Below are positions 1-64,000 of a stretch of DNA of 64,000 nt, piece after piece. The notes below the pieces were generated by a model. It was not told where the DNA came from, ran no database searches, and saw only the letters and a list, made by a program, of their open reading frames with translations. Every line of letters begins with the position of its first letter. The first letter of the stretch is position 1. The position numbers and the translations under genes were made by a program. The stretch comes from Roseburia sp. 831b (GTDB lineage Bacteria > Bacillota > Clostridia > Lachnospirales > Lachnospiraceae): NCBI RefSeq assembly GCF_001940165.2, contig NZ_CP135163.1, forward strand, positions 178,775 to 242,774, written 5' to 3'.

Positions 1-171
1 ATGTAGGGTGTCTGCAATATCCGCTCTCGCTTTTTCTACCTTTTTTCGTTCTTCTTTTGCCCACTGATATCCAGCAGACGGATTTGCATATCTATGCCTA
101 AGACCTTCTTGCATGATTTCATATACTTTATCAGATATTCTGGTTGTCGCTGCATTATCAAAATAAATCAT
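1..171 (-). CDS. Cysteine desulfurase, NifS/IscS-like (5' part only)
   Basis: Only the first 57 codons are inside the window; the gene runs off the left edge. The translation begins MIYFDNAATTRIS, the N-terminal signature of class-V aminotransferase fold cysteine desulfurases, PLP enzymes that take sulfur from cysteine. The ATG at 171 overlaps the TGA of the 108-aa gene upstream (ATGA), so the two are probably translationally coupled. As the last visible member of the leftward peptide-type operon, it could supply sulfur for a modification or detoxify cysteine persulfide. That role is inference. The PLP lysine and catalytic cysteine lie outside the window. Confidence 0.85.
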   Translation of the reverse strand, partial: MIYFDNAATTRISDKVYEIMQEGLRHRYANPSAGYQWAKEERKKVEKARADIADTLH

Positions 172-494
172 CTTTTTCCCTCTGCATCATTACCAAACTT
201 GATATAGGTCATTTCTGGCATCCATGCAATACTTTCTTGAAATAGTACTGGCAGATTCGATATTTTTTGGCTATATGTTCCTTTCTTGACACAGTCATTT
301 AGATACTCCAGCAAGCTGCAATAAACCTGATTCGCTATTTTTCCTTTTATAATAATGCATGGCTCATTATTGTTATATTTTTCCTTGCTAATGCGCATGA
401 TATAGGAATTCTTTAACGGCAATTCCGAAATTTTACACTCCCTTCGTTTTTCCTGTTCCATGGAATATAATTGAATTTTTGCTTTTCCTTTCAT
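168..494 (-). CDS. Hypothetical 108-aa protein in the peptide-type operon
   Basis: A 108-residue soluble protein with no signal peptide or membrane segment and no family I recognise. It has three cysteines (RRECK, NEPCI, VYCSL) spread along the chain, not in CxxC form. The start at 494 follows the stop of the thioredoxin/CcdA gene by 11 nt, and its stop overlaps the start of the cysteine desulfurase. It is therefore a tightly coupled operon member. Its size and position between a redox protein and a desulfurase would fit an accessory or substrate-binding partner, but nothing in the sequence shows this. Confidence 0.6.
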   Translation of the reverse strand: MKGKAKIQLYSMEQEKRRECKISELPLKNSYIMRISKEKYNNNEPCIIIKGKIANQVYCSLLEYLNDCVKKGTYSQKISNLPVLFQESIAWMPEMTYIKFGNDAEGKR

Positions 495-505
495 ATTTTG
501 TCTCC

Positions 506-2014
506 TTACCCTGCAAATTGTTGTAGCAGCATCATAATTCCAGTCACCAAAAATAAAACAGCGTATGTAAGCTTTACCCAGTGTGTTTTTTCACTGACAA
601 AAAGTGCCAGTACCGAAGTCTTTTTCCCAAAGGAAACCAGAAACACGAAAAATAGCAACGGAAGCATACAAATAAAACTATATAAGGAAAGGTACCAGAA
701 TGCTTGTAAGAAATAGGCTGCATCCACATGAATAATTGTAACAATGGAAAGCAGATAGATTTGCCCCGCGCATAAAAATTCTGTAAATCCAATAGCTGCA
801 CCTAAAATCAAACCTGATAATACAAAATAGTTGCTATTTAAAAACCGCTTCACATTCTCTTTTATAAGCCTATGATTTATCCCTCTTACTTTTTCTGGCA
901 GCTGTGCTTTTATGCCGCCTAAGTCATCTTTTTTGATTGCAGCATAATCATTCAAATTCAATACACCTAGCAAAAGTAAAAGCAAACTAAGAACGATATG
1001 AATTACCTTCACTAAGATGGAAGAGTGAATCTGACTCATCACCTGATACAAAACAGTTCCAAGCAAAAGCATTGATATGAATTTTCCAATGCAAAAGGCA
1101 ATTCCAACTGGAAGAACCTTTTTGGAGTCTGCTTCAAGTAACATTAAGAGGAAGAAGAACATGGAAAGCGAGCAGGGATTTAAACCATTCAAAAAAGCAG
1201 CACCCACAAGTTTTAACACATCCATATCCCGCACTACTTTTTGGTCCTGGTTTAAGTGAGAGACCTGCTCTCCCAATTGCTTTGTCTCCCCTAGGCTTTC
1301 ATCTTCTATTACATCCTCCAGATTCTTTTTTATGGATGCTTCCTCATAAAAATACGAATTTCTGACAAAAATAATAGGCACTGTCCCAACGAACTCTGGT
1401 TCAACACCATATTCCTCACAATACCCATTTAATAGACTTTTGTTTTCCACGGAAACAATATTGTATTTCAAAATCTTAAGATTTTTTTGTGTCTTTGAAT
1501 ACGCCAGAAGATAATCCGATATTTTTTTACAACTGGAACAGGTTGGGGAATAGAAATACACCAGTTCAAGTTTCCGTTTGCTATCCTTCTCTTGAAAAAA
1601 ATGATAAATATCATCTTTCGTGATATCCTCATAGAGTATCTCTTTGGGGTGACCGTCGATATAATGTACAATAAATGGGACTCCTTCTTTTCCATATTTT
1701 GAAAGCAGCGCGTCAGAACCTTCCTGCATAGAATCAAGGTCAATTCCATAGATTACTTTTTTATCCAAAAGGGAACTTTCTTTTTTTACCTCTGACATAT
1801 CATTTTTCAGTTTTTTACAAGATGCACAGGTCTCACTTGTCACCCAGATATAACAATCTGATTCCGTCTTTGTAATTTTTTCTATATCTTCACTCTGAAT
1901 CTTCACATATAAGGAATCTTCCTGCTTTCTTTTTTCATTTACCAAGGTAATCATTCCTATGACAAAACAGGCAAATAAGAGGATTCCTAACATTTTTTTC
2001 CATTTATTTTTCAT
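506..2014 (-). CDS. Double thioredoxin-fold / CcdA-DsbD-like membrane protein
   Basis: About 502 residues from the ATG at 2014; an upstream in-frame ATG at 2038 is possible and neither has a strong RBS. An N-terminal signal-anchor is followed by two thioredoxin-like modules, with CASC near residue 63 and CSSC near residue 159. Then comes a multi-TM part with NPCS near residue 280 and a second membrane cysteine in EFLCAGQ, as in CcdA/DsbD electron transporters. The likely role is moving reducing equivalents across the membrane to keep an exported or membrane substrate reduced, or to isomerise its disulfides. The neighbouring 79-aa peptide carries three cysteines and is the obvious candidate substrate (inference). 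Confidence 0.8.
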   Translation of the reverse strand: MKNKWKKMLGILLFACFVIGMITLVNEKRKQEDSLYVKIQSEDIEKITKTESDCYIWVTSETCASCKKLKNDMSEVKKESSLLDKKVIYGIDLDSMQEGSDALLSKYGKEGVPFIVHYIDGHPKEILYEDITKDDIYHFFQEKDSKRKLELVYFYSPTCSSCKKISDYLLAYSKTQKNLKILKYNIVSVENKSLLNGYCEEYGVEPEFVGTVPIIFVRNSYFYEEASIKKNLEDVIEDESLGETKQLGEQVSHLNQDQKVVRDMDVLKLVGAAFLNGLNPCSLSMFFFLLMLLEADSKKVLPVGIAFCIGKFISMLLLGTVLYQVMSQIHSSILVKVIHIVLSLLLLLLGVLNLNDYAAIKKDDLGGIKAQLPEKVRGINHRLIKENVKRFLNSNYFVLSGLILGAAIGFTEFLCAGQIYLLSIVTIIHVDAAYFLQAFWYLSLYSFICMLPLLFFVFLVSFGKKTSVLALFVSEKTHWVKLTYAVLFLVTGIMMLLQQFAG

Positions 2015-2525
2015 ATCGTTTCTTTGAACCCTTTCCATTTTTTACAGTAAGAATTCCCTTTAAAATCATTTTTCCGTCTCCTAGTGGTGGTATGACATTT
2101 ACAATGTGGAGCATATAGATGCCGGAAATAACTTCTATGATACCGCTGTCACATTGACGGCTGAAAAACATTCCGCAAAGACCTATTAAAAATGTCACAG
2201 CCGGTCCTAGCACCGCTGTCTGTATTAAATTCGCTCCTGTCAAATTTTCTTCTGTAGTAATGGAGGCTTTCCAGATTCCGTAGCTGATTTTTACAGTCTT
2301 TACTCCAAAACGCCGCATAAACACAATGTGTAAATACTCGTGTATGCTAACGGACCCAAGAAAGCCAACCAGATACACAAGTAAACAGCTCATTCCAATT
2401 TCCAATGTCTGTGTAAAAAAAAGAAGCAGCGTTGTTAAGAGCAACATGATGATTGCAAAAAACAGATTATTTCTGAAACACCAGGCATATATGGTATGAA
2501 ATGATAACTCCGCTGTATTTTTCAC
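2004..2525 (-). CDS. M50-type (site-2-protease-like) membrane metalloprotease, GTG start
   Basis: I place the start at a GTG at 2525 because it overlaps the TGA of the preceding gene (GTGA). The frame upstream of it reads like the shadow of that gene. This gives 173 residues with about four hydrophobic segments. HEYLH at residues 62-66 is the HExxH zinc motif, and NVIPPLGDG at 143-151 matches the second N-x-x-P-x-x-D-G type motif of M50 intramembrane proteases. It is short for the family, with no PDZ domain, like the M50 proteins found in peptide-maturation loci. A single-TM peptide encoded in the same operon is the natural substrate candidate (inference). Confidence 0.75.
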   Translation of the reverse strand: MKNTAELSFHTIYAWCFRNNLFFAIIMLLLTTLLLFFTQTLEIGMSCLLVYLVGFLGSVSIHEYLHIVFMRRFGVKTVKISYGIWKASITTEENLTGANLIQTAVLGPAVTFLIGLCGMFFSRQCDSGIIEVISGIYMLHIVNVIPPLGDGKMILKGILTVKNGKGSKKRYEK

Positions 2526-2884
2526 AGTGATTTTTGATTTTCTACCAGGTAATGTCTGTATTGCAATAATTTTTTTGCAAAATAATAGGTTCCAAACAGC
2601 ATTGCGAAACAGATTCCTACAAAAAATACAATTGGGAACCATTCACCTGTAAGTCCAAATGACATGCTTGTTACACCGGCAGAGTCTGTTGCAGATTTAA
2701 AAAAAATTGTTTGAAAGAAACAATATCTCATTCCATCTTCCCCTGATGAAAATAACATCACCAAAAAACTAATCGTCATACCTACCAGCGTTGTAACCAT
2801 TGACAAAAGTATGGAAACCGCTAACATAACGCCGGTTGAAGAATTTCTCCACTTCATCAAAAAAACACTTTCTTTTTCTTCCAT
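2522..2884 (-). CDS. Small multi-TM membrane protein of unknown function
   Basis: The ATG at 2884 is preferred over 2890 because AAAGG lies 8 nt upstream of it. The product is 120 residues with two or three hydrophobic helices: one near residues 15-40, a weaker one near 50-60, and one near 80-100. The C-terminus is basic. I recognise no family. It sits directly after the small peptide gene and its stem-loop, and is translationally coupled to the M50 protease. In bacteriocin-type loci this position is often an immunity or export component; that is a guess from context only. Confidence 0.55.
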   Translation of the reverse strand: MEEKESVFLMKWRNSSTGVMLAVSILLSMVTTLVGMTISFLVMLFSSGEDGMRYCFFQTIFFKSATDSAGVTSMSFGLTGEWFPIVFFVGICFAMLFGTYYFAKKLLQYRHYLVENQKSL

Positions 2885-2900
2885 ATCCATTTCCTTTCAA

Positions 2901-2927
2901 CCTGTGGGAGAAAAATTCTCCCACAGG
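2901..2927 (-). terminator. Strong stem-loop after the 79-aa peptide gene
   Basis: A perfect 12-bp stem (CCTGTGGGAGAA / TTCTCCCACAGG) with a 3-nt loop lies between the stop of the 79-aa gene and the start of the next gene. No U-run follows on the transcribed strand. It is therefore more likely a partial terminator or mRNA-stabilising 3' hairpin that raises peptide mRNA above that of the downstream genes, as is common after precursor-peptide genes. Confidence 0.7.
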
Positions 2928-2937
2928 AATTTTAGAA

Positions 2938-3177
2938 TTATTTACACTCGGCTCTTACTTCTATACCATTTTTAGACCAATTCCATTTTCCGGTAAAAGT
3001 CTTTCCCTTATAAACCACACACCAGATCTGTAAGCCTGCATAAACGGTAAATGCAATTGACAATAATACCGCCAATAAAATCAAAAACCATGCATTGCAC
3101 TCCACAATGGCATTACGAATCCCCTCTTTTACGGCCATCAAATATGTACCAACTTTTGCTGAAACTGCATACTGCAT
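2938..3177 (-). CDS. 79-aa single-TM peptide; candidate precursor of a processed peptide
   Basis: The ATG at 3177 has a good RBS (AAAGGAG about 7 nt upstream). The chain has a polar amphipathic N-terminus (1-28), one hydrophobic segment (about 29-55), and a cationic aromatic C-terminus with GKWNW. Cysteines are at 27, 53 and 78. It has its own promoter and is followed by a strong stem-loop, then an M50 protease, a thioredoxin/CcdA protein and a desulfurase gene. No family is recognised. The simplest reading is a substrate that is cut in or near its TM segment to release a roughly 25-residue basic peptide (bacteriocin or signal). It might instead be a small subunit of a membrane complex. Confidence 0.65.
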   Translation of the reverse strand: MQYAVSAKVGTYLMAVKEGIRNAIVECNAWFLILLAVLLSIAFTVYAGLQIWCVVYKGKTFTGKWNWSKNGIEVRAECK

Positions 3178-3244
3178 ATTCCACTTCTCCTTTCTTCTAT
3201 ACCCTTTTTATATCCATTTCTTCTCGTCGACGTTTCGAAATGTG

Positions 3245-3292
3245 TTGTCCTTGGACAATGAAAAGTATAGCTTTTTGGACAAGCATGCACAA
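3245..3292 (-). promoter_or_regulatory. Promoter of the peptide operon with overlapping operator repeats
   Basis: On the minus strand, TTGTGC (3292-3287) and TATACT (3269-3264) are separated by exactly 17 nt. The octamer TTGTCCAA occurs twice, 24 bp apart: once in the spacer and once over the expected start site. There it forms the palindrome TTGTCC-TT-GGACAA (3245-3258, plus strand). Sites inside the spacer and at +1 suggest repression by a DNA-binding protein, possibly one of the XRE regulators encoded just upstream (inference). Confidence 0.6.
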
Positions 3293-3329
3293 TAAAGTAT
3301 TGGTATATTCTGATTACCTATAATTCCTG

Positions 3330-3633
3330 TTATTCAATAGAAATGGTATAAAGATAGTTCAATATCTCGGATACCTTCTCCTTTTTCTCATTTGGAAATT
3401 GATTTAAATCATAATTTACCTTTCCAGACAAAATAAAATCTCTAACTCGAATAAAGTTCTCTTGCGAGCAAATATAAAATTTTGGCTGAAAATCCTCTTC
3501 CCTTCACTTCAATCTCATATAAATGTTTGGTCGAAATCTCTATTTTTTCTGCTAATTGTTCTCTTGTGAAGCCTTCTCTTTCCCGTATATCCCGAATTCT
3601 TTTTCCTGCGTATTCATAAATCTGTTCTGTCAT
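3330..3633 (-). pseudogene. Frameshifted XRE-family regulator
   Basis: The open frame from the ATG at 3633 gives 63 residues with an XRE helix-turn-helix (TREQLAEKIEISTKHLYEIE) and stops right after LYLLAREL. In the next frame the sequence continues as DFILSGKVNYDL and ends EILNYLYTISIE at a TAA (3332-3330). Together they make a typical ~100-residue XRE protein of the 'LARxLxVSxDFILxG' type, so one base has been gained or lost near 3440. The gene lies immediately upstream of the peptide-operon promoter and may have been its regulator. A sequencing error is possible. Confidence 0.65.
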
Positions 3634-3719
3634 ATTGATTACTATGCCTTTCTATGATCTAATCAAAGCAGTTTTGTGTAAAAATATTTCCTGTAAAAAT
3701 TTTCACAGATTCGAAGAAA

Positions 3720-3935
3720 TTACTCGCCTTCATCCGGCAAATATTCAAACAAATCCCCTGGCTGACAACCCAATGCTTTACAAATTCGCTCCATGGTTTC
3801 AAAACGTATACCCTTCATTTTCCCTGTCTTTAAATTTGATAGATTTACATTTGTCATATCTAGTTCTTTTGCAAGGTCATTGACACTTATCTTTCGATCT
3901 GCCATAACTCTATCAAGTCTGATTATAATACTCAT
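3720..3935 (-). CDS. Small XRE-family regulator (YozG-like)
   Basis: 71 residues, almost entirely one Cro/C1-type helix-turn-helix (ISVNDLAKELDMTNVNLSNL), ending in CQPGDLFEYLPDEGE. This tail is typical of the short YozG-like regulators that are encoded next to DUF2975 membrane proteins. It starts 15 nt after the stop of the DUF2975 gene and is co-transcribed with it. In such pairs the membrane protein is thought to modulate the regulator; direct evidence is lacking here. Confidence 0.8.
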   Translation of the reverse strand: MSIIIRLDRVMADRKISVNDLAKELDMTNVNLSNLKTGKMKGIRFETMERICKALGCQPGDLFEYLPDEGE

Positions 3936-3950
3936 CTTCCCATATCCCCT

Positions 3951-4445
3951 CTATGCAATCGTATCCATCTCTTCCTCAATCTCTTTTCCATAGAAGAAAA
4001 TCTCTGAAATAATTCCGATAATTGCACCAAATAATAATACTATAATATCGTCAAACTGAATTTTGACAATAAATCCGTTCGAAGCGGGATTCATTCCCTC
4101 TAAAATCAGCGACAGCAGCATTTGAAGTGGGTAGCTTGCAATCAAAACCAGTGCCATTCCACGTACTTTCTTTACATTTCCTTTGCCAAAAGGTTTTCCG
4201 CTTTTGGCAATCTCTAGCAATACAAGGCTAAGTAACAGCTGTGATACTGCAAGACAGCTTAATTTTACAAACAAAACTCCATGATCCTGCAACGCAGCGT
4301 TTCCATAATCTCCTGCCTGCATCATTACTACCATTTGAAACAATTGATAGCATGCAAAAATTGCAAATACCGCTGAAATGATAAAACTCACAATCTTATC
4401 ACTCCTGATTCTTCTAATTAATTTCTTCAATCCTACTTCTCCCAT
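3951..4445 (-). CDS. DUF2975-type membrane protein
   Basis: 164 residues with four predicted TM helices (about 18-40, 60-80, 96-115, 130-152). The loop arrangement is characteristic of DUF2975 proteins, and the partner XRE gene follows directly. It probably acts as a membrane partner of that regulator. The molecular function of the family is not established. A region of decayed sequence and repeats lies upstream. Confidence 0.75.
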   Translation of the reverse strand: MGEVGLKKLIRRIRSDKIVSFIISAVFAIFACYQLFQMVVMMQAGDYGNAALQDHGVLFVKLSCLAVSQLLLSLVLLEIAKSGKPFGKGNVKKVRGMALVLIASYPLQMLLSLILEGMNPASNGFIVKIQFDDIIVLLFGAIIGIISEIFFYGKEIEEEMDTIA

Positions 4446-4633
4446 GTCTTTTCTCCCATCCTTTCTTTTTTCGTGTTAAATTTGCAAAAAGTGCATCATT
4501 GCTACGATTACAGCCTGCATCTTGTCATTGATTCTGCCCGAATTATAATCAGGTTTTCTATTTATTATATATCATTTATTTTAAACTATGTCAATATATT
4601 TTTAAAGTATTGCTTTAATTATTTCAATTTGTT

Positions 4634-4799
4634 TTATAAATATGACTCAATTACAAACCAAGATGCAGTTGATTTCAAACCTTTAGCTGAAACTCAATTG
4701 TTCCTCAATTGCAACCATTACTTCTACTGCATTTGCAACTTTATTGAAATTTAGAAGTGCTCCCACAGCGGTAAGTGAACCTATTTTGCACTTATTTTG
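4634..4799 (-). pseudogene. Decayed coding remnant
   Basis: No complete ORF is present. On the minus strand one frame reads KIGSLTAVGALLNFNKVANA and onward to AIEEQLSFS then a stop, without an ATG. A shifted frame continues SAKGLKSTASWFVIESYL to a TAA at 4636-4634. Codon choice and composition look protein-like in both. The arrangement suggests a small gene or gene end with a frameshift. I do not recognise the protein, and chance is possible. Confidence 0.3.
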
Positions 4800-4815
4800 T
4801 CATCTTTCTTCATTT

Positions 4816-5100
4816 CTGCGGTGCCTTTCCTCTATAACTCGGTATTAGGCATGTGCATTTTCACCACTTTTTTTCCTGCTCTGCGGTGCCTTTCCTCGAT
4901 AACTTGGCATTAGGCATGTGCATTTTCACCACTTTTTTCCTGCCCTGCGGTGCTTTTCCTCGATAACTTGGCGTTAGGCATGTAATTTTGTACATGAAAA
5001 AACATGCCTATAACCAAAATACAGCTATTAGGCATGCCTTTTATCTCTTTTTAAGCGAGAGATGTACGTGCCTGAAATCAATATTTTAATAATAGGCATG
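4816..5100. repeat. 64-65 bp tandem repeats plus GGCATG inverted repeats
   Basis: Three copies of a unit starting CTGCGGTGCCTTTCCTC begin at 4816, 4881 and 4945 (periods 65 and 64). Each includes a TTAGGCATGT core. Past the third copy the core continues as an inverted motif (ACATGCCTAT near 5008) and as direct motifs near 5030 and 5094. No ORF or spacer-like structure is associated. The rest of the intergenic stretch 4446-5134 holds only AT-rich sequence and the remnant at 4634-4799. Confidence 0.75.
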
Positions 5101-5134
5101 TCAATTGTCCCCAAAATACAACTTTTTACTTTCT

Positions 5135-6361
5135 CTATACGTGATTTCTATAATAGCAATTATTGGAACATTCCCCGTGGAACAGTCTTGTTCGAATTCG
5201 TCTTTGAAATTCCGCATGAAGCTGAACTTCTCCACTGTCTTTTTGCGCTAGCGCTTCAACCTCCTCTAAAATTGTAAGTGCCCTCCTTAACTGACGAATA
5301 TCTTCTTTTTCATAATCGATATAATTCCCACGGCCGACCACTTTTAAGTGCGTAACTCCGGCAGTCTGTAAGGATGCAAGTGCGCAAAGACCGCAGCCTG
5401 TCACCCCAGTCAGATACCCATCTATCTCTGCTTCTTCATTTGCCCCTGGCAAGTAGCCATCTATCTCTGCTTCTTCTTCATTCGCCTCTGACGCACTGGC
5501 ATCCGTCTTACTCTTATAACCTTTCATCTTTGGCTCATATTCAACTGATGCCGTCACAGAACTATCTAACATGCAGCCCGGCTTTTCTTCCTGCGTCTTG
5601 TATACAGTATGCAGATTTTCTTTCGATTGATACAAGACATTACTTTGAAAAGCCGATTTCCCATAACTCCCCAGCTGATACGGCACTTTGCACAAATGTC
5701 CTAGTTCATCACAATGAAGTGAATTGCAGTAGGCACCTGTGAAATGGCACATCTCATTTAGGACAAACGCTTCGTATTCTGGTATCTTCTCCTTGGTCTT
5801 TCGGACGCAGGACTCCATATCCAATAAGCTGTTTTTCCGATGAAAAATAACCCTTGAAATGTCATACTTTGCCATCTGTTCTAAGAAAAGCGAATTTACC
5901 TCCGACATTTCCCCGCTTAAATGAATGTTACAACGAATTCCCTTTTCCCTTAAAAAGAAAACAAGTGCCGGATCTGCTATGATAAAAGAATCAAAGCCAA
6001 TTTCCATACATGATGCTACAATGGATGCAATTTCCTCGTATTGTTCTTTGACATAATAAAGAGCATTTAGCGCAATCGTCACCGGTACCCCGTAGATTTT
6101 TACCAGATTACTTAAAATCTTTAAGTCCTCAAATGCCCCAATCTGCACATGATATGCCAAAACCTCCCGCCGGTTTAAGGGCGAGAGTGTTCCATATTTC
6201 TGACTCCACCAATACGGGACATAGCCACAGAAAAGTTCATCCGCCCCAGCCTCTACATACGGAATATATTCCTCTATAGAGCCCAGTCCTGCTACAATCT
6301 TCATTCGCTGCTTCGATTTTTTTCTAAAATCACTATTTTCTTGCATGTTCTTTGAACTCAT
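5135..6361 (-). CDS. U32-family peptidase-like protein
   Basis: 408 residues. The N-terminal TIM-barrel-like part (KIVAGLGSIEEYIPYVEAGADELFCGY) and the block NEMCHFTGAYCNSLHCDELGHLC match the U32 group. Members such as UbiU/UbiV, RlhA and TrhP bind a [4Fe-4S] cluster or act in RNA hydroxylation rather than proteolysis. The C-x6-C spacing in CHFTGAYC and further cysteines (CGLC near the C-terminus) are plausible cluster ligands. A linker of about residues 290-325 contains a 13-residue tandem duplication (EEAEIDGYL twice). It follows the 476-aa cysteine-rich gene by 31 nt and is likely its partner. Substrate unknown. Confidence 0.75.
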   Translation of the reverse strand: MSSKNMQENSDFRKKSKQRMKIVAGLGSIEEYIPYVEAGADELFCGYVPYWWSQKYGTLSPLNRREVLAYHVQIGAFEDLKILSNLVKIYGVPVTIALNALYYVKEQYEEIASIVASCMEIGFDSFIIADPALVFFLREKGIRCNIHLSGEMSEVNSLFLEQMAKYDISRVIFHRKNSLLDMESCVRKTKEKIPEYEAFVLNEMCHFTGAYCNSLHCDELGHLCKVPYQLGSYGKSAFQSNVLYQSKENLHTVYKTQEEKPGCMLDSSVTASVEYEPKMKGYKSKTDASASEANEEEAEIDGYLPGANEEAEIDGYLTGVTGCGLCALASLQTAGVTHLKVVGRGNYIDYEKEDIRQLRRALTILEEVEALAQKDSGEVQLHAEFQRRIRTRLFHGECSNNCYYRNHV

Positions 6362-6392
6362 GTTATCTCATACTTCCTGTTTTTTATCATTT

Positions 6393-7823
6393 CTACATCA
6401 AATTTACAACCATCCGGTCAATGTTGCTTTTTCTTATTTTCACCCAAAAATCTATCTCCTCTAGCGCACGCTTGTCATATCCAAACAATGAATTGTACCT
6501 TCCAACCATCCGTAGATGTTTGGGATATAGGAAAACAAAATCCCTACAATATTGCGGGCAGTTTTTTACAAGCGTCTGATTCCCACGGTCTCCATTCACA
6601 CACCTTGCAAAAAGCGGACAATACTGTGATGTATTGGTTTGAAAATATGGAACATGAATACTATGATGTCCGTCCGGCACAACAAAATCATAGCCACAGG
6701 ACTCATATTCGTAGCGGACGATACCGTACTGTTCTTTTAAATATTTCTGGTAAAAAGCATTGTTCGCAGCATTTTCGTGCATGGCATCTGCTTGAAATCC
6801 CAGCTTGTAGTTCATCCTTGGGTCTTTTCTTCGTTTGTTCAACAAAACACCAAGAATCGGCGTCAGCATATCCTCTTTTCCTTTTAAAAGAGCTGCCATT
6901 CCCCAGTCGTTTATCACAACTTCACAAGGAAACTTCTCTTGCTTACACCATGCATACAACTTCAAAAGTAGTTGTGTCGTCTGCTCTACATATTCCTCCC
7001 TTAAATAGGTGAATGCAAATGTCACCGACAAATCTTCCCATTTTGCTTTTTGTAAAATTGAAAAAAGCTGTGTTTCACACGGGAAAAGATTATGACAGAA
7101 TTGATTTCCCAGATAAATCCTGGTCCATTTTGCCCTTGCAAAAGGATGTTCCGCCAATCCATTCCCAGACCAGTACTCTTTGAAAAAGCTGTCCTTATCT
7201 TTGGACAAATATTCCTGATAAAGTTTCGAATTGTCAAGTTCTAATGCGAGCTCTAAATTAGAAACTACACCCAGCAGTTCTACCGGGCTGCCCTCTAATG
7301 CATTGACACACTCACCTTTCTTTATCTGCATAAGTGCCTCCTGATACCACCCCAGTTTCTGGCTGGTAAAGTTTACGGCAAACACTTCGTCTTCTTTGGC
7401 AGGATAGCCCACACACTCCTTTGCAAGATAGGCATCATCCCCACATAATTTTAAATTGATATAGCGGTAATACGCTTCGAAAAGCCGTCTTGTCTGTGCC
7501 CGAAAGTCCTCATTTTCTATTGCAAGAAAATAAGAATTGAACACCTCCCCCTTTTCGTCCTTAGACATGCGGCGTGGGGTTATGTGCTCTAAGACAACAT
7601 CCTGATACCCATTCTTTTTTTCATCGAAAAAATGTAACACCAGTGATTCATCTGTTCTCTCAGACACTTTTCCTTCATATTCAAGCGGTTCTGCGGTTCG
7701 AAAAACCAGTCCATTCTCTGACAGTTTTACAATTCGAACCTCTTTTTTAATCCCAATGTCATTCCAAAGTTCTCCCGCCAGCAACCCAAACGGAATCTGT
7801 TCTACCATTCCTTCGAAATCCAT
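6393..7823 (-). CDS. Cysteine-rich protein paired with U32 protein (unknown function)
   Basis: 476 residues with a good RBS (AGGAG, 6 nt before the ATG). The first ~90 residues are beta-rich and PilZ-like in flavour (RIVKLSENGLVFRTAEPLEY). The middle and C-terminal part contain FCHNLFPCETQLF, EVVINDWGMAALL and a cluster CPLFARC...KNCPQYC, followed by RMVGRYN. The block with a buried 'VINDWG' and terminal cysteines looks like a divergent U32 half. The pair would then be analogous to the UbiU-UbiV heterodimer. I cannot name a family with certainty. It is co-transcribed with the U32 gene that follows. Confidence 0.55.
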   Translation of the reverse strand: MDFEGMVEQIPFGLLAGELWNDIGIKKEVRIVKLSENGLVFRTAEPLEYEGKVSERTDESLVLHFFDEKKNGYQDVVLEHITPRRMSKDEKGEVFNSYFLAIENEDFRAQTRRLFEAYYRYINLKLCGDDAYLAKECVGYPAKEDEVFAVNFTSQKLGWYQEALMQIKKGECVNALEGSPVELLGVVSNLELALELDNSKLYQEYLSKDKDSFFKEYWSGNGLAEHPFARAKWTRIYLGNQFCHNLFPCETQLFSILQKAKWEDLSVTFAFTYLREEYVEQTTQLLLKLYAWCKQEKFPCEVVINDWGMAALLKGKEDMLTPILGVLLNKRRKDPRMNYKLGFQADAMHENAANNAFYQKYLKEQYGIVRYEYESCGYDFVVPDGHHSIHVPYFQTNTSQYCPLFARCVNGDRGNQTLVKNCPQYCRDFVFLYPKHLRMVGRYNSLFGYDKRALEEIDFWVKIRKSNIDRMVVNLM

Positions 7824-7852
7824 CTTATGCTCCTAACTTCACTTCTCATTTT

Positions 7853-7888
7853 TTCTGTAATAAGAACGAAATTTCCTATTACAGAAAG
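7853..7888. repeat. Inverted repeat in the leader of the 476-aa gene
   Basis: TTTCTGTAATA (7853-7863) and TATTACAGAAA (7878-7888) form an 11-bp inverted repeat about 30-65 bp upstream of the start at 7823. It could be an operator or a leader hairpin. It is adjacent to the terminator of the upstream P-type ATPase gene. Confidence 0.45.
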
Positions 7889-7892
7889 AAAA

Positions 7893-7935
7893 ACTCCCAT
7901 CCAGATAATCATACATGATTTATCCGGATGAGAGT
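7893..7935 (-). terminator. Rho-independent terminator of the Zn/Cd-type ATPase gene
   Basis: On the minus strand ACTCTCATCCGGATAAATC pairs with GATTATCTGGATGGGAGT, followed by a T-rich run (TTTTTC). It lies 16 nt downstream of the ATPase stop codon at 7951. Confidence 0.8.
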
Positions 7936-7950
7936 ATCTTTTTCAAAAAA

Positions 7951-9834
7951 TTACAACTTCTTTGTAAACAATGCACGGATTGCATTTAATACCGCAATGA
8001 CCATGACACCGACATCTGCAAAAATTGCAGCCCACATATTTGCAATACCGAGCGCACCAAGCAACAGACAAATCAGCTTGATTCCGATTGCAAACCAGAT
8101 GTTTTCATAGACAATGCGGATACATTTCTTGGAAATCTTGATTGCCTTAGAAATCTTTAATGGATCATCGTCCATCAATACGATATCTGCCGCTTCAATC
8201 GCTGCATCCGATCCCATCGCACCCATCGCAATTCCGATATCTGCTCTGGATAGTACCGGTGCATCATTGATTCCATCACCGACAAAAGCAAGTTTTGCTT
8301 TTTCGGATTTCTTTTCGATAAGTTCTTCTACCTTTTCTACTTTTCCAGAAGGAAGAAGTTCACTGTATACTTCATCTAAGCCAAGATCTGCGGCAACTTT
8401 TTCTGCTACGCGCTTCGAATCTCCGGTTAACATAACAGTTTTCTCGACACCAGCTTTTTTCAGCTCTGCAATGGCCTGTTTGGAATGTGGTTTTACAATA
8501 TCTGCAATGACGATATGACCTGCATATTCCCCGTCGAGTGCCATATGAATGATGGTACCGACATGATGACAATCCTTGTATGCAATTCCAAGACTCTTCA
8601 TCAGTTTGTCGTTTCCGGCTGCAACCGTAACACCATCAACCTTTGCAGTGACGCCATTTCCACTGATTTCCTGGATGTCAGTAACTCTGCTTCGGTCAAT
8701 CTCTTTTCCATAGGCACGCTGGATGCTCTTACTGATTGGATGGCTGGAGGCGCTTTCTGCTAACGCAGCATACTCTAGGATTTTTTCTTCTTCCAGCTTA
8801 TTGTGGTGGATTCCTGTCACCTCAAAAACACCTTGTGTCAAGGTTCCGGTCTTATCCATTACCACATATTTGGTCTGTGAAAGGCTCTCCATATAGTTTG
8901 AACCCTTAATCAGAACACCTTCTTTACTTGCACCACCGATTCCGGCAAAAAAGCTTAACGGAATACTGATGACAAGAGCACAAGGGCAACTGATGACAAG
9001 GAAGGTAAGGGCACGGTAAATCCAGGTTCCCCAATCGCCGCCAAGTCCCATTCCGAATATCCGAACAAGCGGTGGAAGGATTGCTAATGCAATCGCACTA
9101 TATACAACCGCCGGTGTATAGACACGGGCAAATTTTGAAATAAAATCCTCAGATTTTGATTTTCTAGAGCTTGCGTTCTCAACCAGATCTAAAATCTTAG
9201 ATACAGTGGATTCTCCAAATTCCTTTGTGGTCTGAATCTTAAGAACACCTGTCATATTGATACATCCGCTGATGACCTCATCGCCCTCTTTTGCATCACG
9301 AGGAAGGCTCTCTCCGGTCAATGCCGCTGTATTTAAGGAAGAAGAACCAGAAAGAATGATACCATCGATTGGCACTTTTTCGCCTGGCTGAACTACAATT
9401 GTAGTTCCAATTTCTACCTCATCCGGGTCAACCTGTTCTAATTTTCCGTCCTGCTCAATGTTTGCATAATCCGGACGGATATCCATCAAATCACTGATAT
9501 TTCTTCTGCTCTTTCCGACTGCATAACTCTGGAACAGTTCCCCAATCTGGTAAAAGAGCATAACGGCAATCGCCTCAACATAATCGCCATTTTCATAGAC
9601 TGCCAGCAAAATTGCACCCACGGTCGCAATTGCCATCAACAGACATTCGTCAAATGGCTGTCTGTTGATAATTCCTTTTACGGCCTTTCTTAATATGTCA
9701 TATCCAATCACCAGATATGGAATCATGTATAACACAAATCTGACCGCTGCCGGAGCTTTTACAAAATGTAATGCAATCAAAAGTACCGCTGCCACAATAA
9801 TGCGGACAAGCATTTTCTTTTGCTTTTTATTCAT
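7951..9834 (-). CDS. P1B-type heavy-metal ATPase, Zn/Cd/Pb type
   Basis: 627 residues from the ATG at 9834, chosen because AGGAA lies at proper distance; 9840 is too close. It contains the TGES actuator loop (~residue 173), CPC in the transmembrane metal site (~283), the DKTGT phosphorylation site and GDGINDAP. The sequence around CPC (SCPCALVISIP) is typical of ZntA/CadA-type exporters. The usual N-terminal HMA metal-binding domain is missing and is instead encoded by the separate 72-aa gene 21 nt upstream. A divergent ArsR-type regulator with an adjacent operator supports metal-induced efflux of Zn, Cd or Pb across the membrane. Confidence 0.9.
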   Translation of the reverse strand: MNKKQKKMLVRIIVAAVLLIALHFVKAPAAVRFVLYMIPYLVIGYDILRKAVKGIINRQPFDECLLMAIATVGAILLAVYENGDYVEAIAVMLFYQIGELFQSYAVGKSRRNISDLMDIRPDYANIEQDGKLEQVDPDEVEIGTTIVVQPGEKVPIDGIILSGSSSLNTAALTGESLPRDAKEGDEVISGCINMTGVLKIQTTKEFGESTVSKILDLVENASSRKSKSEDFISKFARVYTPAVVYSAIALAILPPLVRIFGMGLGGDWGTWIYRALTFLVISCPCALVISIPLSFFAGIGGASKEGVLIKGSNYMESLSQTKYVVMDKTGTLTQGVFEVTGIHHNKLEEEKILEYAALAESASSHPISKSIQRAYGKEIDRSRVTDIQEISGNGVTAKVDGVTVAAGNDKLMKSLGIAYKDCHHVGTIIHMALDGEYAGHIVIADIVKPHSKQAIAELKKAGVEKTVMLTGDSKRVAEKVAADLGLDEVYSELLPSGKVEKVEELIEKKSEKAKLAFVGDGINDAPVLSRADIGIAMGAMGSDAAIEAADIVLMDDDPLKISKAIKISKKCIRIVYENIWFAIGIKLICLLLGALGIANMWAAIFADVGVMVIAVLNAIRALFTKKL

Positions 9835-9861
9835 AAGCATTTCCTTTCTTAGCGGAAGCTT

Positions 9862-10080
9862 TTACAGGAAAATCTCACAGTCATCTTCCACTTTTTTGCA
9901 ATTCTTTAATACTTCCTGCATGACAGCTTTTGCATCCTGTCCTTCTTCAAATTCCACTGCCATTTTAAGTGTCATAAAGTTTACGGTACAATCTTTTACA
10001 CCTGCTGTATTTTTTGCAGCCTCTTCCATCTTATTTGCACAGTTTGCACAATCCACATCAATCTTATACGTTTTTTTCAT
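9862..10080 (-). CDS. Stand-alone HMA metal-binding protein
   Basis: 72 residues forming a single ferredoxin-like HMA fold with the metal motif CANC at residues 11-14 and a second cysteine-bearing tail (NCKKVEDDCEIFL). It is the first gene of the operon with the P-type ATPase, which lacks its own HMA domain, so it probably acts in trans as the metal donor or sensor for that pump. The extra C-terminal cysteines and acids could add metal ligands, as in ZntA-type HMA domains. Confidence 0.85.
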   Translation of the reverse strand: MKKTYKIDVDCANCANKMEEAAKNTAGVKDCTVNFMTLKMAVEFEEGQDAKAVMQEVLKNCKKVEDDCEIFL

Positions 10081-10145
10081 CTTCGTAATCCTGCCTTTCT
10101 GTTATTTGCAATTTCTTATTGGTAAAATTGCGTTTTCTTTATTTG

Positions 10146-10195
10146 ATTAAACATTTGTTTAATTGTTGACTTTACTTTAACCGATGGAGTATAAT
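10146..10195. promoter_or_regulatory. ArsR/SmtB-type operator and regulator promoter
   Basis: The perfect palindrome ATTAAACA-TT-TGTTTAAT (10146-10163) has the shape of ArsR/SmtB family operators. It is followed by TTGACT (10166-10171) and TATAAT (10190-10195) with an 18-nt spacer, the promoter for the rightward regulator gene. The palindrome lies in the divergent region between that gene and the HMA-ATPase operon, so one repressor could control both. Confidence 0.8.
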
Positions 10196-10291
10196 AAGTC
10201 AACCGATATGGATTCTTTTTTTCCATTTGGTCAAAAAGAATTTCCAAATGGAGTAATACTTTCACAGAAAAAATTTTTACGGAGGTTTCAT

Positions 10292-11020
10292 ATGGACGAT
10301 AAAACACTGCCTTACCACTTAGACAATACGGAGCAAAACATTTTATCCCACATGCCAAGTGCAGATGAGATTACAGAAGTATCCAACGCCATGAAGCAGT
10401 TAGGCGACCCGAGCCGCCTTCAGATTTTCTGGCTTTTGTGCCACTGCGAAAAATGCGTACAGGAAATCGCTTCTCTTTGTAATATGACAAGCCCTGCTGT
10501 CTCCCACCACTTGCGCTTACTAAAAAGCAGTAAATTAATTACGAGCAGACGCGAGGGAAAAGAAATGTACTACCATTCTGCTGACAATGAAATTGCAAAA
10601 GTACTTCACCATACCATCGAACAGGTTGCAAAAGTTACCTGTCCGGAGGAATCCATGCCTGCTCCAAAGGAGACATCCACCTCGCATCCATGTGATGAAA
10701 AGCAGGTACAGATTATCAAGGAAATTCATACACTTTTGACGGAAAATATGGAAAAACGCTATACGATAGACGAATTATCCAGACGTTATCTTTTGAATAC
10801 GTCTACGCTAAAAGACTCCTTTAAAGCTGTTTATGGAATGCCAATTGCAACTTATATGAAGCAATACCGCATCCACGAGGCTTCAAAAATGTTAAAAGAC
10901 ACGAATCTTAGTATTGCAGAAATCTCGGCTGCAGTCGGTTATGAAAACCAAAGTAAGTTTACCAATGCATTTAAAAATGTAGTTGGAATTCCACCTACCG
11001 CCTACCGGAAATCGTGTTAG
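10292..11020 (+). CDS. ArsR-family metal sensor fused to an AraC-type DNA-binding domain
   Basis: 242 residues from the ATG at 10292; GGAGG sits 7 nt upstream, and the longer open frame would translate through that RBS. Residues 25-110 form an ArsR winged helix with a CHCEKC cluster (50-55) in the helix where CadC/SmtB-type sensors bind Cd/Pb/Zn, and the recognition helix SPAVSHHLRLL. Residues ~140-242 form an AraC-type double helix-turn-helix (TIDELSRRYLLNTSTLKDSF; ISAAVGYENQSKFTNAFK). It most likely regulates itself and the divergent ATPase operon. The two-domain fusion is unusual; the AraC part could bind a second site or activate transcription. Confidence 0.85.
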   Translation: MDDKTLPYHLDNTEQNILSHMPSADEITEVSNAMKQLGDPSRLQIFWLLCHCEKCVQEIASLCNMTSPAVSHHLRLLKSSKLITSRREGKEMYYHSADNEIAKVLHHTIEQVAKVTCPEESMPAPKETSTSHPCDEKQVQIIKEIHTLLTENMEKRYTIDELSRRYLLNTSTLKDSFKAVYGMPIATYMKQYRIHEASKMLKDTNLSIAEISAAVGYENQSKFTNAFKNVVGIPPTAYRKSC

Positions 11021-11025
11021 AAAAA

Positions 11026-11065
11026 GAAAACTTCGCACAGTCATAAAACTGTACGAAGTTTTTTT
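11026..11065. terminator. Bidirectional terminator between regulator and DUF1846 gene
   Basis: ACTTCGCACAG (11030-11040) pairs with CTGTACGAAGT (11049-11059) with one mismatch. A-rich and T-rich flanks on either side serve both converging genes. Confidence 0.85.
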
Positions 11066-12542
11066 AATATAATTTCAACCCGTTGCGCACCGGTTCGCTG
11101 GTCAAATCAACGCCCAGCTTTTTAAAACTCTTAAGATCAATCTCCGAAAGCATGACAGAGGTGTGAACCTGACATCCTCTTAATTTCGGAAGCTGTTCCA
11201 TCGCTGCTCTTGCCTTCTCACTGGTTGCGGAGGAAAGTGCCAGTGCAATCAAGGTCTCATCCGTGTGAAGTCTTGGGTTCTTTCCGCCGAGGAAACGCAC
11301 TTTTAAGTCCTGAATCGGCTGAATTGCCTCTGCCTGAATCAGTTTTTCCTCATGGTCAATTCCCGCAAGATACTTTAATGCATTGAGAATCAAAGCCGCG
11401 GAAGCGCCAAGGAAATCGGATGTCTTGGAGGTGATAATCGTGCCATCTTCCAACTCGATTGCGGCGGTTGGCACCCCAAGCTTTTCTGCACGTTCTTTGG
11501 CTGCAACGGTAACCTTACGGTCGTCTGTTGTAATCTTTGCCTGTTTCATCAGAAGCTCAATTTTATAAACTTCATTTTCCGAAGCTTCGCCTCTTGCGAC
11601 CTTATTCATTGCAGTATAATATCTGCGGATAATTTCCATATTGGACGCCTCGCAACATGCATCATCATCAAAAATGCAGTTTCCAGCCATATTGACGCCC
11701 ATGTCGGTCGGTGATTTATAGTAGGTATTTTCCCCGTAAATCTCTTCAAAAATCGCATTTAATACCGGGAAAATCTCAATATCACGGTTATAGTTGACAG
11801 TTGTCTCACCGTAAGCTTCCAAGTGGAATGGGTCAATCATATTGACATCGTTTAAGTCTGCTGTTGCTGCCTCATACGCAAGGTTAACCGGATGTTTTAG
11901 TGGGATGTTCCAGATTGGGAATGTCTCAAACTTCGCATATCCGGCCTTCACACCGCGCTTGTTCTCATGATAAAGCTGGGACAGACAGGTCGCCATTTTT
12001 CCACTTCCAGGGCCAGGTGCTGTAATAACAACAAGTGGTCTTGTCGTCTCAATATAATCATTTTTTCCGAATCCATCTTCACTTACAATCAAAGGAATGT
12101 TGGATGGGTATCCTTCAATCTTATAATGCTGATATACTTTGATATTCTTTTTCTCTAAACGTTCCTTAAACTGAACGGCGCCATTTTGTCCTGCAAACTG
12201 CGTAATGACAACGCTTCCGACATAAAGACCTTTCTTCTCAAATTCGCCAATCAGACGCAGCACATCGACATCATAGGTGATTCCCAAATCGCCTCTGACT
12301 TTATTTTTCTCGATGTCGGCTGCACTGATTACAATTACAATCTCAGCCACATCCGAAAGCTGCATTAACATCTGCAATTTACTGTCCGGCTTAAATCCCG
12401 GAAGTACTCTGGATGCATGGTAATCGTCAAATAACTTTCCACCAAATTCCAAATACAGCTTGTCTCCAAACTGACCAATCCGTTCTTTGATGTGCTCGGA
12501 CTGGATTTTTAGATACTTGTCATTATCAAATCCTATCTTCAT
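11064..12542 (-). CDS. DUF1846 domain protein
   Basis: 492 residues from the ATG at 12542, with GAGG about 8 nt upstream. It begins MKIGFDNDKYLKIQSEHIKE and matches the DUF1846 family along its whole length, including VVITAPGPGSGKMATCLSQLYHE, a P-loop-like segment, and DLGITYDVDVLRLIGEF. It is soluble and widespread in anaerobic Firmicutes. The family's reaction is not established. It stands alone between the metal-regulator gene and a small HMA protein. Confidence 0.9.
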   Translation of the reverse strand: MKIGFDNDKYLKIQSEHIKERIGQFGDKLYLEFGGKLFDDYHASRVLPGFKPDSKLQMLMQLSDVAEIVIVISAADIEKNKVRGDLGITYDVDVLRLIGEFEKKGLYVGSVVITQFAGQNGAVQFKERLEKKNIKVYQHYKIEGYPSNIPLIVSEDGFGKNDYIETTRPLVVITAPGPGSGKMATCLSQLYHENKRGVKAGYAKFETFPIWNIPLKHPVNLAYEAATADLNDVNMIDPFHLEAYGETTVNYNRDIEIFPVLNAIFEEIYGENTYYKSPTDMGVNMAGNCIFDDDACCEASNMEIIRRYYTAMNKVARGEASENEVYKIELLMKQAKITTDDRKVTVAAKERAEKLGVPTAAIELEDGTIITSKTSDFLGASAALILNALKYLAGIDHEEKLIQAEAIQPIQDLKVRFLGGKNPRLHTDETLIALALSSATSEKARAAMEQLPKLRGCQVHTSVMLSEIDLKSFKKLGVDLTSEPVRNGLKLY

Positions 12543-12662
12543 CTTTTTCCTCATGTATTCGTTAGTATATTCTAAATTAAAATTTTAACATAGAAAGAGG
12601 AAAATGTACATTACAAGATATCCAAACAATAGCCCCTTTTTTTGTGATAATTTCACATGAAT

Positions 12663-12914
12663 TTATTTTTTGAAAAAAGAAAATTTCGACTCGTATGGTT
12701 CACTTTCGGATGATAAAAGCTGATAACCGATTCCAGCAATTTTTTCCCGAAGCATCTCAATGTCCGGCTCGCTTTCGCTGACGATAACGGTCTCTCCTTT
12801 TTTGGCGGAGGATGTCACCTTTTTTACCTTACAATTAGAACGAACCAGATCATTTAAGTGGGATTCGCACATTCCACACATCATGCCATCAATTTTTAAC
12901 GTTGTTTTTATCAT
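12663..12914 (-). CDS. Small HMA-type metal-binding protein
   Basis: 83 residues from the ATG at 12914; AAAGGA is 7-11 nt upstream, and the longer frame lacks an RBS. The HMA core includes the metal motif MMCGMC near residues 10-15 and a predicted beta-alpha-beta-beta-alpha-beta fold. It ends with a basic tail (YESKFSFFKK). No metal transporter is adjacent, so it may be a free copper-type chaperone for a pump elsewhere, such as the CsoR-linked ATPase at 49-51 kb (inference). Confidence 0.8.
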   Translation of the reverse strand: MIKTTLKIDGMMCGMCESHLNDLVRSNCKVKKVTSSAKKGETVIVSESEPDIEMLREKIAGIGYQLLSSESEPYESKFSFFKK

Positions 12915-13035
12915 GTTACATAGTCCTTTCCTGCTTTTTACTTCAAAAAAGTTTCGCTTCATTGGCAGAATTTTCCTGTACCAATAAAGCACTTTCTCTA
13001 TCTCACATTCTAAATTCGAGTCCGTTTTTGTCAAT

Positions 13036-13076
13036 AAAAAACAGCCCATTGAGAAAGAATCTCAACAAGCTGTTTT
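13036..13076 (-). terminator. Terminator of the YitT-family gene
   Basis: On the minus strand AACAGCTTGTTGAGA pairs with TCTCAATGGGCTGTT, followed by TTTTT. It starts 6 nt after the stop codon of the YitT-family gene. Confidence 0.8.
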
Positions 13077-13081
13077 CGAAT

Positions 13082-13936
13082 TTACCATGTTTTTGCGACA
13101 TAATGAATATCACTTACCGTATAGATGGTGACAAATGCTTCCGGATCAATCTCCCGCAGAAATGCCATCAGTTTCTGATACTCACCTTTGTCTACAATCG
13201 TGATTAATTCGGAACGTTTTTCCATTTTGTAAGCGCCTACCGCCTCATAGATAGTCGCACCGCTGTGAAGTTCATTTACAAGAAAATCTCGAATCAAATC
13301 TTGCTTTTTTGAAATAATGCAGACTCTTCTTTTGATATTGTGGTCAAAAATGAAATGATCCAAAATCATTCCATTAAAATAAGTACCAAGCAAGCTAAGA
13401 ATCACCGTCTTGGTATCATAAAAAAAGATGGTCGACATTGCCACACAAAAACCTGCAATTGTTAAGGCTCTTCCGATTTCAATGTGTAAGTACTGATTGA
13501 TGATTTTTGCTACAATATCAAGTCCTCCTGAGGACGCATTCCGGTTAAACAGAATCGAAAGCCCGATGCTGACGACTAAAATATAACATACGACATCTAG
13601 TTCTGCACTTCCTGTCATCGATGTGTAATCAGGGAACAACCGCTCAAAAATCGCCAGATAAACGGACAATAATAAACTTGTATACACGGTTTTCCCGCCA
13701 AATTCTTTTCCACAGAATATGAATCCAACTACAAGTAGAATTGTGTTTAATACAAACGTGATGACCGACAACGGCTGCGGAATAAGATTTGTTAGGACAA
13801 TGGCAAGTCCTGAAATGGAGCTGATTGCTGTATGACTTGGCTGCAAAAAGAAAAAAACAGCAAATGCGATGATTCCATCTGCAAGCGTTAAATACAAAAA
13901 TTCTTTTATCATCTCGGCATATTTCTTTTCCTTCAT
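13082..13936 (-). CDS. YitT-family membrane protein (DUF161/DUF2179)
   Basis: 284 residues from ATG 13936 (a GTG two codons earlier is an alternative; AGAGG precedes both). Five or six TM helices occupy residues ~15-185, with the family hallmark HTAISSISGLAIVL and NRNASSGGLDIVAKI. A cytoplasmic DUF2179 domain follows (VCIISKKQDLIRDFLV... GVTIYE-like ATIYEAVGAY). Members are membrane proteins of unknown transport role, common in Firmicutes. Confidence 0.9.
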   Translation of the reverse strand: MKEKKYAEMIKEFLYLTLADGIIAFAVFFFLQPSHTAISSISGLAIVLTNLIPQPLSVITFVLNTILLVVGFIFCGKEFGGKTVYTSLLLSVYLAIFERLFPDYTSMTGSAELDVVCYILVVSIGLSILFNRNASSGGLDIVAKIINQYLHIEIGRALTIAGFCVAMSTIFFYDTKTVILSLLGTYFNGMILDHFIFDHNIKRRVCIISKKQDLIRDFLVNELHSGATIYEAVGAYKMEKRSELITIVDKGEYQKLMAFLREIDPEAFVTIYTVSDIHYVAKTW

Positions 13937-13997
13937 GTTCACAAATCCTCTTCTTTTTTCATTTTTACAAAATCTTTCTCTGTTTTACCACAAAATA

Positions 13998-15116
13998 CTA
14001 CGAAATACAATCCAATTTGGAAACGGAAATGAGTTTTTTTGTTTTCTTTGCATAAAAAAGCAATTCTTCATTTGCCTGGTTGTATGGTCCAAATGCTTCG
14101 ATGGTACAGATGCATTTCTCGCAGGAATCCATCTTTTCTTTTGCCATTTGTACGGTTTCCTCCTTGATTGGGAAAAATGCCTGTTCCGCCACGACATCGG
14201 ATGCAAGTGGCTTCGCAACTGCATATTCGATATCATTTTCGTAGAGAATTCCTGCTACAAATGGTATGTTTTCCCGCTGCAAGCGATAATATACCGGGAT
14301 TGCGTCTCCCCCGCCTCCTATCACAAAAACTTTTGGTGCTCCCTCATTCGGCGGAAGCTGCATCATTCCAAGCAATGGATGAAAGCTTTTTTCGGCTACG
14401 CCATATAAGTTTTGAACATAATCACCGGTAAAAATCTCTTCCGGCGCACCCACTTTATCTAATTTATCGCCTTTTACACAGGCAATCGTATCCGATACTT
14501 TCTGTGCAAGGTCTAACTCATGAAGAGACATGATAACAGCCATATCCCGCTCATGTGCAAGGCGTCTGATACTGGATAAGATATCAAGCTTATAACGCAT
14601 ATCAAGATAAGAGGTCGGCTCATCGAGCACCAGCACATTTGTCTCCTGACAGATTGCCCTGGCAAGCATGACACGCTGCTTTTGCCCGTCGCTGATTTTG
14701 GAAAATTCCAGATTTTCCACATCATTTGCATGCACTAACGTGATGGCTTCCTCCACGGCACACCAGTCGTCCTTTGAAAGAATTCCAAAACGCCCGGTGT
14801 ATGGGTATCGTCCGGTTGCAACAACATCCTTACAGGTCATAAGCTCCGGGTGAATCGGTTCCGTCATTACCATCGAAAGCTCTTTTGCAATGTCTGATTC
14901 TTTCATGTGGTTCGTCTCTTTTCCACAAAGAATCACGCTTCCGCCAAGCGGTTTTAACTGACCGATAATACTTTTTAATATGGTAGACTTTCCAGAACCA
15001 TTTTTCCCTATCAAGGTGAGAATTTTTCCTGGAACTACGCGAAGTTCCACATTGTGGATGACAACTTTTTTTCCATAACCAACGGTAAGCTGCTTCGTTT
15101 CTAACCCTTTTTTCAT
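13998..15116 (-). CDS. btuD: ABC transporter ATPase (FecE/BtuD type) with C-terminal extension
   Basis: 372 residues. The ATPase domain (1-250) has Walker A GKNGSGKST, signature ISDGQKQRVMLARA and Walker B VLVLDEPTS. A roughly 110-residue extension follows (VFVIGGGGDAIPVYYRLQRE... CTIEAFGPYNQANEELLFYA), not present in classical BtuD and resembling a small-molecule-binding or Rossmann-like module. The start overlaps the permease stop by 4 nt (ATGA). As the fourth gene of the cobalamin-riboswitch operon, the likely substrate is a corrinoid; haem or another tetrapyrrole is the alternative. Confidence 0.85.
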   Translation of the reverse strand: MKKGLETKQLTVGYGKKVVIHNVELRVVPGKILTLIGKNGSGKSTILKSIIGQLKPLGGSVILCGKETNHMKESDIAKELSMVMTEPIHPELMTCKDVVATGRYPYTGRFGILSKDDWCAVEEAITLVHANDVENLEFSKISDGQKQRVMLARAICQETNVLVLDEPTSYLDMRYKLDILSSIRRLAHERDMAVIMSLHELDLAQKVSDTIACVKGDKLDKVGAPEEIFTGDYVQNLYGVAEKSFHPLLGMMQLPPNEGAPKVFVIGGGGDAIPVYYRLQRENIPFVAGILYENDIEYAVAKPLASDVVAEQAFFPIKEETVQMAKEKMDSCEKCICTIEAFGPYNQANEELLFYAKKTKKLISVSKLDCIS

Positions 15117-16117
15117 CCGCGTCCCCCTTGCTTTCTTAACATCATCACAATGACAACCGGAACTAAAAGAACCGCTGTGACAGAGCTGATACTTACCTCC
15201 GTCGGCGCAAACAGTGTTCTTGCAATTCCGTCACAGAAAAGTGTCACCACTGCTCCACCAAAAAAACTGCCCGGAATTAACACCAATGGTTTTGCTGTTC
15301 CCATCGCCATTTTCACAAGATGCGGCACCGCAATTCCCACAAACGAAATCGGTCCTGCAAATGCAGTCACACATGCAGACAGAAAACTGGATAATAAAAT
15401 CAGTGCAATACGGAGTGCCAGGATATTGACCCCCATGTTTCTTGCATAATTTTCTCCCATCTGGAATGCTCCGATTGGTTTTGACAAGAAAAGTGTAACT
15501 ACAAATGTAATTGTAATAATCACCGTAATCATACCCACATTGGACCAGTTCATTCCAGAAAAACTGCCCTGCGACCAGTTGTGAAGATTTACAATATTGG
15601 AATCGTCCGCAAACGTCACACAAAGATCCGTAATCGCGGAGCAGATATAACCAATCATAATTCCGCAGACAATTAAAAGCGACATTTTGTGAACCCGCAG
15701 GGAAATCAGAAGAACAAATCCCATTGCGAGCATCGCTCCTATAAAAGCTGCCACGACCATTCCAAAAGAGCTGATGGTAATCCCTTTTCCAAGCAGATAA
15801 ATCATCGTGAGTGCCACCGTAAGTTTTGCCCCGGAAGAGATACCAAGTACATACGGACCTGCAATCGGATTTCCAAAAAAAGTCTGTAACAAAAATCCGG
15901 AAATCGAAAGCGCCCCGCCTAAAAATATGGCAGATAGGATTCTCGGCAAACGGATATCCCAGATAATATGATATGCCATACTCTGTGTATCCTGTTTGCA
16001 TATGACCGCCATAAAATCTTCCCTTGAAATCGCAATACTGCCGTAACAGACATTCCATACGAATAAGCCAATCAGCAATATCAAAATTGTCCCAAATGAA
16101 ATTACATACCTCTTCAC
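15113..16117 (-). CDS. btuC: FecCD-family ABC permease (corrinoid importer)
   Basis: 334 residues with about ten TM helices. FecCD-family blocks are visible: RLPRILSAIFLGGALSISG, FGNPIAGPYVLGISSGAK and the C-terminal GPISFVGIAVPHLVK, the loop that contacts the ATPase. It starts 6 nt after the binding-protein stop and overlaps the ATPase start. It forms the membrane channel of a BtuCD-like importer. The assignment to corrinoids comes from the operon's cobalamin riboswitch and the CbiK-like gene. Confidence 0.88.
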   Translation of the reverse strand: MKRYVISFGTILILLIGLFVWNVCYGSIAISREDFMAVICKQDTQSMAYHIIWDIRLPRILSAIFLGGALSISGFLLQTFFGNPIAGPYVLGISSGAKLTVALTMIYLLGKGITISSFGMVVAAFIGAMLAMGFVLLISLRVHKMSLLIVCGIMIGYICSAITDLCVTFADDSNIVNLHNWSQGSFSGMNWSNVGMITVIITITFVVTLFLSKPIGAFQMGENYARNMGVNILALRIALILLSSFLSACVTAFAGPISFVGIAVPHLVKMAMGTAKPLVLIPGSFFGGAVVTLFCDGIARTLFAPTEVSISSVTAVLLVPVVIVMMLRKQGGRG

Positions 16118-16123
16118 GCTTCA

Positions 16124-17269
16124 TTACCTCAATTTCTTTAGATAATTAAAGTTCTCAGATTCCTGATTTGTAAAAACCTGATGTAAATCTTCCATAAAAT
16201 CTCCAATTGCAGTCGATCTTTGGAAAAAGTTCTGGCTGGTGCAATAAACGTTTCCATCCTGCACTGCCTTAAAATCTGCAAACAATGCATTTTTTGCAAT
16301 AAGCTCATCAATGCTGCCAATTTCGCCATCAATCGTGCTATTGTAAATCAAAATATCTGCATCCTTTGCTCCGGCATAGAAATCTTCCATCTGGATGTTC
16401 ATGGTCGAGAGTGCGTTTTCATCCTCTCCGGTCAACTGAGCCGGCACATAAGTTCCACCTGCAAGTGCAATCATCTGAGCCACATAATCACCGGATTTTC
16501 GAACGCTGATTGCACCGTTTCCGGTCACATAGAAAAAGGCTACTGTTTTCTTGCAATCCGCATTTTCCATAATCGGTTCTATCTTCTCTAGTGCCAAGTC
16601 ATAATAATCGGCCGCTTCCTCTTCTTTCCCAAACAAAACACCATATAACTTAATCCACTCTAACCTTCCAAGTGGATGGCTCTCATAACTGGAACGCTCC
16701 ACCAATACCGGAATGCCAAGTTCTTCTAACTTCTCTTTTACCTCTGGATTATGATAAATCATGGTATTTTCGATTGCGAGGTTACAGCCCTCACTTAGAA
16801 TCAGCTCATAATCTGGCGCACTGTATTTTCCAGCGTAAAGAAGTTCTCCATTTTGCATTGCTTCTACCGCTTCGTCAATGTACCAGCCATCTTCTTTTGT
16901 ACCGGACAAACGGATATCGGAAACCGCGCCAATCTGTCTGATTAGATCCATGACGGATGTGGAAACCAGGTAAGTCTTATCTAACGGCTGCTGTAATACC
17001 GTGACATCCTCCGGTAAGTTAGACGGAACTTCTTTCTTTTCCGGGACAAGCAAAAAACGACCGCCATCCACGATCGTAATCATTTTGTAGTCCCCATATT
17101 CGTCTACGCTATATTGTGTGGCATAACTTAACTCCATCGTTCCTGTCTTAGAAAGGGAATTAAAATCCACTTTTTCTTCTGCTGTCTCCTTATCCTTAGC
17201 GCCACAGGCACTAAGGATAAAGAGCATACAGAGTAATAAACCTAAAAGAATCCTCTTTTGCTTTTTCAT
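16124..17269 (-). CDS. btuF: ABC transporter substrate-binding lipoprotein (BtuF-like)
   Basis: 381 residues with a lipoprotein signal (LLLCMLFILSACGAK, lipobox LSAC). The mature part has the two-lobed class-III binding protein layout: VLQQPLDKTYLVSTSVMDLI, LILSEGCNLAIENTM, LGIPVLVERSSYESHPLGRLEWI and the long helix linker. The block 'ESHPLGRLEWIK' is typical of vitamin B12/iron-complex binding proteins. It is cell-surface anchored and delivers substrate to the FecCD permease encoded downstream. It lies 3 nt after the CbiK-like gene. Confidence 0.88.
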   Translation of the reverse strand: MKKQKRILLGLLLCMLFILSACGAKDKETAEEKVDFNSLSKTGTMELSYATQYSVDEYGDYKMITIVDGGRFLLVPEKKEVPSNLPEDVTVLQQPLDKTYLVSTSVMDLIRQIGAVSDIRLSGTKEDGWYIDEAVEAMQNGELLYAGKYSAPDYELILSEGCNLAIENTMIYHNPEVKEKLEELGIPVLVERSSYESHPLGRLEWIKLYGVLFGKEEEAADYYDLALEKIEPIMENADCKKTVAFFYVTGNGAISVRKSGDYVAQMIALAGGTYVPAQLTGEDENALSTMNIQMEDFYAGAKDADILIYNSTIDGEIGSIDELIAKNALFADFKAVQDGNVYCTSQNFFQRSTAIGDFMEDLHQVFTNQESENFNYLKKLR

Positions 17270-17272
17270 AAA

Positions 17273-19201
17273 CTATTTTACCAATTTAAAATTCAATGTG
17301 TAATCTACTTCATGTGGTTTGCTCATGGCAGTTGTATCTCCAACCACCTCAAGATCTGTATCAAGTGCAGCTACCGGAATTGTAAAAGTAGAATTGCCAC
17401 CTTCGTTTTCATTTAAGATTTTTTCACCATCTACAAGCATGTAATCATAGTTTTTGCTGCTCCATACGATTGTAGCAGAAATCTTTCCGTCTGTCACTTT
17501 GATTTTTGCAGGAGATTCTACGGTTGCTTTTCCGCTTCCACCTTCTAACGTTACCTCTGCTTCGTATTCACCATCTGCTAAATCAGAAGATTCACCTTCT
17601 TTTACAGGGTTTGAAACAGAAACTTTATGATCGTACCATTTTCCTTTTGTTCCGATGATAGCAAGATCAAATTCTTCTCCTAATGCTTCTACCGGAATGT
17701 CAAATCCGTAAACTTCTTCTGTTGTTCCATCGCTATATGTAACGGTATCTGTAGTTGGATTTAATAATTTTGCGCCATCTTTCTGTGCATCGTCTGCGGT
17801 TCCAACAAAAAGATTTACAACATTTTTAGATGGTAAGCTGATATGTACGGTCATCTCACCATTTTTTACAGTAAGAGTTCCTTTTCCATCGTTTGCTTCA
17901 TTTACATGAAACATTGTGCTGTCAGTATCAAAATCAACGGTGTAAGTTCCGTCTGCAACTTCATTTGTGATGGCGCTTGCTGTACCTTTTGCAAGGTTTT
18001 CGCTGGATGCTAATGCATCTGCTGTGTGTTCTACATATAACTGCTGGATTGCTGGGATTCTTCCAAGACCTGCAATCTGGGTATCTACGCTGTCAAATGC
18101 ACCGGATGCTTCAAACTGGCTCTTCCAGGAATCTTCGTCGTCACCAGCCATATCGTTGTTCGCATGGTCACCGGCAACTACCATCAATGGACGAAGAACT
18201 ACTTTTTTGTAACCTGCTTCTTTTATTTTTTCAATGACAACGTCACATGCAGTATCTTCTGGTTCACCCTCAACGGTACCGATAAAGGTGTTGGTATATC
18301 CTAATGTATCCATCTGTGTCTGCATCTGGTCATAGGTTACATTTGCTGTGTGGGAAGTTCCATGTCCCATAAATACAAAAGCGGTTCCGTCTTCTGCTGC
18401 AGCTTCTACGCTATCAAAACCTGCTGTCTTAGCAGCTTCCTCTGCAACTGCTTTTGCAACTGCTTCTTTATCTGCGTTGATTACAGTTGCATCATCGCCA
18501 ACTTTACCAAGAAGTGGTTCTGCAACTCTTACTGTCTCAAATTTATCTGCATATTTTTCAACAGCTTCCATCAATTCATCATATTCAGCACCATGCATTA
18601 AGTGTGTTGGCTGAACAACAAGGTTCTTTACCCCATTTGCAACTGCACGGTCTAATGCCTGATCCATGTTATCGATTTTCTCATCATCACGTGCCTGAAC
18701 ATGGTTAATGATAATCTGTGCTGTAAAAGCTCTTCTTACAGACCAGTCTGGGTTTGCTTCCTGTAATGCTTTCTCAATTCCACCGATATCTGTTGCACGG
18801 CTGTCATTGAAGGAAGTACCAAAGCTTACAACCAAAAGTTCATTTTCTCCGATTTCATCCTCATTTAAAGAATCATCTTTGGATGCATCTCCCGTATCTC
18901 TTCCAAAGTAATCTGGGTCAGCGTTTTCGCCGGATACTAATTCTTTCTGTGCATCGGTCAAAGCATCCCAGGCTGCTTTTGCGGCTGCACACTGCTCATC
19001 TGTGTCATCTGTTCTTTCCTGCACATAAATTGCATCTATCAAAGCTGCTACTTCATCTGCCTTTGCCTGGTCGTCTACAACTTCTTCTGTAGCTTCTGTC
19101 TGAACGTCTTCGGTTACGGTTTCTTTTTTGTTTCCACATCCTGTAAAGGCTGTGACGGTCATCATGCATGCAAGCAATACCGCTAATGTTTTCTTTTTCA
19201 T
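17273..19201 (-). CDS. Surface lipoprotein with CbiK-type cobaltochelatase domain and two C-terminal repeats
   Basis: 642 residues from ATG 19201 (AAGGAG upstream). It has a lipoprotein signal (VTAFTGCGNK) and an acidic linker. A CbiK-like chelatase domain (~130-410) follows: LLVVSFGTSFNDSRA, QPTHLMHGAEYDEL, FVFMGHGTSHTANV and RPLMVVAGDHANNDM, with the histidines used in metal binding. Two related beta-rich repeats of ~110 residues end the protein (DGTYTVDFDTDS..., DGEYEAEVTLEG...). Classical CbiK is cytoplasmic or periplasmic and inserts Co2+ into sirohydrochlorin. Here it is tethered outside the cell with a BtuFCD-like importer and a cobalamin riboswitch. Function could be corrinoid/tetrapyrrole scavenging or metal insertion. 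The repeats may bind ligand or cell wall. Confidence 0.85.
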   Translation of the reverse strand: MKKKTLAVLLACMMTVTAFTGCGNKKETVTEDVQTEATEEVVDDQAKADEVAALIDAIYVQERTDDTDEQCAAAKAAWDALTDAQKELVSGENADPDYFGRDTGDASKDDSLNEDEIGENELLVVSFGTSFNDSRATDIGGIEKALQEANPDWSVRRAFTAQIIINHVQARDDEKIDNMDQALDRAVANGVKNLVVQPTHLMHGAEYDELMEAVEKYADKFETVRVAEPLLGKVGDDATVINADKEAVAKAVAEEAAKTAGFDSVEAAAEDGTAFVFMGHGTSHTANVTYDQMQTQMDTLGYTNTFIGTVEGEPEDTACDVVIEKIKEAGYKKVVLRPLMVVAGDHANNDMAGDDEDSWKSQFEASGAFDSVDTQIAGLGRIPAIQQLYVEHTADALASSENLAKGTASAITNEVADGTYTVDFDTDSTMFHVNEANDGKGTLTVKNGEMTVHISLPSKNVVNLFVGTADDAQKDGAKLLNPTTDTVTYSDGTTEEVYGFDIPVEALGEEFDLAIIGTKGKWYDHKVSVSNPVKEGESSDLADGEYEAEVTLEGGSGKATVESPAKIKVTDGKISATIVWSSKNYDYMLVDGEKILNENEGGNSTFTIPVAALDTDLEVVGDTTAMSKPHEVDYTLNFKLVK

Positions 19202-19288
19202 ATTTTTCTCCTTCTTTTTGCATTCCATATCGATCATTTTCTATTACCGATACATCTTTCATAAGAAAAAGTACACAGAACAAAAAGT

Positions 19289-19595
19289 CGAGTGCCAAAA
19301 GACGGCTTGCAAATTCGCTGCTGGCAAATTGTACAAAGGCAAGCCTCTTTTTGTGACTTTGCGGGAACATTAGAAAATCTTAGTATGCCCTAAAATACCC
19401 AGTGATGTTCTGCCACGGATGGCAGAACAAGGCTTCACGAGCCATGGATGGCTCGTTGAATGCCGTTCACGTCACTCCAAAATAATCTGCATCAGGCATA
19501 CTTAGAATTTTCTTATGTTCACTCATCGGAACAAAATCGACTTGGCATTGTACAATTTGCCAGCAAGAAAACTGTAAGCTGCCTTTTGACACCCG
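19289..19595. repeat. 307-bp imperfect inverted repeat with internal hairpins (MITE-like)
   Basis: Arms of about 125 nt (19289-19415 and 19466-19595) are imperfect inverse copies; the best block is CTGGCAAATTGTACAA against TTGTACAATTTGCCAG. The loop holds two further hairpins, TTCTGCC..GGCAGAAC and CGAGCCATGGATGGCTCG. It lies in the 5' leader between the riboswitch terminator and the CbiK-like gene. No transposase is encoded. It looks like a non-autonomous element or dispersed repeat. Confidence 0.7.
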
Positions 19596-19606
19596 AATCT
19601 TATAAA

Positions 19607-19640
19607 TCAAAAAACTCCGTCCTGTAATCAGAACGGAGTA
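19607..19640 (-). terminator. Intrinsic terminator of the cobalamin riboswitch
   Basis: On the minus strand ACTCCGTTCTG pairs with CAGGACGGAGT and is followed by a run of T (19608-19613 on the plus strand is AAAAAA). It lies about 90 nt after the B12 box, the position expected for a transcription-terminating expression platform. Confidence 0.8.
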
Positions 19641-19730
19641 AAAGACCATACAAAAGTAATGCAGAACCATAATCCTGCATACTTAGACAGTACGATCAAT
19701 TACTCGTGATCTAGAATTTCTTCTTGTACC

Positions 19731-19925
19731 AAATAACTGGCAGGTTTCCTGGCTGAAAGATCATCATACAGCTATTCCCTTCCCAATGTAACTACATCAG
19801 TGGTTGAAACTTCTTAATAGCTGCACTCCCTAATCACAGTGACGAGTTCGTACAGGATTCACACCTGTTTCCCTTTTAACCCTCATGAAAAAACTTCTTC
19901 CATGCTGGCACCAATTACTTTTCTA
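19731..19925 (-). ncRNA. Cobalamin riboswitch
   Basis: The minus strand contains the B12 box AGCCAGGAAACCTGCC (19754-19739) at its 3' end. Upstream are segments typical of the aptamer: ATTGGTGCCAGCATGG near the 5' end, GGGAAACAGGTGTGAATCCTG, and GTCACTGTGATTAGGGAGTG. An intrinsic terminator follows. It should repress the downstream CbiK-like/BtuFCD operon when adenosyl- or other cobalamin is abundant. Confidence 0.93.
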
Positions 19926-19938
19926 TGAAATTGCTACC

Positions 19939-19967
19939 ATACTATCATATTTTACAAATGTTGACAA
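19939..19967 (-). promoter_or_regulatory. Promoter of the riboswitch operon
   Basis: TTGTCA (19967-19962) and TAGTAT (19944-19939) on the minus strand are 17 nt apart. The -10 lies just upstream of the aptamer, so transcription would start at the 5' edge of the riboswitch. Confidence 0.65.
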
Positions 19968-20004
19968 CAGGTTTCTTCATCTTTCTGTTCCTAACTTGAA
20001 CCAT

Positions 20005-20541
20005 TTATCTTCTCAATGCATAAACTGGTTTAAACTCTGTTTCCGTTAACTCATAATCAACAGAGGACCTTGGCTCCCCTATCTGATTCACCCAGGAATC
20101 CTTATGGATTGTTACTTTTCGAAAACCCAATAATTCATAGACATGTTGTGCACGTGTGTTTTCCAAATCTGTATCTAGTATGATTTTTTGAAAGCCCATA
20201 GAAAACAGTTCTTTCAAAAACAGGCTTAATATGCACCTTTCCAGTCCTTTTTCCTGATAGCTAAACTCACATATTTTTATCCCAATCTCTGCCGTACGCT
20301 CCCCACGATTGTAAAAGCTCATTTCTCCAATCGGGTGCGCATCATATTCTATGATAAGTCTTCTTTGGGTTGTGTCAGAATCATTCGCTATCTGCTTTTC
20401 AATTTTTGCAGCACTTGTACCAAGACCATTCGGGAAACCTGCATGTGCCATTACGGCACCGTCATTCCACCATTTTTCAAGTAATGGACAATCTTCCTTT
20501 CTGGCATTTCGAATAGATAAATTTTCATATTTTATCTGCAT
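20005..20541 (-). CDS. GNAT-family N-acetyltransferase
   Basis: 178 residues from ATG 20541; AGAGG is 8 nt upstream, and the longer frame runs through a palindromic repeat. It matches the RimJ/RimL-like GNAT fold: LSIRNARKEDCPLLEKWW at the start, IGEMSFYNRGERTAEIGIKI (beta4) and QKIILDTDLENTRAQHVYELLGF, the region around the acetyl-CoA pyrophosphate site and C-terminal beta-bulge. Substrate unknown. It stands alone between the riboswitch region and the palindromic elements. Confidence 0.85.
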   Translation of the reverse strand: MQIKYENLSIRNARKEDCPLLEKWWNDGAVMAHAGFPNGLGTSAAKIEKQIANDSDTTQRRLIIEYDAHPIGEMSFYNRGERTAEIGIKICEFSYQEKGLERCILSLFLKELFSMGFQKIILDTDLENTRAQHVYELLGFRKVTIHKDSWVNQIGEPRSSVDYELTETEFKPVYALRR

Positions 20542-20563
20542 ATCGTTTTCCTCTCTTGTCATT

Positions 20564-20790
20564 GGGGCGTAGGAATCATCTAAGTACACCTGGCGCCCAT
20601 TTTGTGCTAATTTTTCTTGATTTTCATGACAGAATGGGCGCCACACACCACATTTCTTCTCCTACGCCCCGGTTCTCTTAAGCTAGCGGGGCGTCAGAGG
20701 GATTTCACATTTTTCTACGCCCATTTCGTCAAAAATTATCGTGAAAAACACGCCATAATGGGCGTATGGCGTTATTTTACATGGCTGACG
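20564..20790. repeat. Two adjacent nested palindromic elements
   Basis: First element: outer arms GGGGCGTAGGAA (20564) and TTCTCCTACGCCCC (ending 20670), inner arms TGGCGCCCATTTTGT and ACAGAATGGGCGCCA. Second element to about 20790: GGGGCGTCAG...CTGACGCCCA outside, TACGCCCATTTCGT... ATAATGGGCGTA inside. Both share the GGGGCGT end and an inner GCCCATT. The second overlaps the 3' end of the histidine phosphatase gene. They resemble small mobile palindromic repeats or tandem terminator-like cruciforms. Confidence 0.65.
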
Positions 20791-21353
20791 CCCAATCTAA
20801 TGTCCTGGACTTCATCTTTTTCAAATTCTATGATAAAGTAATCCGTCGGATTGATCGTTCCATTTAAAATCACATGCTGATTCCAGGTAATCTTTCTTGC
20901 TTTCGTTTTGGCATCGCTTACCTCTATTTCGCAGTAATTAAGCAAATAGGAACACATTTCTGTCGCATGTGAAACAACCAAAACACTTTCTCCCTCGTTC
21001 ATCTTTTCAAGAATGGAATCTATTGTTGCTTTCATTCTTACTTTTACTTCGTTTAGAGATTCTCCACCTTTATTTCGAAAATTATGGTCAGAATACTGTT
21101 TGCACCAAAAATCTTCGCTTGCATCACCAATTATTCTCTCATGGAGTTCGTTTACAACTTCAACCTGATCCGTCATAAGTTTTGCCGTCTCTAACGCTCT
21201 CTTATATGGAGAGCAAAAACAATGAGCAATATTATGAAACTGGTCTTTTTTCGACAGGATAAGCTTTTTGCCTTCTTCCGATAATGGCAGCTGCTCGGTT
21301 GGCAGGTTCCGTCTTTCTAGAATCGAATGCCTCATCAAATATATCTTTTTCAT
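20772..21353 (-). CDS. Histidine phosphatase superfamily protein
   Basis: 193 residues. It begins KKIYLMRHSILERRN with the catalytic RHx motif (RHS instead of the usual RHG). It continues with LPLSEEGKKLI, CFCSPYKRALETAKLM (second arginine) and VLVVSHATEMCSYLL (second histidine). This is the branch-1 phosphoglycerate mutase-like fold. The likely role is a small-molecule phosphatase; substrate not readable. The last codons lie in a palindromic repeat, so the C-terminus may have been altered by it. Confidence 0.85.
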   Translation of the reverse strand: MKKIYLMRHSILERRNLPTEQLPLSEEGKKLILSKKDQFHNIAHCFCSPYKRALETAKLMTDQVEVVNELHERIIGDASEDFWCKQYSDHNFRNKGGESLNEVKVRMKATIDSILEKMNEGESVLVVSHATEMCSYLLNYCEIEVSDAKTKARKITWNQHVILNGTINPTDYFIIEFEKDEVQDIRLGVSHVK

Positions 21354-21397
21354 GTCTGCGCCTCATATTTATAAAAATCTGTTTTTACTTTTATTCA

Positions 21398-22438
21398 CTA
21401 CTTGTATTCCTTTAGAAGTTTTTCCCAGTCGGTATTTTCTTTCATATAGGAAAACATTTCTTCGTCTTGAAATCCTTCTACTAACTCTTTTTTCAGCTTA
21501 TCTGTCATGGATTTATTCGGACTGCCAAACTTCATATGCCGAAAAAGACTTGACTTTCTAAAATCATATAACGTATCTACATTGTTTAGTAGCTGTTCGA
21601 CAATATGGTAAGTTCCATCTACATCTTTTTTGGTACACATCACATCCAGCATGGCGGAAACCTCATTGTATTTTCCCATCTCAAAGGTATGTGCAACCTC
21701 TCCCATCTTTTCTGCCAGGGATTCCGCCCGATCAAAATCCTTCTCTTCTAACGCAGCTCTCATTAAAAAAGCCAGGGTAAGATTTATCGTCTGATACTCC
21801 TGGTACAAAATTTTTTCAAACACTTCGTAGGCTTTTTCCGTATCACCTTGCTCTTTATAGAGTCTTGCCTCGTTTATTTTTTTGTTAGCATCATGTTCTG
21901 AAAAATACGATAGATATTCCTTGGCTTTATCATATTCCTTTTTTCTTAAATAAAAACTAAATAATGAATCCGCCGCATGACGTTTTATCTCTTCATTTGC
22001 ATCCTGTAACGCAATCTCATACCACGCATTAATCTGATTATCATATTTTTCTGCCTCGGCAACACCATTCATCCCTCTTCTGGAATCAAGCACAACCGCC
22101 ATTTGCCAGATTAACATATTACAATTCGGATATTCTTTTATTTTATCCATCGCCCAGGCAAATGCATTTTCGTATTCTTCGATTTCAAGCATGGCATCTA
22201 ACCGGTGTATCAATTCGTCAATTTCCACCGCACTGAGTTCCTCGTGAAATGACATAAGCGTATCCAGCGAAATATGAAGAAGTCTTGCAATCGGTGCTAA
22301 CAGCTCGATATCTGGATTAGAACTTCCTTTCTCCCACTTGTTCACGGCCGGGGTAGTCACCCCTAACCGATTTGCCATCTCTTTTTGCGTCAAGCCCACT
22401 TCTATTCTATATTTTCTGATAACCTGTCCTATCTTCAT
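21398..22438 (-). CDS. XRE-family regulator with TPR-like C-terminal domain
   Basis: 346 residues. The N-terminal helix-turn-helix (KIGQVIRKYRIEVGLTQKEM... VTTPAVNKWEKGSS) is followed by ~270 residues of helical repeats (LYKEQGDTEKAYEVFEKIL; FDRAESLAEKMGEV). This is the layout of stand-alone XRE-TPR regulators that respond to a ligand or metabolic state. No co-oriented target gene is adjacent; it is followed by the histidine phosphatase 44 nt downstream, which may be in the same transcript. Confidence 0.88.
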   Translation of the reverse strand: MKIGQVIRKYRIEVGLTQKEMANRLGVTTPAVNKWEKGSSNPDIELLAPIARLLHISLDTLMSFHEELSAVEIDELIHRLDAMLEIEEYENAFAWAMDKIKEYPNCNMLIWQMAVVLDSRRGMNGVAEAEKYDNQINAWYEIALQDANEEIKRHAADSLFSFYLRKKEYDKAKEYLSYFSEHDANKKINEARLYKEQGDTEKAYEVFEKILYQEYQTINLTLAFLMRAALEEKDFDRAESLAEKMGEVAHTFEMGKYNEVSAMLDVMCTKKDVDGTYHIVEQLLNNVDTLYDFRKSSLFRHMKFGSPNKSMTDKLKKELVEGFQDEEMFSYMKENTDWEKLLKEYK

Positions 22439-22576
22439 ATGCTACCTCGCTTTCCTGGCAGATTCGAATCTATCTAAAATAATAACAGGATTCAAAGCTT
22501 TCGGCAATTGAATCGTTGTTAATCAATACTATATTTTTTTAACTGCTGAGAAATTACATCCAATGTAAAAAATAAC

Positions 22577-23030
22577 GCCTGAATTTATGCACTTTTCTAT
22601 TACATAGCATATTGCCTGATTTTACTCGCTTTTCCCGTTACCTAACACATTTCCTGTTTTTACTTGCTTTTCCCAGTACCTAATACATGGCCTGCTTCTA
22701 TTCACTTTGTCCTGTAATGTTAGAGTATTCAGATGCCATTACCTAACACATAACCTGGTTCTATTCGCCTTGTCCCGTGATGTTAAAGTATTCACAGACC
22801 GTGGTTCTATTCACCCTGTCCGGCGCCTTGACAGTTATGTCCTATGGTAGTAGGATGATATTATAGTTAGTTTGCACTAACCGCATATTATAAAAAACGA
22901 AGTACATATTAACTGGTGCCTGATACAACACATTTGCCACATAATACTTGATGTCTGGCACTTTAAACTTACCATGTATTACTTGATGTCTGGTGCTTCA
23001 AACTTGCTATCTGGCATCTGATGTCCTATA
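22577..23030. repeat. Degenerate tandem repeats (unit ~38 bp, then ~45 bp)
   Basis: From 22577 to about 22825 a unit of the form CCTG-TTTTAYT-GCTTTTCCC-TACCTAACACAT is repeated four to five times with drift and insertions. From about 22920 to 23030 a second family repeats ACTTGATGTCTGG followed by CTT-AAACTT. No ORF is present in 22439-23071. This is noncoding, repeat-rich DNA next to the IS110 element. Confidence 0.6.
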
Positions 23031-23071
23031 CCTTTTTATCAGATATAACTTAATTTTTACAGGGAGAATCT

Positions 23072-24744
23072 TAGTGTGAAAGAAAGTAGAGGACAGCCAT
23101 AAATGGGCGCACTTTACTAAGCTGTCTAAATCAGGCAACTTTTTAGAGTGTTATAGATATAGTGAATTAGATTAAGAAGCTAATGGTTCATCAGGAGGAA
23201 GTATTCCCTCCCGTTGCAATAGTTTCTTGGCTTGCTTGATAGCTTTTGCCTTTTGTTTTTCAACAAGAGCTACAGGCATATCGATTTTGTAAAGATCGCT
23301 CGGATTCCACTGCTCACCAGTAGACAGCATCTGGTAGATGGCAGTAAGAATCATACGGGCAATAGCGATAATGGCTCTTTTCTTGCCACGACGTTTAACA
23401 AGTGATTCATATTTCTTTTTGTAGTAAGGAGATTTGTCAGATTTTACGGCTGCATGAGCACACTGTACTAATGCAGGTTTGAGGTAGACACCGGCACGTG
23501 TAATCCGAACAGATTTCTTCTTACCAGCAGATTCATTGCTGCCTGGTGTAAGACCAGCCCAGCAACATAAACGTTTGGAACTTGAGAACTGAGACATATC
23601 AGTACCGATTTCGGAGATGATAGTGATTGCACTATCACGTTTGACACCCGGAATGGTACAGAGGAACTGGACAGCATTTTCAAAATCAGGATTAGAAGAA
23701 ATCATATTTTCTATCATTTTATCAACATCGTTGATTTCTGCTGTGATATAATCCATATGTGTGCGGACGAGGCGCACACGGTATTTTTGGGCATCAGTCA
23801 TCTGATATCCTTCGACGGATTCTATAACAGCATCTTCTTTGGATTTGAGGCTCCGAAGAAGCTTAGATGCGATTTCTTCGTGGTTAATGGATGTACCCGA
23901 TTGTTCAAGCAGATAGTCGATAATGGACATGGATGACTTCCCAAAGATATCGGAAACAACAGAATCTAATGCAACATTACAGACAGTAAGAGCATTCTGA
24001 TATCGATTCTTTTCACTTGAACGGCAGGAAACAAGCTTGTAACGATAGCGAGTGTATTCCCTGAGAATACGGACTATCTTACAAGGGATATAGCTGCCTT
24101 TGACAAGTCCGAGACGGAATAAATCCCCAATCCATTTAGAATCTTTGGTATCATCTTTGTTGCCTTTCACAGCCTTTACCCACTTGGGATTGGCAATGAC
24201 AACATTGATCTCATCTTCCAGAAGATTAAAGACAGGAACCCAGTATTTACCTGTGGATTCCATACAGACATCATGGCAATCATTGTCGAGAAGCCATTGC
24301 TTGAATTCAAGAATTGAATTGTTAAAGGTGGAAAAGCGCTTCTTTTGGTAAGAAGGCTCAATGCCACCAGTGGTTTTTACAATTGTGGCAACGAGAAAAG
24401 ATTTGTGAACATCGATACCACAACAGGTTTGATAAGTAACTTTCATAGTCAGACTCCTTTCGTGAATGATAAGAAGCCATTGACTGAACTGCCACACAAT
24501 TAAACTAAGGTGCTTAAACAATTCTTAGTGTACGGATTCATGATGCCACTTATTTGTGCTTGAAAAGGCAGAACTTACACTGATTATTATGCTGTCTAAA
24601 ACGAAGAAAGTTATTACAACTCCTCCTCCCGTGCTTTGTAGTGTAGCTTCTTGCAAACTATTTTACAGCACAGTGTAGAGAGTTGGAACACTTTCATTAC
24701 TATTTGTGCCGCCAGCCGAAGGCGGCGGAATGGAGATTATTATG
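23072..24744 (-). mobile_element. IS110-family insertion sequence, copy 1
   Basis: At least 1673 bp are identical, in reverse orientation, to 62328-64000; position x here corresponds to 87072 minus x there. It contains one transposase gene, about 300 nt of noncoding DNA before it and about 100 nt after it, and no terminal inverted repeats. The long 5' noncoding end is where IS110-group elements encode their bridge RNA. The right boundary (24744) coincides with the start codon of the next gene. Confidence 0.88.
23172..24446 (-). CDS. IS110-family transposase (copy 1)
   Basis: 424 residues from ATG 24446; GAAAGGAG lies 7 nt upstream, and the longer frame has no RBS. The N-terminal DEDD RuvC-like domain starts TCCGIDVHKSFLVATIV (first D), with MESTGKYWVPVF (E). 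The C-terminal Tnp_2 domain has the serine-bearing block FLCTIPGVKRDSAITIISEIGTD and FSSSKRLCCWAGLTPGSNESAGK. IS110 recombinases carry out RNA-guided insertion without classic inverted repeats. Confidence 0.95.
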   Translation of the reverse strand: MKVTYQTCCGIDVHKSFLVATIVKTTGGIEPSYQKKRFSTFNNSILEFKQWLLDNDCHDVCMESTGKYWVPVFNLLEDEINVVIANPKWVKAVKGNKDDTKDSKWIGDLFRLGLVKGSYIPCKIVRILREYTRYRYKLVSCRSSEKNRYQNALTVCNVALDSVVSDIFGKSSMSIIDYLLEQSGTSINHEEIASKLLRSLKSKEDAVIESVEGYQMTDAQKYRVRLVRTHMDYITAEINDVDKMIENMISSNPDFENAVQFLCTIPGVKRDSAITIISEIGTDMSQFSSSKRLCCWAGLTPGSNESAGKKKSVRITRAGVYLKPALVQCAHAAVKSDKSPYYKKKYESLVKRRGKKRAIIAIARMILTAIYQMLSTGEQWNPSDLYKIDMPVALVEKQKAKAIKQAKKLLQREGILPPDEPLAS

Positions 24745-25527
24745 AAAGTCTATGAATTTGGAGAAAAAGAAAAACCTAGCATTATGCTGTTTCCGGGAAC
24801 CTGTTGTCACTGGGAGGGAAACTTTGGACATGTGCTAGAGGATTTACAGCAACATTTTTATACTCTGGTCGTTAGTTACAGCGGCTTTGATGAAACGGAA
24901 TCTGGTACATTTTTGTCTGAATTGGACAAAGTAAAAAAAGTGGAAACTTACATTAAAAATCAATTAGGTGGAAAACTTTTTGCAGCTTATGGATGCTCAC
25001 TTGGAGGCTCTGTGGTGTCACTGCTGGTCGAACGGCAAAACATCCACATCACACACGCCATTCTTGGCTCTAGCGATATGGACCAGGCACCAAAATGGCT
25101 GGCGAAAATAGAAACCGCCATCATGATGCCACTTTTTTATCCTATGATTACCAATCAGCCCGGACCTTTTGCCAGACGGATGATGAAGAAAATGATGAGC
25201 AAAGAAAGTGCCCAGTCTGAGTATCTGAAAAAGTTTATGAAAATGATGGGCATGGATGGAAGCCGTGATTTCTCTTTTCTCTCCAAGGGATCTGTAAAAA
25301 ATCAGTTTTGCACGGACTTATATACCAAGGTCGGAGACAACATTTTGGTAGATGGAACCACCATTCATGTCTTCTATGCCAAAAAGATGGGCGCAAAATA
25401 TTTGAAGCGTTATCACAAACACTTTGCAAGCCCGGTCATTCATGAATACAATTTGCAACACGAAGAATTATTGCTTGATGCCAAACGCTGGACCGCTGAA
25501 ATATGTAAAGCTTGTGGTCTTTCATAA
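24742..25527 (+). CDS. Alpha/beta hydrolase
   Basis: 261 residues from ATG 24742 (GGAG 7 nt upstream); a GTG at 24706 would add 12 residues of insertion-sequence translation. It has IMLFPGTCCHWEGNFGHVL near the oxyanion region and GCSLGG, the nucleophile elbow (G-x-S-x-G). DGTTIHVFYAKKMG carries the likely acid and HEYNLQHEELL the catalytic histidine region. Substrate unknown. The RBS and start codon lie in or at the edge of the IS110 copy, so the native leader has been replaced or truncated. Confidence 0.8.
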   Translation: MKVYEFGEKEKPSIMLFPGTCCHWEGNFGHVLEDLQQHFYTLVVSYSGFDETESGTFLSELDKVKKVETYIKNQLGGKLFAAYGCSLGGSVVSLLVERQNIHITHAILGSSDMDQAPKWLAKIETAIMMPLFYPMITNQPGPFARRMMKKMMSKESAQSEYLKKFMKMMGMDGSRDFSFLSKGSVKNQFCTDLYTKVGDNILVDGTTIHVFYAKKMGAKYLKRYHKHFASPVIHEYNLQHEELLLDAKRWTAEICKACGLS

Positions 25528-25683
25528 TACTGCCTATATAAAGAAAATGTCTGTGGTCTTAAAAAACTTCCTACGAAGTCATAATGAAAAGGAATGTGTA
25601 ATTTTTGCATTGTTTTTTCTCCGTTTATCTTGTGTTTTCTTTTTCTTGATTATAGGTGGAAAATGTCTCCTTGCAAAATACAT

Positions 25684-25728
25684 AAAAAAACGGGTTATCC
25701 ATAGTTTGAAACTATGGATAACCCGTTT
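25684..25728. terminator. Bidirectional terminator between hydrolase and LysR gene
   Basis: A perfect 20-bp stem, AAACGGGTTATCCATAGTTT against AAACTATGGATAACCCGTTT, with A/T-rich flanks. It overlaps the last codons of the LysR gene and serves both converging transcripts. Confidence 0.85.
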
Positions 25729-26626
25729 CGCCTAGATATTTTTTGATTGCATCAAGATAGGTAAAACCCAATCGGCTTATCATTCCTTTGCGATGCGTAA
25801 TATAGCCAATCCGCATTTCATCCTCGTCCGCCAGTGGAACCGCAATAATATCTTTTCCATTTAATTTTTCATCAATCACACCACTGCATACGGTGTAACC
25901 GTTTAGTCCAATCAACAGGTTGAACAAGGTGGCGCGGTCTCTCACACGGATATTTTTCTTCCGCTCTGCCGCAGAAAAAATCTCCTCTGAAAAATAAAAA
26001 GAATTGTGTTCTCCCTGCTCAAAAGAAAGATATGGATAATCTTCCAAATCCTGGTTTGTAACCACTTTTTTCTTTGCAAGTGGATGGTTCCTGCTTATGA
26101 AAACATGCGGTTTTGCAACAAAAAGCGGATGGAATGCCAAGTCGTGGGATTTTAAAATTTTACGGATGACGCTTTCATTAAAATCATTCAAAAACAGGAT
26201 TCCGATTTCACTTCTCATTTTTGCAACGTCTTCTATAATTTCGTATGTCTGCGTCTCCCTTAGGCTAAAATCATACGCTTCCTGTCCGTATTCCTGAATC
26301 AAATCCACAAAAGCATTCACTGCAAAAGAGTAGTGCTGTGTCGAGACGCAAAACTGCTTTTTCCCACCACTGTTTTCCTTGTAGCGCTCTTCTAATATGG
26401 AAGCCTGCTCTAGTACCTGCCTTGCATATCCTAAGAAATCATCCCCCTCTTTTGAAAGACTGATTCCCTTATTTGTTCTGTTAAAGATGACAATATTCAT
26501 CTCTTTTTCCAACTCGTGAATCGCATTTGTGAGACTTGGCTGCGAAATATAGAGTTTATTTGCCGCCTCTGTAATCGTTCCTGTCTCCGCCACGGTCACG
26601 ACATATCTAAGCTGTTGCAGTGTCAT
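25712..26626 (-). CDS. LysR-family transcriptional regulator
   Basis: 304 residues. The N-terminal winged helix begins MTLQQLRYVVTVAETGTITEA with ISQPSLTNAIHELEKEM as the recognition helix. A periplasmic-binding-protein-like effector domain follows. It starts 4 nt inside the stop of the preceding LysR gene, so two LysR regulators are co-transcribed. The genes to the right of the pair (269-aa protein, ThrE exporter) are divergent and may be targets (inference). Confidence 0.9.
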   Translation of the reverse strand: MTLQQLRYVVTVAETGTITEAANKLYISQPSLTNAIHELEKEMNIVIFNRTNKGISLSKEGDDFLGYARQVLEQASILEERYKENSGGKKQFCVSTQHYSFAVNAFVDLIQEYGQEAYDFSLRETQTYEIIEDVAKMRSEIGILFLNDFNESVIRKILKSHDLAFHPLFVAKPHVFISRNHPLAKKKVVTNQDLEDYPYLSFEQGEHNSFYFSEEIFSAAERKKNIRVRDRATLFNLLIGLNGYTVCSGVIDEKLNGKDIIAVPLADEDEMRIGYITHRKGMISRLGFTYLDAIKKYLGETGYP

Positions 26627-27528
26627 TCCTCATTTTTCTCGCTTTCTTCTAATAATATTTTTTTCAGTCTTTGTGCCGCCACGCTCATCGATCGTTTTGA
26701 ATCATACACCATACAAACATAGCGTTTTGGTATTTTTTCTTTTAACGGGATATGGCACACCTCTTGTTTCTCAAGTGCCTCTTTTGCCATTTCTTCCGGC
26801 AAAAACGCTAATCCAAGTTCACTTTTCACAAGCGGCAATACCTGATCCGTGGTCGCCGCTTCCGTGTCCGGCACGATTTCAAGCCCACACACCAAAAATA
26901 ACTGATTGTAAAAATAGTAAGTCGTCGTCTGCTTTCCAAGGCAGATAAACGGGTATTGCCTGATATCCTTAAGAGACATTTCCTGATGTTTCAGTGCCTC
27001 GAACGATCTTCCACCAATTAAGATTTCCTGGAAGCCCTTTAACCGAATTTCCTTTAACGGCGCCTCGATATTTGTTGGCGTCGTTGTCAAAGCGAAATCA
27101 ATTTCTCCATTTTGAACTGCACGAATTGCCTGTGGTGTGGAATGATTGTGTATTTTTAGTCCCACTCCCGGATATTGTGTATGGAATTTTTTTAGTCTGT
27201 CCAATAAATAGATATTAAGTGCAATCTCACTGGCACCAATCGAGATACTGCCATGTTCTAACCCTACACTTTCAGACAGCTCTTCCTCCGCCAGTTGAAG
27301 CTGCCGCATCGCAACAGACACCCTTGCATACAGCCTCTCCCCTTCCGGCGTCAGGCAGACTCCTCTGTTTGTCCGGGTAAAAAGCGTACAATTCACCTCC
27401 TGTTCCAGACAGTTCATCGCCCGTGTAACATTCGGCTGGCTGCTGTTTAACGCATGTGCTGCTTTTGTTAAATTCTGATATTTCGCAACATAATAAAAAA
27501 TCTTGTAATATTCAAAATTTATATCCAT
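26623..27528 (-). CDS. LysR-family transcriptional regulator (first of a tandem pair)
   Basis: 301 residues with the LysR helix-turn-helix (FEYYKIFYYVAKYQNLTKAA; SSQPNVTRAMNCLEQEV) and effector domain (HGSISIGASEIALNIYLLD). It is divergent from the 269-aa gene with ~150 bp between them, the usual position for a LysR that controls its neighbour. Sequence similarity to the second LysR is limited to the fold, so the pair is probably not a recent duplication. Confidence 0.9.
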   Translation of the reverse strand: MDINFEYYKIFYYVAKYQNLTKAAHALNSSQPNVTRAMNCLEQEVNCTLFTRTNRGVCLTPEGERLYARVSVAMRQLQLAEEELSESVGLEHGSISIGASEIALNIYLLDRLKKFHTQYPGVGLKIHNHSTPQAIRAVQNGEIDFALTTTPTNIEAPLKEIRLKGFQEILIGGRSFEALKHQEMSLKDIRQYPFICLGKQTTTYYFYNQLFLVCGLEIVPDTEAATTDQVLPLVKSELGLAFLPEEMAKEALEKQEVCHIPLKEKIPKRYVCMVYDSKRSMSVAAQRLKKILLEESEKNEE

Positions 27529-27680
27529 TCCATCTCTCCGTGGTATATCAAATCCTTATTGTTATCATATCAAAAATATCTTTTACTTATCTCTATACTC
27601 AAATTATAATCACGTTAGATAGAAAAAAGCAATAGCGAAAAAGAGATTGTTTTCTATCCTTTCAGTATTTAAGGAAAGGC

Positions 27681-28490
27681 ATGGTGATTTTTATGTCACT
27701 TGTATTACCAAGAGAAGAAGAAGTTGAAAAAATGTTTTCAAGAATCCTTTCTTCTGATGAGTTCTGCGAAAGACTTATGGATACTTTCTATGATCATTTA
27801 TGTGATGACAACAGGGATACCGATTCCGACCCGCATCATTTTGCGGAAGTTCTACTAAACGCCTACAAAAACGGCGATGTGAGCGCACTTTTACTTGAAA
27901 TCTGCAACCGCAGTATGTTCGATCTTTTAAAAGAAGCTTACCTGATTCCAAAGCGTTTCCACGGAAAATGCGGAGAAAATCCTATCCTGCTTACCGATGC
28001 AGATGGAAATCTGCTAGAAGATAAAAAAGAGCTTGTTTCCAAACATGAATATAAAAAATTTTCTGAAATTTATCAGGCGCATCCGGCTGCTCCACGTTCC
28101 AAACTGTATCTTGCGGACGGCTATGACCTTGTAAGATACTACACTTCCGGCATGAACACCTGCGAAAAACCGGAAAATAAGGAGCGCGGTATTCTGATTT
28201 TATACGCTCTTCCTGATACCAAAAAATTAAATCTGACGGAAGCACAGGCATACGATACTGTCTGGTCTACTTTTCATGAAATACAAAAAGAGGCGTTTTC
28301 TGCCATTGTCTATTACGGTCAGGAAACCGGGCTTAAATCAGGGAAATCTTTTGATGAGCTTGGCGTCCTTTTGCCGATTCACCAGTTTGAGGCAAAAATG
28401 TTGCAGCATCTTAGCGTGATAGATGGGCTTGTTCTTTCCTGCCGTGAAAAAATGTTAAAGACTGCAGGCGCTGACAGCCTGGATTTATAA
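27681..28490 (+). CDS. Hypothetical protein linked to ThrE exporter
   Basis: 269 residues from ATG 27681, or 265 from ATG 27693; both have purine-rich upstream sequence. It is soluble and largely helical: EEEVEKMFSRILSSDEFCERLMDTFYDHL at the start (motif spans residues 11-39), YKNGDVSALLLEICNRSMFDLLKEAY, and a C-terminal LPIHQFEAKMLQHLSVIDG. I do not recognise a family. It is divergent from the LysR pair and followed 25 nt later by the ThrE-type exporter, so it is probably part of a LysR-controlled export or amino-acid-related unit. Confidence 0.6.
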   Translation: MVIFMSLVLPREEEVEKMFSRILSSDEFCERLMDTFYDHLCDDNRDTDSDPHHFAEVLLNAYKNGDVSALLLEICNRSMFDLLKEAYLIPKRFHGKCGENPILLTDADGNLLEDKKELVSKHEYKKFSEIYQAHPAAPRSKLYLADGYDLVRYYTSGMNTCEKPENKERGILILYALPDTKKLNLTEAQAYDTVWSTFHEIQKEAFSAIVYYGQETGLKSGKSFDELGVLLPIHQFEAKMLQHLSVIDGLVLSCREKMLKTAGADSLDL

Positions 28491-28515
28491 TTTTTGTTGA
28501 AATGGAGGCACCACT

Positions 28516-29856
28516 ATGAAGGCCGCAAATTGTCAGACATCGTTAAAAAAGAATCACATGGATATCCTTTGGCATGAGTATGCAGACAAAACGGATTCCA
28601 CTCCAATTACAAATGCAAGTCTGTCCGCAAAGGCATCTGTTGTCGGAAGAGTCGGTATCATGATGCTTTCCTGTGGCACCGGTGCATGGCGTGTCCGCAG
28701 TTCCATGAATGAATTATCAGAACTTATGAATATCACCTGCACGGTTGATATCGGCCTGATGTCCATCAATTATACCTGCTTTGATGGCAATGACAGTTTT
28801 AGTCAATCCTTATGCCTTACAACTACGGGTGTAAATACATCACAGCTTCATCGGCTTGAAACATTTGTATCCGATTTTTCCGAAAAAGAAATCACGCAAA
28901 GCTGTGAACAGATTCATTCCGGTCTTGACCAGATTGAACAGATACATGGTTTGTACACACCATCTACCCTTGCCATTGCTGCCGCGTTGGCCTGTGGCGC
29001 TTTTACATTTCTTCTTGGCGGCGGAATTGTTGAAATGTTATGTGCCTTTGCAGGTGCCGGAATTGGAAATTACCTCCGATGCAAACTTTCCAAACATCAT
29101 TTTACACTGTTTTTATGCATCATTACTTCTGTATCCGCAGCCTGCCTTACCTACACCGTCCTCTTGAAACTGTTAGAGCTCATCTTTTCCGTAAACTTAG
29201 AGCATGAGGCCGGTTACATCTGTTCGATGTTATTTATCATTCCAGGCTTTCCCTTTATCACAAGTGGAATTGACCTTGCGAAATTAGACATGCGGTCTGG
29301 AACAGAACGACTTATGTATTCTCTTATTATCATAACCGTTGCCACCATGACTGCCTGGATTTTGGCAATGCTGCTCGGATTAAAACCTCTTCCATTTCTG
29401 CCTTTAAATCTGGCATTATGGCAGTGGATTCTGCTTCGCCTGCTGGCTAGTTTTTGCGGGGTCTTTGGCTTCTCGATTATGTTTAACAGCCCCCTGCGGC
29501 TTGCAACGGCTGCCGGCATTATCGGTGCTGTTTCAAACACCCTTCGCTTGGAATGTATTGACCTTTTTTCCATGCCACCCGCTGTTGCAGCTTTCCTTGG
29601 AGCATTTTTTGCAGGAATTCTTGCCTCTACCTTAAAAGGTGTCGCCGGATATCCAAGGATTTCCATTACAGTTCCATCCATTGTTATCATGGTTCCCGGA
29701 CTTTACTTGTATAAGGGCTTTTATAACCTTGGTATTATGAATCTTACCGTAGCTGCCTCCTGGCTGACTTCTGCGCTGCTTATTATCTTAGCTTTGCCGT
29801 TAGGACTGATTTTTGCAAGAATCCTTACAGATAAAACCTTCCGGTATTGCACGTAA
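28516..29856 (+). CDS. ThrE-family threonine/serine exporter (fused two-domain form)
   Basis: 446 residues with GGAGG 7 nt before the ATG. The N-terminal cytoplasmic part (LSAKASVVGRVGIMMLSCGTG, VDIGLMSINYTCFDG) is the ThrE domain. About ten TM segments follow, comprising the ThrE membrane part (SMLFIIPGFPFITSGIDLAK) and the smaller ThrE_2/DUF3815 part (GVAGYPRISITVPSIVIMVPG). Members export threonine, serine or related small substrates. It is downstream of the 269-aa gene in one operon. Confidence 0.85.
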   Translation: MKAANCQTSLKKNHMDILWHEYADKTDSTPITNASLSAKASVVGRVGIMMLSCGTGAWRVRSSMNELSELMNITCTVDIGLMSINYTCFDGNDSFSQSLCLTTTGVNTSQLHRLETFVSDFSEKEITQSCEQIHSGLDQIEQIHGLYTPSTLAIAAALACGAFTFLLGGGIVEMLCAFAGAGIGNYLRCKLSKHHFTLFLCIITSVSAACLTYTVLLKLLELIFSVNLEHEAGYICSMLFIIPGFPFITSGIDLAKLDMRSGTERLMYSLIIITVATMTAWILAMLLGLKPLPFLPLNLALWQWILLRLLASFCGVFGFSIMFNSPLRLATAAGIIGAVSNTLRLECIDLFSMPPAVAAFLGAFFAGILASTLKGVAGYPRISITVPSIVIMVPGLYLYKGFYNLGIMNLTVAASWLTSALLIILALPLGLIFARILTDKTFRYCT

Positions 29857-29871
29857 AAAGGTGTGCTGTTC

Positions 29872-30253
29872 CTACCTGCTCATTGCCTCCATCACATACA
29901 TTTCTCCAGGCGTCAAAAAGCGGTCTTCGTAATATTTTTTTACAATTCTCCACTATGGTTTCCGCAAAGTTCCGGGCGTATTTCAACACTAAGTTCTATC
30001 GCATCTTCCAAGTCCTCTAATCTAAAATAACCAAAGTAGGTTCCGCTCTTTAAAACCTTATAAAATTCCTTTTTCGGATATTTTCGTCTGTAAAACCAAT
30101 CCCCTTATCTAAGCACTCCTCCCAGCCTGGATAATTATATACCGCGTATTCACCCTGATATTTCCAGTCACACAGTTCCTTTGCGTCTGCCTCCTCGAAT
30201 GGTACAACAGTAAACAGCTCCGCAGCTTTTGTAATCTTCTGTAAAGAATTCAT
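29872..30253 (-). pseudogene. GNAT acetyltransferase pseudogene (two frameshifts)
   Basis: The open frame from ATG 30253 encodes AELFTVVPFEEADAKELCDW and stops after 67 residues. In a second frame the protein continues EFYKVLKSGTYFGYFRLED to ELCGNHSGEL, and in a third VKKYYEDRFLTPGEMYVMEA to a TAG at 29874-29872. All are recognisable pieces of one small GNAT enzyme. Both shifts are at short A runs. The start overlaps the AAA-ATPase stop (ATGA), so the gene was once translationally coupled. Confidence 0.75.
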
Positions 30254-32208
30254 TCCATGGCAACTAAAACCTCTTTCCCCTCAAACGCAAATCCCAGTTT
30301 ACAAATACGCTCTTTTCGGATACCGACAGCAATCAAATCTGCCTCGTATTGTCTCTCTTCTATCTGACGGAGTGCATTTGCCGCGGTTTCCTCAAGACTC
30401 TTTTCTTTCCTTCCATCGAATACTTTAAATTCCATGATAAAAGCATCCCCGTCCGGTTGCAGCGGATAAAGTGCAATATCGTATCTGCCACGTCCACTTT
30501 CCCGGTTTGAGACAATGCGATATTGGTCTTTCAAAGAAACAATCAGCCCCAATACAAGTCCATGGAAAAAATTTTCCGGTGCTCTTCTTGAAGAAGCTCC
30601 TGTATCAAAATAACTCATGGAAGAATATGTGATGTCAAGAAGAACATCCTCCATTTCATCCGTATCATGTTTCAGCAAAGCCTTTATAAATTCATTGTAG
30701 TACAATTGCCCATTCTCAAACATTCCTAAAATCTCATTTCGGAACATGCTCATAACTTCGAGATTTGTGACAGACAGGTCACATTCTGTATACTCCTGAT
30801 ATTTCACTACATGATCAGCTTTTATATAGCCAATGGAAAGCAACAAAGACCACAGACTGTTTTCGTCCCCGTCCATATACTGAAATGTAAGATTCTCATT
30901 TATCTTTTTATGCACAACATTTCCAGCCATGAGCTGTTCTATCTCATGCTTGCTTCGCACTGGATGCCTGCGGATGATATCTCCAATCATTTTATTGCTG
31001 CTCGTATTAATCCAATATGAAATTAACTGACCCCTGTCCAGGAAATTACAAATAGACCACGGATTGTAAATGTCTTTGTGTTTTCCGAAAATAAAACCAT
31101 CATACATCGCCTTGACCTCCTGAAACCGGTCCATATTCTGACATTTCAGGGCATCCATCACTTCCTGCTCTGTGAACCCAAAACAGTCACTGTATTCGTC
31201 ATCTGTCACCGTGTAAGTTTCGATGTTGTTGAGGTCTGAAAAAAGCGAATTCTTAGAGACCTTCGTCACACCCGTTATGATAGCCCGGTAAAACATCTCA
31301 TTTTCTTTAAATGTACTGTGAAATAACCCCCTGCAGGTCTCTATCATCTCATCCCAATATCCACCGGCATATGCTTCTAACAATGGGGTATCATATTCAT
31401 CCAATAGAATAATTGGCTTTCTGCCATAATGCTGATACACCAGACTACACAATTTATGAATACTGTTTTCGACAACACCTTCTTCTCCATGAAATAGTGC
31501 CTCTTTGATTTCTAAAAATTCCGCCTTATCATAATCATCTAACTTTTCACTTCCAAGAAGATATTCATGCATACGATACATCGATTCTAAACTGCTCATC
31601 ATTCCACGTATACTGTGCGCATAATCTCTTCCTTTGCAGCTTCCAAAACTCACTGAAATCGTTGGAATCGTACCAAACTGCTCCCTGCAGAATGTGTCTT
31701 TCCAAACCTTGAGTTTCTCAAAATACTCCGGATGTTTGGCATACTCAGGAGCAAAAAACGCACGCACTGTACTGAGTAACAGCGTCTTTCCAAAGCGGCG
31801 CGGTCTGGTTATAAGGGAAACTTTCGCACTGGTGCGAGCCCACTCCGAAATAAAATGAGTTTTATCCACATAAAATTTTTTCTTACTTGCAAAATCTGCA
31901 AAGTTCTGAAAGCCAATTCCTAAATCAGGAGAGTCAAGATATGGATTTTCTTTTAAAATATGAGACAACCCCTCCATGTATGCAACCAGGCTCTTCTTTT
32001 CTTCTGATAATTTACCCCGTTCCTCAAATTCTAGTAAAATCTGCTCTCGTTCTGACATCTTGACATAGGAACTGACAGACTTTCCCTCTATCGTACGCTG
32101 TACATAAGGTTGCTTCTTTCCATTAATTGTCTTATAAGTAAGCGTTCCCTTCGGCAGTTGCTCCAGTCTCTCCTCTATTTCCTCAATGCGTCTCTTTGGA
32201 TTGCTCAT
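30250..32208 (-). CDS. AAA-ATPase-like / PD-(D/E)XK nuclease family protein
   Basis: 652 residues from ATG 32208 (AAAGGAG 6 nt upstream). The first ~90 residues are a coiled, charged region. Then comes the AAA-ATPase_like domain with FADFASKKKFYVDKTHFI, RPRRFGKTLLL (Walker A-like) and IILLDEYDTPL (Walker B). The C-terminal PDDEXK_9-type domain has GRYDIALYPLQPDGDAFIMEFKV and ALRQIEERQY. The family is expanded in gut anaerobes and probably mobile; its role (defence, DNA processing) is not established. A large palindrome lies just upstream. Confidence 0.88.
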   Translation of the reverse strand: MSNPKRRIEEIEERLEQLPKGTLTYKTINGKKQPYVQRTIEGKSVSSYVKMSEREQILLEFEERGKLSEEKKSLVAYMEGLSHILKENPYLDSPDLGIGFQNFADFASKKKFYVDKTHFISEWARTSAKVSLITRPRRFGKTLLLSTVRAFFAPEYAKHPEYFEKLKVWKDTFCREQFGTIPTISVSFGSCKGRDYAHSIRGMMSSLESMYRMHEYLLGSEKLDDYDKAEFLEIKEALFHGEEGVVENSIHKLCSLVYQHYGRKPIILLDEYDTPLLEAYAGGYWDEMIETCRGLFHSTFKENEMFYRAIITGVTKVSKNSLFSDLNNIETYTVTDDEYSDCFGFTEQEVMDALKCQNMDRFQEVKAMYDGFIFGKHKDIYNPWSICNFLDRGQLISYWINTSSNKMIGDIIRRHPVRSKHEIEQLMAGNVVHKKINENLTFQYMDGDENSLWSLLLSIGYIKADHVVKYQEYTECDLSVTNLEVMSMFRNEILGMFENGQLYYNEFIKALLKHDTDEMEDVLLDITYSSMSYFDTGASSRRAPENFFHGLVLGLIVSLKDQYRIVSNRESGRGRYDIALYPLQPDGDAFIMEFKVFDGRKEKSLEETAANALRQIEERQYEADLIAVGIRKERICKLGFAFEGKEVLVAME

Positions 32209-32243
32209 GATAACTCCTTTCAGGATTATTGGTTCTCGCAAAA

Positions 32244-32288
32244 ATGGTTATGATTGGTTATATCTATTATATAACCAATCATAACCAT
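32244..32288. promoter_or_regulatory. Perfect 45-bp palindrome upstream of the AAA-ATPase gene
   Basis: ATGGTTATGATTGGTTATAT (32244-32263) is followed by a 5-nt loop and its exact reverse complement (32269-32288). The centre is ~58 bp before the start at 32208. There is no U-run, so an operator or leader hairpin is more likely than a terminator. Confidence 0.6.
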
Positions 32289-32433
32289 TGTAAATATGTA
32301 CGCATCTGCATTTTTAAGTACCGCCGGGAAAAGATTCGCCATGCTAAGATTTTATATCCAATTATATGCTTTTTTCAAGAGATTTCGTGTGTTTTGTCAA
32401 ATATTCCTTTTGGAGGGTTGTCTCTTCTTGCTC

Positions 32434-32871
32434 CTATTTTTTCTCTACTTTTTGCAATAATGTATCTGCAAACTGGTTCTGTATTGTGATAGCTGCTGCC
32501 ATCTCTTTTTCATCCAGCATAGTTGCTGCCTCTTCTTCATACTGAAAAAGTGGTTGAATCAATGCCTGTGCAAAGACTTGTCCACTTGTAGTGAGAGAGA
32601 TTATTTTTTCACGCTTATTCTGTGGATTTGTCTGCATCTTAATATAACCAGTATTTAATTGCTTTTTGATAATACTGTTAATGGATGTTTTGGGTGCATC
32701 CAGTTTCTGACATAAATCCTTTTGAGTCATTGCTTCACTGTCATTTTTCACCATCTCATAATAAATTTGTAATTCATACAGGGTAAGATCATGTGCTGTC
32801 GCCCAGACCTCGTATGCATGATTTATTTTTTTGACAGTTTCGTAAATGCAGTCTATTTTTTCTCTGCTCAT
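32434..32871 (-). CDS. MarR-family transcriptional regulator
   Basis: 145 residues from ATG 32871; GAAAGGA is upstream, and the longer frame runs into the promoter. The winged-helix MarR core includes LTLYELQIYYEMVKNDSEAM, MTQKDLCQKLDAPKTSINSI (recognition helix) and KMQTNPQNKREKIISLTTSG (wing). Its own promoter carries GTACG palindromes, suggesting autoregulation. No co-oriented target follows in the operon. The SDR promoter at 57.8 kb carries nearly the same palindromes. Confidence 0.88.
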   Translation of the reverse strand: MSREKIDCIYETVKKINHAYEVWATAHDLTLYELQIYYEMVKNDSEAMTQKDLCQKLDAPKTSINSIIKKQLNTGYIKMQTNPQNKREKIISLTTSGQVFAQALIQPLFQYEEEAATMLDEKEMAAAITIQNQFADTLLQKVEKK

Positions 32872-32928
32872 ATATGTTTTCCTTTCGTATACAATGGCTT
32901 TACAAATAAATTTTTTCAAAATAAAATA

Positions 32929-32977
32929 GGTACGATTTCGTACCATAAATAATAGTTTGAAATCGTACCCTTGTCAA
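32929..32977 (-). promoter_or_regulatory. MarR promoter with GTACG operators
   Basis: Minus strand TTGACA (32977-32972) and TATTAT (32954-32949) are 17 nt apart. The spacer contains GGGTACGATTTC. Just past the -10 lies the perfect palindrome GGTACGA-TT-TCGTACC (32929-32944). Binding there would block RNA polymerase. Confidence 0.75.
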
Positions 32978-33005
32978 TAGGAGTTTTTCGTTTTGTTTTT
33001 CTGTC

Positions 33006-34733
33006 CTATTCTAATTCAAATCTCTGTACAAGTTCATTCAATGTGACAGACTGTGCTGCTAACTCTTCACTGGTTGCGGAAGTTTCTTCTGCCATAGCTG
33101 AGTTATCCTGAACCACCTGTGCCATATCATCAATTCCATCACGAATCTGATCGATACTTTCCATCTGTGTATCTGCCATCTGTGCTGTATCCTGAATCAT
33201 TCCGTTTGCAACACGAACACGTTCTACCGCTTCATCCAAAGAGGTAATGACATCGTTTACAATTGCGTTTCCTTTTTCAATCTCGCCAAGTGATACATTA
33301 ATCAGCTCACGTGTGGTATTTACTGCATTTGCACTTTCGTTTGCAAGGCCACCAATCTCACCTGCAACTACCGCAAAGCCTTTTCCTGCTTCACCTGCAC
33401 GAGCTGCTTCAATTGATGCATTCAGTGACAAAAGATTGGTCTGGGTTGCGATATCTTCAATTGCCTTAATGACTCCAACAACCTGCTGTGAAGATTCTTG
33501 AATCTTATCCATTGCTTCACGCATCTGTGCCATCTGTTTCTTGCTGTCTTCCATGACATCTGCAACTTCATTGGTATAGGATGCAGATTTTTCAGAATTA
33601 TCACGATTCTCTTTTACCTGCTCTGCAACTGTTGTTGCTGTTGCAAGAAGTTCCTCAATTGCTGCTGCCTGTGTCTGTGTATTCTCCGCCATACTCTGGG
33701 CTGCCTTTGCAAGGTCATCACTACCTACGGATACCTGGTTTGCGCCTTCCACGATATTAGTCATAACGTCTGTCATAGACTCTGAAATATGATTCAGTGC
33801 ATCTTTTACTTTCTGGAATTCACCTACATAAGCATATTTTAGATGAATTGCCAATTTTCCATCCGCCATATTGGCAAGTACTTCTGAAATCTCATCAATA
33901 TAATCAATATAATCAATGTATTCTTTTAATCTGGTTACAGTCTTATCAATAGAATTTCCAAGTTCACCAACTTCATCCTCTGAATGAACATCAATATTAA
34001 CATCAAAATTGCCATTTGCAAGCTCTATTGCAGCACCATTTAACTCTTCCAATGGCTTTACAATTTTACCAGTTAATCTGCCTATCAGGAACAGAATAAA
34101 TACCACACCAATTGCCATTACCACAAGGAGCATGATAATCGCCAATATCAAAGAGGAATAATACTGTCCGGCCGGAATACAGCTTAATACGATAAATCCT
34201 GTTTCTCCGATTGGCATAATATATCCATGCTTACGTGAACCGTCTACCGAATATGTTATAAGCTTTGTTGCCTTGTCCGTAACTGCCTGACCTACTCTGC
34301 TTGAAATATTAATATCCTGAAGTGACTTGTCAATCAAATCAGAATTTGGGTGATATACAAATGTTCCATCATCTGCAAGTAACATTGCATATCCATTTGC
34401 TCCGATTGTATAGTCCTGCATGAAATTCATAATTGTTTCAATTACAACGTCAATTCCTGCTACACCAACAACATTACCACTCTTATCAAAAACCGGTGTT
34501 GCTGCACTAAGAATTGTCTTTCCTGTACTTGCAGACACATAAGTCTTGGTCAGCATAGTTTCTCCTGTGCTTGTACACTCATACCATGCACGGGTTTTGA
34601 CATCGTAATCGTCTCAGGAAATTGTGCCACCGGATGTAATAGATGCGTTACTGTCAAGATCCGCAATAAACACACCCTGAATATTGTCTGTATCAAGATT
34701 GGCAACTCCCACCATCTTATCAAGCACTAGGCG
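33006..34733 (-). pseudogene. Methyl-accepting chemotaxis protein, disrupted
   Basis: The C-terminal 516 residues are intact: dCACHE remainder ([20 protein letters not shown]), TM near residue 140, HAMP, and a signalling domain with the hairpin tip [35 protein letters not shown] (residues named by position only beyond the core [20 protein letters not shown]). Upstream in the same frame the dCACHE sequence continues (MVGVANLDTDNIQGVF) through a TGA at 34616-34614, where a Trp is expected before [12 protein letters not shown]. The frame then meets the insertion sequence at ~34733. The true N-terminus is not found on the other side of the IS. Confidence 0.85.
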
Positions 34734-34863
34734 CTTGCGAAACGCCAAAAGCCGCATAAATACGGCTTTTTTTGTTGTTAAAATAAAATATCTCCTCAAG
34801 GTTTATGGTAAAATAGAGTTGTGAGAAACTATCAACCAATCCACCTAAAGGAGATATACCTAC

Positions 34864-36321
34864 ATGATAACACATAAACAGCTCTCTTTGGCAGAAGTTT
34901 TTGAAGATTGCCAAAATAAATTCGACAACGACAAATACCAGTTCCTTTCTCTTCTTGATGAAGCCATTAACCTTGATGAAATTGTTCCTGTTTCTTTTGT
35001 TACTCATTTTCATGCTTCAACCGGAAGACCTCGTAAGCACCAGCTTTATCCAATGCTTAAAGCTTTTCTGATTCAGCGTATATTCTCAATCCCGACTGAT
35101 ATGCTCCTAATCGTTTTCTTGAAATACTCTCAGGAATTACGTGATTTCTGTGGCTTTGATGTTGTTCCTGATGCCTCAAAATTTACCCGTTTTAAACAGG
35201 ATTTCCTGATGGACTTACAATCTATGTTCGTTCACATGGTTGATATGACCGAACCGATATGCCAAAAACTTGATCCTCATCTGGCGGCTATGACCATCTT
35301 CGATACCTCTGGCATTGAAGCCTGGGTGACTGAAAATAATCCAAAATACGCAAACCGTATTATCAAGCAGTTAAAGGCTTTCAAGAAATCCCATAACCTT
35401 GATGATTCCTATGATCCTTATAAGGCTGCTTATGGTTCCATGCCTACGCATGCTGCTTCCAATCAGGCAATCCAGCAGATGTACATTAATGGACATTTCT
35501 GTTACGCCTATAAGTTTGGCATTGTAACCAACGGACTTGGTATTGTCCGTGATATCACTTTCTATAACAAAGAGTTCCTAAAGGCTCATCCGGATATCGT
35601 TGTGGAAAAGAAATCTGACTCTCCTGATGAGGATAAATCTCTTGCCGATTCAAAAGCCCTGCTTCCTGTCCTGGTTGATTTCTTTCAGAAGCATCCGCTT
35701 ATCGCCCCTAAGACTTTTCTTGGTGATGCTGCTTTTGACACGATTGAAATCTACAAATCTCTTTTCGGTGAAATTGGATTTGAAAAAGCATTTATTCCTC
35801 TCCGCGTTAAACTTTCTATGGAAGATAACGGTTATACCATCAACGAAAATGGTGTTCCCTGTTGTCCTCATGATCCTTCGCTTCCTATGAAAAGAGAAGG
35901 TAGTAAATCACACTTAAAAAGCAAAATTCCCACGATGAAATTTGTCTGCCCGAAAATGAAATGGGAATACAATAAAGCAGATAAAACAAAACGCCGTGTA
36001 TGCCATTGTGATAATCCCTGCACAACATCTTCCTGTGGAAGAATGATTTACGTTTATCCCGAAAAGAATCTTCGTGCCTATCCCGGAGTGGAACGGGGGT
36101 CAGACGAATGGGAAGAAACATATAAAATCCGTGTAAACGTTGAAAAATCTATTAACCACTTTAAAGACAGCTTTTGCGTAGCTAATCGTAAAACCCAGAA
36201 CGAAAAAACGCTTCATGCCGATTTACTTTTGGCTGGCATAGCTCAACTTGTTACAGTAATCGTTGCTGATAAAATTCATCAACATCAATACATCCGAAGT
36301 CTTAAGCCTTTGATTGCTTAA
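34864..36321 (+). CDS. DDE transposase (IS4/IS1182-like)
   Basis: 485 residues. RBS AAAGGAGA precedes ATG 34864. The N-terminus (HFHASTGRPRKHQLYPMLKA) and CGFDVVPDASKFTRFKQDF match the N-terminal domain of IS1182/IS4-type transposases. Candidate catalytic residues are TIFDTSGIEAWV (D1), FLGDAAFDTIEIY (D2) and VNVEKSINHFKDSF (E). The two Cys pairs (VCHCDNPCTTSSCG) are typical of a zinc-ribbon insertion. It appears intact and may be active. Confidence 0.85.
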   Translation: MITHKQLSLAEVFEDCQNKFDNDKYQFLSLLDEAINLDEIVPVSFVTHFHASTGRPRKHQLYPMLKAFLIQRIFSIPTDMLLIVFLKYSQELRDFCGFDVVPDASKFTRFKQDFLMDLQSMFVHMVDMTEPICQKLDPHLAAMTIFDTSGIEAWVTENNPKYANRIIKQLKAFKKSHNLDDSYDPYKAAYGSMPTHAASNQAIQQMYINGHFCYAYKFGIVTNGLGIVRDITFYNKEFLKAHPDIVVEKKSDSPDEDKSLADSKALLPVLVDFFQKHPLIAPKTFLGDAAFDTIEIYKSLFGEIGFEKAFIPLRVKLSMEDNGYTINENGVPCCPHDPSLPMKREGSKSHLKSKIPTMKFVCPKMKWEYNKADKTKRRVCHCDNPCTTSSCGRMIYVYPEKNLRAYPGVERGSDEWEETYKIRVNVEKSINHFKDSFCVANRKTQNEKTLHADLLLAGIAQLVTVIVADKIHQHQYIRSLKPLIA

Positions 36322-36345
36322 AATTGAGATTTTATAAATTTTTCT

Positions 36346-36375
36346 GCTTCATACTAACTATGAAGCCTTTTTGTC
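36346..36375 (+). terminator. Terminator of the DDE transposase gene
   Basis: GCTTCATA (36346-36353) pairs with TATGAAGC (36359-36366), followed by CTTTTTG. It is 25 nt after the transposase stop. Two more palindromes follow at ~36409-36431 (AGAATCCTGC..GCAGGATTCT) and ~36453-36475 (ATTGCGAA..TTTCGCAAT). Confidence 0.7.
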
Positions 36376-36512
36376 ATGCCCTAAATGAATGACTGCCACC
36401 TTCCATTCCAAGAATCCTGCATTGCAGGATTCTATCCTTGTTTTCAATCAAGATTGCGAACTTGTTTCGCAATTACCTATAAGGATTATACTCCATTTTA
36501 TATTTTTAACCC

Positions 36513-36896
36513 TTATTCAAGCTCTGCTTCCAACAAAGCTGCTGCTTCCTTTACACAATCAATACATTCTCTCTTTACCACCCCATCTGTAACGCCTTTT
36601 AGCTCCTTACAGACAACAGTTCCATTTTGTTCTTTAAATTTACTGATAATTCTTCTTGCACCCTGCATCGTTTCCTGCGGATTATTTTTAATTATGCCTA
36701 ACGCCATTACGGCTCCAATTAATGCTCCGCATGTAGCTTCCATGCTGCCACCCATGCCAACTGCAAAGCCTTGTGCAAGATTTTTTGCTGTTTCTTCATC
36801 CATATCTGCCAGCTTGCAATACGTGCATGCCACCGCCTGTGCACAATTATAACCACACATTTTTCTTTGTGCTGCTTCATTCACTTTTGATTCCAT
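36513..36896 (-). CDS. C_GCAxxG_C_C family redox-type protein
   Basis: 127 residues with the family hallmarks: MCGYNCAQAVACTY near the N-terminus, GSMEATCGALIGAVMALG in the centre, and RECIDCVKEAA at the C-terminus. These conserved cysteines define the C_GCAxxG_C_C (DUF1863-like) family, thought to be a redox or metal-binding protein associated with anaerobes. RBS GGAAAGAG precedes ATG 36896. It stands alone next to the HEPN/MNT pair. Confidence 0.9.
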   Translation of the reverse strand: MESKVNEAAQRKMCGYNCAQAVACTYCKLADMDEETAKNLAQGFAVGMGGSMEATCGALIGAVMALGIIKNNPQETMQGARRIISKFKEQNGTVVCKELKGVTDGVVKRECIDCVKEAAALLEAELE

Positions 36897-36956
36897 ATTT
36901 CTCTTTCCTTCTCTTCCTATATTTATCTTTATTGGTAAGCTTTCCAGCCTGTCATA

Positions 36957-37358
36957 TCAGCTCAACAGACGCTTTACTACTTCTTTAAACTCATAAAACA
37001 AATCAATATATTTCTCTACAATGACATTGCAATGAGCCTTTACAATCTCACAATCATAATCGTGTGCAAGATTATTTCTTACTTTAAGCATCTCCATCCA
37101 GGCATCGTCTGAAATTAAATTTGCCTTATATGATTCTCTTAGCACTTCCCTTGGAGAGCCTGCAACAAATCCAGTTATTGCATAGTATTGCACCAATATA
37201 TCTTTCATGACTTTCCATGATAAATCAAATGTTATACTAAATTTTGCACTCGTTCCGCTAAGTACAAAAGAATCTGAAAAGTCTCTCTGTTTTGCTTCTG
37301 CTAATGCATCTAACGAATTGCAAAAAGATTGAAATCGTCTATCAAATTTTTCGTCCAT
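36957..37358 (-). CDS. HEPN-domain toxin-like protein (HepT type)
   Basis: 133 helical residues of the HI0074/HepT type (FDRRFQSFCNSLDALAEAK; ITFDLSWKVMKDILVQYYA). The RNase motif R-x4-H is RNNLAH near residue 92. It starts 17 nt inside the MNT gene, so the two are translationally coupled. In known HEPN/MNT systems the MNT partner adds AMP to a tyrosine near the RNase site to neutralise it; the Y in AHDYD fits that. Confidence 0.85.
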   Translation of the reverse strand: MDEKFDRRFQSFCNSLDALAEAKQRDFSDSFVLSGTSAKFSITFDLSWKVMKDILVQYYAITGFVAGSPREVLRESYKANLISDDAWMEMLKVRNNLAHDYDCEIVKAHCNVIVEKYIDLFYEFKEVVKRLLS

Positions 37359-37611
37359 ATTGTTTGATATCCTCCAATAACAGTTTATTTTTACAGGTAT
37401 CCATATTTAGTAAATCCACACTGTAAAGTGTAGGAATCTCCTCAATCTGCTCCAAAAGTTCATCAAAATAATCTGCTCCCGATACTGCTATATCTATATC
37501 GCTTCTTTCTCTTGCAGTCCCCTTCGCCCTTGAGCCATATAAAATAATTTCTTTTGCATGATAACTTCGACACAACTTTGCAACTTCTTTTATTACATCT
37601 TCTGCTTTCAC
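37342..37611 (-). CDS. MNT-domain minimal nucleotidyltransferase (antitoxin)
   Basis: 89 residues from a GTG at 37611. It contains the nucleotidyltransferase signature GSRAKGTARERSDIDIAVSG (GSx10DxD) and the later acidic residue in YSVDLLNMD. It is the first gene of a two-gene HEPN/MNT toxin-antitoxin unit and overlaps the HEPN gene. It probably AMPylates the HEPN toxin. Confidence 0.88.
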   Translation of the reverse strand: MKAEDVIKEVAKLCRSYHAKEIILYGSRAKGTARERSDIDIAVSGADYFDELLEQIEEIPTLYSVDLLNMDTCKNKLLLEDIKQYGRKI

Positions 37612-37710
37612 AAGAATTTCCGTCCTTATTGCTTCTTTTTCTTATATTATAGCATGATTCTATCAAACTCATATTAACATGAACAACTTTACTTTACAAT
37701 CTATAACTTT

Positions 37711-38511
37711 TTAAGCATGGCGCTCCATAACAATAATTTTATTTGAAATGTTTTTGACCGTAGGAATCGCACCAATCACATGATAAACCGGCAAGAGTTT
37801 TTTCATGCCCTCTACCAGACTGACTTCTTTTTTGCACGAAAAAGCAGGGAGAAGCTGTTGGAGTTCTTTTCCATTTTTCACAACCCAGGTGAACTTGGCA
37901 TTGCTTCCCTCGATTGATTTCTCTTTTGCATGCTGTACCACAAAAGGTGACATGGTCTCTATTAACACGGTGGCACTTTGAAACGTTTTTTCAATAATCG
38001 AAAACATCTGTCTAACATCAGCTTCGTTTAAATACATGGATAAGCCTTCCATCACCACTAGAACATCCTCTTTGTAGTACTCTATTTCATTTGTATAAGA
38101 TGTGTCCATCACTGATTTTGCAATCTGATAAACCGGTCCGTTTTCGGTAAGAAATCTTTTTCTTATCTGAATCGTCTCAGGGAGGTCAATGTTGTACCAG
38201 CGCAGATATTTTCCTTTCATGCGGTAACATCTGGTATCCATCCCACACGCAATATTTACAACCACTGCATTCGGATGCGCGCTTAAATACTGCTCTACCA
38301 TCTCATCTAACACGATTGTCCGGGCAATTACTCCGTTGCTCATTGTCTTATCCTTTTTTGCATTGGAAAAATCGTAATCCAGTTTTGACACAATTTCAAC
38401 GGCTATTTCATCCTTAATTTTCGGATTCTTTTTGCATGTTTCCATTGCCCTTGCATACAAGGTCTGAATCATAGTTTCCGGTACACCTGTTACATTTACT
38501 TTTTCTTTCAT
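37711..38511 (-). CDS. SAM-dependent methyltransferase (Ppm1/TcmP type)
   Basis: 266 residues from ATG 38511 (GGTGA 5 nt upstream); an in-frame ATG at 38523 is an alternative. The leucine-carboxyl-methyltransferase-like fold shows in NAVVVNIACGMDTRCYRM (SAM motif I), YNIDLPETIQIRKRF and LVVMEGLSMYLNEADV. Such enzymes methylate small molecules such as polyketides. It is the second gene after a TetR regulator, with a TetR-type palindrome between them. Confidence 0.88.
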   Translation of the reverse strand: MKEKVNVTGVPETMIQTLYARAMETCKKNPKIKDEIAVEIVSKLDYDFSNAKKDKTMSNGVIARTIVLDEMVEQYLSAHPNAVVVNIACGMDTRCYRMKGKYLRWYNIDLPETIQIRKRFLTENGPVYQIAKSVMDTSYTNEIEYYKEDVLVVMEGLSMYLNEADVRQMFSIIEKTFQSATVLIETMSPFVVQHAKEKSIEGSNAKFTWVVKNGKELQQLLPAFSCKKEVSLVEGMKKLLPVYHVIGAIPTVKNISNKIIVMERHA

Positions 38512-38565
38512 ATCATTCACCATACCTTTCTGCCACAGCGCGAAAATCTTTCCTCTGCCTGCGAC

Positions 38566-38595
38566 ATAACACTTGTTATCATTTGTTATGTTATA
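38566..38595. promoter_or_regulatory. TetR operator upstream of the methyltransferase
   Basis: ATAACACTTGTTAT (38566-38579) is the same core as the palindrome over the TetR start, followed by half-sites TTTGTTATGTTAT. Together they indicate that the regulator controls the methyltransferase from a promoter in this gap. Confidence 0.65.
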
Positions 38596-38609
38596 AAAAA
38601 ACTCCACAG

Positions 38610-39206
38610 CTAATTACTGTGAAGCTTTTCTAAACTCTGTATCAATCTGTCTGTTCCGCCTTCGGCATAAATTCCTGTCTGCTCAACTAAGTACAAACTG
38701 TATTGCATGTCATAATCCTCTTTTATGATTTCCAGGCAACTATCTAATCTCTGTCTTGCTAATAGTTTCATCAAACCCTCATCCGGTGACACCTTTAACC
38801 TGCTTTGATAATAGGCAAAAAATGACTGTTCCATCATTTTCTCAATTTTTCGGCGATACCCTTCATAGCAGCTTCCCTGCGCCTTCTCCATGATGATAAT
38901 GGTTTCTTTTCGATGCTTTAAGATAAACTGCATGAGAAGTACATCTAATTTGGCAGACTCCTGTTGGTTCTCCATCTCGATTTTCATGTATTCTGCTAAC
39001 ATCTTCTCATAGTTTTCTATCAACGGCTCAAGAATTGCCCGTAATAAGGCTTCCTTATTCTCAAAGGAAAAATACATGGCTCCTGTCGTGACACCTGCAC
39101 GATTACAGATTGTCCGAAGGCTTGCCTTTGCGTAGCCCTTGTCATAGAATTCGTCCAAGGCTGCCTGCTTTATCTTTTGCATGGTTTCTTCTTTGTTCTT
39201 CATCAT
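38610..39206 (-). CDS. TetR-family transcriptional regulator
   Basis: 198 residues if translation starts at 39206. The TetR helix-turn-helix is clear (KQAALDEFYDKGYAKASLRT; VTTGAMYFSFENKEALL), and a helical ligand-binding domain follows. The annotated ATG directly abuts or overlaps the operator palindrome and has no RBS, so translation may be leaderless or start at the ATG at 39182 (weak AAGAAG upstream). It likely represses itself and the methyltransferase. Confidence 0.9.
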   Translation of the reverse strand: MMKNKEETMQKIKQAALDEFYDKGYAKASLRTICNRAGVTTGAMYFSFENKEALLRAILEPLIENYEKMLAEYMKIEMENQQESAKLDVLLMQFILKHRKETIIIMEKAQGSCYEGYRRKIEKMMEQSFFAYYQSRLKVSPDEGLMKLLARQRLDSCLEIIKEDYDMQYSLYLVEQTGIYAEGGTDRLIQSLEKLHSN

Positions 39207-39219
39207 AACACTTGTTATG
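39204..39219. promoter_or_regulatory. TetR autoregulatory palindrome
   Basis: CATAACA-CT-TGTTATG is a perfect 16-bp palindrome overlapping the first codon of the TetR ORF. It shares its core with the site at 38566. Confidence 0.75.
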
Positions 39220-39250
39220 TTAGTCTAAGCTAACTTGTTTGTCAAGATTT

Positions 39251-40132
39251 TTATATAATATTGCGGATACCCTCACATATCCTTCTCGCAACAAGCGGGT
39301 TGTTCATGGTATACAAATGAATTCCATCAATATCACTAGCAAGCAGGTCGATAATCTGACTTAGGGCATAGGACATTCCTGCGTCAAATAATGCCTCTTT
39401 GTTCTCTTCATATTTACTGATAATTTTCTGGAAGCGCGTCGGAAAAGTTGCCCCGCACATCGTAATCATTCTCTTAATCTGGGCGGCATTGATAACCGGC
39501 ATAATGCCCGGAATAATTGGCGTGCCAATATCTGCGATTCTACAATCCTCCTGAAAACGGAAAAATACTTTGTTGTCAAAAAATAACTGCGACAGCAACA
39601 CCTCTGCCCCTGCATCTACCTTGGCTTTTAAATGCTTGATTTCACTGACTCTGTCATCGGATTCTGGATGACACTCTGGATAACATGCCCCTAAAAAGCA
39701 AAAATCCCCTTTTTCTTTCATGTAGGAAATCAAATCGGAGGCGTGCCTGAAATCCCCTTTTTCTGGAATATTCGGATTTCGGTCTCCGCGAAGTGCAAGT
39801 ATATTTTGCAGACCAACATCTGTTAAAATTTTGGCAAACTCGTCGATTTCTTTTTTATCGTAATGCAGACAGGTTAGATGAACAACCGGTTCTACATGAT
39901 ATTCATACTTAATCTTTTTCGCAAGTTCTATGGTGCGGTTGCAGTTTGCACTGCCTCCCGCACCGAACGTCACACTGATATAATCCGGTTCTAGTTCACA
40001 CAAAACCGCTAATGTCTCGTCAATATTCTTTAATTCACTGTCCTTTTTTGGTGGAAATATCTCAAAGGACAGACTTTTTTTCGGTAAACGTCCTTCCCCT
40101 TGTTTTTCCTTGTATTTTTCTGAAATCTTCAT
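39251..40132 (-). CDS. metF: Methylenetetrahydrofolate reductase
   Basis: 293 residues from ATG 40132 (AAGG 8 nt upstream; a GTG five codons earlier overlaps metE). The TIM barrel with FAD site begins KSLSFEIFPPKKDSEL and continues SVTFGAGGSANCNRT, NILALRGDRNP, CYPECHPESDD and AEVLLSQLFFDN. It reduces 5,10-methylene-THF to 5-methyl-THF, the methyl donor used by the methionine synthase encoded just upstream. The two genes are coupled, forming a methionine biosynthesis operon. Confidence 0.95.
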   Translation of the reverse strand: MKISEKYKEKQGEGRLPKKSLSFEIFPPKKDSELKNIDETLAVLCELEPDYISVTFGAGGSANCNRTIELAKKIKYEYHVEPVVHLTCLHYDKKEIDEFAKILTDVGLQNILALRGDRNPNIPEKGDFRHASDLISYMKEKGDFCFLGACYPECHPESDDRVSEIKHLKAKVDAGAEVLLSQLFFDNKVFFRFQEDCRIADIGTPIIPGIMPVINAAQIKRMITMCGATFPTRFQKIISKYEENKEALFDAGMSYALSQIIDLLASDIDGIHLYTMNNPLVARRICEGIRNII

Positions 40133-40136
40133 TCCC

Positions 40137-42407
40137 TTATCCTTCACTTCTGATTACTCTTGCAGCTGCCACAAGATTTTTAAGGCTTTCCTCTGTCTCT
40201 GGAATGTCTCTTGTCTTTAACCCACAATCTGGATTGACCCACAATTTTTCTTTGTCAATTTTCGTCAGCATGACGCGAAGCGCAGCGACAATCTCCGCTA
40301 CCGATGGCACACGCGGTGAATGGATATCATAAACACCTGGTCCTACTTCTGTCTCAAAATGATGTTCCTTTAAGGCATCGAGAATCTGGAAGTCGGAACG
40401 TGATGCCTCAAATGTGATAACGTCAGCATCCATATCGTCAATTGCCGGAATAATATCGGTAAACTCGCTGTAACACATATGTGTGTGAATCTGTGTTCCG
40501 GCTTTGACACCACTGTGCGTCAGGCGAAATGCCGGAATTGCAAAATCTAAATATTCTTTCTGCCAGTCTGATTTTCGAAGCGGCAGTTTCTCTCTTAGTG
40601 CAGCTTCATCAATCTGTATGATTTTGATTCCATTTTTCTCTAAATCTAACACTTCATCCCGGATTGCAAGGGCAATCTGTGAAATGGATTCTTTGATGGA
40701 AATGTCCTCTCTTGGGAAAGACCAGTTTAAGATGGTAACGGGACCTGTCAACATTCCCTTCATGATTTTTTTCGTAAGGGACTGTGCATAGACGGACCAC
40801 TCGACTGTAATCGGCTTTTCGCGGTAAACATCACCCCAGATAATCGGTGGTTTTACGCATCTTGTACCGTAAGACTGTACCCACGCTTTTTCTGTAAAAA
40901 GAAAACCTCCTAACGCTTCTCCAAAATACTCTACCATGTCATTTCTTTCGTATTCCCCGTGAACTAACACATCCAATCCAATTTCTTCCTGCCATCTGAC
41001 ACATTCGGCGATTTTCTTTTTGTTAAACGCTTTGTATTCTTCCTCCGATATTTTGCCCTGGCGATATGCAGAACGATTTGCCTTGACATCTTTGGTCTGT
41101 GGAAAAGAACCGATGGTGGTCGTCGGGAATTCCGGCAGTCCAAGCTCTTTTTTCTGCAGTTTCTGGCGCTCACTGCGTTTTGGTTCGCGAGTGTAATCCT
41201 TTTTGGTCACAAGAGAAAGTCTTTTATGCACCTGCTCGCTGAAGCAATCTCTTCCTTCTGCGAATAATTTTTTGTTTTTCTGGTAAGTTGTCTCTAACTG
41301 ATAATTTGCGCTTTCGGCAAGTTCTTTCAGTTCCGCAAGTTCGCCAAGTTTTTCCTCCGCAAATGCAAAATAGGACAGATACTTTGCGGATAGTTTTGTT
41401 TCATGTTTTGTCGTGTATGGAACATGCAATAGGGAGCATGAGGTAGACAATACACTTTTGATTCCTTTTTCCTGCAGCTTTCCTAACACCTGCAACGTCT
41501 TTTCATAGTGGTTTTTCCAGATATTTTTTCCATTCATCAAGCCGGCAAACAGCCATTTATCCGTCGGGAACCCGTAAGTCTCCACTAGAAAATCCGTCTC
41601 TTTTCCCTCGATAAAATCAAGTCCGATTCCATCAAATGGCATTTTGATTAAATCTGCATAGATATCCCTGACATCTCCAAAATAGGTCTGTAATAAAATG
41701 TGGCTTTCTTTTTTCACGGAAAGAACCGCATCATAAATTTTATGGAACAATGCGATATCTTCTACGCTCATATCCTGGACGAGAGCCGGTTCATCAAACT
41801 GAATCCATGCAATTTTGTTTTCTTCGCATTTTTTTAGCAAGTCCTGATATGCCGTAATCACCGCATCTGTGTAGTCATTTATCGTTTTTTCTCCAGTGTA
41901 ACGGCACAGTTTTAGCAGGGTGTACGCCCCAATCACAACCGGCTTTGTCTCGATTCCAAGTGCCTTTGCCTCGTTGTATTCTTCAAATGGTTTATTCCCT
42001 GAAAGCCTAATCTGTGTCTCGTCCTCTATCTCCGGAACAATATAATGGTAGTTGGTATTGAACCACTTTTTCATGGCAAGTGCTTTCACATCACCACTTG
42101 CTCCCTGATAACCACGCGCCATTGCATAATATGTGTCTAAATCCGATAGATTTAACTCTCTGTAACGTTTCGGAACGATTCCAAACAATACCGCAGTGTC
42201 TAGCATCATATCGTAGTAGGAAAAATCGTTACAGGAGATAAAATCAATCCCTGCTTCCTTCTGCGTGTTCCAATGTATTTTCCGCAAATCCTTTCCTGTC
42301 TGCAAAATTTCCTCTGCCTTGATTTCTTTCTTAAAATATTTCTCAGAAGCGAACTTTAATTCCCGTAAAGTTCCGATTCTAGGAAACCCGATTACTGATG
42401 TCTGCAT
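40137..42407 (-). CDS. metE: Cobalamin-independent methionine synthase
   Basis: 756 residues from ATG 42407 (GGAGG 5 nt upstream), the normal MetE length. The N-terminal half begins TSVIGFPRIGTLRELKFA. The C-terminal catalytic half has TTTIGSFPQTKDVKANRSA, HGEYERNDMVEYFG, and zinc ligands in IHTHMCYSEF and NPDCGLKTR. It transfers the methyl of 5-methyl-THF polyglutamate to homocysteine. Its presence alongside a B12-uptake operon suggests the cell can make methionine when corrinoids are scarce. Confidence 0.96.
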   Translation of the reverse strand: MQTSVIGFPRIGTLRELKFASEKYFKKEIKAEEILQTGKDLRKIHWNTQKEAGIDFISCNDFSYYDMMLDTAVLFGIVPKRYRELNLSDLDTYYAMARGYQGASGDVKALAMKKWFNTNYHYIVPEIEDETQIRLSGNKPFEEYNEAKALGIETKPVVIGAYTLLKLCRYTGEKTINDYTDAVITAYQDLLKKCEENKIAWIQFDEPALVQDMSVEDIALFHKIYDAVLSVKKESHILLQTYFGDVRDIYADLIKMPFDGIGLDFIEGKETDFLVETYGFPTDKWLFAGLMNGKNIWKNHYEKTLQVLGKLQEKGIKSVLSTSCSLLHVPYTTKHETKLSAKYLSYFAFAEEKLGELAELKELAESANYQLETTYQKNKKLFAEGRDCFSEQVHKRLSLVTKKDYTREPKRSERQKLQKKELGLPEFPTTTIGSFPQTKDVKANRSAYRQGKISEEEYKAFNKKKIAECVRWQEEIGLDVLVHGEYERNDMVEYFGEALGGFLFTEKAWVQSYGTRCVKPPIIWGDVYREKPITVEWSVYAQSLTKKIMKGMLTGPVTILNWSFPREDISIKESISQIALAIRDEVLDLEKNGIKIIQIDEAALREKLPLRKSDWQKEYLDFAIPAFRLTHSGVKAGTQIHTHMCYSEFTDIIPAIDDMDADVITFEASRSDFQILDALKEHHFETEVGPGVYDIHSPRVPSVAEIVAALRVMLTKIDKEKLWVNPDCGLKTRDIPETEESLKNLVAAARVIRSEG

Positions 42408-42444
42408 AACTTCCTCCAAATCATACTGTATTTTTCGCAATAGA

Positions 42445-42462
42445 ATCTGTTGCATAACAGAT
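42445..42462. promoter_or_regulatory. Palindrome in the metE leader
   Basis: ATCTGTT-GCAT-AACAGAT (7-bp arms) lies ~40 bp before the metE start, between the likely promoter (ATTATACT on the minus strand, ~42474-42481) and the RBS. It is a candidate operator. No S-box, cobalamin or T-box element is visible. Confidence 0.4.
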
Positions 42463-42516
42463 AACTTTTTTTCAGTATAATTTTTCCTGGCAGATTTGTA
42501 TAATACATAAAAATAT

Positions 42517-42549
42517 AGGCTTGCCATAGTTTTAAGCTATGGCAAGCCT
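42517..42549. terminator. Terminator hairpin between MATE gene and metE
   Basis: AGGCTTGCCATAG and CTATGGCAAGCCT form a perfect 13-bp stem with a 7-nt loop. On the minus strand it is followed by TATATTTTTATG, so it probably ends leftward transcription from the MATE gene and insulates metE. Confidence 0.65.
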
Positions 42550-42555
42550 GTTTGT

Positions 42556-42810
42556 ATGTATCAGGGCTATGCAGCTAACCTCGTAGAAACCGTCGGCAAA
42601 AATGGTTCTGTCATTACTGACTATCAGTACGAGCAGAACAACTACAGTGACAGTCAATTTTTAAAGGATAGTTTTGCCCGCACCGGAGTTCAGGATGAAT
42701 CCATTACAGTCGTTGCAGATGGTGCATACTCAGGAGTGGTGACAACAGGATGTTTTAAATCTTCTAACTCAATCAAAATCTTACCCTTCGTCGCTGGCTT
42801 TGTGACATAG
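42556..42810 (+). pseudogene. Transposase fragment
   Basis: An 84-residue open frame without a proper start reads VGKNGSVITDYQYEQNNYSD and SITVVADGAYSG, a DDE-domain block around the second catalytic Asp. It then becomes unrelated sequence (SSNSIKILPFVAG). Both ends of the gene are missing. It is a relic of an insertion sequence different from the intact one at 34.9 kb. Confidence 0.7.
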
Positions 42811-42847
42811 CCACTCCTCTTTCGTTTACAAATTTGATATGCTTATT

Positions 42848-44206
42848 TTAACACATCCGCTTTAGTTCCGGCAACACCGTACAAAGCATTGTGATAAAAC
42901 AAAGGCTTCCGCCGATTACATTCGATACCGGTTCCGCCAGGAAAACGCCGTCCGTTCCCATATGTAAGGCATACGGCATCAGATACGTCAGCGGCACGAC
43001 AATAAGTACCTTTCGAAGCAGGGAAAAGAAAATCGCCTGTTTCTTCTTATTTAAGGACTTAAAGATGGTCTGCCCGATATACTGGAAATCCATGAAAATA
43101 AAAGCGGCAAAATATTGCTTCAATGCCGGAACCGAATCTGATATCAGGGCGGCATCCGAACTGAATACCGAAATCAGCGCCTCCGGGATTAAAATAATAA
43201 GACTCCACATAATTGCCGTGTAACCCAGAATCATAATACCCATCACAAGCGCCGATTTACGTACACGGGCTGGACGGTGCGCACCGTAATTATAACTTAA
43301 AATCGGAGACGTTCCCTCATTCATCGCATAAATCGGCGTTTCCACCAACTGTCTGACACTCGATACAATCGTCATCACAGAAATGTAAATATCACCGCCT
43401 GTGACAGACAGCACATTGTTGCAGCAAATTGTCACAAGACTGTTCGTCAACTGCATGATAAAACCTGCGGTTCCAAGGCTGATAATATTTTTTGCATAGG
43501 TGATGCTCTCCGTAATTTCATTTTTCCGAAGAAAACGCACCTTAAGTTCTGCCTTCTTTGTCAGAAAAAAGAAAACAAATGCCGCCGACAGACATTGCGA
43601 AAGCACCGTTGCCATCGCCGCACCTTCCACGCCGAATCCAAATGCAAAAATAAACAATGGGTCAAGCAGCAAGTTCGCCGTTGCGCCAATCGCCACCGAA
43701 AGCATTCCAACCAGAGAATAGCCCTGCGCATTGATAAACGGATTCATTCCAACCGCAACCATAGAAGGCAGCGTGCCGACTAAATATATCATCATATATG
43801 GATATGCATACACGAGCGCATCCGACGAGGCTCCAAACAGTACCAGAAGCGGGCGCGTAAACAGCATGCCAATTCCCATTAAAATGACTGCGCTAAGGCA
43901 GACCATGGAAAATGACGTGTTCATGATATGTACCGCCTGCTGTTCTTTTTTACTGCCCCTGTATATGGAAAAAAGCGGTGCACCGCCACCTCCAAACAGG
44001 TTCGCAAATGCCGTAATAATAACAATCAGCGGAAAACAAAGTCCCACCGCACCGAGTGCGGCTGTTCCCTCGTCCGGGATACGTGCGATATAGATACGGT
44101 CCACAATGTTGTATAACAGGTTTAATATCTGGGCAACCAGCATTGGAAGTGCGGCTCCTAAAATATTTCCGACTACGGTTCCATGTTCAAAATCAACTCT
44201 CTTCAT
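42848..44206 (-). CDS. MATE-family efflux transporter
   Basis: 452 residues with twelve TM helices in two halves. Family blocks include LPMLVAQILNLLYNIVDRIYI, FGGGGAPLFSIYRG and LLDPLFIFAFGFGVEGAA. The EGTSPILSYNYGA block is typical of the DinF/NorM-like Firmicute branch. It is a Na+/H+-driven multidrug or metabolite exporter. No regulator is adjacent. It is about 40% similar by eye to the MATE gene at 55.4 kb. Confidence 0.92.
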   Translation of the reverse strand: MKRVDFEHGTVVGNILGAALPMLVAQILNLLYNIVDRIYIARIPDEGTAALGAVGLCFPLIVIITAFANLFGGGGAPLFSIYRGSKKEQQAVHIMNTSFSMVCLSAVILMGIGMLFTRPLLVLFGASSDALVYAYPYMMIYLVGTLPSMVAVGMNPFINAQGYSLVGMLSVAIGATANLLLDPLFIFAFGFGVEGAAMATVLSQCLSAAFVFFFLTKKAELKVRFLRKNEITESITYAKNIISLGTAGFIMQLTNSLVTICCNNVLSVTGGDIYISVMTIVSSVRQLVETPIYAMNEGTSPILSYNYGAHRPARVRKSALVMGIMILGYTAIMWSLIILIPEALISVFSSDAALISDSVPALKQYFAAFIFMDFQYIGQTIFKSLNKKKQAIFFSLLRKVLIVVPLTYLMPYALHMGTDGVFLAEPVSNVIGGSLCFITMLCTVLPELKRMC

Positions 44207-44293
44207 CTTTATCTAGAATCCTTTTCTCTCTTACTTGATTTCTAGTATAGCAACCGTTGTTCTATATGTAAATTATTTATTTTGTATTGTTTT

Positions 44294-46426
44294 TCAGGCT
44301 CCCATCGTGTGTTCTTCAATCCATGTATACAGAATCGTCTTCCCTGCTTTTATTCTATTGGCACGATACCAGAACAGGACAGCCGTAAGCAGTGTAAAAA
44401 TCACGGTTAACACTATCAGTACTCCTAATTCACTTCCAATACCGGTTCCACCGGAAATGGCACTTCGAAATGCCGTTACGGTATATGTGAACGGAACATA
44501 CTTATGAATCGATGCTGCGAAACTTCCCGAAATTTCAATCGGATACGTTCCTGCGGAACCCGCTAACTGAAGCACCATGAATACCAGCATGAAAAAACTT
44601 CCCACTTTTCCCAACATGGCATTGAAAAAGTACATGATTGACATGAAGCAGATTGCGGCAATAACGGAAACCAGTATGGTCTTTCCCGTCTGAACCGGCT
44701 GAAATCCATTTGCAAGATGCAAAATAAAATACAGCACGATTCCCATGATAATTGCTGTCGGATACACAATAACCGCCTTGCTTGCAAACCATGCAAGACC
44801 ATTGTTTAACTTCTCATGATACTCTACCAGCGGATACATCAGGCAAAATGCCAGGCATCCAACCCAAAGTCCTACTGACATCATATAAGCCGCCATCGCA
44901 TGACCATTGTTTTCTACTGATGTAATCTGCGTCTCCTCTGCCGTAAGTGGTGTGACAAACATATCGATATTCGTATCCGTCACTGCATTTCCTGCCACCT
45001 GGTCTGCTCCGTCTTTCAATGCCGTATCCAGTGTCATTGTGCCATCCATCAGCGATGTAATGCCATCCTGCAAATCTGCGGAACCTTTTGCAAGCGCATC
45101 CGCACCATCGGAAAGCTGTGCGGTACCGTCGCTTAACTGCCCCGCACCTGTCTTTAGTTCATTTCCCTTTTCCACAAGCTGTGCGCTTCCATCCTTTAAT
45201 TCCTGTACCCCGCTTTGCAAGCCACTTTCACCTGCAATTCCTGCATTTAAACTTTCGATTCCTGCATTCAGCTGAGAAACGCCCTCTATGATTCCAGCCT
45301 GACCATCTGCCTGCATGGTCTGTCCGAGCCCTTTTTGTACATTTTGCATACCAGAAAGCAGGGAATCCATTGCATTTGAGGATGCTGGCAGTAGCTGACT
45401 CGATGCCGCCGCAAGCTGTTGTACCATTGCATGCAAAGCAGCCATCTGTTCCGCAGAACCGGCGGCGCCCATTCCTTTATTTGCCTCTGTTCCGTCCCCA
45501 TTGACTGCAGCATTCAGCTTCTGGATGCTGTCATTCATCGCAAGCAGAGAGGACGATGCTGTTTTTATCTGGGCGACCTTCTCGTTTGTTAAACTATTGT
45601 CAATCTGGTTTTTCATGGTATTGACACCGGTTAACAGTGTCTGACTGCCAGATAAAAGTTGGTTCGTGCCATCTGCAAGCGCATCCACGCCACCGGAAAG
45701 TGTATGCAATCCACCGTCCACCTTTGCAACGCCATCCAGATATGCCTCTACACCGTTTTCAAGTACCGCACTTCCCTCCTGCAAAGCGGTGCTCGAAGAT
45801 GCCAACACACCTAAATTATCGGTAAGCGACGCTGCACCATCGTTTAAGGTATTCATGCCGGATAGCAGCTCCCCTGTACCATCTGCCGCATTCGAAAAAC
45901 CGTCGCCCATTTCGGCAATGCTCGCAAACACTGCTTTTGTGTAGGTTTCCGTAACCTCAGCCATAATATTTGCCTTGATTTCTTTTATCGCACTTTCACT
46001 TAATTTGCTGGAGATATAATTGTATCCCGGATTTGTTGCATATTGTAATTTCATTTTCTTTGGATTGGCATCCATCATGGTAGATGCATTTTCAGAAAAA
46101 TCTTCTGGAATGGTAATCACCATGTAATAGGTTCCATTCTTTAGTCCATTTTCTGCTGTCACCTCATCTGTAACATGAAAATCCATTGCATCACTGTTTT
46201 CTAGCGATGTCTCAAGGCTATCGCCCACGGAGAGCGTTTTGCCCTGATAGTCTACGGACACATCCTGATTTACAACTGCCACCGGAAGCTTACTGATATC
46301 TCCATACGGATCCCACATCGAACTTAAAAACATGCCCGCATATATCGCCGGAATCAATAAGATTACTGCCATTACAACTACAAGTAATTTATTTTTTCTT
46401 AAAAAGTTTAATTCATTTCTTACCAA
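44294..46426 (-). CDS. YhgE/Pip-family membrane protein, TTG start
   Basis: 710 residues from a TTG at 46426, chosen because TCCTCCC (plus strand, 46434-46440) gives a strong RBS at 7 nt. The longer ATG frame overlaps the upstream gene without an RBS. One TM helix (RKNKLLVVVMAVILLIPAIYA) is followed by a long extracellular region with heptad-like repeats (LSDGTAQLSDGADALAKGSADL) and five to six C-terminal TM helices of the ABC-2 type. This is the YhgE/Pip layout (phage infection protein). Role uncertain: export or cell-envelope. It follows the DUF368 gene by 25 nt. Confidence 0.88.
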   Translation of the reverse strand: MVRNELNFLRKNKLLVVVMAVILLIPAIYAGMFLSSMWDPYGDISKLPVAVVNQDVSVDYQGKTLSVGDSLETSLENSDAMDFHVTDEVTAENGLKNGTYYMVITIPEDFSENASTMMDANPKKMKLQYATNPGYNYISSKLSESAIKEIKANIMAEVTETYTKAVFASIAEMGDGFSNAADGTGELLSGMNTLNDGAASLTDNLGVLASSSTALQEGSAVLENGVEAYLDGVAKVDGGLHTLSGGVDALADGTNQLLSGSQTLLTGVNTMKNQIDNSLTNEKVAQIKTASSSLLAMNDSIQKLNAAVNGDGTEANKGMGAAGSAEQMAALHAMVQQLAAASSQLLPASSNAMDSLLSGMQNVQKGLGQTMQADGQAGIIEGVSQLNAGIESLNAGIAGESGLQSGVQELKDGSAQLVEKGNELKTGAGQLSDGTAQLSDGADALAKGSADLQDGITSLMDGTMTLDTALKDGADQVAGNAVTDTNIDMFVTPLTAEETQITSVENNGHAMAAYMMSVGLWVGCLAFCLMYPLVEYHEKLNNGLAWFASKAVIVYPTAIIMGIVLYFILHLANGFQPVQTGKTILVSVIAAICFMSIMYFFNAMLGKVGSFFMLVFMVLQLAGSAGTYPIEISGSFAASIHKYVPFTYTVTAFRSAISGGTGIGSELGVLIVLTVIFTLLTAVLFWYRANRIKAGKTILYTWIEEHTMGA

Positions 46427-46451
46427 TCTGTTATCCTCCCTCTCGTTCCCC

Positions 46452-47339
46452 TTACATTTTACTAACTTGTGCTTTGCTTCTCTCTTTTGCAATCTGCATT
46501 CCTAATACGAGTAATAAACCTATCAGGCTGGTCGTAATCTGGAAATTGCCTAAGTTCATTGCCGGCTTTGATACGTCTAAAGTCATCGGTCCCTGCACAA
46601 TCGCATAAAAGGATCCAAGCATCATTCCCAAAATCAGATAAACTGTCTGTGGTCTGAATTTTTCCAGGCAGACTTTGATTCCCTTTACCACGATAGCGGC
46701 TCCTGCCAAAACACCAAATCCAAAGAACATAAGACCCGGAACATAAGAAAAATCAAGTCCTAAGAAGCCACGGATTGCTGAAATCACCGGAATATATGCA
46801 CCAAAAATAAGAAGCAGTGTAGAACCGGAAATGCCCGGAAGAAACATCGCTGAGATTGCGATCATGCCAATCAGAAACAATTTAATTCCTAATCGGATGG
46901 AAAACTGGCTAACATCCATCATTCCGCCTCCAAACTTTCCATTCATCCATGTAATTCCTACCACAAGTACCACGCCTAACAGGCAAAACCAGATTCCCTT
47001 TCTAATTTCACGAAAGCTGTCTTTTTCCTCCTTCACAATCAGCGGAATCGAACCTGCGATAAAGCCGATGAACAAAGAACTGATACCATAAATATGATTT
47101 TCAAATAATGCAGACAGCGCAAGAATTGCCAGCACCATCCCGATTATCCAGCCTGCACCTAATTTTGCCAAAAAAGAAAAAGCTGTTTTTTTATCCCTTC
47201 TTTTTCCAAAAACCAGGTCATGAATCGAACCTATAAACTTATCGTAAAATCCTAAAATAAAGGCGATTGTGCCTCCTGATACGCCAGGGACACTGTCAGC
47301 TAACGCCATACAGAATCCTCCAACTCCTTCTTTTAACAT
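46452..47339 (-). CDS. DUF368 membrane protein (candidate polyprenyl-phosphate translocase)
   Basis: 295 residues from ATG 47339 (CAGGAGG 7 nt upstream). About eight TM helices carry the family motif ALADSVPGVSGGTIAFILGFYD and LPGISGSTLLLIFGAYIPV. DUF368 proteins have been implicated in recycling undecaprenyl phosphate across the membrane; here the role is inferred from the family. It is followed by the YhgE/Pip gene and preceded by a two-component-type box, so it may belong to an envelope-stress unit. Confidence 0.88.
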   Translation of the reverse strand: MLKEGVGGFCMALADSVPGVSGGTIAFILGFYDKFIGSIHDLVFGKRRDKKTAFSFLAKLGAGWIIGMVLAILALSALFENHIYGISSLFIGFIAGSIPLIVKEEKDSFREIRKGIWFCLLGVVLVVGITWMNGKFGGGMMDVSQFSIRLGIKLFLIGMIAISAMFLPGISGSTLLLIFGAYIPVISAIRGFLGLDFSYVPGLMFFGFGVLAGAAIVVKGIKVCLEKFRPQTVYLILGMMLGSFYAIVQGPMTLDVSKPAMNLGNFQITTSLIGLLLVLGMQIAKERSKAQVSKM

Positions 47340-47411
47340 AAAAAAATCCTCCTGTTTCATTTTCTGCAAGTATCATAACCACTCACATTAAATAAACAGG
47401 AGGTAATTTCT

Positions 47412-47430
47412 TAAACAATTCCTAAACAAT
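47412..47430 (-). promoter_or_regulatory. Response-regulator box upstream of DUF368 gene
   Basis: TAAACAATTCCTAAACAAT is two direct TAAACAAT repeats 11 bp apart, the spacing used by OmpR/PhoB-type regulators. It matches the box at 49399 in 18 of 19 positions. Confidence 0.65.
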
Positions 47431-48137
47431 TATTTATTCAAACGGTATCCAGCGCCCCACACCGTTTCCAAAATTTTCGGATTTTTGCTGTCATCTTCTA
47501 TTTTTTCCCGAATCCGGTTGATATGTACCATTACGGTTGCGCTGTCACCCATGTAATCATATCCCCATATTTTTTCAAAAATCTGTTCCTTGGAAAATAC
47601 GATATTCGGATTCATTGCCATAAATTTCAGAATCTCAAATTCGCGGTTTGGGAACTTGATTTCCCTGTCCCCTTTATACACTTTCCAGCTGTTGGTGAGA
47701 ATCCTTACATCTTTAATCTGAATTTCCTCGACTTCCTCTTTTTTCTCTTTCACGGTATTATGAATGCGGTCATACTGTCTTAGGTTTGCATTGACCCTTG
47801 CCACAAGCTCCGCTGGGTCAAAAGGTTTTGCGATGTAATCATCGGCTCCCAGCCCCAGACCTCTGATTTTATCTACCGACTCGGTTCTTGCTGTCACCAT
47901 AAGAATCGGAATATCCGTCTTATCGCGAATCTCACGGCATATATCATATCCGCTTTTTCCTGGGAGCATCAAATCGAGTAAAATTAAATCAAACTGCTCC
48001 TCTTGTATGACAGCATTTACAAGGGTTCCGTCCTCTATGATTCGGGTACGGTACCCGGCAGATTCAAGATAGGCTTCCTCTATCATGCTGATATCTGCAT
48101 CATCTTCTACAATCAAAATTGTTTTCCTATCCAACAT
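47430..48137 (-). CDS. OmpR/VanR-type response regulator
   Basis: 235 residues. The receiver has acidic pocket DDADIS, phospho-acceptor LILLDLMLPGKSGYD, and conserved T and K (VTARTES; YIAKPFDP). The C-terminal winged helix has FPNREFEILKFMAMNPN and DSATVMVHINRIREKI. It starts 10 nt inside the kinase gene. It probably binds the paired TAAACAAT boxes upstream of the kinase gene and of the DUF368 gene that follows. Confidence 0.93.
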   Translation of the reverse strand: MLDRKTILIVEDDADISMIEEAYLESAGYRTRIIEDGTLVNAVIQEEQFDLILLDLMLPGKSGYDICREIRDKTDIPILMVTARTESVDKIRGLGLGADDYIAKPFDPAELVARVNANLRQYDRIHNTVKEKKEEVEEIQIKDVRILTNSWKVYKGDREIKFPNREFEILKFMAMNPNIVFSKEQIFEKIWGYDYMGDSATVMVHINRIREKIEDDSKNPKILETVWGAGYRLNK

Positions 48138-49299
48138 TTTCTGCTCCTTCCAGATTTTGTGATGGGAAGTTTAACGAAATCGCAAGTCCGTCTGCATTTT
48201 GGGCAGCAACACTTCCCCCCATTGCCTCCATCAAATATTTTACAATGTAGAGTCCCAGTCCGTTTCCTTCTTTTTTATTTCTGGACTCGTCCACCCGGTA
48301 AAATTCATCAAAAATATAAGGCAATTTTTCTTCCGGGATGCCCACTCCATTGTCTTTCACACAAATGGTAACGCCCTCTGGCGTCTTGGATAACACGATA
48401 TCCATCACCAAATTTTCACTTTGTGCATACTTTCTGCTGTTTTCAAGCAGATTATCTAAAATTCTTTGAAGCTGCTTTTGATCCGCCGTCACTTCCGCTG
48501 TCATCTGCCTCGTATCTATGTGAATGGTCTCGTTGCTGTTTATCACGTAATCCTGCTTTCCATGCACATAATGTTGCAAAAAAGCAGCAATTTCTATTTT
48601 TTCCAGGGAGATTGGCATGTTCCCGGTCTCCATTTGGGAAAGATAAAACAGTTGGTTCAACAGCATATCCATATCCCCGGCTCTTCGGTATGCCGTCTCT
48701 AAAAATTTTCTTTGTTGTTCCGGCTTAGAAGCGACACCGTCCAAAAGCCCCTTTATCGTCCCCTTAATTGCGGTAAGCGGTGTGCGAAGGTCATGCGAGA
48801 TACCCACAATCATGTCCGTTCTTGCCTTCTCATACTTTCTGTTTTTCTCCTGCTCCGTGGCAATTGCTTTCATCATTTCATTGAAAGAGGTGCAGACATT
48901 CTCAAACTCTGTCTCGCCCGTATAGGCAATTTCCTGTGTCAAATCGTTCGCTTTAATTCGTCTGGTTCCATCTGTCAGTGCATCCAGCGGCTCCATAATG
49001 TGCTCCGTCAGATTCTTCGTGAATACCTGGCTGATAATAATCAGCGCCGCAATACATAAAATGCCATCTATACTAAAAAGCAGGATAAATTCATCTCTGT
49101 AAATGGTGTAGTCTTTTACCATATCGTCTATCTGATCAGGATCCACAACCTTCTCTATCTTTTTCTCGACTTCTTTTTCTATGGACTCTGAATAGCAAAA
49201 TATTACGAAAATATTAATGCCTAGAAACAATACTAAGGTGACTAAGACCATCCATGCATTTGAGATAAATATCCTGCGTTTTACGGTTCCTTTTTCCAT
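48127..49299 (-). CDS. Sensor histidine kinase (VanS-like)
   Basis: 390 residues, RBS GGAGGAG before ATG 49299. Two TM helices (about 14-34 and 75-95) flank a short ~40-residue extracellular sensor. HAMP (EPLDALTDGTRRIKANDL), H-box VGISHDLRTPLTAIKG, and the N/G boxes (NLLENSRKYA, DNGVGIPEEKL, GNGLGLYIVKYL) follow. It is the first gene of a kinase-regulator operon with an autoregulatory-type box ~100 bp upstream. The short sensor resembles VanS/BceS-like envelope-stress kinases. Confidence 0.93.
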   Translation of the reverse strand: MEKGTVKRRIFISNAWMVLVTLVLFLGINIFVIFCYSESIEKEVEKKIEKVVDPDQIDDMVKDYTIYRDEFILLFSIDGILCIAALIIISQVFTKNLTEHIMEPLDALTDGTRRIKANDLTQEIAYTGETEFENVCTSFNEMMKAIATEQEKNRKYEKARTDMIVGISHDLRTPLTAIKGTIKGLLDGVASKPEQQRKFLETAYRRAGDMDMLLNQLFYLSQMETGNMPISLEKIEIAAFLQHYVHGKQDYVINSNETIHIDTRQMTAEVTADQKQLQRILDNLLENSRKYAQSENLVMDIVLSKTPEGVTICVKDNGVGIPEEKLPYIFDEFYRVDESRNKKEGNGLGLYIVKYLMEAMGGSVAAQNADGLAISLNFPSQNLEGAENVG

Positions 49300-49398
49300 G
49301 GTTTCTCCTCCGCATCTTCCATCTTTTTCCTACATGAACCTTATCTTCCGATGGTGATATTATACTACTTTCGATGAGAGAAGTCGTTAGGGAAAACC

Positions 49399-49417
49399 TA
49401 AACAATTTCTAAACAAT
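49399..49417 (-). promoter_or_regulatory. Response-regulator box upstream of the kinase gene
   Basis: TAAACAATTTCTAAACAAT, 18/19 identical to the box at 47412, placed between the end of the copper-type ATPase gene and the kinase start. It indicates autoregulation of the two-component operon. Confidence 0.65.
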
Positions 49418-49421
49418 GTGT

Positions 49422-51322
49422 TTATTTCCGTCTCCACTTCAACAGCAACGCCGAATTAAGGATGACAAGCACGGAACCGCAATTATGCACCAGTGCTCCC
49501 GCCACCGGGTTTAAAATTCCGGTAATTGCAAGAAAAATCGCAAGGAAATTCAATCCCATAGAGAAGGAAAGATTTAATGTAATCGTGCGCATCATCTTTT
49601 TCGAAAGTGCAATCAGATGTGGTAATTCCTTGACTTCATCATCTACAAGCGCAATATCTGCGGCATCCACGGCAATGTCACTTCCGACACCACCCATTGC
49701 AATTCCAACATCCGCTTTTTTTAAGGCAGGTGCATCGTTAATGCCATCTCCTATCATACAGACAGCTTCTCCGTTTTTCTGATATTCTGCAATGTAATAT
49801 AACTTATCCTCCGGCAGGCAGGCTGCACGCACCTGGCTGATTCCAAACTCTGCGGCAATGGCTGACGCCGCATTTTCATTGTCACCCGTCAATAGCACCG
49901 GGGTAACCTTTAAAGTCTGCAAGTCCTGAATCATGGAAACACTTTCTTCGCGGACTGTGTCAGATAATGCAAGATATCCTGCAAACATTCCATCTACTGC
50001 AACCAGAATGACCGTGCATCCTTTTCCTAAAAAATGCTGCATCTCTTCTTTCTGATTTGTCGAAACCACAACGTTTTGATTCTTTAACAGCTTCTCATTT
50101 CCGGCTAAGACCTTTTTCCCCTCTAAGACTGCTTCGATTCCCTGTCCCGGCAGCATTGCAAACTCTTCTGCTTCTAACAGATTTTCGGCTTGCTCTTTCC
50201 GGTAGCAGGCAACGACTGCTTTTCCCAGCGGATGCTCGGAATTGCGCTCCGCGGAGGCAACATAGCGGTAAAGCTTTGTATCGGAAATGGCGGCATCCGC
50301 ACTTTTGCATGCGACAACCACCGGTGTTCCGTATGTCAGTGTTCCTGTCTTGTCGAACGTTATCTTGGACACTTTGGCAAGACGCTCAAGTGCATCCCCT
50401 TCTCTCACCAGAAATCCATGCTTTGTCGCATTTCCGATTGCTGCCATAATTGCAGTCGGTGTCGCAAGCACCAGTGCACATGGGCAAAATACAACTAATA
50501 TTGTAACTGAGCGAATGATTTCTCCGGTAAAAAACCAGGTCAGTGCCGCCGCACTCAGCGCAAGCATGACAATCCAGGTTGCCCACCGGTCTGCCATTCC
50601 GACAATTTTCGCTTTTCCTGCGTCCGCGGACTGCACAAGACGAATCATTCTCTGAATAGAACTGTCTTCTCCGACCCTCTTCGCTTCCATCTCGAAAGCG
50701 CCGAACTGATTCACGGTACCGGGCGATACCTCGTCTCCCGGATTTTTATCGACCGGCATGGACTCTCCGGTCATGACTGCCTGATTTACAGACGTCTGTC
50801 CGGATAAAATAACGCCGTCCACCGGAATGGTCTCCCCCGGAAGGACGCGCAGAATATTTCCCGCTGCTACTTCCTGTGCCGGAATAACCGTTCCCTCTGT
50901 CCGTTCGCTGTCTTTATCGGCTGCAAGAACCCTCGCTGTCTGCGGCGTGAGGTGCACCAGCTTCTCAATACCGGCTCTCGCTTTTGCAACGGTCAGTTCC
51001 TCTAACAATCCACCAATCTGCATGATAAATGCCACTTCGCCCGCCGCGAAATCCTCGCCAATCAGCACTGATGCAATCAGCGCAAGCGATACCAGCACGT
51101 CCGCCTTGATATCGAATTCTGTAATCAGGCCAATCACCGCTTCCATATAATGGGAACACCACATAACACGATGGCTACCCATGCCGTATCAAACGGAAGT
51201 CCCGGTATCATCTTAAAAATACTGATAATAAGGGCAATGCCTGACAAAATTAAAAACATAATATCACGTTTTGTGCCTCCTAATTCCAGGAACCACTCCA
51301 TCTTTTCCATCACTTTTTTCAT
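49422..51322 (-). pseudogene. P1B-type (copper-like) ATPase with a frameshift near its N-terminus
   Basis: Translation from ATG 51322 gives MEWFLELGGTKRDIMFLILS and TAWVAIVLCGVPIIW, then a TGA. In the -1 frame the protein continues MEAVIGLITEFDIKADVLVS to a 560-residue core with TGES, FCPCALVLATP, DKTGT and GDGINDAP. The break is at ~51140-51150 (CCCATTATATGGAAG). Either one base is missing (mutation or sequencing error) or expression needs frameshifting. It also lacks an HMA domain. CsoR-type operators and the csoR gene upstream support Cu+ efflux. Confidence 0.85.
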
Positions 51323-51347
51323 AACTGAACCATACCTTTCTTCTTTT

Positions 51348-51389
51348 ATACCTATGGGGGTATATGCAATACTATACCCATAGGGGTAT
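51348..51389 (-). promoter_or_regulatory. Two CsoR-type operators before the ATPase
   Basis: ATACCTATGGGGGTAT (51348-51363) and ATACCCATAGGGGTAT (51374-51389) match the GC-rich inverted repeat recognised by CsoR family repressors. They lie just upstream of the ATPase start at 51322. Confidence 0.85.
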
Positions 51390-51449
51390 TGGTTGTCAAA
51401 GGTGATACGTTGAGAACTTTTATCTATCAAATCATATATCAGAAAAAGA

Positions 51450-51528
51450 AAAGCCCTTCCGACAATGAACATGAGGTAATCCAAAAGTTAATTTTGAATC
51501 ACCTCATGTTCATTGTCGGAAGGGCTTT
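51450..51528. terminator. Long perfect inverted repeat between csoR and the ATPase
   Basis: 28-bp perfect arms (51450-51477 and 51501-51528; ends AAAGCCCTTCCGACA and TGTCGGAAGGGCTTT) with a 23-nt loop. A/T tracts follow on both sides. It probably ends the csoR transcript, giving the ATPase its own promoter. Confidence 0.75.
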
Positions 51529-51533
51529 CTGCT

Positions 51534-51809
51534 CTACGACATATTCGCAAACCGCTCTACTGCCTTTGTGAAATTTTCAATGGTTTTATCCGGGTCACCA
51601 TGCTCTAGTCCGTCTCTGACGCAGTGCTTGATGTGCCCTTCTAACACGACCTGTCCCGCTTTGTGCAAGGCAGATTTTGCTGCATTTATCTGTGATAAAA
51701 TATCCTCACATGGAATATCTTCATCTATCATTTTATCAATTGCCTGTACCTGACCGATAATTTTTTTTAATCTGCGGTGCAGATTTTCTGAATCCATACA
51801 CTGTTTCAT
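51534..51809 (-). CDS. csoR: CsoR-family copper-sensing repressor
   Basis: 91 residues, all-helical DUF156 fold. The Cu(I) ligand set is present: Cys34 (IPCEDIL), His59 and Cys63 (GHIKHC), with the exact spacing of CsoR (C-x24-H-x3-C). An operator lies over its own promoter and two more lie before the ATPase, so it represses both until copper binds. Related family members sense formaldehyde or persulfide, but the C-H-C triad favours copper. Confidence 0.92.
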   Translation of the reverse strand: MKQCMDSENLHRRLKKIIGQVQAIDKMIDEDIPCEDILSQINAAKSALHKAGQVVLEGHIKHCVRDGLEHGDPDKTIENFTKAVERFANMS

Positions 51810-51825
51810 TGCATATCCTCCTTTT

Positions 51826-51841
51826 ATACCCTGGTGGGTAT
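51826..51841 (-). promoter_or_regulatory. CsoR operator at its own gene
   Basis: ATACCCTGGTGGGTAT is a near-perfect palindrome 17 bp before the csoR start, of the same type as the sites before the ATPase. Confidence 0.85.
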
Positions 51842-51883
51842 GCTTTCATTGTAACAGAAAAAGAAAGGTTGTCAAATCGAAAT

Positions 51884-52276
51884 CTATAACCACCATTCCG
51901 GTGTCAGTTTATCAAGTGTGACGACCCGGTTTTCCTCATAATCCATCATGATTTCAATTTTCTTATAATCCTCCGGCATAAGCTGGGTCATGAATTCACG
52001 GCAGGCACCACATGGCGGCATTGCCTTTCCCTCCGATGAAATTGCAATCACACGCTTTATTTCATCTTCACCATTGGTAATCATGTTAAAAATTGCATTT
52101 CGTTCGGCGCAGATTCCAAGTGTACACGCTGTGTCCACACACACGCCCACATAAATCTTGCCAGAACCAGACTCCACGGCGGCTGCAACTCCACCCGCTT
52201 CTATTCTTTTGGAAACATCACGTGGCTTTAATACCCTTTTTGCCGCCTGATACATCTCAGTCCATATTTGTTCCAT
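51884..52276 (-). CDS. Cytidine/blasticidin-type deaminase
   Basis: 130 residues from ATG 52276 (AAGGGG upstream; the longer frame has no RBS). Zinc-deaminase motifs CAERNAIF (C-A-E) and PPCGACREF (P-C-x2-C) coordinate the catalytic Zn2+. Length and motif spacing fit homotetrameric cytidine deaminase, although the related blasticidin-S deaminases share them. The likely role is pyrimidine salvage. No operon partner. Confidence 0.85.
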   Translation of the reverse strand: MEQIWTEMYQAAKRVLKPRDVSKRIEAGGVAAAVESGSGKIYVGVCVDTACTLGICAERNAIFNMITNGEDEIKRVIAISSEGKAMPPCGACREFMTQLMPEDYKKIEIMMDYEENRVVTLDKLTPEWWL

Positions 52277-52483
52277 CTGAATTTCCCCTTTTGTATATAA
52301 TGTAAATACAGTATGCACCAGATTCATTACAATTTCAGTACTTATTATTTTAGGCCGCTTGCTTTTCTCTGCTATTGAATTGGACAACTACATTACAAAT
52401 TATATTTCTTGTCCTATTTTGACTCATTTTTCCTTTATTTAGTTTCCATAAAATGCTTGATTTTACAATAGAGAGCAAGAACA

Positions 52484-52537
52484 AAAAAATTACCCAAAAT
52501 AGATGCCCTTTTTCAGGATATTTGGGATAATTTTTCT
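52484..52537 (-). terminator. Terminator downstream of the CobA-HemD gene
   Basis: On the minus strand AATTATCCCAAATA pairs imperfectly with ATTTTGGGTAATT, followed by TTTTTTTG. It is 60 nt after the stop. A further 12-bp inverted repeat (GATATTGGATAA) spans the stop codon itself. Confidence 0.6.
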
Positions 52538-52595
52538 TAAATGAATTGTATTTGTAAAATTAGGCGCTATTGGTTTACATAACGCTTAGTTTTAA

Positions 52596-54119
52596 CTATG
52601 ATATTGGATAATTCTGAGGTTTCCTCTTCCTGTTATCCAATATCTTTTCAACAATTGCATCATAGGAACATGCTTCTGCCTGAACAACCGTTCCAACCTC
52701 TTCTTCCTGCAATGCCTGTGTTGTCATTGGTCCAATCGAATATGCCGTTTTGACGGAAACGTTCTTAGGCAATGCCAAAAAAAATCTTTTCACATTTGAA
52801 GCACTGGTAAAAACAGCCTCAACTTCTGTCTCTTCTGTGGATTGCCAGATTTCCTTTTCCACAGGAACCTCTATATTCTCATAAGCTGCAATCTTATGTA
52901 GATGACAGCAACCCTGCAAAATATCTATGACCTCCTGCGAAGCTTCCTTTGCAGAAAAAAGACAGACATTCTCATCATTATCACTATGCAAAAAGTGTTC
53001 CCGCAATTCTGTTGCGAATCCTTCTCCTGTCTCTATTTTGGGGATGAAATCCGCGCATAGATTGTGTTTTTCCAGTTCTTCTGCTGTATGTTTTCCTACC
53101 ACACCAAATTTACATCCAGCAAGCTTTCTTACATCCATTCTTGCATACTTTAGATTGAAAAAAAATGCCTTCACACCGTTTTTGCTTGTAAAAAGAATCC
53201 AGTCCATGCTACTGATTTTCTTTTCAAACTCTTCGATGATAACCGGTTCTATTCTTCCAACTTTAACTGCTAATACATCTGCACCAAGTTCTTCTAGCTT
53301 GGATATGATTCTGTTTTCGCCGTGCAAAGCGCTATCTTCTTCTATGTATGGTACCACAATTTTTCGGCCAAACAGTGGTCTTTTTTCAAAGAAATTCAGT
53401 TTGTCCTGCAATGCCACAACATTTCCAACTACAATTGTAGCTGGTGATTTCAGCTTTGCCTGTTCCATTTTTACACCAATATTTTCCAAAGTTCCGACGC
53501 ATTTGCTCTGGGTCGGCGTTGTTCCGTTGGAAATGACTGCAATCGGTGTATCTGCACTTCTTCCGGCTTTGATAAGCCCTGCCGCAATACTTTTTACATG
53601 CGCAAGTCCCATTAAAAACACACAGGTCACCGTCTCGTCGGTAAGACGTGAATAATCTATCTCCATCTCTTCGTCTTTTCTGCTGTGTGCGGTGATAACC
53701 TGAAAACCTTTGGCGATTCCTCTATGGGTAATTGGGATTCCAGCATCCGCCAGTGCTGCAATCGAGGAACTGACACCCGGCACAACTTCTACCGGCACCT
53801 GACGTTCCACCAAATACAACGCCTCCTCGCCACCTCTGCCAAACACATACGGGTCTCCGCCCTTTAGCCGTACAACCAATTCATATTGTCTTGATTTTTC
53901 AAACAAAAGCTGGTTGATATCTTCCTGTTTCATGATATGTTTATGATTTTCTTTTCCAACATAAATCTGTTCACAACCTGGCTTGGTTAAATCCAGTAAT
54001 TTAGGTGATAAAAGCCGGTCGTAAACCAGACAATCTGCATTTTCCACATATGCTTTTGTCTTTAAAGTAAGCAGGCCCGTATCTCCCGATCCTGCTCCTG
54101 CTAATACTACTTTTCCCAT
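52596..54119 (-). CDS. cobA-hemD: Uroporphyrinogen-III C-methyltransferase / uroporphyrinogen-III synthase fusion
   Basis: 507 residues. The N-terminal SUMT/CobA half (1-245) shows VVLAGAGSGDTGLLTLK, VVRLKGGDPYVFGRGGEEA and VVPGVSSSIAALADAGIPITH. The C-terminal half (250-500) is a HemD-type synthase (VVPYIEEDSALHG; WILFTSKNGVKAFF; AVFTSASNVKRFF). The protein closes the tetrapyrrole ring to uro'gen III and methylates it to precorrin-2, feeding sirohaem and B12 synthesis. It is not adjacent to other cob genes here; an ECF transporter subunit lies divergent at 54.8 kb. Confidence 0.94.
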   Translation of the reverse strand: MGKVVLAGAGSGDTGLLTLKTKAYVENADCLVYDRLLSPKLLDLTKPGCEQIYVGKENHKHIMKQEDINQLLFEKSRQYELVVRLKGGDPYVFGRGGEEALYLVERQVPVEVVPGVSSSIAALADAGIPITHRGIAKGFQVITAHSRKDEEMEIDYSRLTDETVTCVFLMGLAHVKSIAAGLIKAGRSADTPIAVISNGTTPTQSKCVGTLENIGVKMEQAKLKSPATIVVGNVVALQDKLNFFEKRPLFGRKIVVPYIEEDSALHGENRIISKLEELGADVLAVKVGRIEPVIIEEFEKKISSMDWILFTSKNGVKAFFFNLKYARMDVRKLAGCKFGVVGKHTAEELEKHNLCADFIPKIETGEGFATELREHFLHSDNDENVCLFSAKEASQEVIDILQGCCHLHKIAAYENIEVPVEKEIWQSTEETEVEAVFTSASNVKRFFLALPKNVSVKTAYSIGPMTTQALQEEEVGTVVQAEACSYDAIVEKILDNRKRKPQNYPIS

Positions 54120-54190
54120 TGATTAATTTTCGTCTCCATTCTTGTTCGAAAGTTCAAATTGATTTTTATAGTTTTGAGAATTGGAAGCTG

Positions 54191-54383
54191 TTATTGTAAA
54201 TCATCTTTTGATATTTCAATCGATGGATCATGTTCCATCCCTTTTAATTCAATATCCGATTTTGTAGACTGGAAATTATCTCTCGATTTGAATATCTCTC
54301 GCAACGATTATATACACGCCTGCGTCAACATTTTGTATGTAAGCCTTGTACCCATCAATACTTTCTTCAAACTCAACTGCATA
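54191..54383 (-). pseudogene. Frameshifted coding remnant
   Basis: Without a start codon, one minus-strand frame reads AVEFEESIDGYKAYIQNVDA to VARDIQIER and stop. The next frame continues DNFQSTKSDIELKGMEHDPS to SKDDLQ and a TAA (54193-54191). This looks like the end of a former gene with one frameshift, probably belonging with the 89-aa ORF just upstream. Family unknown. Confidence 0.45.
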
Positions 54384-54394
54384 CTACGATAAGC

Positions 54395-54664
54395 TTAATA
54401 AAACTCGGTTAATTTTCTGTCAAGTTCTCTTATTTCTTCATCGGAAGAAATCTCTCCTAACAAAGCAATTTTTTCAATTTCTTCTCTATCTATTCGCAAT
54501 TTTTCAATTTGCTCCAAATATTCTTCACCTAATGATACCCCAAATATTGCACCATACTCTTCACGTACCACATTGCTAAAATAGTCTGGTGAAATGTCAA
54601 AAAAACGCCCCCTTTTCTTACATAATATATAGTGTAAAAAAAGAACCTTTTTCATTCTATCCAT
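54395..54664 (-). CDS. Hypothetical 89-aa protein
   Basis: 89 charged residues (FFDISPDYFSNVVREEYGAI; ISSDEEIRELDRKLTEFY), no TM segment, no recognised family. It may be the N-terminal or upstream partner of the decayed sequence that follows immediately. Start at 54664 or the ATG three codons later; RBS weak. Coding status uncertain. Confidence 0.4.
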   Translation of the reverse strand: MDRMKKVLFLHYILCKKRGRFFDISPDYFSNVVREEYGAIFGVSLGEEYLEQIEKLRIDREEIEKIALLGEISSDEEIRELDRKLTEFY

Positions 54665-54775
54665 ATCATGTAAAAAAATGTAAAGTTCTTGTAAGCTTTT
54701 CTTTGCAAAATTAGTTGCGTTTCCTTACATTCAGGAGTATCATTGCGTTGACACAACATCTAGGAGGAATCAATT

Positions 54776-55312
54776 ATGAAATTAAAAACCAGACAAATTA
54801 CAGTCACTGCAATTCTGCTGGCAATCTGTATTGTAAGCCAGTTCTTTAAAAATTTAAGCGTATACCTTACCGGACCAATCATCAATGCGGCTCTCATACT
54901 AGCTGTCATCTATGCCGGACCTGCGTGCGGTATCATCTTAGGTATTATTACACCAATTACTTCCTTTTTCATTACAGGAAGCCCGATTATGGCAGCTATT
55001 CCAGCCATGTTCCCATGCATTATGATTGGAAACATTATTCTGGTTGGCGCTGTCGCACTTCTTCGTGAAAAATGTGGGAAAACCGCAGGGTTTCCAATTT
55101 CCATTGTAATCGGCGCTGTACTGAAAGCATTGTTTATGGGAGTCGCTATTTCCCTTATTATCTTACCTAACATGCTTCCACCAAAAATGCAGCCAATGAT
55201 GCACATTTTACAGCTTCAGTTTTCCGTTACACAGCTTATCACGGCCCTAATCGGTGGTGTCTATGCGCTCATCATTTACGCTGTTCTTCGCAAAACATCA
55301 ATTGGAAAGTAG
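54776..55312 (+). CDS. ECF transporter S component
   Basis: 178 residues with GGAGGAATC before the ATG. Five or six TM helices, with QITVTAILLAICIVSQFF at the start and the ECF_S-like block GIILGIITPITSFFI. It is the substrate-binding subunit of an energy-coupling-factor vitamin importer; the shared EcfAA'T module is elsewhere. The substrate cannot be read. Proximity to CobA-HemD makes a tetrapyrrole or cobalamin precursor one possibility. Confidence 0.75.
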   Translation: MKLKTRQITVTAILLAICIVSQFFKNLSVYLTGPIINAALILAVIYAGPACGIILGIITPITSFFITGSPIMAAIPAMFPCIMIGNIILVGAVALLREKCGKTAGFPISIVIGAVLKALFMGVAISLIILPNMLPPKMQPMMHILQLQFSVTQLITALIGGVYALIIYAVLRKTSIGK

Positions 55313-55381
55313 CACTCATTCTTACTTTTTTCGTGCTCAAAAGACTATTCGACAATTTTTTAACAAAGGAGAACGCTTGCT

Positions 55382-56746
55382 ATGAACAAAGACAAAGATT
55401 TTCTTGGAACGGAACCGGTCGGAAAACTGATGTTTCGTCTGGCTATTCCGACCATTACTGCCCAGCTGATTAATATGTTATATAACATCATTGACCGCAT
55501 TTACATCGGCCACATTCCAGGCAGTGGTGCGCTCGCTCTGACCGGCGTTGGCGTATGCATGCCCCTTATCATGATTGTTTCTGCTTTTGCAGCACTTGTA
55601 GGCGGCGGTGGCGCTCCACGTGCATCCATTGCATTGGGAAAAGGAGATACTGACACAGCGGAACATATTCTTGGAAACTGCTTTTTCCTGCAAATTCTGG
55701 TCTCCATCTTTTTAACCGTCATTCTTTTGCTCTGTAACCGGAGTCTCCTGCTTGCCTTTGGTGCGAGCAGCAACACAATTGAATATGCCGTAAATTACAT
55801 GAATATATATACAATTGGTACAATTTTTGTACAAATGACACTGGGAATGAATATGTTTATCACAACACAGGGATTTGCGAAAACAGGAATGCTTTCTGTT
55901 CTAATCGGAGCTGGTCTCAATATCGCACTTGATCCATTGTTTATCTTTGCATTCCGTCTCGGCGTCAGGGGGGCAGCTCTCGCAACAGTTCTCTCACAGG
56001 CCGTTTCCTGCATCTGGGTTCTTGCTTTTTTAACCGGTAAAAAGACAATCCTTCATATCCGAAGAAAGAATCTTATGCTTTGTCCAAAGATTATTCTCCC
56101 TTGCGTTGCCCTTGGACTTGCCACCTTTATCATGCAGGCAAGCGAAAGCATTATCTCCGTATGTTTTAACTCTTCACTTTTAAAATATGGTGGAGATATT
56201 GCGGTTGGAGCCATGACGATTTTAACCAGTGTCATGCAGTTTGCCATGCTGCCATTGCAAGGCTTAGGCCAGGGCGCCCAGCCTATTTTAAGTTTTAACT
56301 ACGGTGCAAAGAACGCAGAGCGTGTAAAAAAGGCTTTTAAACTTCTTCTAGTTTCAAGTCTTTGTTACTCCACCACTCTATGGGCATTTATCCTGATTTT
56401 CCCGCAGATATTTGCCGGAATGTTTACGACGGATTCTGCACTTTTACGTTTCACACAATCGGCACTTCGCATCTACTGTGCATGCCTGCTGCTGTTTGGG
56501 ATTCAGATTGCATGTCAGATGGCATTTACCTCTTTTGGTAAAGCAAAAGCTTCGATTGTTGTTGCTGTTACACGAAAATTCATCCTGTTACTGCCATTGA
56601 TTTACCTGCTTCCTCATATCTGGACAACGAACCAGACCAATGCCGTCTATCTGGCAGAACCAATTGCGGATTTTATCGCGGTATCGTTTACCTCGATATT
56701 ATTTACTTTTCAGTTTAAAAAAGTCTTAAGGGAATTAAATCCGTAA
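55382..56746 (+). CDS. MATE-family efflux transporter (second copy)
   Basis: 454 residues, twelve TM helices. It begins GTEPVGKLMFRLAIPTITAQ with AALVGGGGAPRASIALGKG, LDPLFIFAFRLGVRGAALA and QGLGQGAQPILSFNYGAKN. It is 69 nt downstream of the ECF S gene and may share its transcript. Likely a cation-coupled drug or metabolite exporter; the substrate is unknown. Confidence 0.92.
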   Translation: MNKDKDFLGTEPVGKLMFRLAIPTITAQLINMLYNIIDRIYIGHIPGSGALALTGVGVCMPLIMIVSAFAALVGGGGAPRASIALGKGDTDTAEHILGNCFFLQILVSIFLTVILLLCNRSLLLAFGASSNTIEYAVNYMNIYTIGTIFVQMTLGMNMFITTQGFAKTGMLSVLIGAGLNIALDPLFIFAFRLGVRGAALATVLSQAVSCIWVLAFLTGKKTILHIRRKNLMLCPKIILPCVALGLATFIMQASESIISVCFNSSLLKYGGDIAVGAMTILTSVMQFAMLPLQGLGQGAQPILSFNYGAKNAERVKKAFKLLLVSSLCYSTTLWAFILIFPQIFAGMFTTDSALLRFTQSALRIYCACLLLFGIQIACQMAFTSFGKAKASIVVAVTRKFILLLPLIYLLPHIWTTNQTNAVYLAEPIADFIAVSFTSILFTFQFKKVLRELNP

Positions 56747-56769
56747 ACTTGCGACACCAGGCCGCACAA

Positions 56770-56806
56770 AAAAATGTCTAGAGCCAACAACTCTAGACAT
56801 TTTTTC
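56770..56806. terminator. Bidirectional terminator between MATE and SDR genes
   Basis: ATGTCTAGAG (56774-56783) pairs with CTCTAGACAT (56791-56800), flanked by A and T runs for both converging genes. Confidence 0.85.
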
Positions 56807-56823
56807 AACTATTTTGTTTTTCC

Positions 56824-57564
56824 TTACATTAACTTATATCCGCCATCAATTTTAATGACTTCACCATCAATAAATTCTGCATCATCACTTGCCAGAAATG
56901 CAACCAGCTTTGCCACTTCTTCCGGTTTCGCCATACGTCCCTTGCATGTTTTGGAAGCCTGATAATCTAATAATTCCTGTGGTAAATCCTTATTCATATC
57001 GGTTGCCACCCAGCCCGGGCACACACAGTTTACGTTTACATAAGGTGCAAACTGCAAAGAAGATGTCTTGGTAAGACTGATAAGCGCTGCCTTTGACGCA
57101 TCATATTCCGCACTTTCCGCATTGTATGTCGTCATAACATCTATGGTTGCAATATTTACAATCTTTCCATATTTGTTTTTTACCATTTCTGCTCCAAGAA
57201 TTTGCGTAAGTAAAAATGGTGCATACAAATTTACCTGCATGGACTGTTCAAATCCCTGTACTGTTTTCTTTTGAAACTCATCATACAGCGCAATCCCCGC
57301 ATTGTTTACAAGCACATCTACTCTTCCAAACACCTCTAAAGCCTTCGATGCCAGTTCTCTGACCTCGCTCTCTTTTGCAAGGTCAGCCTTTATCACTGCT
57401 GTTTTCACACCATACTTTTTCTTTATATCTTCACTGATATTTTCTGCTGCCTCTTTGCTATTCACATAATGAACAATAACATCATATCCTCTTGATGCAA
57501 ACTCATAGGCTTCTGCCTTCCCCATTCCTCTGCTTGATCCTGTAATCATTGCTACTCTATTCAT
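56824..57564 (-). CDS. Short-chain dehydrogenase/reductase
   Basis: 246 residues from ATG 57564 (GGAGG upstream). The Rossmann motif TGSSRGMG (G-x3-G-x-G), NNAG, a catalytic Tyr in YDASKAAL (Y-x3-K) and the usual C-terminal VNCVCPGWVATDM are present. The YDASK block replaces the common YSASK. The reaction is NAD(P)-dependent; substrate unknown. The gene has a ~230 nt leader from a promoter with GTACG operators, so it is probably inducible. Confidence 0.9.
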   Translation of the reverse strand: MNRVAMITGSSRGMGKAEAYEFASRGYDVIVHYVNSKEAAENISEDIKKKYGVKTAVIKADLAKESEVRELASKALEVFGRVDVLVNNAGIALYDEFQKKTVQGFEQSMQVNLYAPFLLTQILGAEMVKNKYGKIVNIATIDVMTTYNAESAEYDASKAALISLTKTSSLQFAPYVNVNCVCPGWVATDMNKDLPQELLDYQASKTCKGRMAKPEEVAKLVAFLASDDAEFIDGEVIKIDGGYKLM

Positions 57565-57790
57565 TCTCTTCATCCTCCAATTTCTCATCATCTTTCTGAT
57601 TTACTGTTTCCATCCACTCGGGCAGGAATTTTTATGACACTTAAAGGTTCCTCATTTTTATTCGTTCTTCTGTTTCACCTTTCTTAATAAACTGTCTGCA
57701 AATCTGTTTTATGTTCCTATTGCTGTTTTTCATACTGTTTCATTCATTTTGTCGATTTTATTTTCTATCCAAACTTGCTCTTTCTTCCAA

Positions 57791-57843
57791 ATAGTACGTT
57801 TTCGTACTATTTGAATAGTAGTACGAAAACGTACCATTGTCAA
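57791..57843 (-). promoter_or_regulatory. SDR promoter with two GTACG palindromes
   Basis: Minus strand TTGACA (57843-57838) and TACTAT are 17 nt apart with GTACGTTTTCGTAC (minus strand; 57834-57821) filling the spacer. A second palindrome ATAGTACG-TTTT-CGTACTAT lies at 57791-57810. The layout is the same as at the MarR promoter (32929-32977). The remaining 57565-58117 holds no gene I can support. Confidence 0.75.
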
Positions 57844-58020
57844 GTGCTATTTTTTCTTTTAACGTTTTCCCCAACTATTACTGCCTGGATGAAGATTTTT
57901 TTATTTCACGCAGTATTTTTTGTGATTCTTAAGTAGTTCGCAGTGAAAATTACTGTTTAGATGACAATTTTTCCATTCTGTACCGTATTTTTCGAAAATA
58001 TCATGTAATTACCAAGAAAA

Positions 58021-58061
58021 AATACTGTATAAAACAAAGAAAATTTGTTCTATACAGTATT
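58021..58061 (-). terminator. Terminator of the GH127 gene
   Basis: AATACTGTATA (58021) and TATACAGTATT (ending 58061) pair, with AAACAAA/TTTGTT extending the stem. On the minus strand a run of T follows. It lies ~57 nt after the GH127 stop. Confidence 0.7.
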
Positions 58062-58117
58062 TCCATTTAGGAAGGATTTACAAGGTAACTTGGCAGTCTC
58101 TTCCAACTTTCGTCCAT

Positions 58118-59905
58118 TTATTTTCTGATATAAACCGTATATACCTCATCTGTGACCTCATACACCGGAAGGAACATCGTTTCTGTTCCATTGTGTGAGG
58201 ATTTGTAACTGCTTTGCTGCCATGGATATGCCTCATAAGTATGCTCCACAAAAGGAGTGAGCGCTTCTTCTATGCTTCTTCCATCTAAGCAAAAATGCTT
58301 GCCTTCCTCTCCAATTGCTGCTAAAACAATCGGGCCATCGAGAATAGCAGTCACATTCTCATTATCAGATAACCCTTCTCCCAGAAGATGTGAAAAAAAT
58401 ACAACCGAAATTTCTTCTTCGTCAAATTTTTTCGTTATGGAATAGTATTCTTCCCCGGTGTTTATCACCTCCCCATTGATTGCAATACACCCATTTGCCC
58501 AGACCGGAATTCGAAAACTTAATTCCATGACATCCGAGGAACTGACGGTAAACTTAAAGGACCATCTGGATTTTGTTTTTCTATTTTTCTCCTCTCCAAA
58601 CAAGGCTCCAGAACAATATGTCATATCCACTTCCTGTCGGATGGACACTTTTTCCTGATTTAGTGCAAACGAAGCTTCTGAATTGATATATTGTTCAACG
58701 GAAACCTTTCTCTTTTCCTCATCCTTATAATAAATGAGGGATGCATATAATGTCTGTGCCTGAACCATAGTTCCGGTACAGCACCAGAAACTTCTGGTCT
58801 TATTTCCCCATTGTTTACGGCTGCCGTATCTTAATGGAAGAAAATAAGTTGGCATTCCGGTCACTTTATTCTGCTGCGCCAAAAAGGCATTGTATAAAAT
58901 GCGTTCAATATAATCGCTATACTCTCTTTTTCCGGTAAAACGATACAGATACTCTGCCAGACGAACCATGTTATACATGGTACAAAATTCCTGCGTTCTC
59001 TCGCTGATTGCCTCATAAAAATGATGTGGCGGAATCCAGAATTCACCCGCATTTTGTCCACCGGTCGCATAAGCTTCCCTGTCCCTTTTTGCCTGTTTCC
59101 AAAACGCGAGAGCAAGCTTCAACCATTTTTCATCCCCGGTCACCTCATACATACATGCAGCTCCATGCGCTTCCGGAATGGAAGCATTCGCATGATTATC
59201 GGTCAATGCATCTTCTCCTTTTGCAAGAAGCGCAAAATCACTGTAAACGCTGTAAGCATCTGCTAACTTAAGATATTTTTCCTTCCTGGTAATCCCATAC
59301 AGTCTTGCCCATATTTCAAGCATTCCACCTGCTTCCCCTTTTACGACGACCTCAGGCTTATCCTTTAAGTATTTTACCCAGTCGACATACCAGTCGGATG
59401 CATGGTCTAATAATTCAAGTGCAGCCTCATAGCCGGTGCATTCGTATGTATCCAACAACCCCATCAACGTCTTATGAAGCGTATATTGAGGCGACCAGAT
59501 ATACTCCTTATTTTCCAAACGCTTCATATATTTTTCTGGAATGGAGCCTATCCACTGCCCGCCATTTGCCTTTTGACATATTTTCAATTCATCAACAATT
59601 GTGTATAGTTTTGCCTCTAATTCCCGGTCTTTGTTGATGACTGCAAGATGTGCAGCCGCTGACATCCAATGACCTAGGAAATGTCCCCGCAGCTGACAGG
59701 TAGGTGATTCCCATCCCCAATGGATATACGTGTCATCCGGGTCCGAAATCTGTTGTAATCCCGGAAGCATGATTCCGGCTTCCAGATAAAAATTCTGGAG
59801 CAATGCCCTGTTATCCAGTTCCATTAAGTAATCTCTGTTTATCTTCTCTCTCTCCTTAAAAAGCCCCTCTGTCAGTCTTACCTCTGATAATTTTAATGAC
59901 TTCAT
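58118..59905 (-). CDS. GH127-family beta-L-arabinofuranosidase-type glycoside hydrolase
   Basis: 595 residues from ATG 59905 (GGGAG upstream). The (alpha/alpha)6 barrel shows GRGHFLGHWMSAAA-like RGHFLGHWMSAAAHLAVI, HANASIPEAHGAACMYEV and HHFYEAISERTQEFC. The catalytic cysteine region is SFWCCTGTMVQAQ, with the zinc-binding Cys/Glu set of this family. The C-terminal beta-sandwich follows. No signal peptide, so it acts in the cytosol on imported arabino-oligosaccharides. It is divergent from an AraC-type regulator. Confidence 0.88.
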   Translation of the reverse strand: MKSLKLSEVRLTEGLFKEREKINRDYLMELDNRALLQNFYLEAGIMLPGLQQISDPDDTYIHWGWESPTCQLRGHFLGHWMSAAAHLAVINKDRELEAKLYTIVDELKICQKANGGQWIGSIPEKYMKRLENKEYIWSPQYTLHKTLMGLLDTYECTGYEAALELLDHASDWYVDWVKYLKDKPEVVVKGEAGGMLEIWARLYGITRKEKYLKLADAYSVYSDFALLAKGEDALTDNHANASIPEAHGAACMYEVTGDEKWLKLALAFWKQAKRDREAYATGGQNAGEFWIPPHHFYEAISERTQEFCTMYNMVRLAEYLYRFTGKREYSDYIERILYNAFLAQQNKVTGMPTYFLPLRYGSRKQWGNKTRSFWCCTGTMVQAQTLYASLIYYKDEEKRKVSVEQYINSEASFALNQEKVSIRQEVDMTYCSGALFGEEKNRKTKSRWSFKFTVSSSDVMELSFRIPVWANGCIAINGEVINTGEEYYSITKKFDEEEISVVFFSHLLGEGLSDNENVTAILDGPIVLAAIGEEGKHFCLDGRSIEEALTPFVEHTYEAYPWQQSSYKSSHNGTETMFLPVYEVTDEVYTVYIRK

Positions 59906-60070
59906 ATCGTTTTCTTCTCCCATTCATTTTTGCGGCAACTCTTGGGTCGCCATTTCCCTATCTTGTGGCTATATATGTACTATAATCGTTTTCATTTTAA
60001 AAAAACAGGTGTATTATATGTATATACATGGAAAATTTTTGCTTTTTTGAAAGGATGGAAAAAGTATACG

Positions 60071-60898
60071 ATGAATGAGATAACGTTAAACGAAACAGAT
60101 GGAATTTATGTAGATAAAATAGACTTTTTAACAGCAAATACACCCTTTTTTCATGTGGATAGAATCGCAAAATCCAATGTTTTTATCTATGTTATCTCAG
60201 GATGCATATATGTTTCTGAGGAGGGAATCGATTATGAAATTGCGCCCGGTGATATGATACTTCTAAAACAAGGAACCCATCAATATGGAACAAAGCTGAT
60301 TGCCGCCGGTACTTCCTGGATTTATGCTCATTTTTATATTGGAAAAATTGTAAAAAGCGAAGTTTTAGATTTTCCTTTGGATTCTTCAAGTATCACTCTT
60401 CCAAAGATGGTGCGTAACCTCTTGCAAACAGACTTTTCACAGCGCCTAAAACAAGTAATCCGTCTTTCCGAAAGTAATAAAACTCTGTGTAAAAACAGAG
60501 TTTCATCGGCTTTTCAAAGTATTTTATTGGATTTATACGAACACGGTAAACCAGCCTTACAAAAAGATTTGTCGGATCAGATTTTGGACTATCTTCAGTG
60601 CAGGGTTTCCGATACCCTCTCCGGCAGGGAAATTGAACAAGATTTCCACCTCACCTATCAATATTTAACCAGAACTTTTAGTGAAAAAAATGGCATGGGC
60701 ATCTTGCAGTTTCACGCCCGGCTTAAAATGCAGGCCGCTGCCAGAGAACTGCGTTCCTCAAATAAAAGCATTTCTTCGATTGCCACAGAATTCGGATTCA
60801 GCGATGCCTTATATTTTAGCAAATGTTTCCGCAAGCAATTTGGAATCTCTCCAAGTGAATATCGAAAGAACCAGATATTTGACGCATTTTTCTGCTAA
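60071..60898 (+). CDS. AraC-family transcriptional regulator
   Basis: 275 residues from ATG 60071 (the longer open frame has no RBS). An N-terminal cupin-like ligand domain (NVFIYVISGCIYVSEEGIDY, GDMILLKQGTHQYG) is followed by the AraC double helix-turn-helix (LTYQYLTRTFSEKNGMGILQ; IATEFGFSDALYFSKCFRKQ). It is divergent from GH127 with ~165 bp between start codons, and likely controls it in response to arabinose-type sugars. Confidence 0.88.
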   Translation: MNEITLNETDGIYVDKIDFLTANTPFFHVDRIAKSNVFIYVISGCIYVSEEGIDYEIAPGDMILLKQGTHQYGTKLIAAGTSWIYAHFYIGKIVKSEVLDFPLDSSSITLPKMVRNLLQTDFSQRLKQVIRLSESNKTLCKNRVSSAFQSILLDLYEHGKPALQKDLSDQILDYLQCRVSDTLSGREIEQDFHLTYQYLTRTFSEKNGMGILQFHARLKMQAAARELRSSNKSISSIATEFGFSDALYFSKCFRKQFGISPSEYRKNQIFDAFFC

Positions 60899-62327
60899 AT
60901 AACTAACTCCATCTCCTTGGCATCACCAATACAGATTGCATTGCGGCCTTCCCTCTTTACCTGATATAGGTAATTGTCTGCCTGATGCAGAAAATCCCAG
61001 CTTCTGTTTGACTCTGTCGGAACTGTAATACAGATTCCCTGGGATATTGTTACAATAGATGCATTTCTGGAATATTCATGCTTAAGCTGCAAGCCTGCAA
61101 TGTCATTTTTAAGCTTCATAGCTTTGGATAAGATCTCATTCCTGGAAAGTCCTTTATATATCACAATAAATTCATCCCCTCCGTATCTGGCGCAAAAAAT
61201 TTCTTTGCTCTGCATCTTATTTAATAGGTTTGCTACCTGCATAATGCACGTATCTCCTGCCTGGTGACCGTAATTGTCATTGTATTCCTTAAAATAATCA
61301 ATATCTAGAATCTCAATCGCATAGGGAACCTGTTCCCGAAGGCACTCGTCCATCAGATGCTGTGAATAATCTGTAAGTCTGTATCTGTTTGCAAGTCCCG
61401 TGAGTGCATCCGTCTCTGATTTTTTCAAAAGAAGCGCATTCTGTTTTTTTACCTGCTCCAATGCGTTTCGAATTCTTATCATGTTCGCAATCATATGCTT
61501 GCTTTCTTCTTCCATCGTCATAACAAGCTCATAGAACCGCATCGATGCATTTTTGTATTTTTCCATATCATTCTGGGATTTATAGTACTGGATTTTAAGT
61601 GCCAGCAGCTTTCTTTCCAGATTGATAATATCTGTATTCTCTATCACAGGATCTAATTTCCCCGCTATCTGTGCGCAAATATCATATTTTCCAATTTCAA
61701 ATGCAAGCTCGCAAAGGGAATATAAGTCATCAAACAAATCAAGAATTGGAAGTGGTCCGTCAAATTTATCCGGATTTTCCAGACTGTCCATAATTCCCTG
61801 AATGATTTTGTCCCTTTCCTCTGTTTTACCGCAGCAATTATAGTATCTGGCTTCCATGCAGCCCACATACACATAATCCATATCATTAAAATATGATTTA
61901 CACTGCTCGTTCAGACTGCGCACATATTCGCCGGCACGGTCTATTTTGCCTTGCAACAGATAGCAGCTTGCAAAATTCGTATAAATCATAATCAGACGTC
62001 CTAACTGCTTTTCCCTATCAGGGCTCTTCTGATAGATGTCATAAGCTGCTACAAACTGTTCGTTAGCCTCCTGATAGACACCATTTTGCATATATAAATA
62101 GCCCAGATTGATGTGTATCCTACATTCGTCAAGACGTAAGTTATGCTCCTTCGCACATTCCAAGGCATCCAGATAATAGTCCACTGCAACCGGTGCATTT
62201 CCTCTGTTAACAGAGGTTATCGCCATTATATTATAGGCTCGCGACAAAAGTCCCCACTGTTTTGTCTCACTTAAATATGGGATTGCTTTGGTCATACATG
62301 CAAGCATAAGCTTTATCTGATTATGCA
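60895..62327 (-). pseudogene. TPR-GGDEF diguanylate cyclase gene, 5' end removed by IS110
   Basis: The C-terminal GGDEF domain (ETDALTGLANRYRL; DIDYFKEYNDNYGHQAGDTCI; CARYGGDEFIVIYKG) is complete. ~300 residues of TPR-like helices precede it (VDYYLDALECAKEHN; INLGYLYMQNGVYQEAN). At 62327/62328 the reading frame enters IS110 copy 2; an open frame continues for ~31 residues into the IS to an ATG at 62421. Native N-terminal sequence lies beyond the window. It probably once made c-di-GMP; no RxxD inhibitory site is visible. Confidence 0.85.
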
Positions 62328-62337
62328 CATAATAATC

Positions 62338-62620
62338 TCCATTCCGCCGCCTTCGGCTGGCGGCACAAATAGTAATGAAAGTGTTCCAACTCTCTACACT
62401 GTGCTGTAAAATAGTTTGCAAGAAGCTACACTACAAAGCACGGGAGGAGGAGTTGTAATAACTTTCTTCGTTTTAGACAGCATAATAATCAGTGTAAGTT
62501 CTGCCTTTTCAAGCACAAATAAGTGGCATCATGAATCCGTACACTAAGAATTGTTTAAGCACCTTAGTTTAATTGTGTGGCAGTTCAGTCAATGGCTTCT
62601 TATCATTCACGAAAGGAGTC
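62338..62620 (+). ncRNA. Candidate bridge RNA region of IS110 copy 2
   Basis: IS110-group elements encode their guide (bridge) RNA in the left noncoding end upstream of the transposase. Here that region is ~290 nt, far longer than needed for a promoter. It contains several potential stem-loops and a motif joining the two terminal decamers. The same region occurs at 24452-24734 in copy 1. No structure has been computed; the boundaries are only those of the noncoding end. Confidence 0.4.
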
Positions 62621-62625
62621 TGACT

Positions 62626-63900
62626 ATGAAAGTTACTTATCAAACCTGTTGTGGTATCGATGTTCACAAATCTTTTCTCGTTGCCACAATTGTAAAAACC
62701 ACTGGTGGCATTGAGCCTTCTTACCAAAAGAAGCGCTTTTCCACCTTTAACAATTCAATTCTTGAATTCAAGCAATGGCTTCTCGACAATGATTGCCATG
62801 ATGTCTGTATGGAATCCACAGGTAAATACTGGGTTCCTGTCTTTAATCTTCTGGAAGATGAGATCAATGTTGTCATTGCCAATCCCAAGTGGGTAAAGGC
62901 TGTGAAAGGCAACAAAGATGATACCAAAGATTCTAAATGGATTGGGGATTTATTCCGTCTCGGACTTGTCAAAGGCAGCTATATCCCTTGTAAGATAGTC
63001 CGTATTCTCAGGGAATACACTCGCTATCGTTACAAGCTTGTTTCCTGCCGTTCAAGTGAAAAGAATCGATATCAGAATGCTCTTACTGTCTGTAATGTTG
63101 CATTAGATTCTGTTGTTTCCGATATCTTTGGGAAGTCATCCATGTCCATTATCGACTATCTGCTTGAACAATCGGGTACATCCATTAACCACGAAGAAAT
63201 CGCATCTAAGCTTCTTCGGAGCCTCAAATCCAAAGAAGATGCTGTTATAGAATCCGTCGAAGGATATCAGATGACTGATGCCCAAAAATACCGTGTGCGC
63301 CTCGTCCGCACACATATGGATTATATCACAGCAGAAATCAACGATGTTGATAAAATGATAGAAAATATGATTTCTTCTAATCCTGATTTTGAAAATGCTG
63401 TCCAGTTCCTCTGTACCATTCCGGGTGTCAAACGTGATAGTGCAATCACTATCATCTCCGAAATCGGTACTGATATGTCTCAGTTCTCAAGTTCCAAACG
63501 TTTATGTTGCTGGGCTGGTCTTACACCAGGCAGCAATGAATCTGCTGGTAAGAAGAAATCTGTTCGGATTACACGTGCCGGTGTCTACCTCAAACCTGCA
63601 TTAGTACAGTGTGCTCATGCAGCCGTAAAATCTGACAAATCTCCTTACTACAAAAAGAAATATGAATCACTTGTTAAACGTCGTGGCAAGAAAAGAGCCA
63701 TTATCGCTATTGCCCGTATGATTCTTACTGCCATCTACCAGATGCTGTCTACTGGTGAGCAGTGGAATCCGAGCGATCTTTACAAAATCGATATGCCTGT
63801 AGCTCTTGTTGAAAAACAAAAGGCAAAAGCTATCAAGCAAGCCAAGAAACTATTGCAACGGGAGGGAATACTTCCTCCTGATGAACCATTAGCTTCTTAA
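62626..63900 (+). CDS. IS110-family transposase (copy 2)
   Basis: 424 residues, identical to the copy at 23172-24446. RBS GAAAGGAG precedes ATG 62626. DEDD domain at the N-terminus (GIDVHKSFLVATIV), and the serine domain block FLCTIPGVKRDSAITIISEI at the C-terminus. Both copies are intact, so recent transposition or recombination between them is likely. Confidence 0.95.
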   Translation: MKVTYQTCCGIDVHKSFLVATIVKTTGGIEPSYQKKRFSTFNNSILEFKQWLLDNDCHDVCMESTGKYWVPVFNLLEDEINVVIANPKWVKAVKGNKDDTKDSKWIGDLFRLGLVKGSYIPCKIVRILREYTRYRYKLVSCRSSEKNRYQNALTVCNVALDSVVSDIFGKSSMSIIDYLLEQSGTSINHEEIASKLLRSLKSKEDAVIESVEGYQMTDAQKYRVRLVRTHMDYITAEINDVDKMIENMISSNPDFENAVQFLCTIPGVKRDSAITIISEIGTDMSQFSSSKRLCCWAGLTPGSNESAGKKKSVRITRAGVYLKPALVQCAHAAVKSDKSPYYKKKYESLVKRRGKKRAIIAIARMILTAIYQMLSTGEQWNPSDLYKIDMPVALVEKQKAKAIKQAKKLLQREGILPPDEPLAS

Positions 63901-64000
63901 TCTAATTCACTATATCTATAACACTCTAAAAAGTTGCCTGATTTAGACAGCTTAGTAAAGTGCGCCCATTTATGGCTGTCCTCTACTTTCTTTCACACTA

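Follow-up and report, generated by a model that had tools for sequence, protein, structure and literature searches.

A probable TMcin-family bacteriocin cluster with a built-in thiol-redox module in Roseburia sp. 831b

Identity and extent of the cluster

An operon at the left end of the window (the whole 64,000-nt stretch of Roseburia sp. 831b DNA analysed here) is very probably, at a rough probability of 0.85, a TMcin biosynthetic cluster into which thiol-redox genes are integrated. The evidence is its gene content, the homology and conserved motifs of its proteins, the fold predicted for the peptide, and the recurrence of thioredoxin genes. TMcins are transmembrane-helix bacteriocins, published in 2025-26 (PMC12328743, PMC13252029). 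The core is of a kind already known: the first-pass annotation had called the operon uncharacterised, but its peptide, protease, escort, and ABC pair make up the TMcin core set. The new part is the accessory module, consisting of a Trx-Trx-CcdA fusion, a 108-aa protein (u108), and a NifS-type cysteine desulfurase. By similarity, the 79-aa peptide is identified as the precursor TmcA, the 122-aa protein as the escort TmcE, and the HExxH protein as the leader protease TmcP (Table 1).

A check of the ORFs found all of the genes described earlier in place on the minus strand, together with the three cysteines claimed for the peptide (Cys27, Cys53, Cys78) and the tight packing of the genes downstream: tmcE overlaps tmcP, tmcP overlaps the Trx-Trx-CcdA gene, 11 nt separate the latter from u108, and u108 and nifS share 4 nt. 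The view of the operon as one of peptide maturation, with a membrane peptide, an HExxH protease that would cut it, and adjoining thiol-redox genes, also holds as far as the sequence can tell. Its proposed extent, positions 1 to 3292, was too short. Leftward extension of the contig completes the desulfurase ORF at 379 aa, followed by an IS110 element and then by two ABC genes, tmcB and tmcC (L003:7684-9817), for an overall order of A-E-P-(redox)-B-C. In a check for plasmid status, RepA_N matches were found only on another contig, and none on the 243-kb contig that carries the cluster.

Table 1. Features of the tmc cluster and its surroundings; positions are those of the window unless prefixed L003.
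Feature	Position	Strand	Basis
tmcA-like precursor, 79 aa	2938..3177	-	38% identity over 74 residues to S. epidermidis pHOB2 homologue; predicted fold
12-bp hairpin 3' of tmcA, without T-run	2901..2927	-	-23.2 kcal/mol, z -4.6
tmcE-like escort, membrane protein, 122 aa	2522..2890	-	alignment; match to pHOB2 protein at escort position
tmcP-like leader protease (DUF3267/site-2 clan), HEYLH and distal DG	2004..2642	-	PF11667 below cut-off; pHOB2 match
Trx-Trx-CcdA fusion, 510 aa	506..2038	-	CASC, CSSC, NPC, EFLC motifs
u108, 108 aa, unnamed family with invariant PC cysteine	168..494	-	EPC in window protein
NifS-type cysteine desulfurase, start only	1..171	-	full 379 aa = L003:11807-12946
Perfect palindrome TTGTCCTTGGACAA, candidate operator upstream of tmcA	3245..3258	.	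exact match scan
Second small HTH protein, 63 aa, just upstream of tmcA control region	3442..3633	-	HTH_3 E 6.5e-8
Cro/CI-type HTH regulator, 71 aa	3720..3935	-	HTH_26 E 6e-24
DUF2975 membrane protein, 164 aa, upstream of HTH gene	3951..4445	-	PF11188 E 3.5e-6
tmcB (exporter), left of window	L003:9092-9817		phmmer 1e-45 to pHOB2
tmcC (exporter), left of window	L003:7684-9102		BLASTP 5e-46 to pHOB2

All five core proteins (A, B, C, E, and P) match a cluster on Staphylococcus epidermidis plasmid pHOB2 (L046): TmcA with E 7e-18, TmcP with E 3e-19 (28% identity), TmcE with E 3e-9 and 33% identity across 76 residues to the protein in the escort's place, and the exporter proteins as in Table 1, the phmmer value for TmcB being among 21 proteins. 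The pHOB2 genes are in the order B-C-E-P-A, and tmcA there has 297 bp, as published for S. aureus G1905 (PMC12328743, PMC13252029). Compared by way of this S. epidermidis cluster, the window operon has a core set homologous to that of TMcin-G1905 on S. aureus pCT545 (tmcA-E and P), and the hallmarks are present: a leader protease with HExxH and a distal Asp, a small escort-like membrane protein, an ABC ATPase and permease, and a precursor with a Trp-flanked TM helix, two cysteines 25 apart, and a C-terminal beta-hairpin. It differs in gene order (B-C-E-P-A in TMcin-G1905), in the IS110 element inside it, and in the accessory genes. In Pfam and NCBIfam searches, the peptide, permease, escort, and u108 all stayed without a match above cut-off, and a literature search with the gene combination first described found nothing relevant.

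The epipeptide operon of Bacillus subtilis, epeXEPAB, likewise encodes a peptide, a site-2 type protease, and an ABC pair, and epipeptide (YydF/EpeX) needs a radical-SAM enzyme in the operon. Membership in this group was rejected: a Pfam scan of the eight operon proteins gave no radical-SAM match, and the peptide is unrelated to EpeX.

Distribution of the core genes

The tmcA-type peptide is patchily spread, occurring in one of 60 genomes of the host's genus. Counts below are over 21 peptide loci, with L035 dropped as a repeat of L018 and L043 (E 5e-5, 34 residues) also left out; five plasmid records carry tmcA, and two further Paraclostridium ones lie outside the counts. The first-pass annotation had named peptide homologues without the protease and redox genes as evidence against its model: the protease is present at 19 of the 21 loci, while a thioredoxin-fold gene of the kinds sought is found at only four, so that the association stands for the protease and not in general for the redox genes. 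ABC genes also adjoin the peptide gene at 19 loci. The permeases beside tmcA in L044 and L045 match neither the window's nor that of pHOB2 by phmmer, and the core set is therefore not uniform.

A single-TM, strongly conserved peptide with such regular ABC neighbors could conceivably belong permanently to an ABC or redox membrane complex, as a small subunit, and not be secreted at all. This is the least probable of the readings considered, given homology and a predicted fold that match a bacteriocin with measured secretion and killing, near-identical tandem peptide copies at L022, and the patchy spread.

The IS110 element lies between nifS and tmcB, splitting the exporter genes from the rest, and may have cut the operon. 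The genome has two further IS110 copies, with 100% identity over 1316 bases, which makes a recent insertion probable. The cluster could then be decaying, with tmcBC severed and active peptide no longer made; since every core ORF is open, and transposons can supply a promoter, this seems unlikely, although less so than the fixed-subunit reading.

The precursor, its protease, and its escort

W30 and W52, flanking the helix, are invariant in 11 aligned sequences including pHOB2, as are C53 and C78, 25 apart, in the aligned homologues (alignments were made without P0012, a transposase-fused ORF, and alignment A2 without P0001). AlphaFold2 predicts a membrane helix at residues 29-56 (pLDDT block means 84-89 for residues 31-60) and a beta-hairpin at 61-78, with strands 61-68 and 71-78 (pLDDT about 81-82). 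Conservation extends over all of residues 29-79, helix included, and residues 1-28 are variable. By analogy, residues 1-28 would be the leader (28 residues, against 45 published for TMcin-G1905) and 29-79 the mature peptide, with cleavage probably at N28|A29, a site read off the published cysteine numbering, C25/C50 (PMC12328743, PMC13252029); a predicted helix break agreeing with it sits in a weak region of the model (pLDDT block mean 56). Cys53 and Cys78 are likely to form a disulfide.

The first-pass annotation had instead proposed that intramembrane cleavage releases residues ~50-79 as a C-terminal fragment, redox- or sulfur-modified, with the role of a signal or bacteriocin. A site-2 type protease does adjoin the gene for a single-TM peptide, and two cysteines bracket the C-terminal 26 residues, but characterised TMcins retain the membrane helix in the product, TmcP taking off the leader only (PMC12328743, PMC13252029), and conservation covers the helix as well as the tail. 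The fragment model is accordingly very improbable, and a product of residues 29-79 is to be expected. Sulfur modification beyond a disulfide found no support.

The window precursor, unlike that of TMcin-G1905, has a cysteine at the second-last residue of the leader. Mispairing by this Cys27 was considered as a reason for the redox genes, and is weakened as an explanation: P0001, a cluster representative 99% identical to the window peptide, has Tyr at position 27, and L020 has the cysteine with no thioredoxin relative near.

In TmcP, the HExxH motif and distal DG are conserved across the aligned relatives. Its match to PF11667 (E 1.2e-4) scores 22.9 bits against a curated cut-off of 27.1, and the pHOB2 protease has no Pfam match at 0.01. 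The longest HExxH ORF encodes 212 aa; relatives have lengths of 161-206 aa (165-178 in most), and their alignment begins near residue 40, so this start is probably over-called, with the real one a GTG near 2525, overlapping the tmcE stop. TmcE looks like a two-TM escort, its number of helices being judged from sequence alone.

The thiol-redox module

DsbD/CcdA electron relays use two membrane-embedded cysteines in the CcdA domain and an outside thioredoxin CxxC. Both kinds are present in the Trx-Trx-CcdA protein, which has two thioredoxin motifs and the CcdA-type cysteines of NPC and EFLC (Table 1); the NPC and EF(L/F)C cysteines and the Trx2 CxxC are kept in all eight aligned Trx-CcdA proteins. 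PF13386 is above cut-off in the genome search and just below it (21.9 vs 24.9 bits) in the protein scan, and the closest named match is from a Roseburia MAG. The u108 cysteine, in EPC, is invariant (PC) across its family, and the desulfurase has the Cys in GSVC and the Lys in GHK, presumably with the roles these motifs have in NifS-type enzymes.

These three genes stand in place of the DsbA-type tmcD of TMcin-G1905; a staphylococcal DsbA-type tmcD with CPHC was not found, the window motifs being CASC and CSSC. In pHOB2, no redox gene is named among 13 features, and six thioredoxin-fold queries were without match. Pediocin-type clusters are likewise bacteriocin operons with their own thiol-disulfide helper, PedC; this is one soluble domain, unlike the window protein, in which two thioredoxin domains are joined to a CcdA-type membrane domain.

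Four of the 21 loci have a thioredoxin-fold gene along with TmcA; in three of these it is of the window type. A Trx or Trx-CcdA gene directly follows tmcP in the window and tmcA in L018 and L021; on Paraclostridium plasmid L045, a thioredoxin-type gene is beside tmcA. Two further metagenome contigs probably have Trx-CcdA next to tmcA, since the contigs encoding the Trx-CcdA proteins P0135 and P0139, one for each and 9638 and 12892 bases long, agree in length and source with the single contigs of peptides P0006 and P0009. At the remaining 17 loci, six thioredoxin-fold phmmer queries found no relative, a search that divergent DsbA-type genes could escape; the module would thus not be required by the peptide family. 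The 2026 TMcin paper reports tmcD oxidoreductase as absent outside staphylococci (PMC12328743, PMC13252029). In the plasmid collection there is no Trx-CcdA relative at E 1e-4.

On balance, action of the redox module on the TmcA peptide is favored, if not strongly. It is also possible, though only about half as probable, that Trx-CcdA, u108, and NifS are passengers of the TMcin core, a sulfur/redox unit of Lachnospiraceae with a general role in the cell that lies between tmcP and tmcB by chance. Related Trx-CcdA proteins occur without tmcA in all six strong-match genomes (genomes at E 4e-5 or worse were left out of the count), NifS overlaps Trx-CcdA in one of these six, L041, NifS adjoins tmc genes in the window only, and there are five other desulfurase matches in the host genome. 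Weighing the other way are the repeated placement of Trx or Trx-CcdA beside tmcA, ORFs that overlap or nearly touch, and the closer relationship of the window and L021 Trx-CcdA proteins to each other (351 bits) than of either to the stand-alone proteins (146 bits or less).

If the module does act on TmcA, its chemistry could run in either direction. CcdA/DsbD relays usually reduce. The characterised TmcD oxidises (PMC12328743, PMC13252029). The accessory thiol genes may enable an anaerobe to deal with the single sulfur bridge of the peptide, and NifS and u108 could conceivably supply or relay sulfur to the redox module or the peptide. A full relay, in anaerobic Lachnospiraceae and Haloplasmataceae-like bacteria, would run from a NifS persulfide to u108 with its EPC as carrier, to Trx-Trx-CcdA, which would move sulfur or electrons through the membrane to the peptide, and so to the formation or upkeep of a special Cys53-Cys78 state, for example a persulfide, a trisulfide, or a bond kept in reduced form up to release; taken jointly, these steps are quite improbable. 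Searching the literature for a pairing of CcdA and cysteine desulfurase in Lachnospiraceae brought up nothing related.

Control region

The strong stem-loop reported directly after the peptide gene is borne out, none of 200 shuffles being as stable, and of 21 sites following tmcA homologues, 16 have stable folds (z of -2.5 or lower). It could act as an attenuator or 3'-end stabiliser. The regulated promoter proposed for tmcA is supported only in part, by the exact palindrome TTGTCCTTGGACAA; a sigma-70 scan gave no minus-strand promoter in 3178-3340, and sigma-70 sites are not in excess (16 vs a mean of 18.8 in shuffles). This is the only exact copy of TTGTCCTTGGACAA in the window, and with up to two mismatches three are found vs 2.57 expected, which is chance level. 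The Cro/CI-type HTH regulator and the DUF2975 protein are possible regulatory parts: a similar HTH (E 9e-22, 1e-19) is found on a Paraclostridium TMcin plasmid, and DUF2975 genes on a Paraclostridium plasmid as well. An HTH and small protein pair is also beside tmcA in pHOB2, where the regulators differ from the window's.

Proposed pathway and implications

Extrapolating from published staphylococcal work for the processing steps and killing, TmcA would insert into the producer's membrane, and TmcE and TmcP would take off the leader, probably cutting at N28|A29. The C-terminal beta-hairpin would be closed by a disulfide joining Cys53 to Cys78; Trx-Trx-CcdA perhaps controls this thiol chemistry of TmcA and could be an oxidase, an isomerase, or a reductase. 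TmcBC would then lift the 51-residue product from the membrane and secrete it, and the secreted TMcin would kill Gram-positive competitors via pores.

The cluster would place a new-mechanism antimicrobial in a gut-type bacterium. The recurring hairpin after tmcA may determine how much peptide is made relative to the maturation proteins. With thioredoxin-type genes beside tmcA in the window, L018, L021, L045, and probably two metagenome contigs, the redox side of TMcins becomes directly testable, above all in anaerobes; the sulfur relay, if true, would give a RiPP its disulfide-type bond with neither oxygen nor DsbA.

Membership in the TMcin Family

Transmembrane-helix bacteriocins (TMcins) are described as having a TM helix between two Trp residues, a beta-sheet of two strands, and a single disulfide; TmcP (HExxH, DUF3267) cuts off the leader, TmcE is an escort, TmcBC is the exporter, and the DsbA-type TmcD forms the disulfide in staphylococci (PMC12328743, PMC13252029). 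Plasmid pHOB2 of S. epidermidis (order B-C-E-P-A) was taken as the reference for membership; the gene at its tmcA position is 297 bp long, the size published for S. aureus G1905. All five pHOB2 core proteins have matches among the window proteins: TmcA (38% identity, E 7e-18), TmcP (28%, E 3e-19), TmcE (33%, E 3e-9), TmcC (27%, E 5e-46), and TmcB (1e-45; phmmer against 21 proteins). The first-pass annotation had called the operon uncharacterized; judged by these sequence matches, it is instead of a known kind, the TMcin systems described in 2025.

The genes listed in that annotation are all present, on the minus strand. The transcription order is 79-aa peptide, 122-aa membrane protein, HEYLH protease, Trx-Trx-CcdA fusion, 108-aa protein (u108), NifS-type cysteine desulfurase, transposase, ABC ATPase, and ABC permease. 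The last two, the exporter genes, were found beyond the edge of the window (C2:178775-242774) by extending the contig leftwards (L003, C2:166000-184800), as had been proposed; the annotation, right in the genes it named, therefore ended just before the exporter. The transposase, which from its sequence we take to be IS110-type, has two further copies in the genome, at 100% identity across 1316 bases. In these (C1:264423-265865 and 2212410-2213852) the match to the window-side copy runs to base 1316, with the final 24 ORF bases ~100 bases farther on, as though a short piece had been inserted close to the end of the transposase. Elsewhere in the window, a tandem repeat (4816-4983; 65-base unit, 2.6 copies) lies between a DUF2975 gene and the next gene.

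Features of the redox module and of the leftward extension
Feature	Coordinates	Length
Trx-Trx-CcdA fusion	window 506-2038	510 aa
u108	window 168-494	108 aa
NifS-type desulfurase	L003:11807-12946	379 aa
Transposase (presumed IS110-type)	L003:10357-11688	
ABC ATPase	L003:9092-9817	241 aa
ABC permease	L003:7684-9102	472 aa

The Precursor Peptide and its Hairpin

Among aligned homologues of the peptide, the initial ~26 residues are variable and the remainder strongly conserved, with W30, W52, C53, and C78 invariant in 11/11 sequences, including three plasmid-borne ones. An AlphaFold2 model (24 sequences; mean pLDDT 74.6, pTM 0.47) predicts a helix at 3-26, a break at 27-28, a second helix at 29-56, and strands at 61-68 and 71-78; confidence is low (56-59) in blocks of the leader and break, and 81-89 in blocks of the helix and hairpin. 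If the published C25/C50 number the mature peptide, the mature window peptide would begin with A29, where the helix is broken. At residue 27, the window, loci L018-L021, and database proteins P0002-P0011 have Cys; P0001, L022-L033, and L050 have Tyr, pHOB2 (L046) has Phe, L044 Asp, and L045 Glu. Cys27 is thus, on comparison of these members, inessential to the family.

The hairpin following tmcA was examined at 21 tmcA copies (L022 counted twice, L050 left out; 100 shuffles each, z -2.5 or lower). Counterparts, unrelated in sequence, follow 16 of them; the threshold was missed at L018 (-1.9), L019, L023, L033, and L045. Nine of the 16 belong to the related Arthrobacter group, and at L020, L022, and L046 tmcA comes last in the cluster, so that its hairpin may simply serve as a terminator; the independent telling cases are therefore fewer than 16. 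At L022:9576-10213 (Caldalkalibacillus) there are two tandem, near-identical tmcA copies, with a strong hairpin after each.

Distribution and Gene Neighborhood

A protein search with the peptide yielded 12 proteins, one of which stands for the cluster that includes the peptide of the window. Scanning a single genome of each species yielded 16 loci, spread over Lachnospiraceae, Kandleria, Rummeliibacillus, Haloplasmataceae, Caldalkalibacillus, Bifidobacterium, and the Arthrobacter group. Copies of tmcA are also found on plasmids and in IMG/VR. Counting the genome itself, tmcA is in 2/397 genomes of the family, 1/60 of the genus, and 2/391 of the class (one of the two a 34-residue match), a rare and patchy occurrence that fits horizontal spread.

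Twenty-one peptide loci were compared (the window, L018-L033, L044, L045, L046, and L050). Genes related to the ABC pair, to the 122-aa protein, and to the protease neighbor the peptide, with Trx-CcdA at some loci only. The protease is at 19 (by phmmer; L027 through HExxH and GDG motifs, L045 as a PqqD-M50 fusion) and was not seen at L019 or L044. An ATPase adjoins tmcA at 19, being absent at L019 and in L021, a 4.1-kb contig. Permeases related to the window's are at 17 (the ORF is split in L022); the 486-aa (L044) and 329-aa (L045) proteins at the permease position do not match it. The escort is at 18, being absent at L023 (which has a 106-aa ORF in its place), L044, and L045. The gene order, which it had been suggested to check, varies: A-E-P-redox-B-C in the window, B-C-E-P-A at L020, L022, and L046, A-B-C-E-P at L024-L033 and L050 (L023 is similar), and E-P-A-Trx at L018 and L021.

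Two loci are unusual in other ways. At L019:9974-10578 (Kandleria vitulina), tmcA and tmcE are orphans, as neither a protease nor matching ABC genes lie within ~10 kb; the two may be left over from a larger cluster or may form an immunity/escort pair. L050:2802-6095, on an IMG/VR contig filed as viral, is a complete A-B-C-E-P cluster, followed by ORFs that, judged from sequence, resemble transposase pieces.

The Redox Module

In the fusion, a CcdA/DsbD-type domain is combined with thioredoxin motifs CASC and CSSC; in 8/8 aligned proteins, both CcdA cysteines and the second CxxC are conserved. With six queries against every ORF 40 aa or longer (E 0.01), thioredoxin-fold relatives were found at four of the 21 loci: those at the window, L018, and L021 are of the window's kind, and that at L045 is of Thioredoxin_4 type. 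Among these TMcin clusters, NifS was observed adjoining the redox gene in the window alone (L021 stops just past u108). L045, on Paraclostridium bifermentans plasmid CP124688.1, is another non-staphylococcal redox variant: its protease-like gene (11511-12404), which encodes a fusion of PqqD and M50-like domains, adjoins the apparently split Thioredoxin_4 gene.

The module genes also occur apart from the peptide. The fusion matches 12/299 family genomes, its own included; in stretches from the six others with strong matches (one only 5.4 kb), Trx-CcdA is present in 6/6, a u108 relative in 5/6, and a desulfurase in 1/6, and tmcA is in none of these six genomes. At four stand-alone loci (among L036-L041), the u108 relative is convergent with the Trx-CcdA gene. 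u108 itself belongs to a large family that has no name: its profile matched 659 proteins at E <= 1e-3. None of the 120 matches listed carries a Pfam domain, and a PC cysteine is invariant in 51/51 aligned; the few names given are Lachnospiraceae or kin.

When the fusion was used as a protein query (8000 candidates scored), 26 proteins matched at E <= 1e-30, the best at 97% identity and named from a Roseburia sp. MAG. For two of them, P0135 and P0139, the single contigs of origin (9638 and 12892 bases) agree in length and source with those of peptides P0006 and P0009, so Trx-CcdA is very likely paired with the peptide there too. The remaining nine peptides among P0002-P0012 have no such match at E <= 1e-30, some of their contigs being too short to tell.

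DsbD-type relays are usually reducing. TmcD, in the staphylococcal systems, oxidizes (PMC12328743, PMC13252029). The main text of these two papers does not mention thioredoxin, CcdA, or desulfurase, and on that basis what is new here is that a TMcin cluster from outside the staphylococci contains Trx-Trx-CcdA, u108, and NifS, probably as a dedicated module, the TMcin system itself having been known since 2025.
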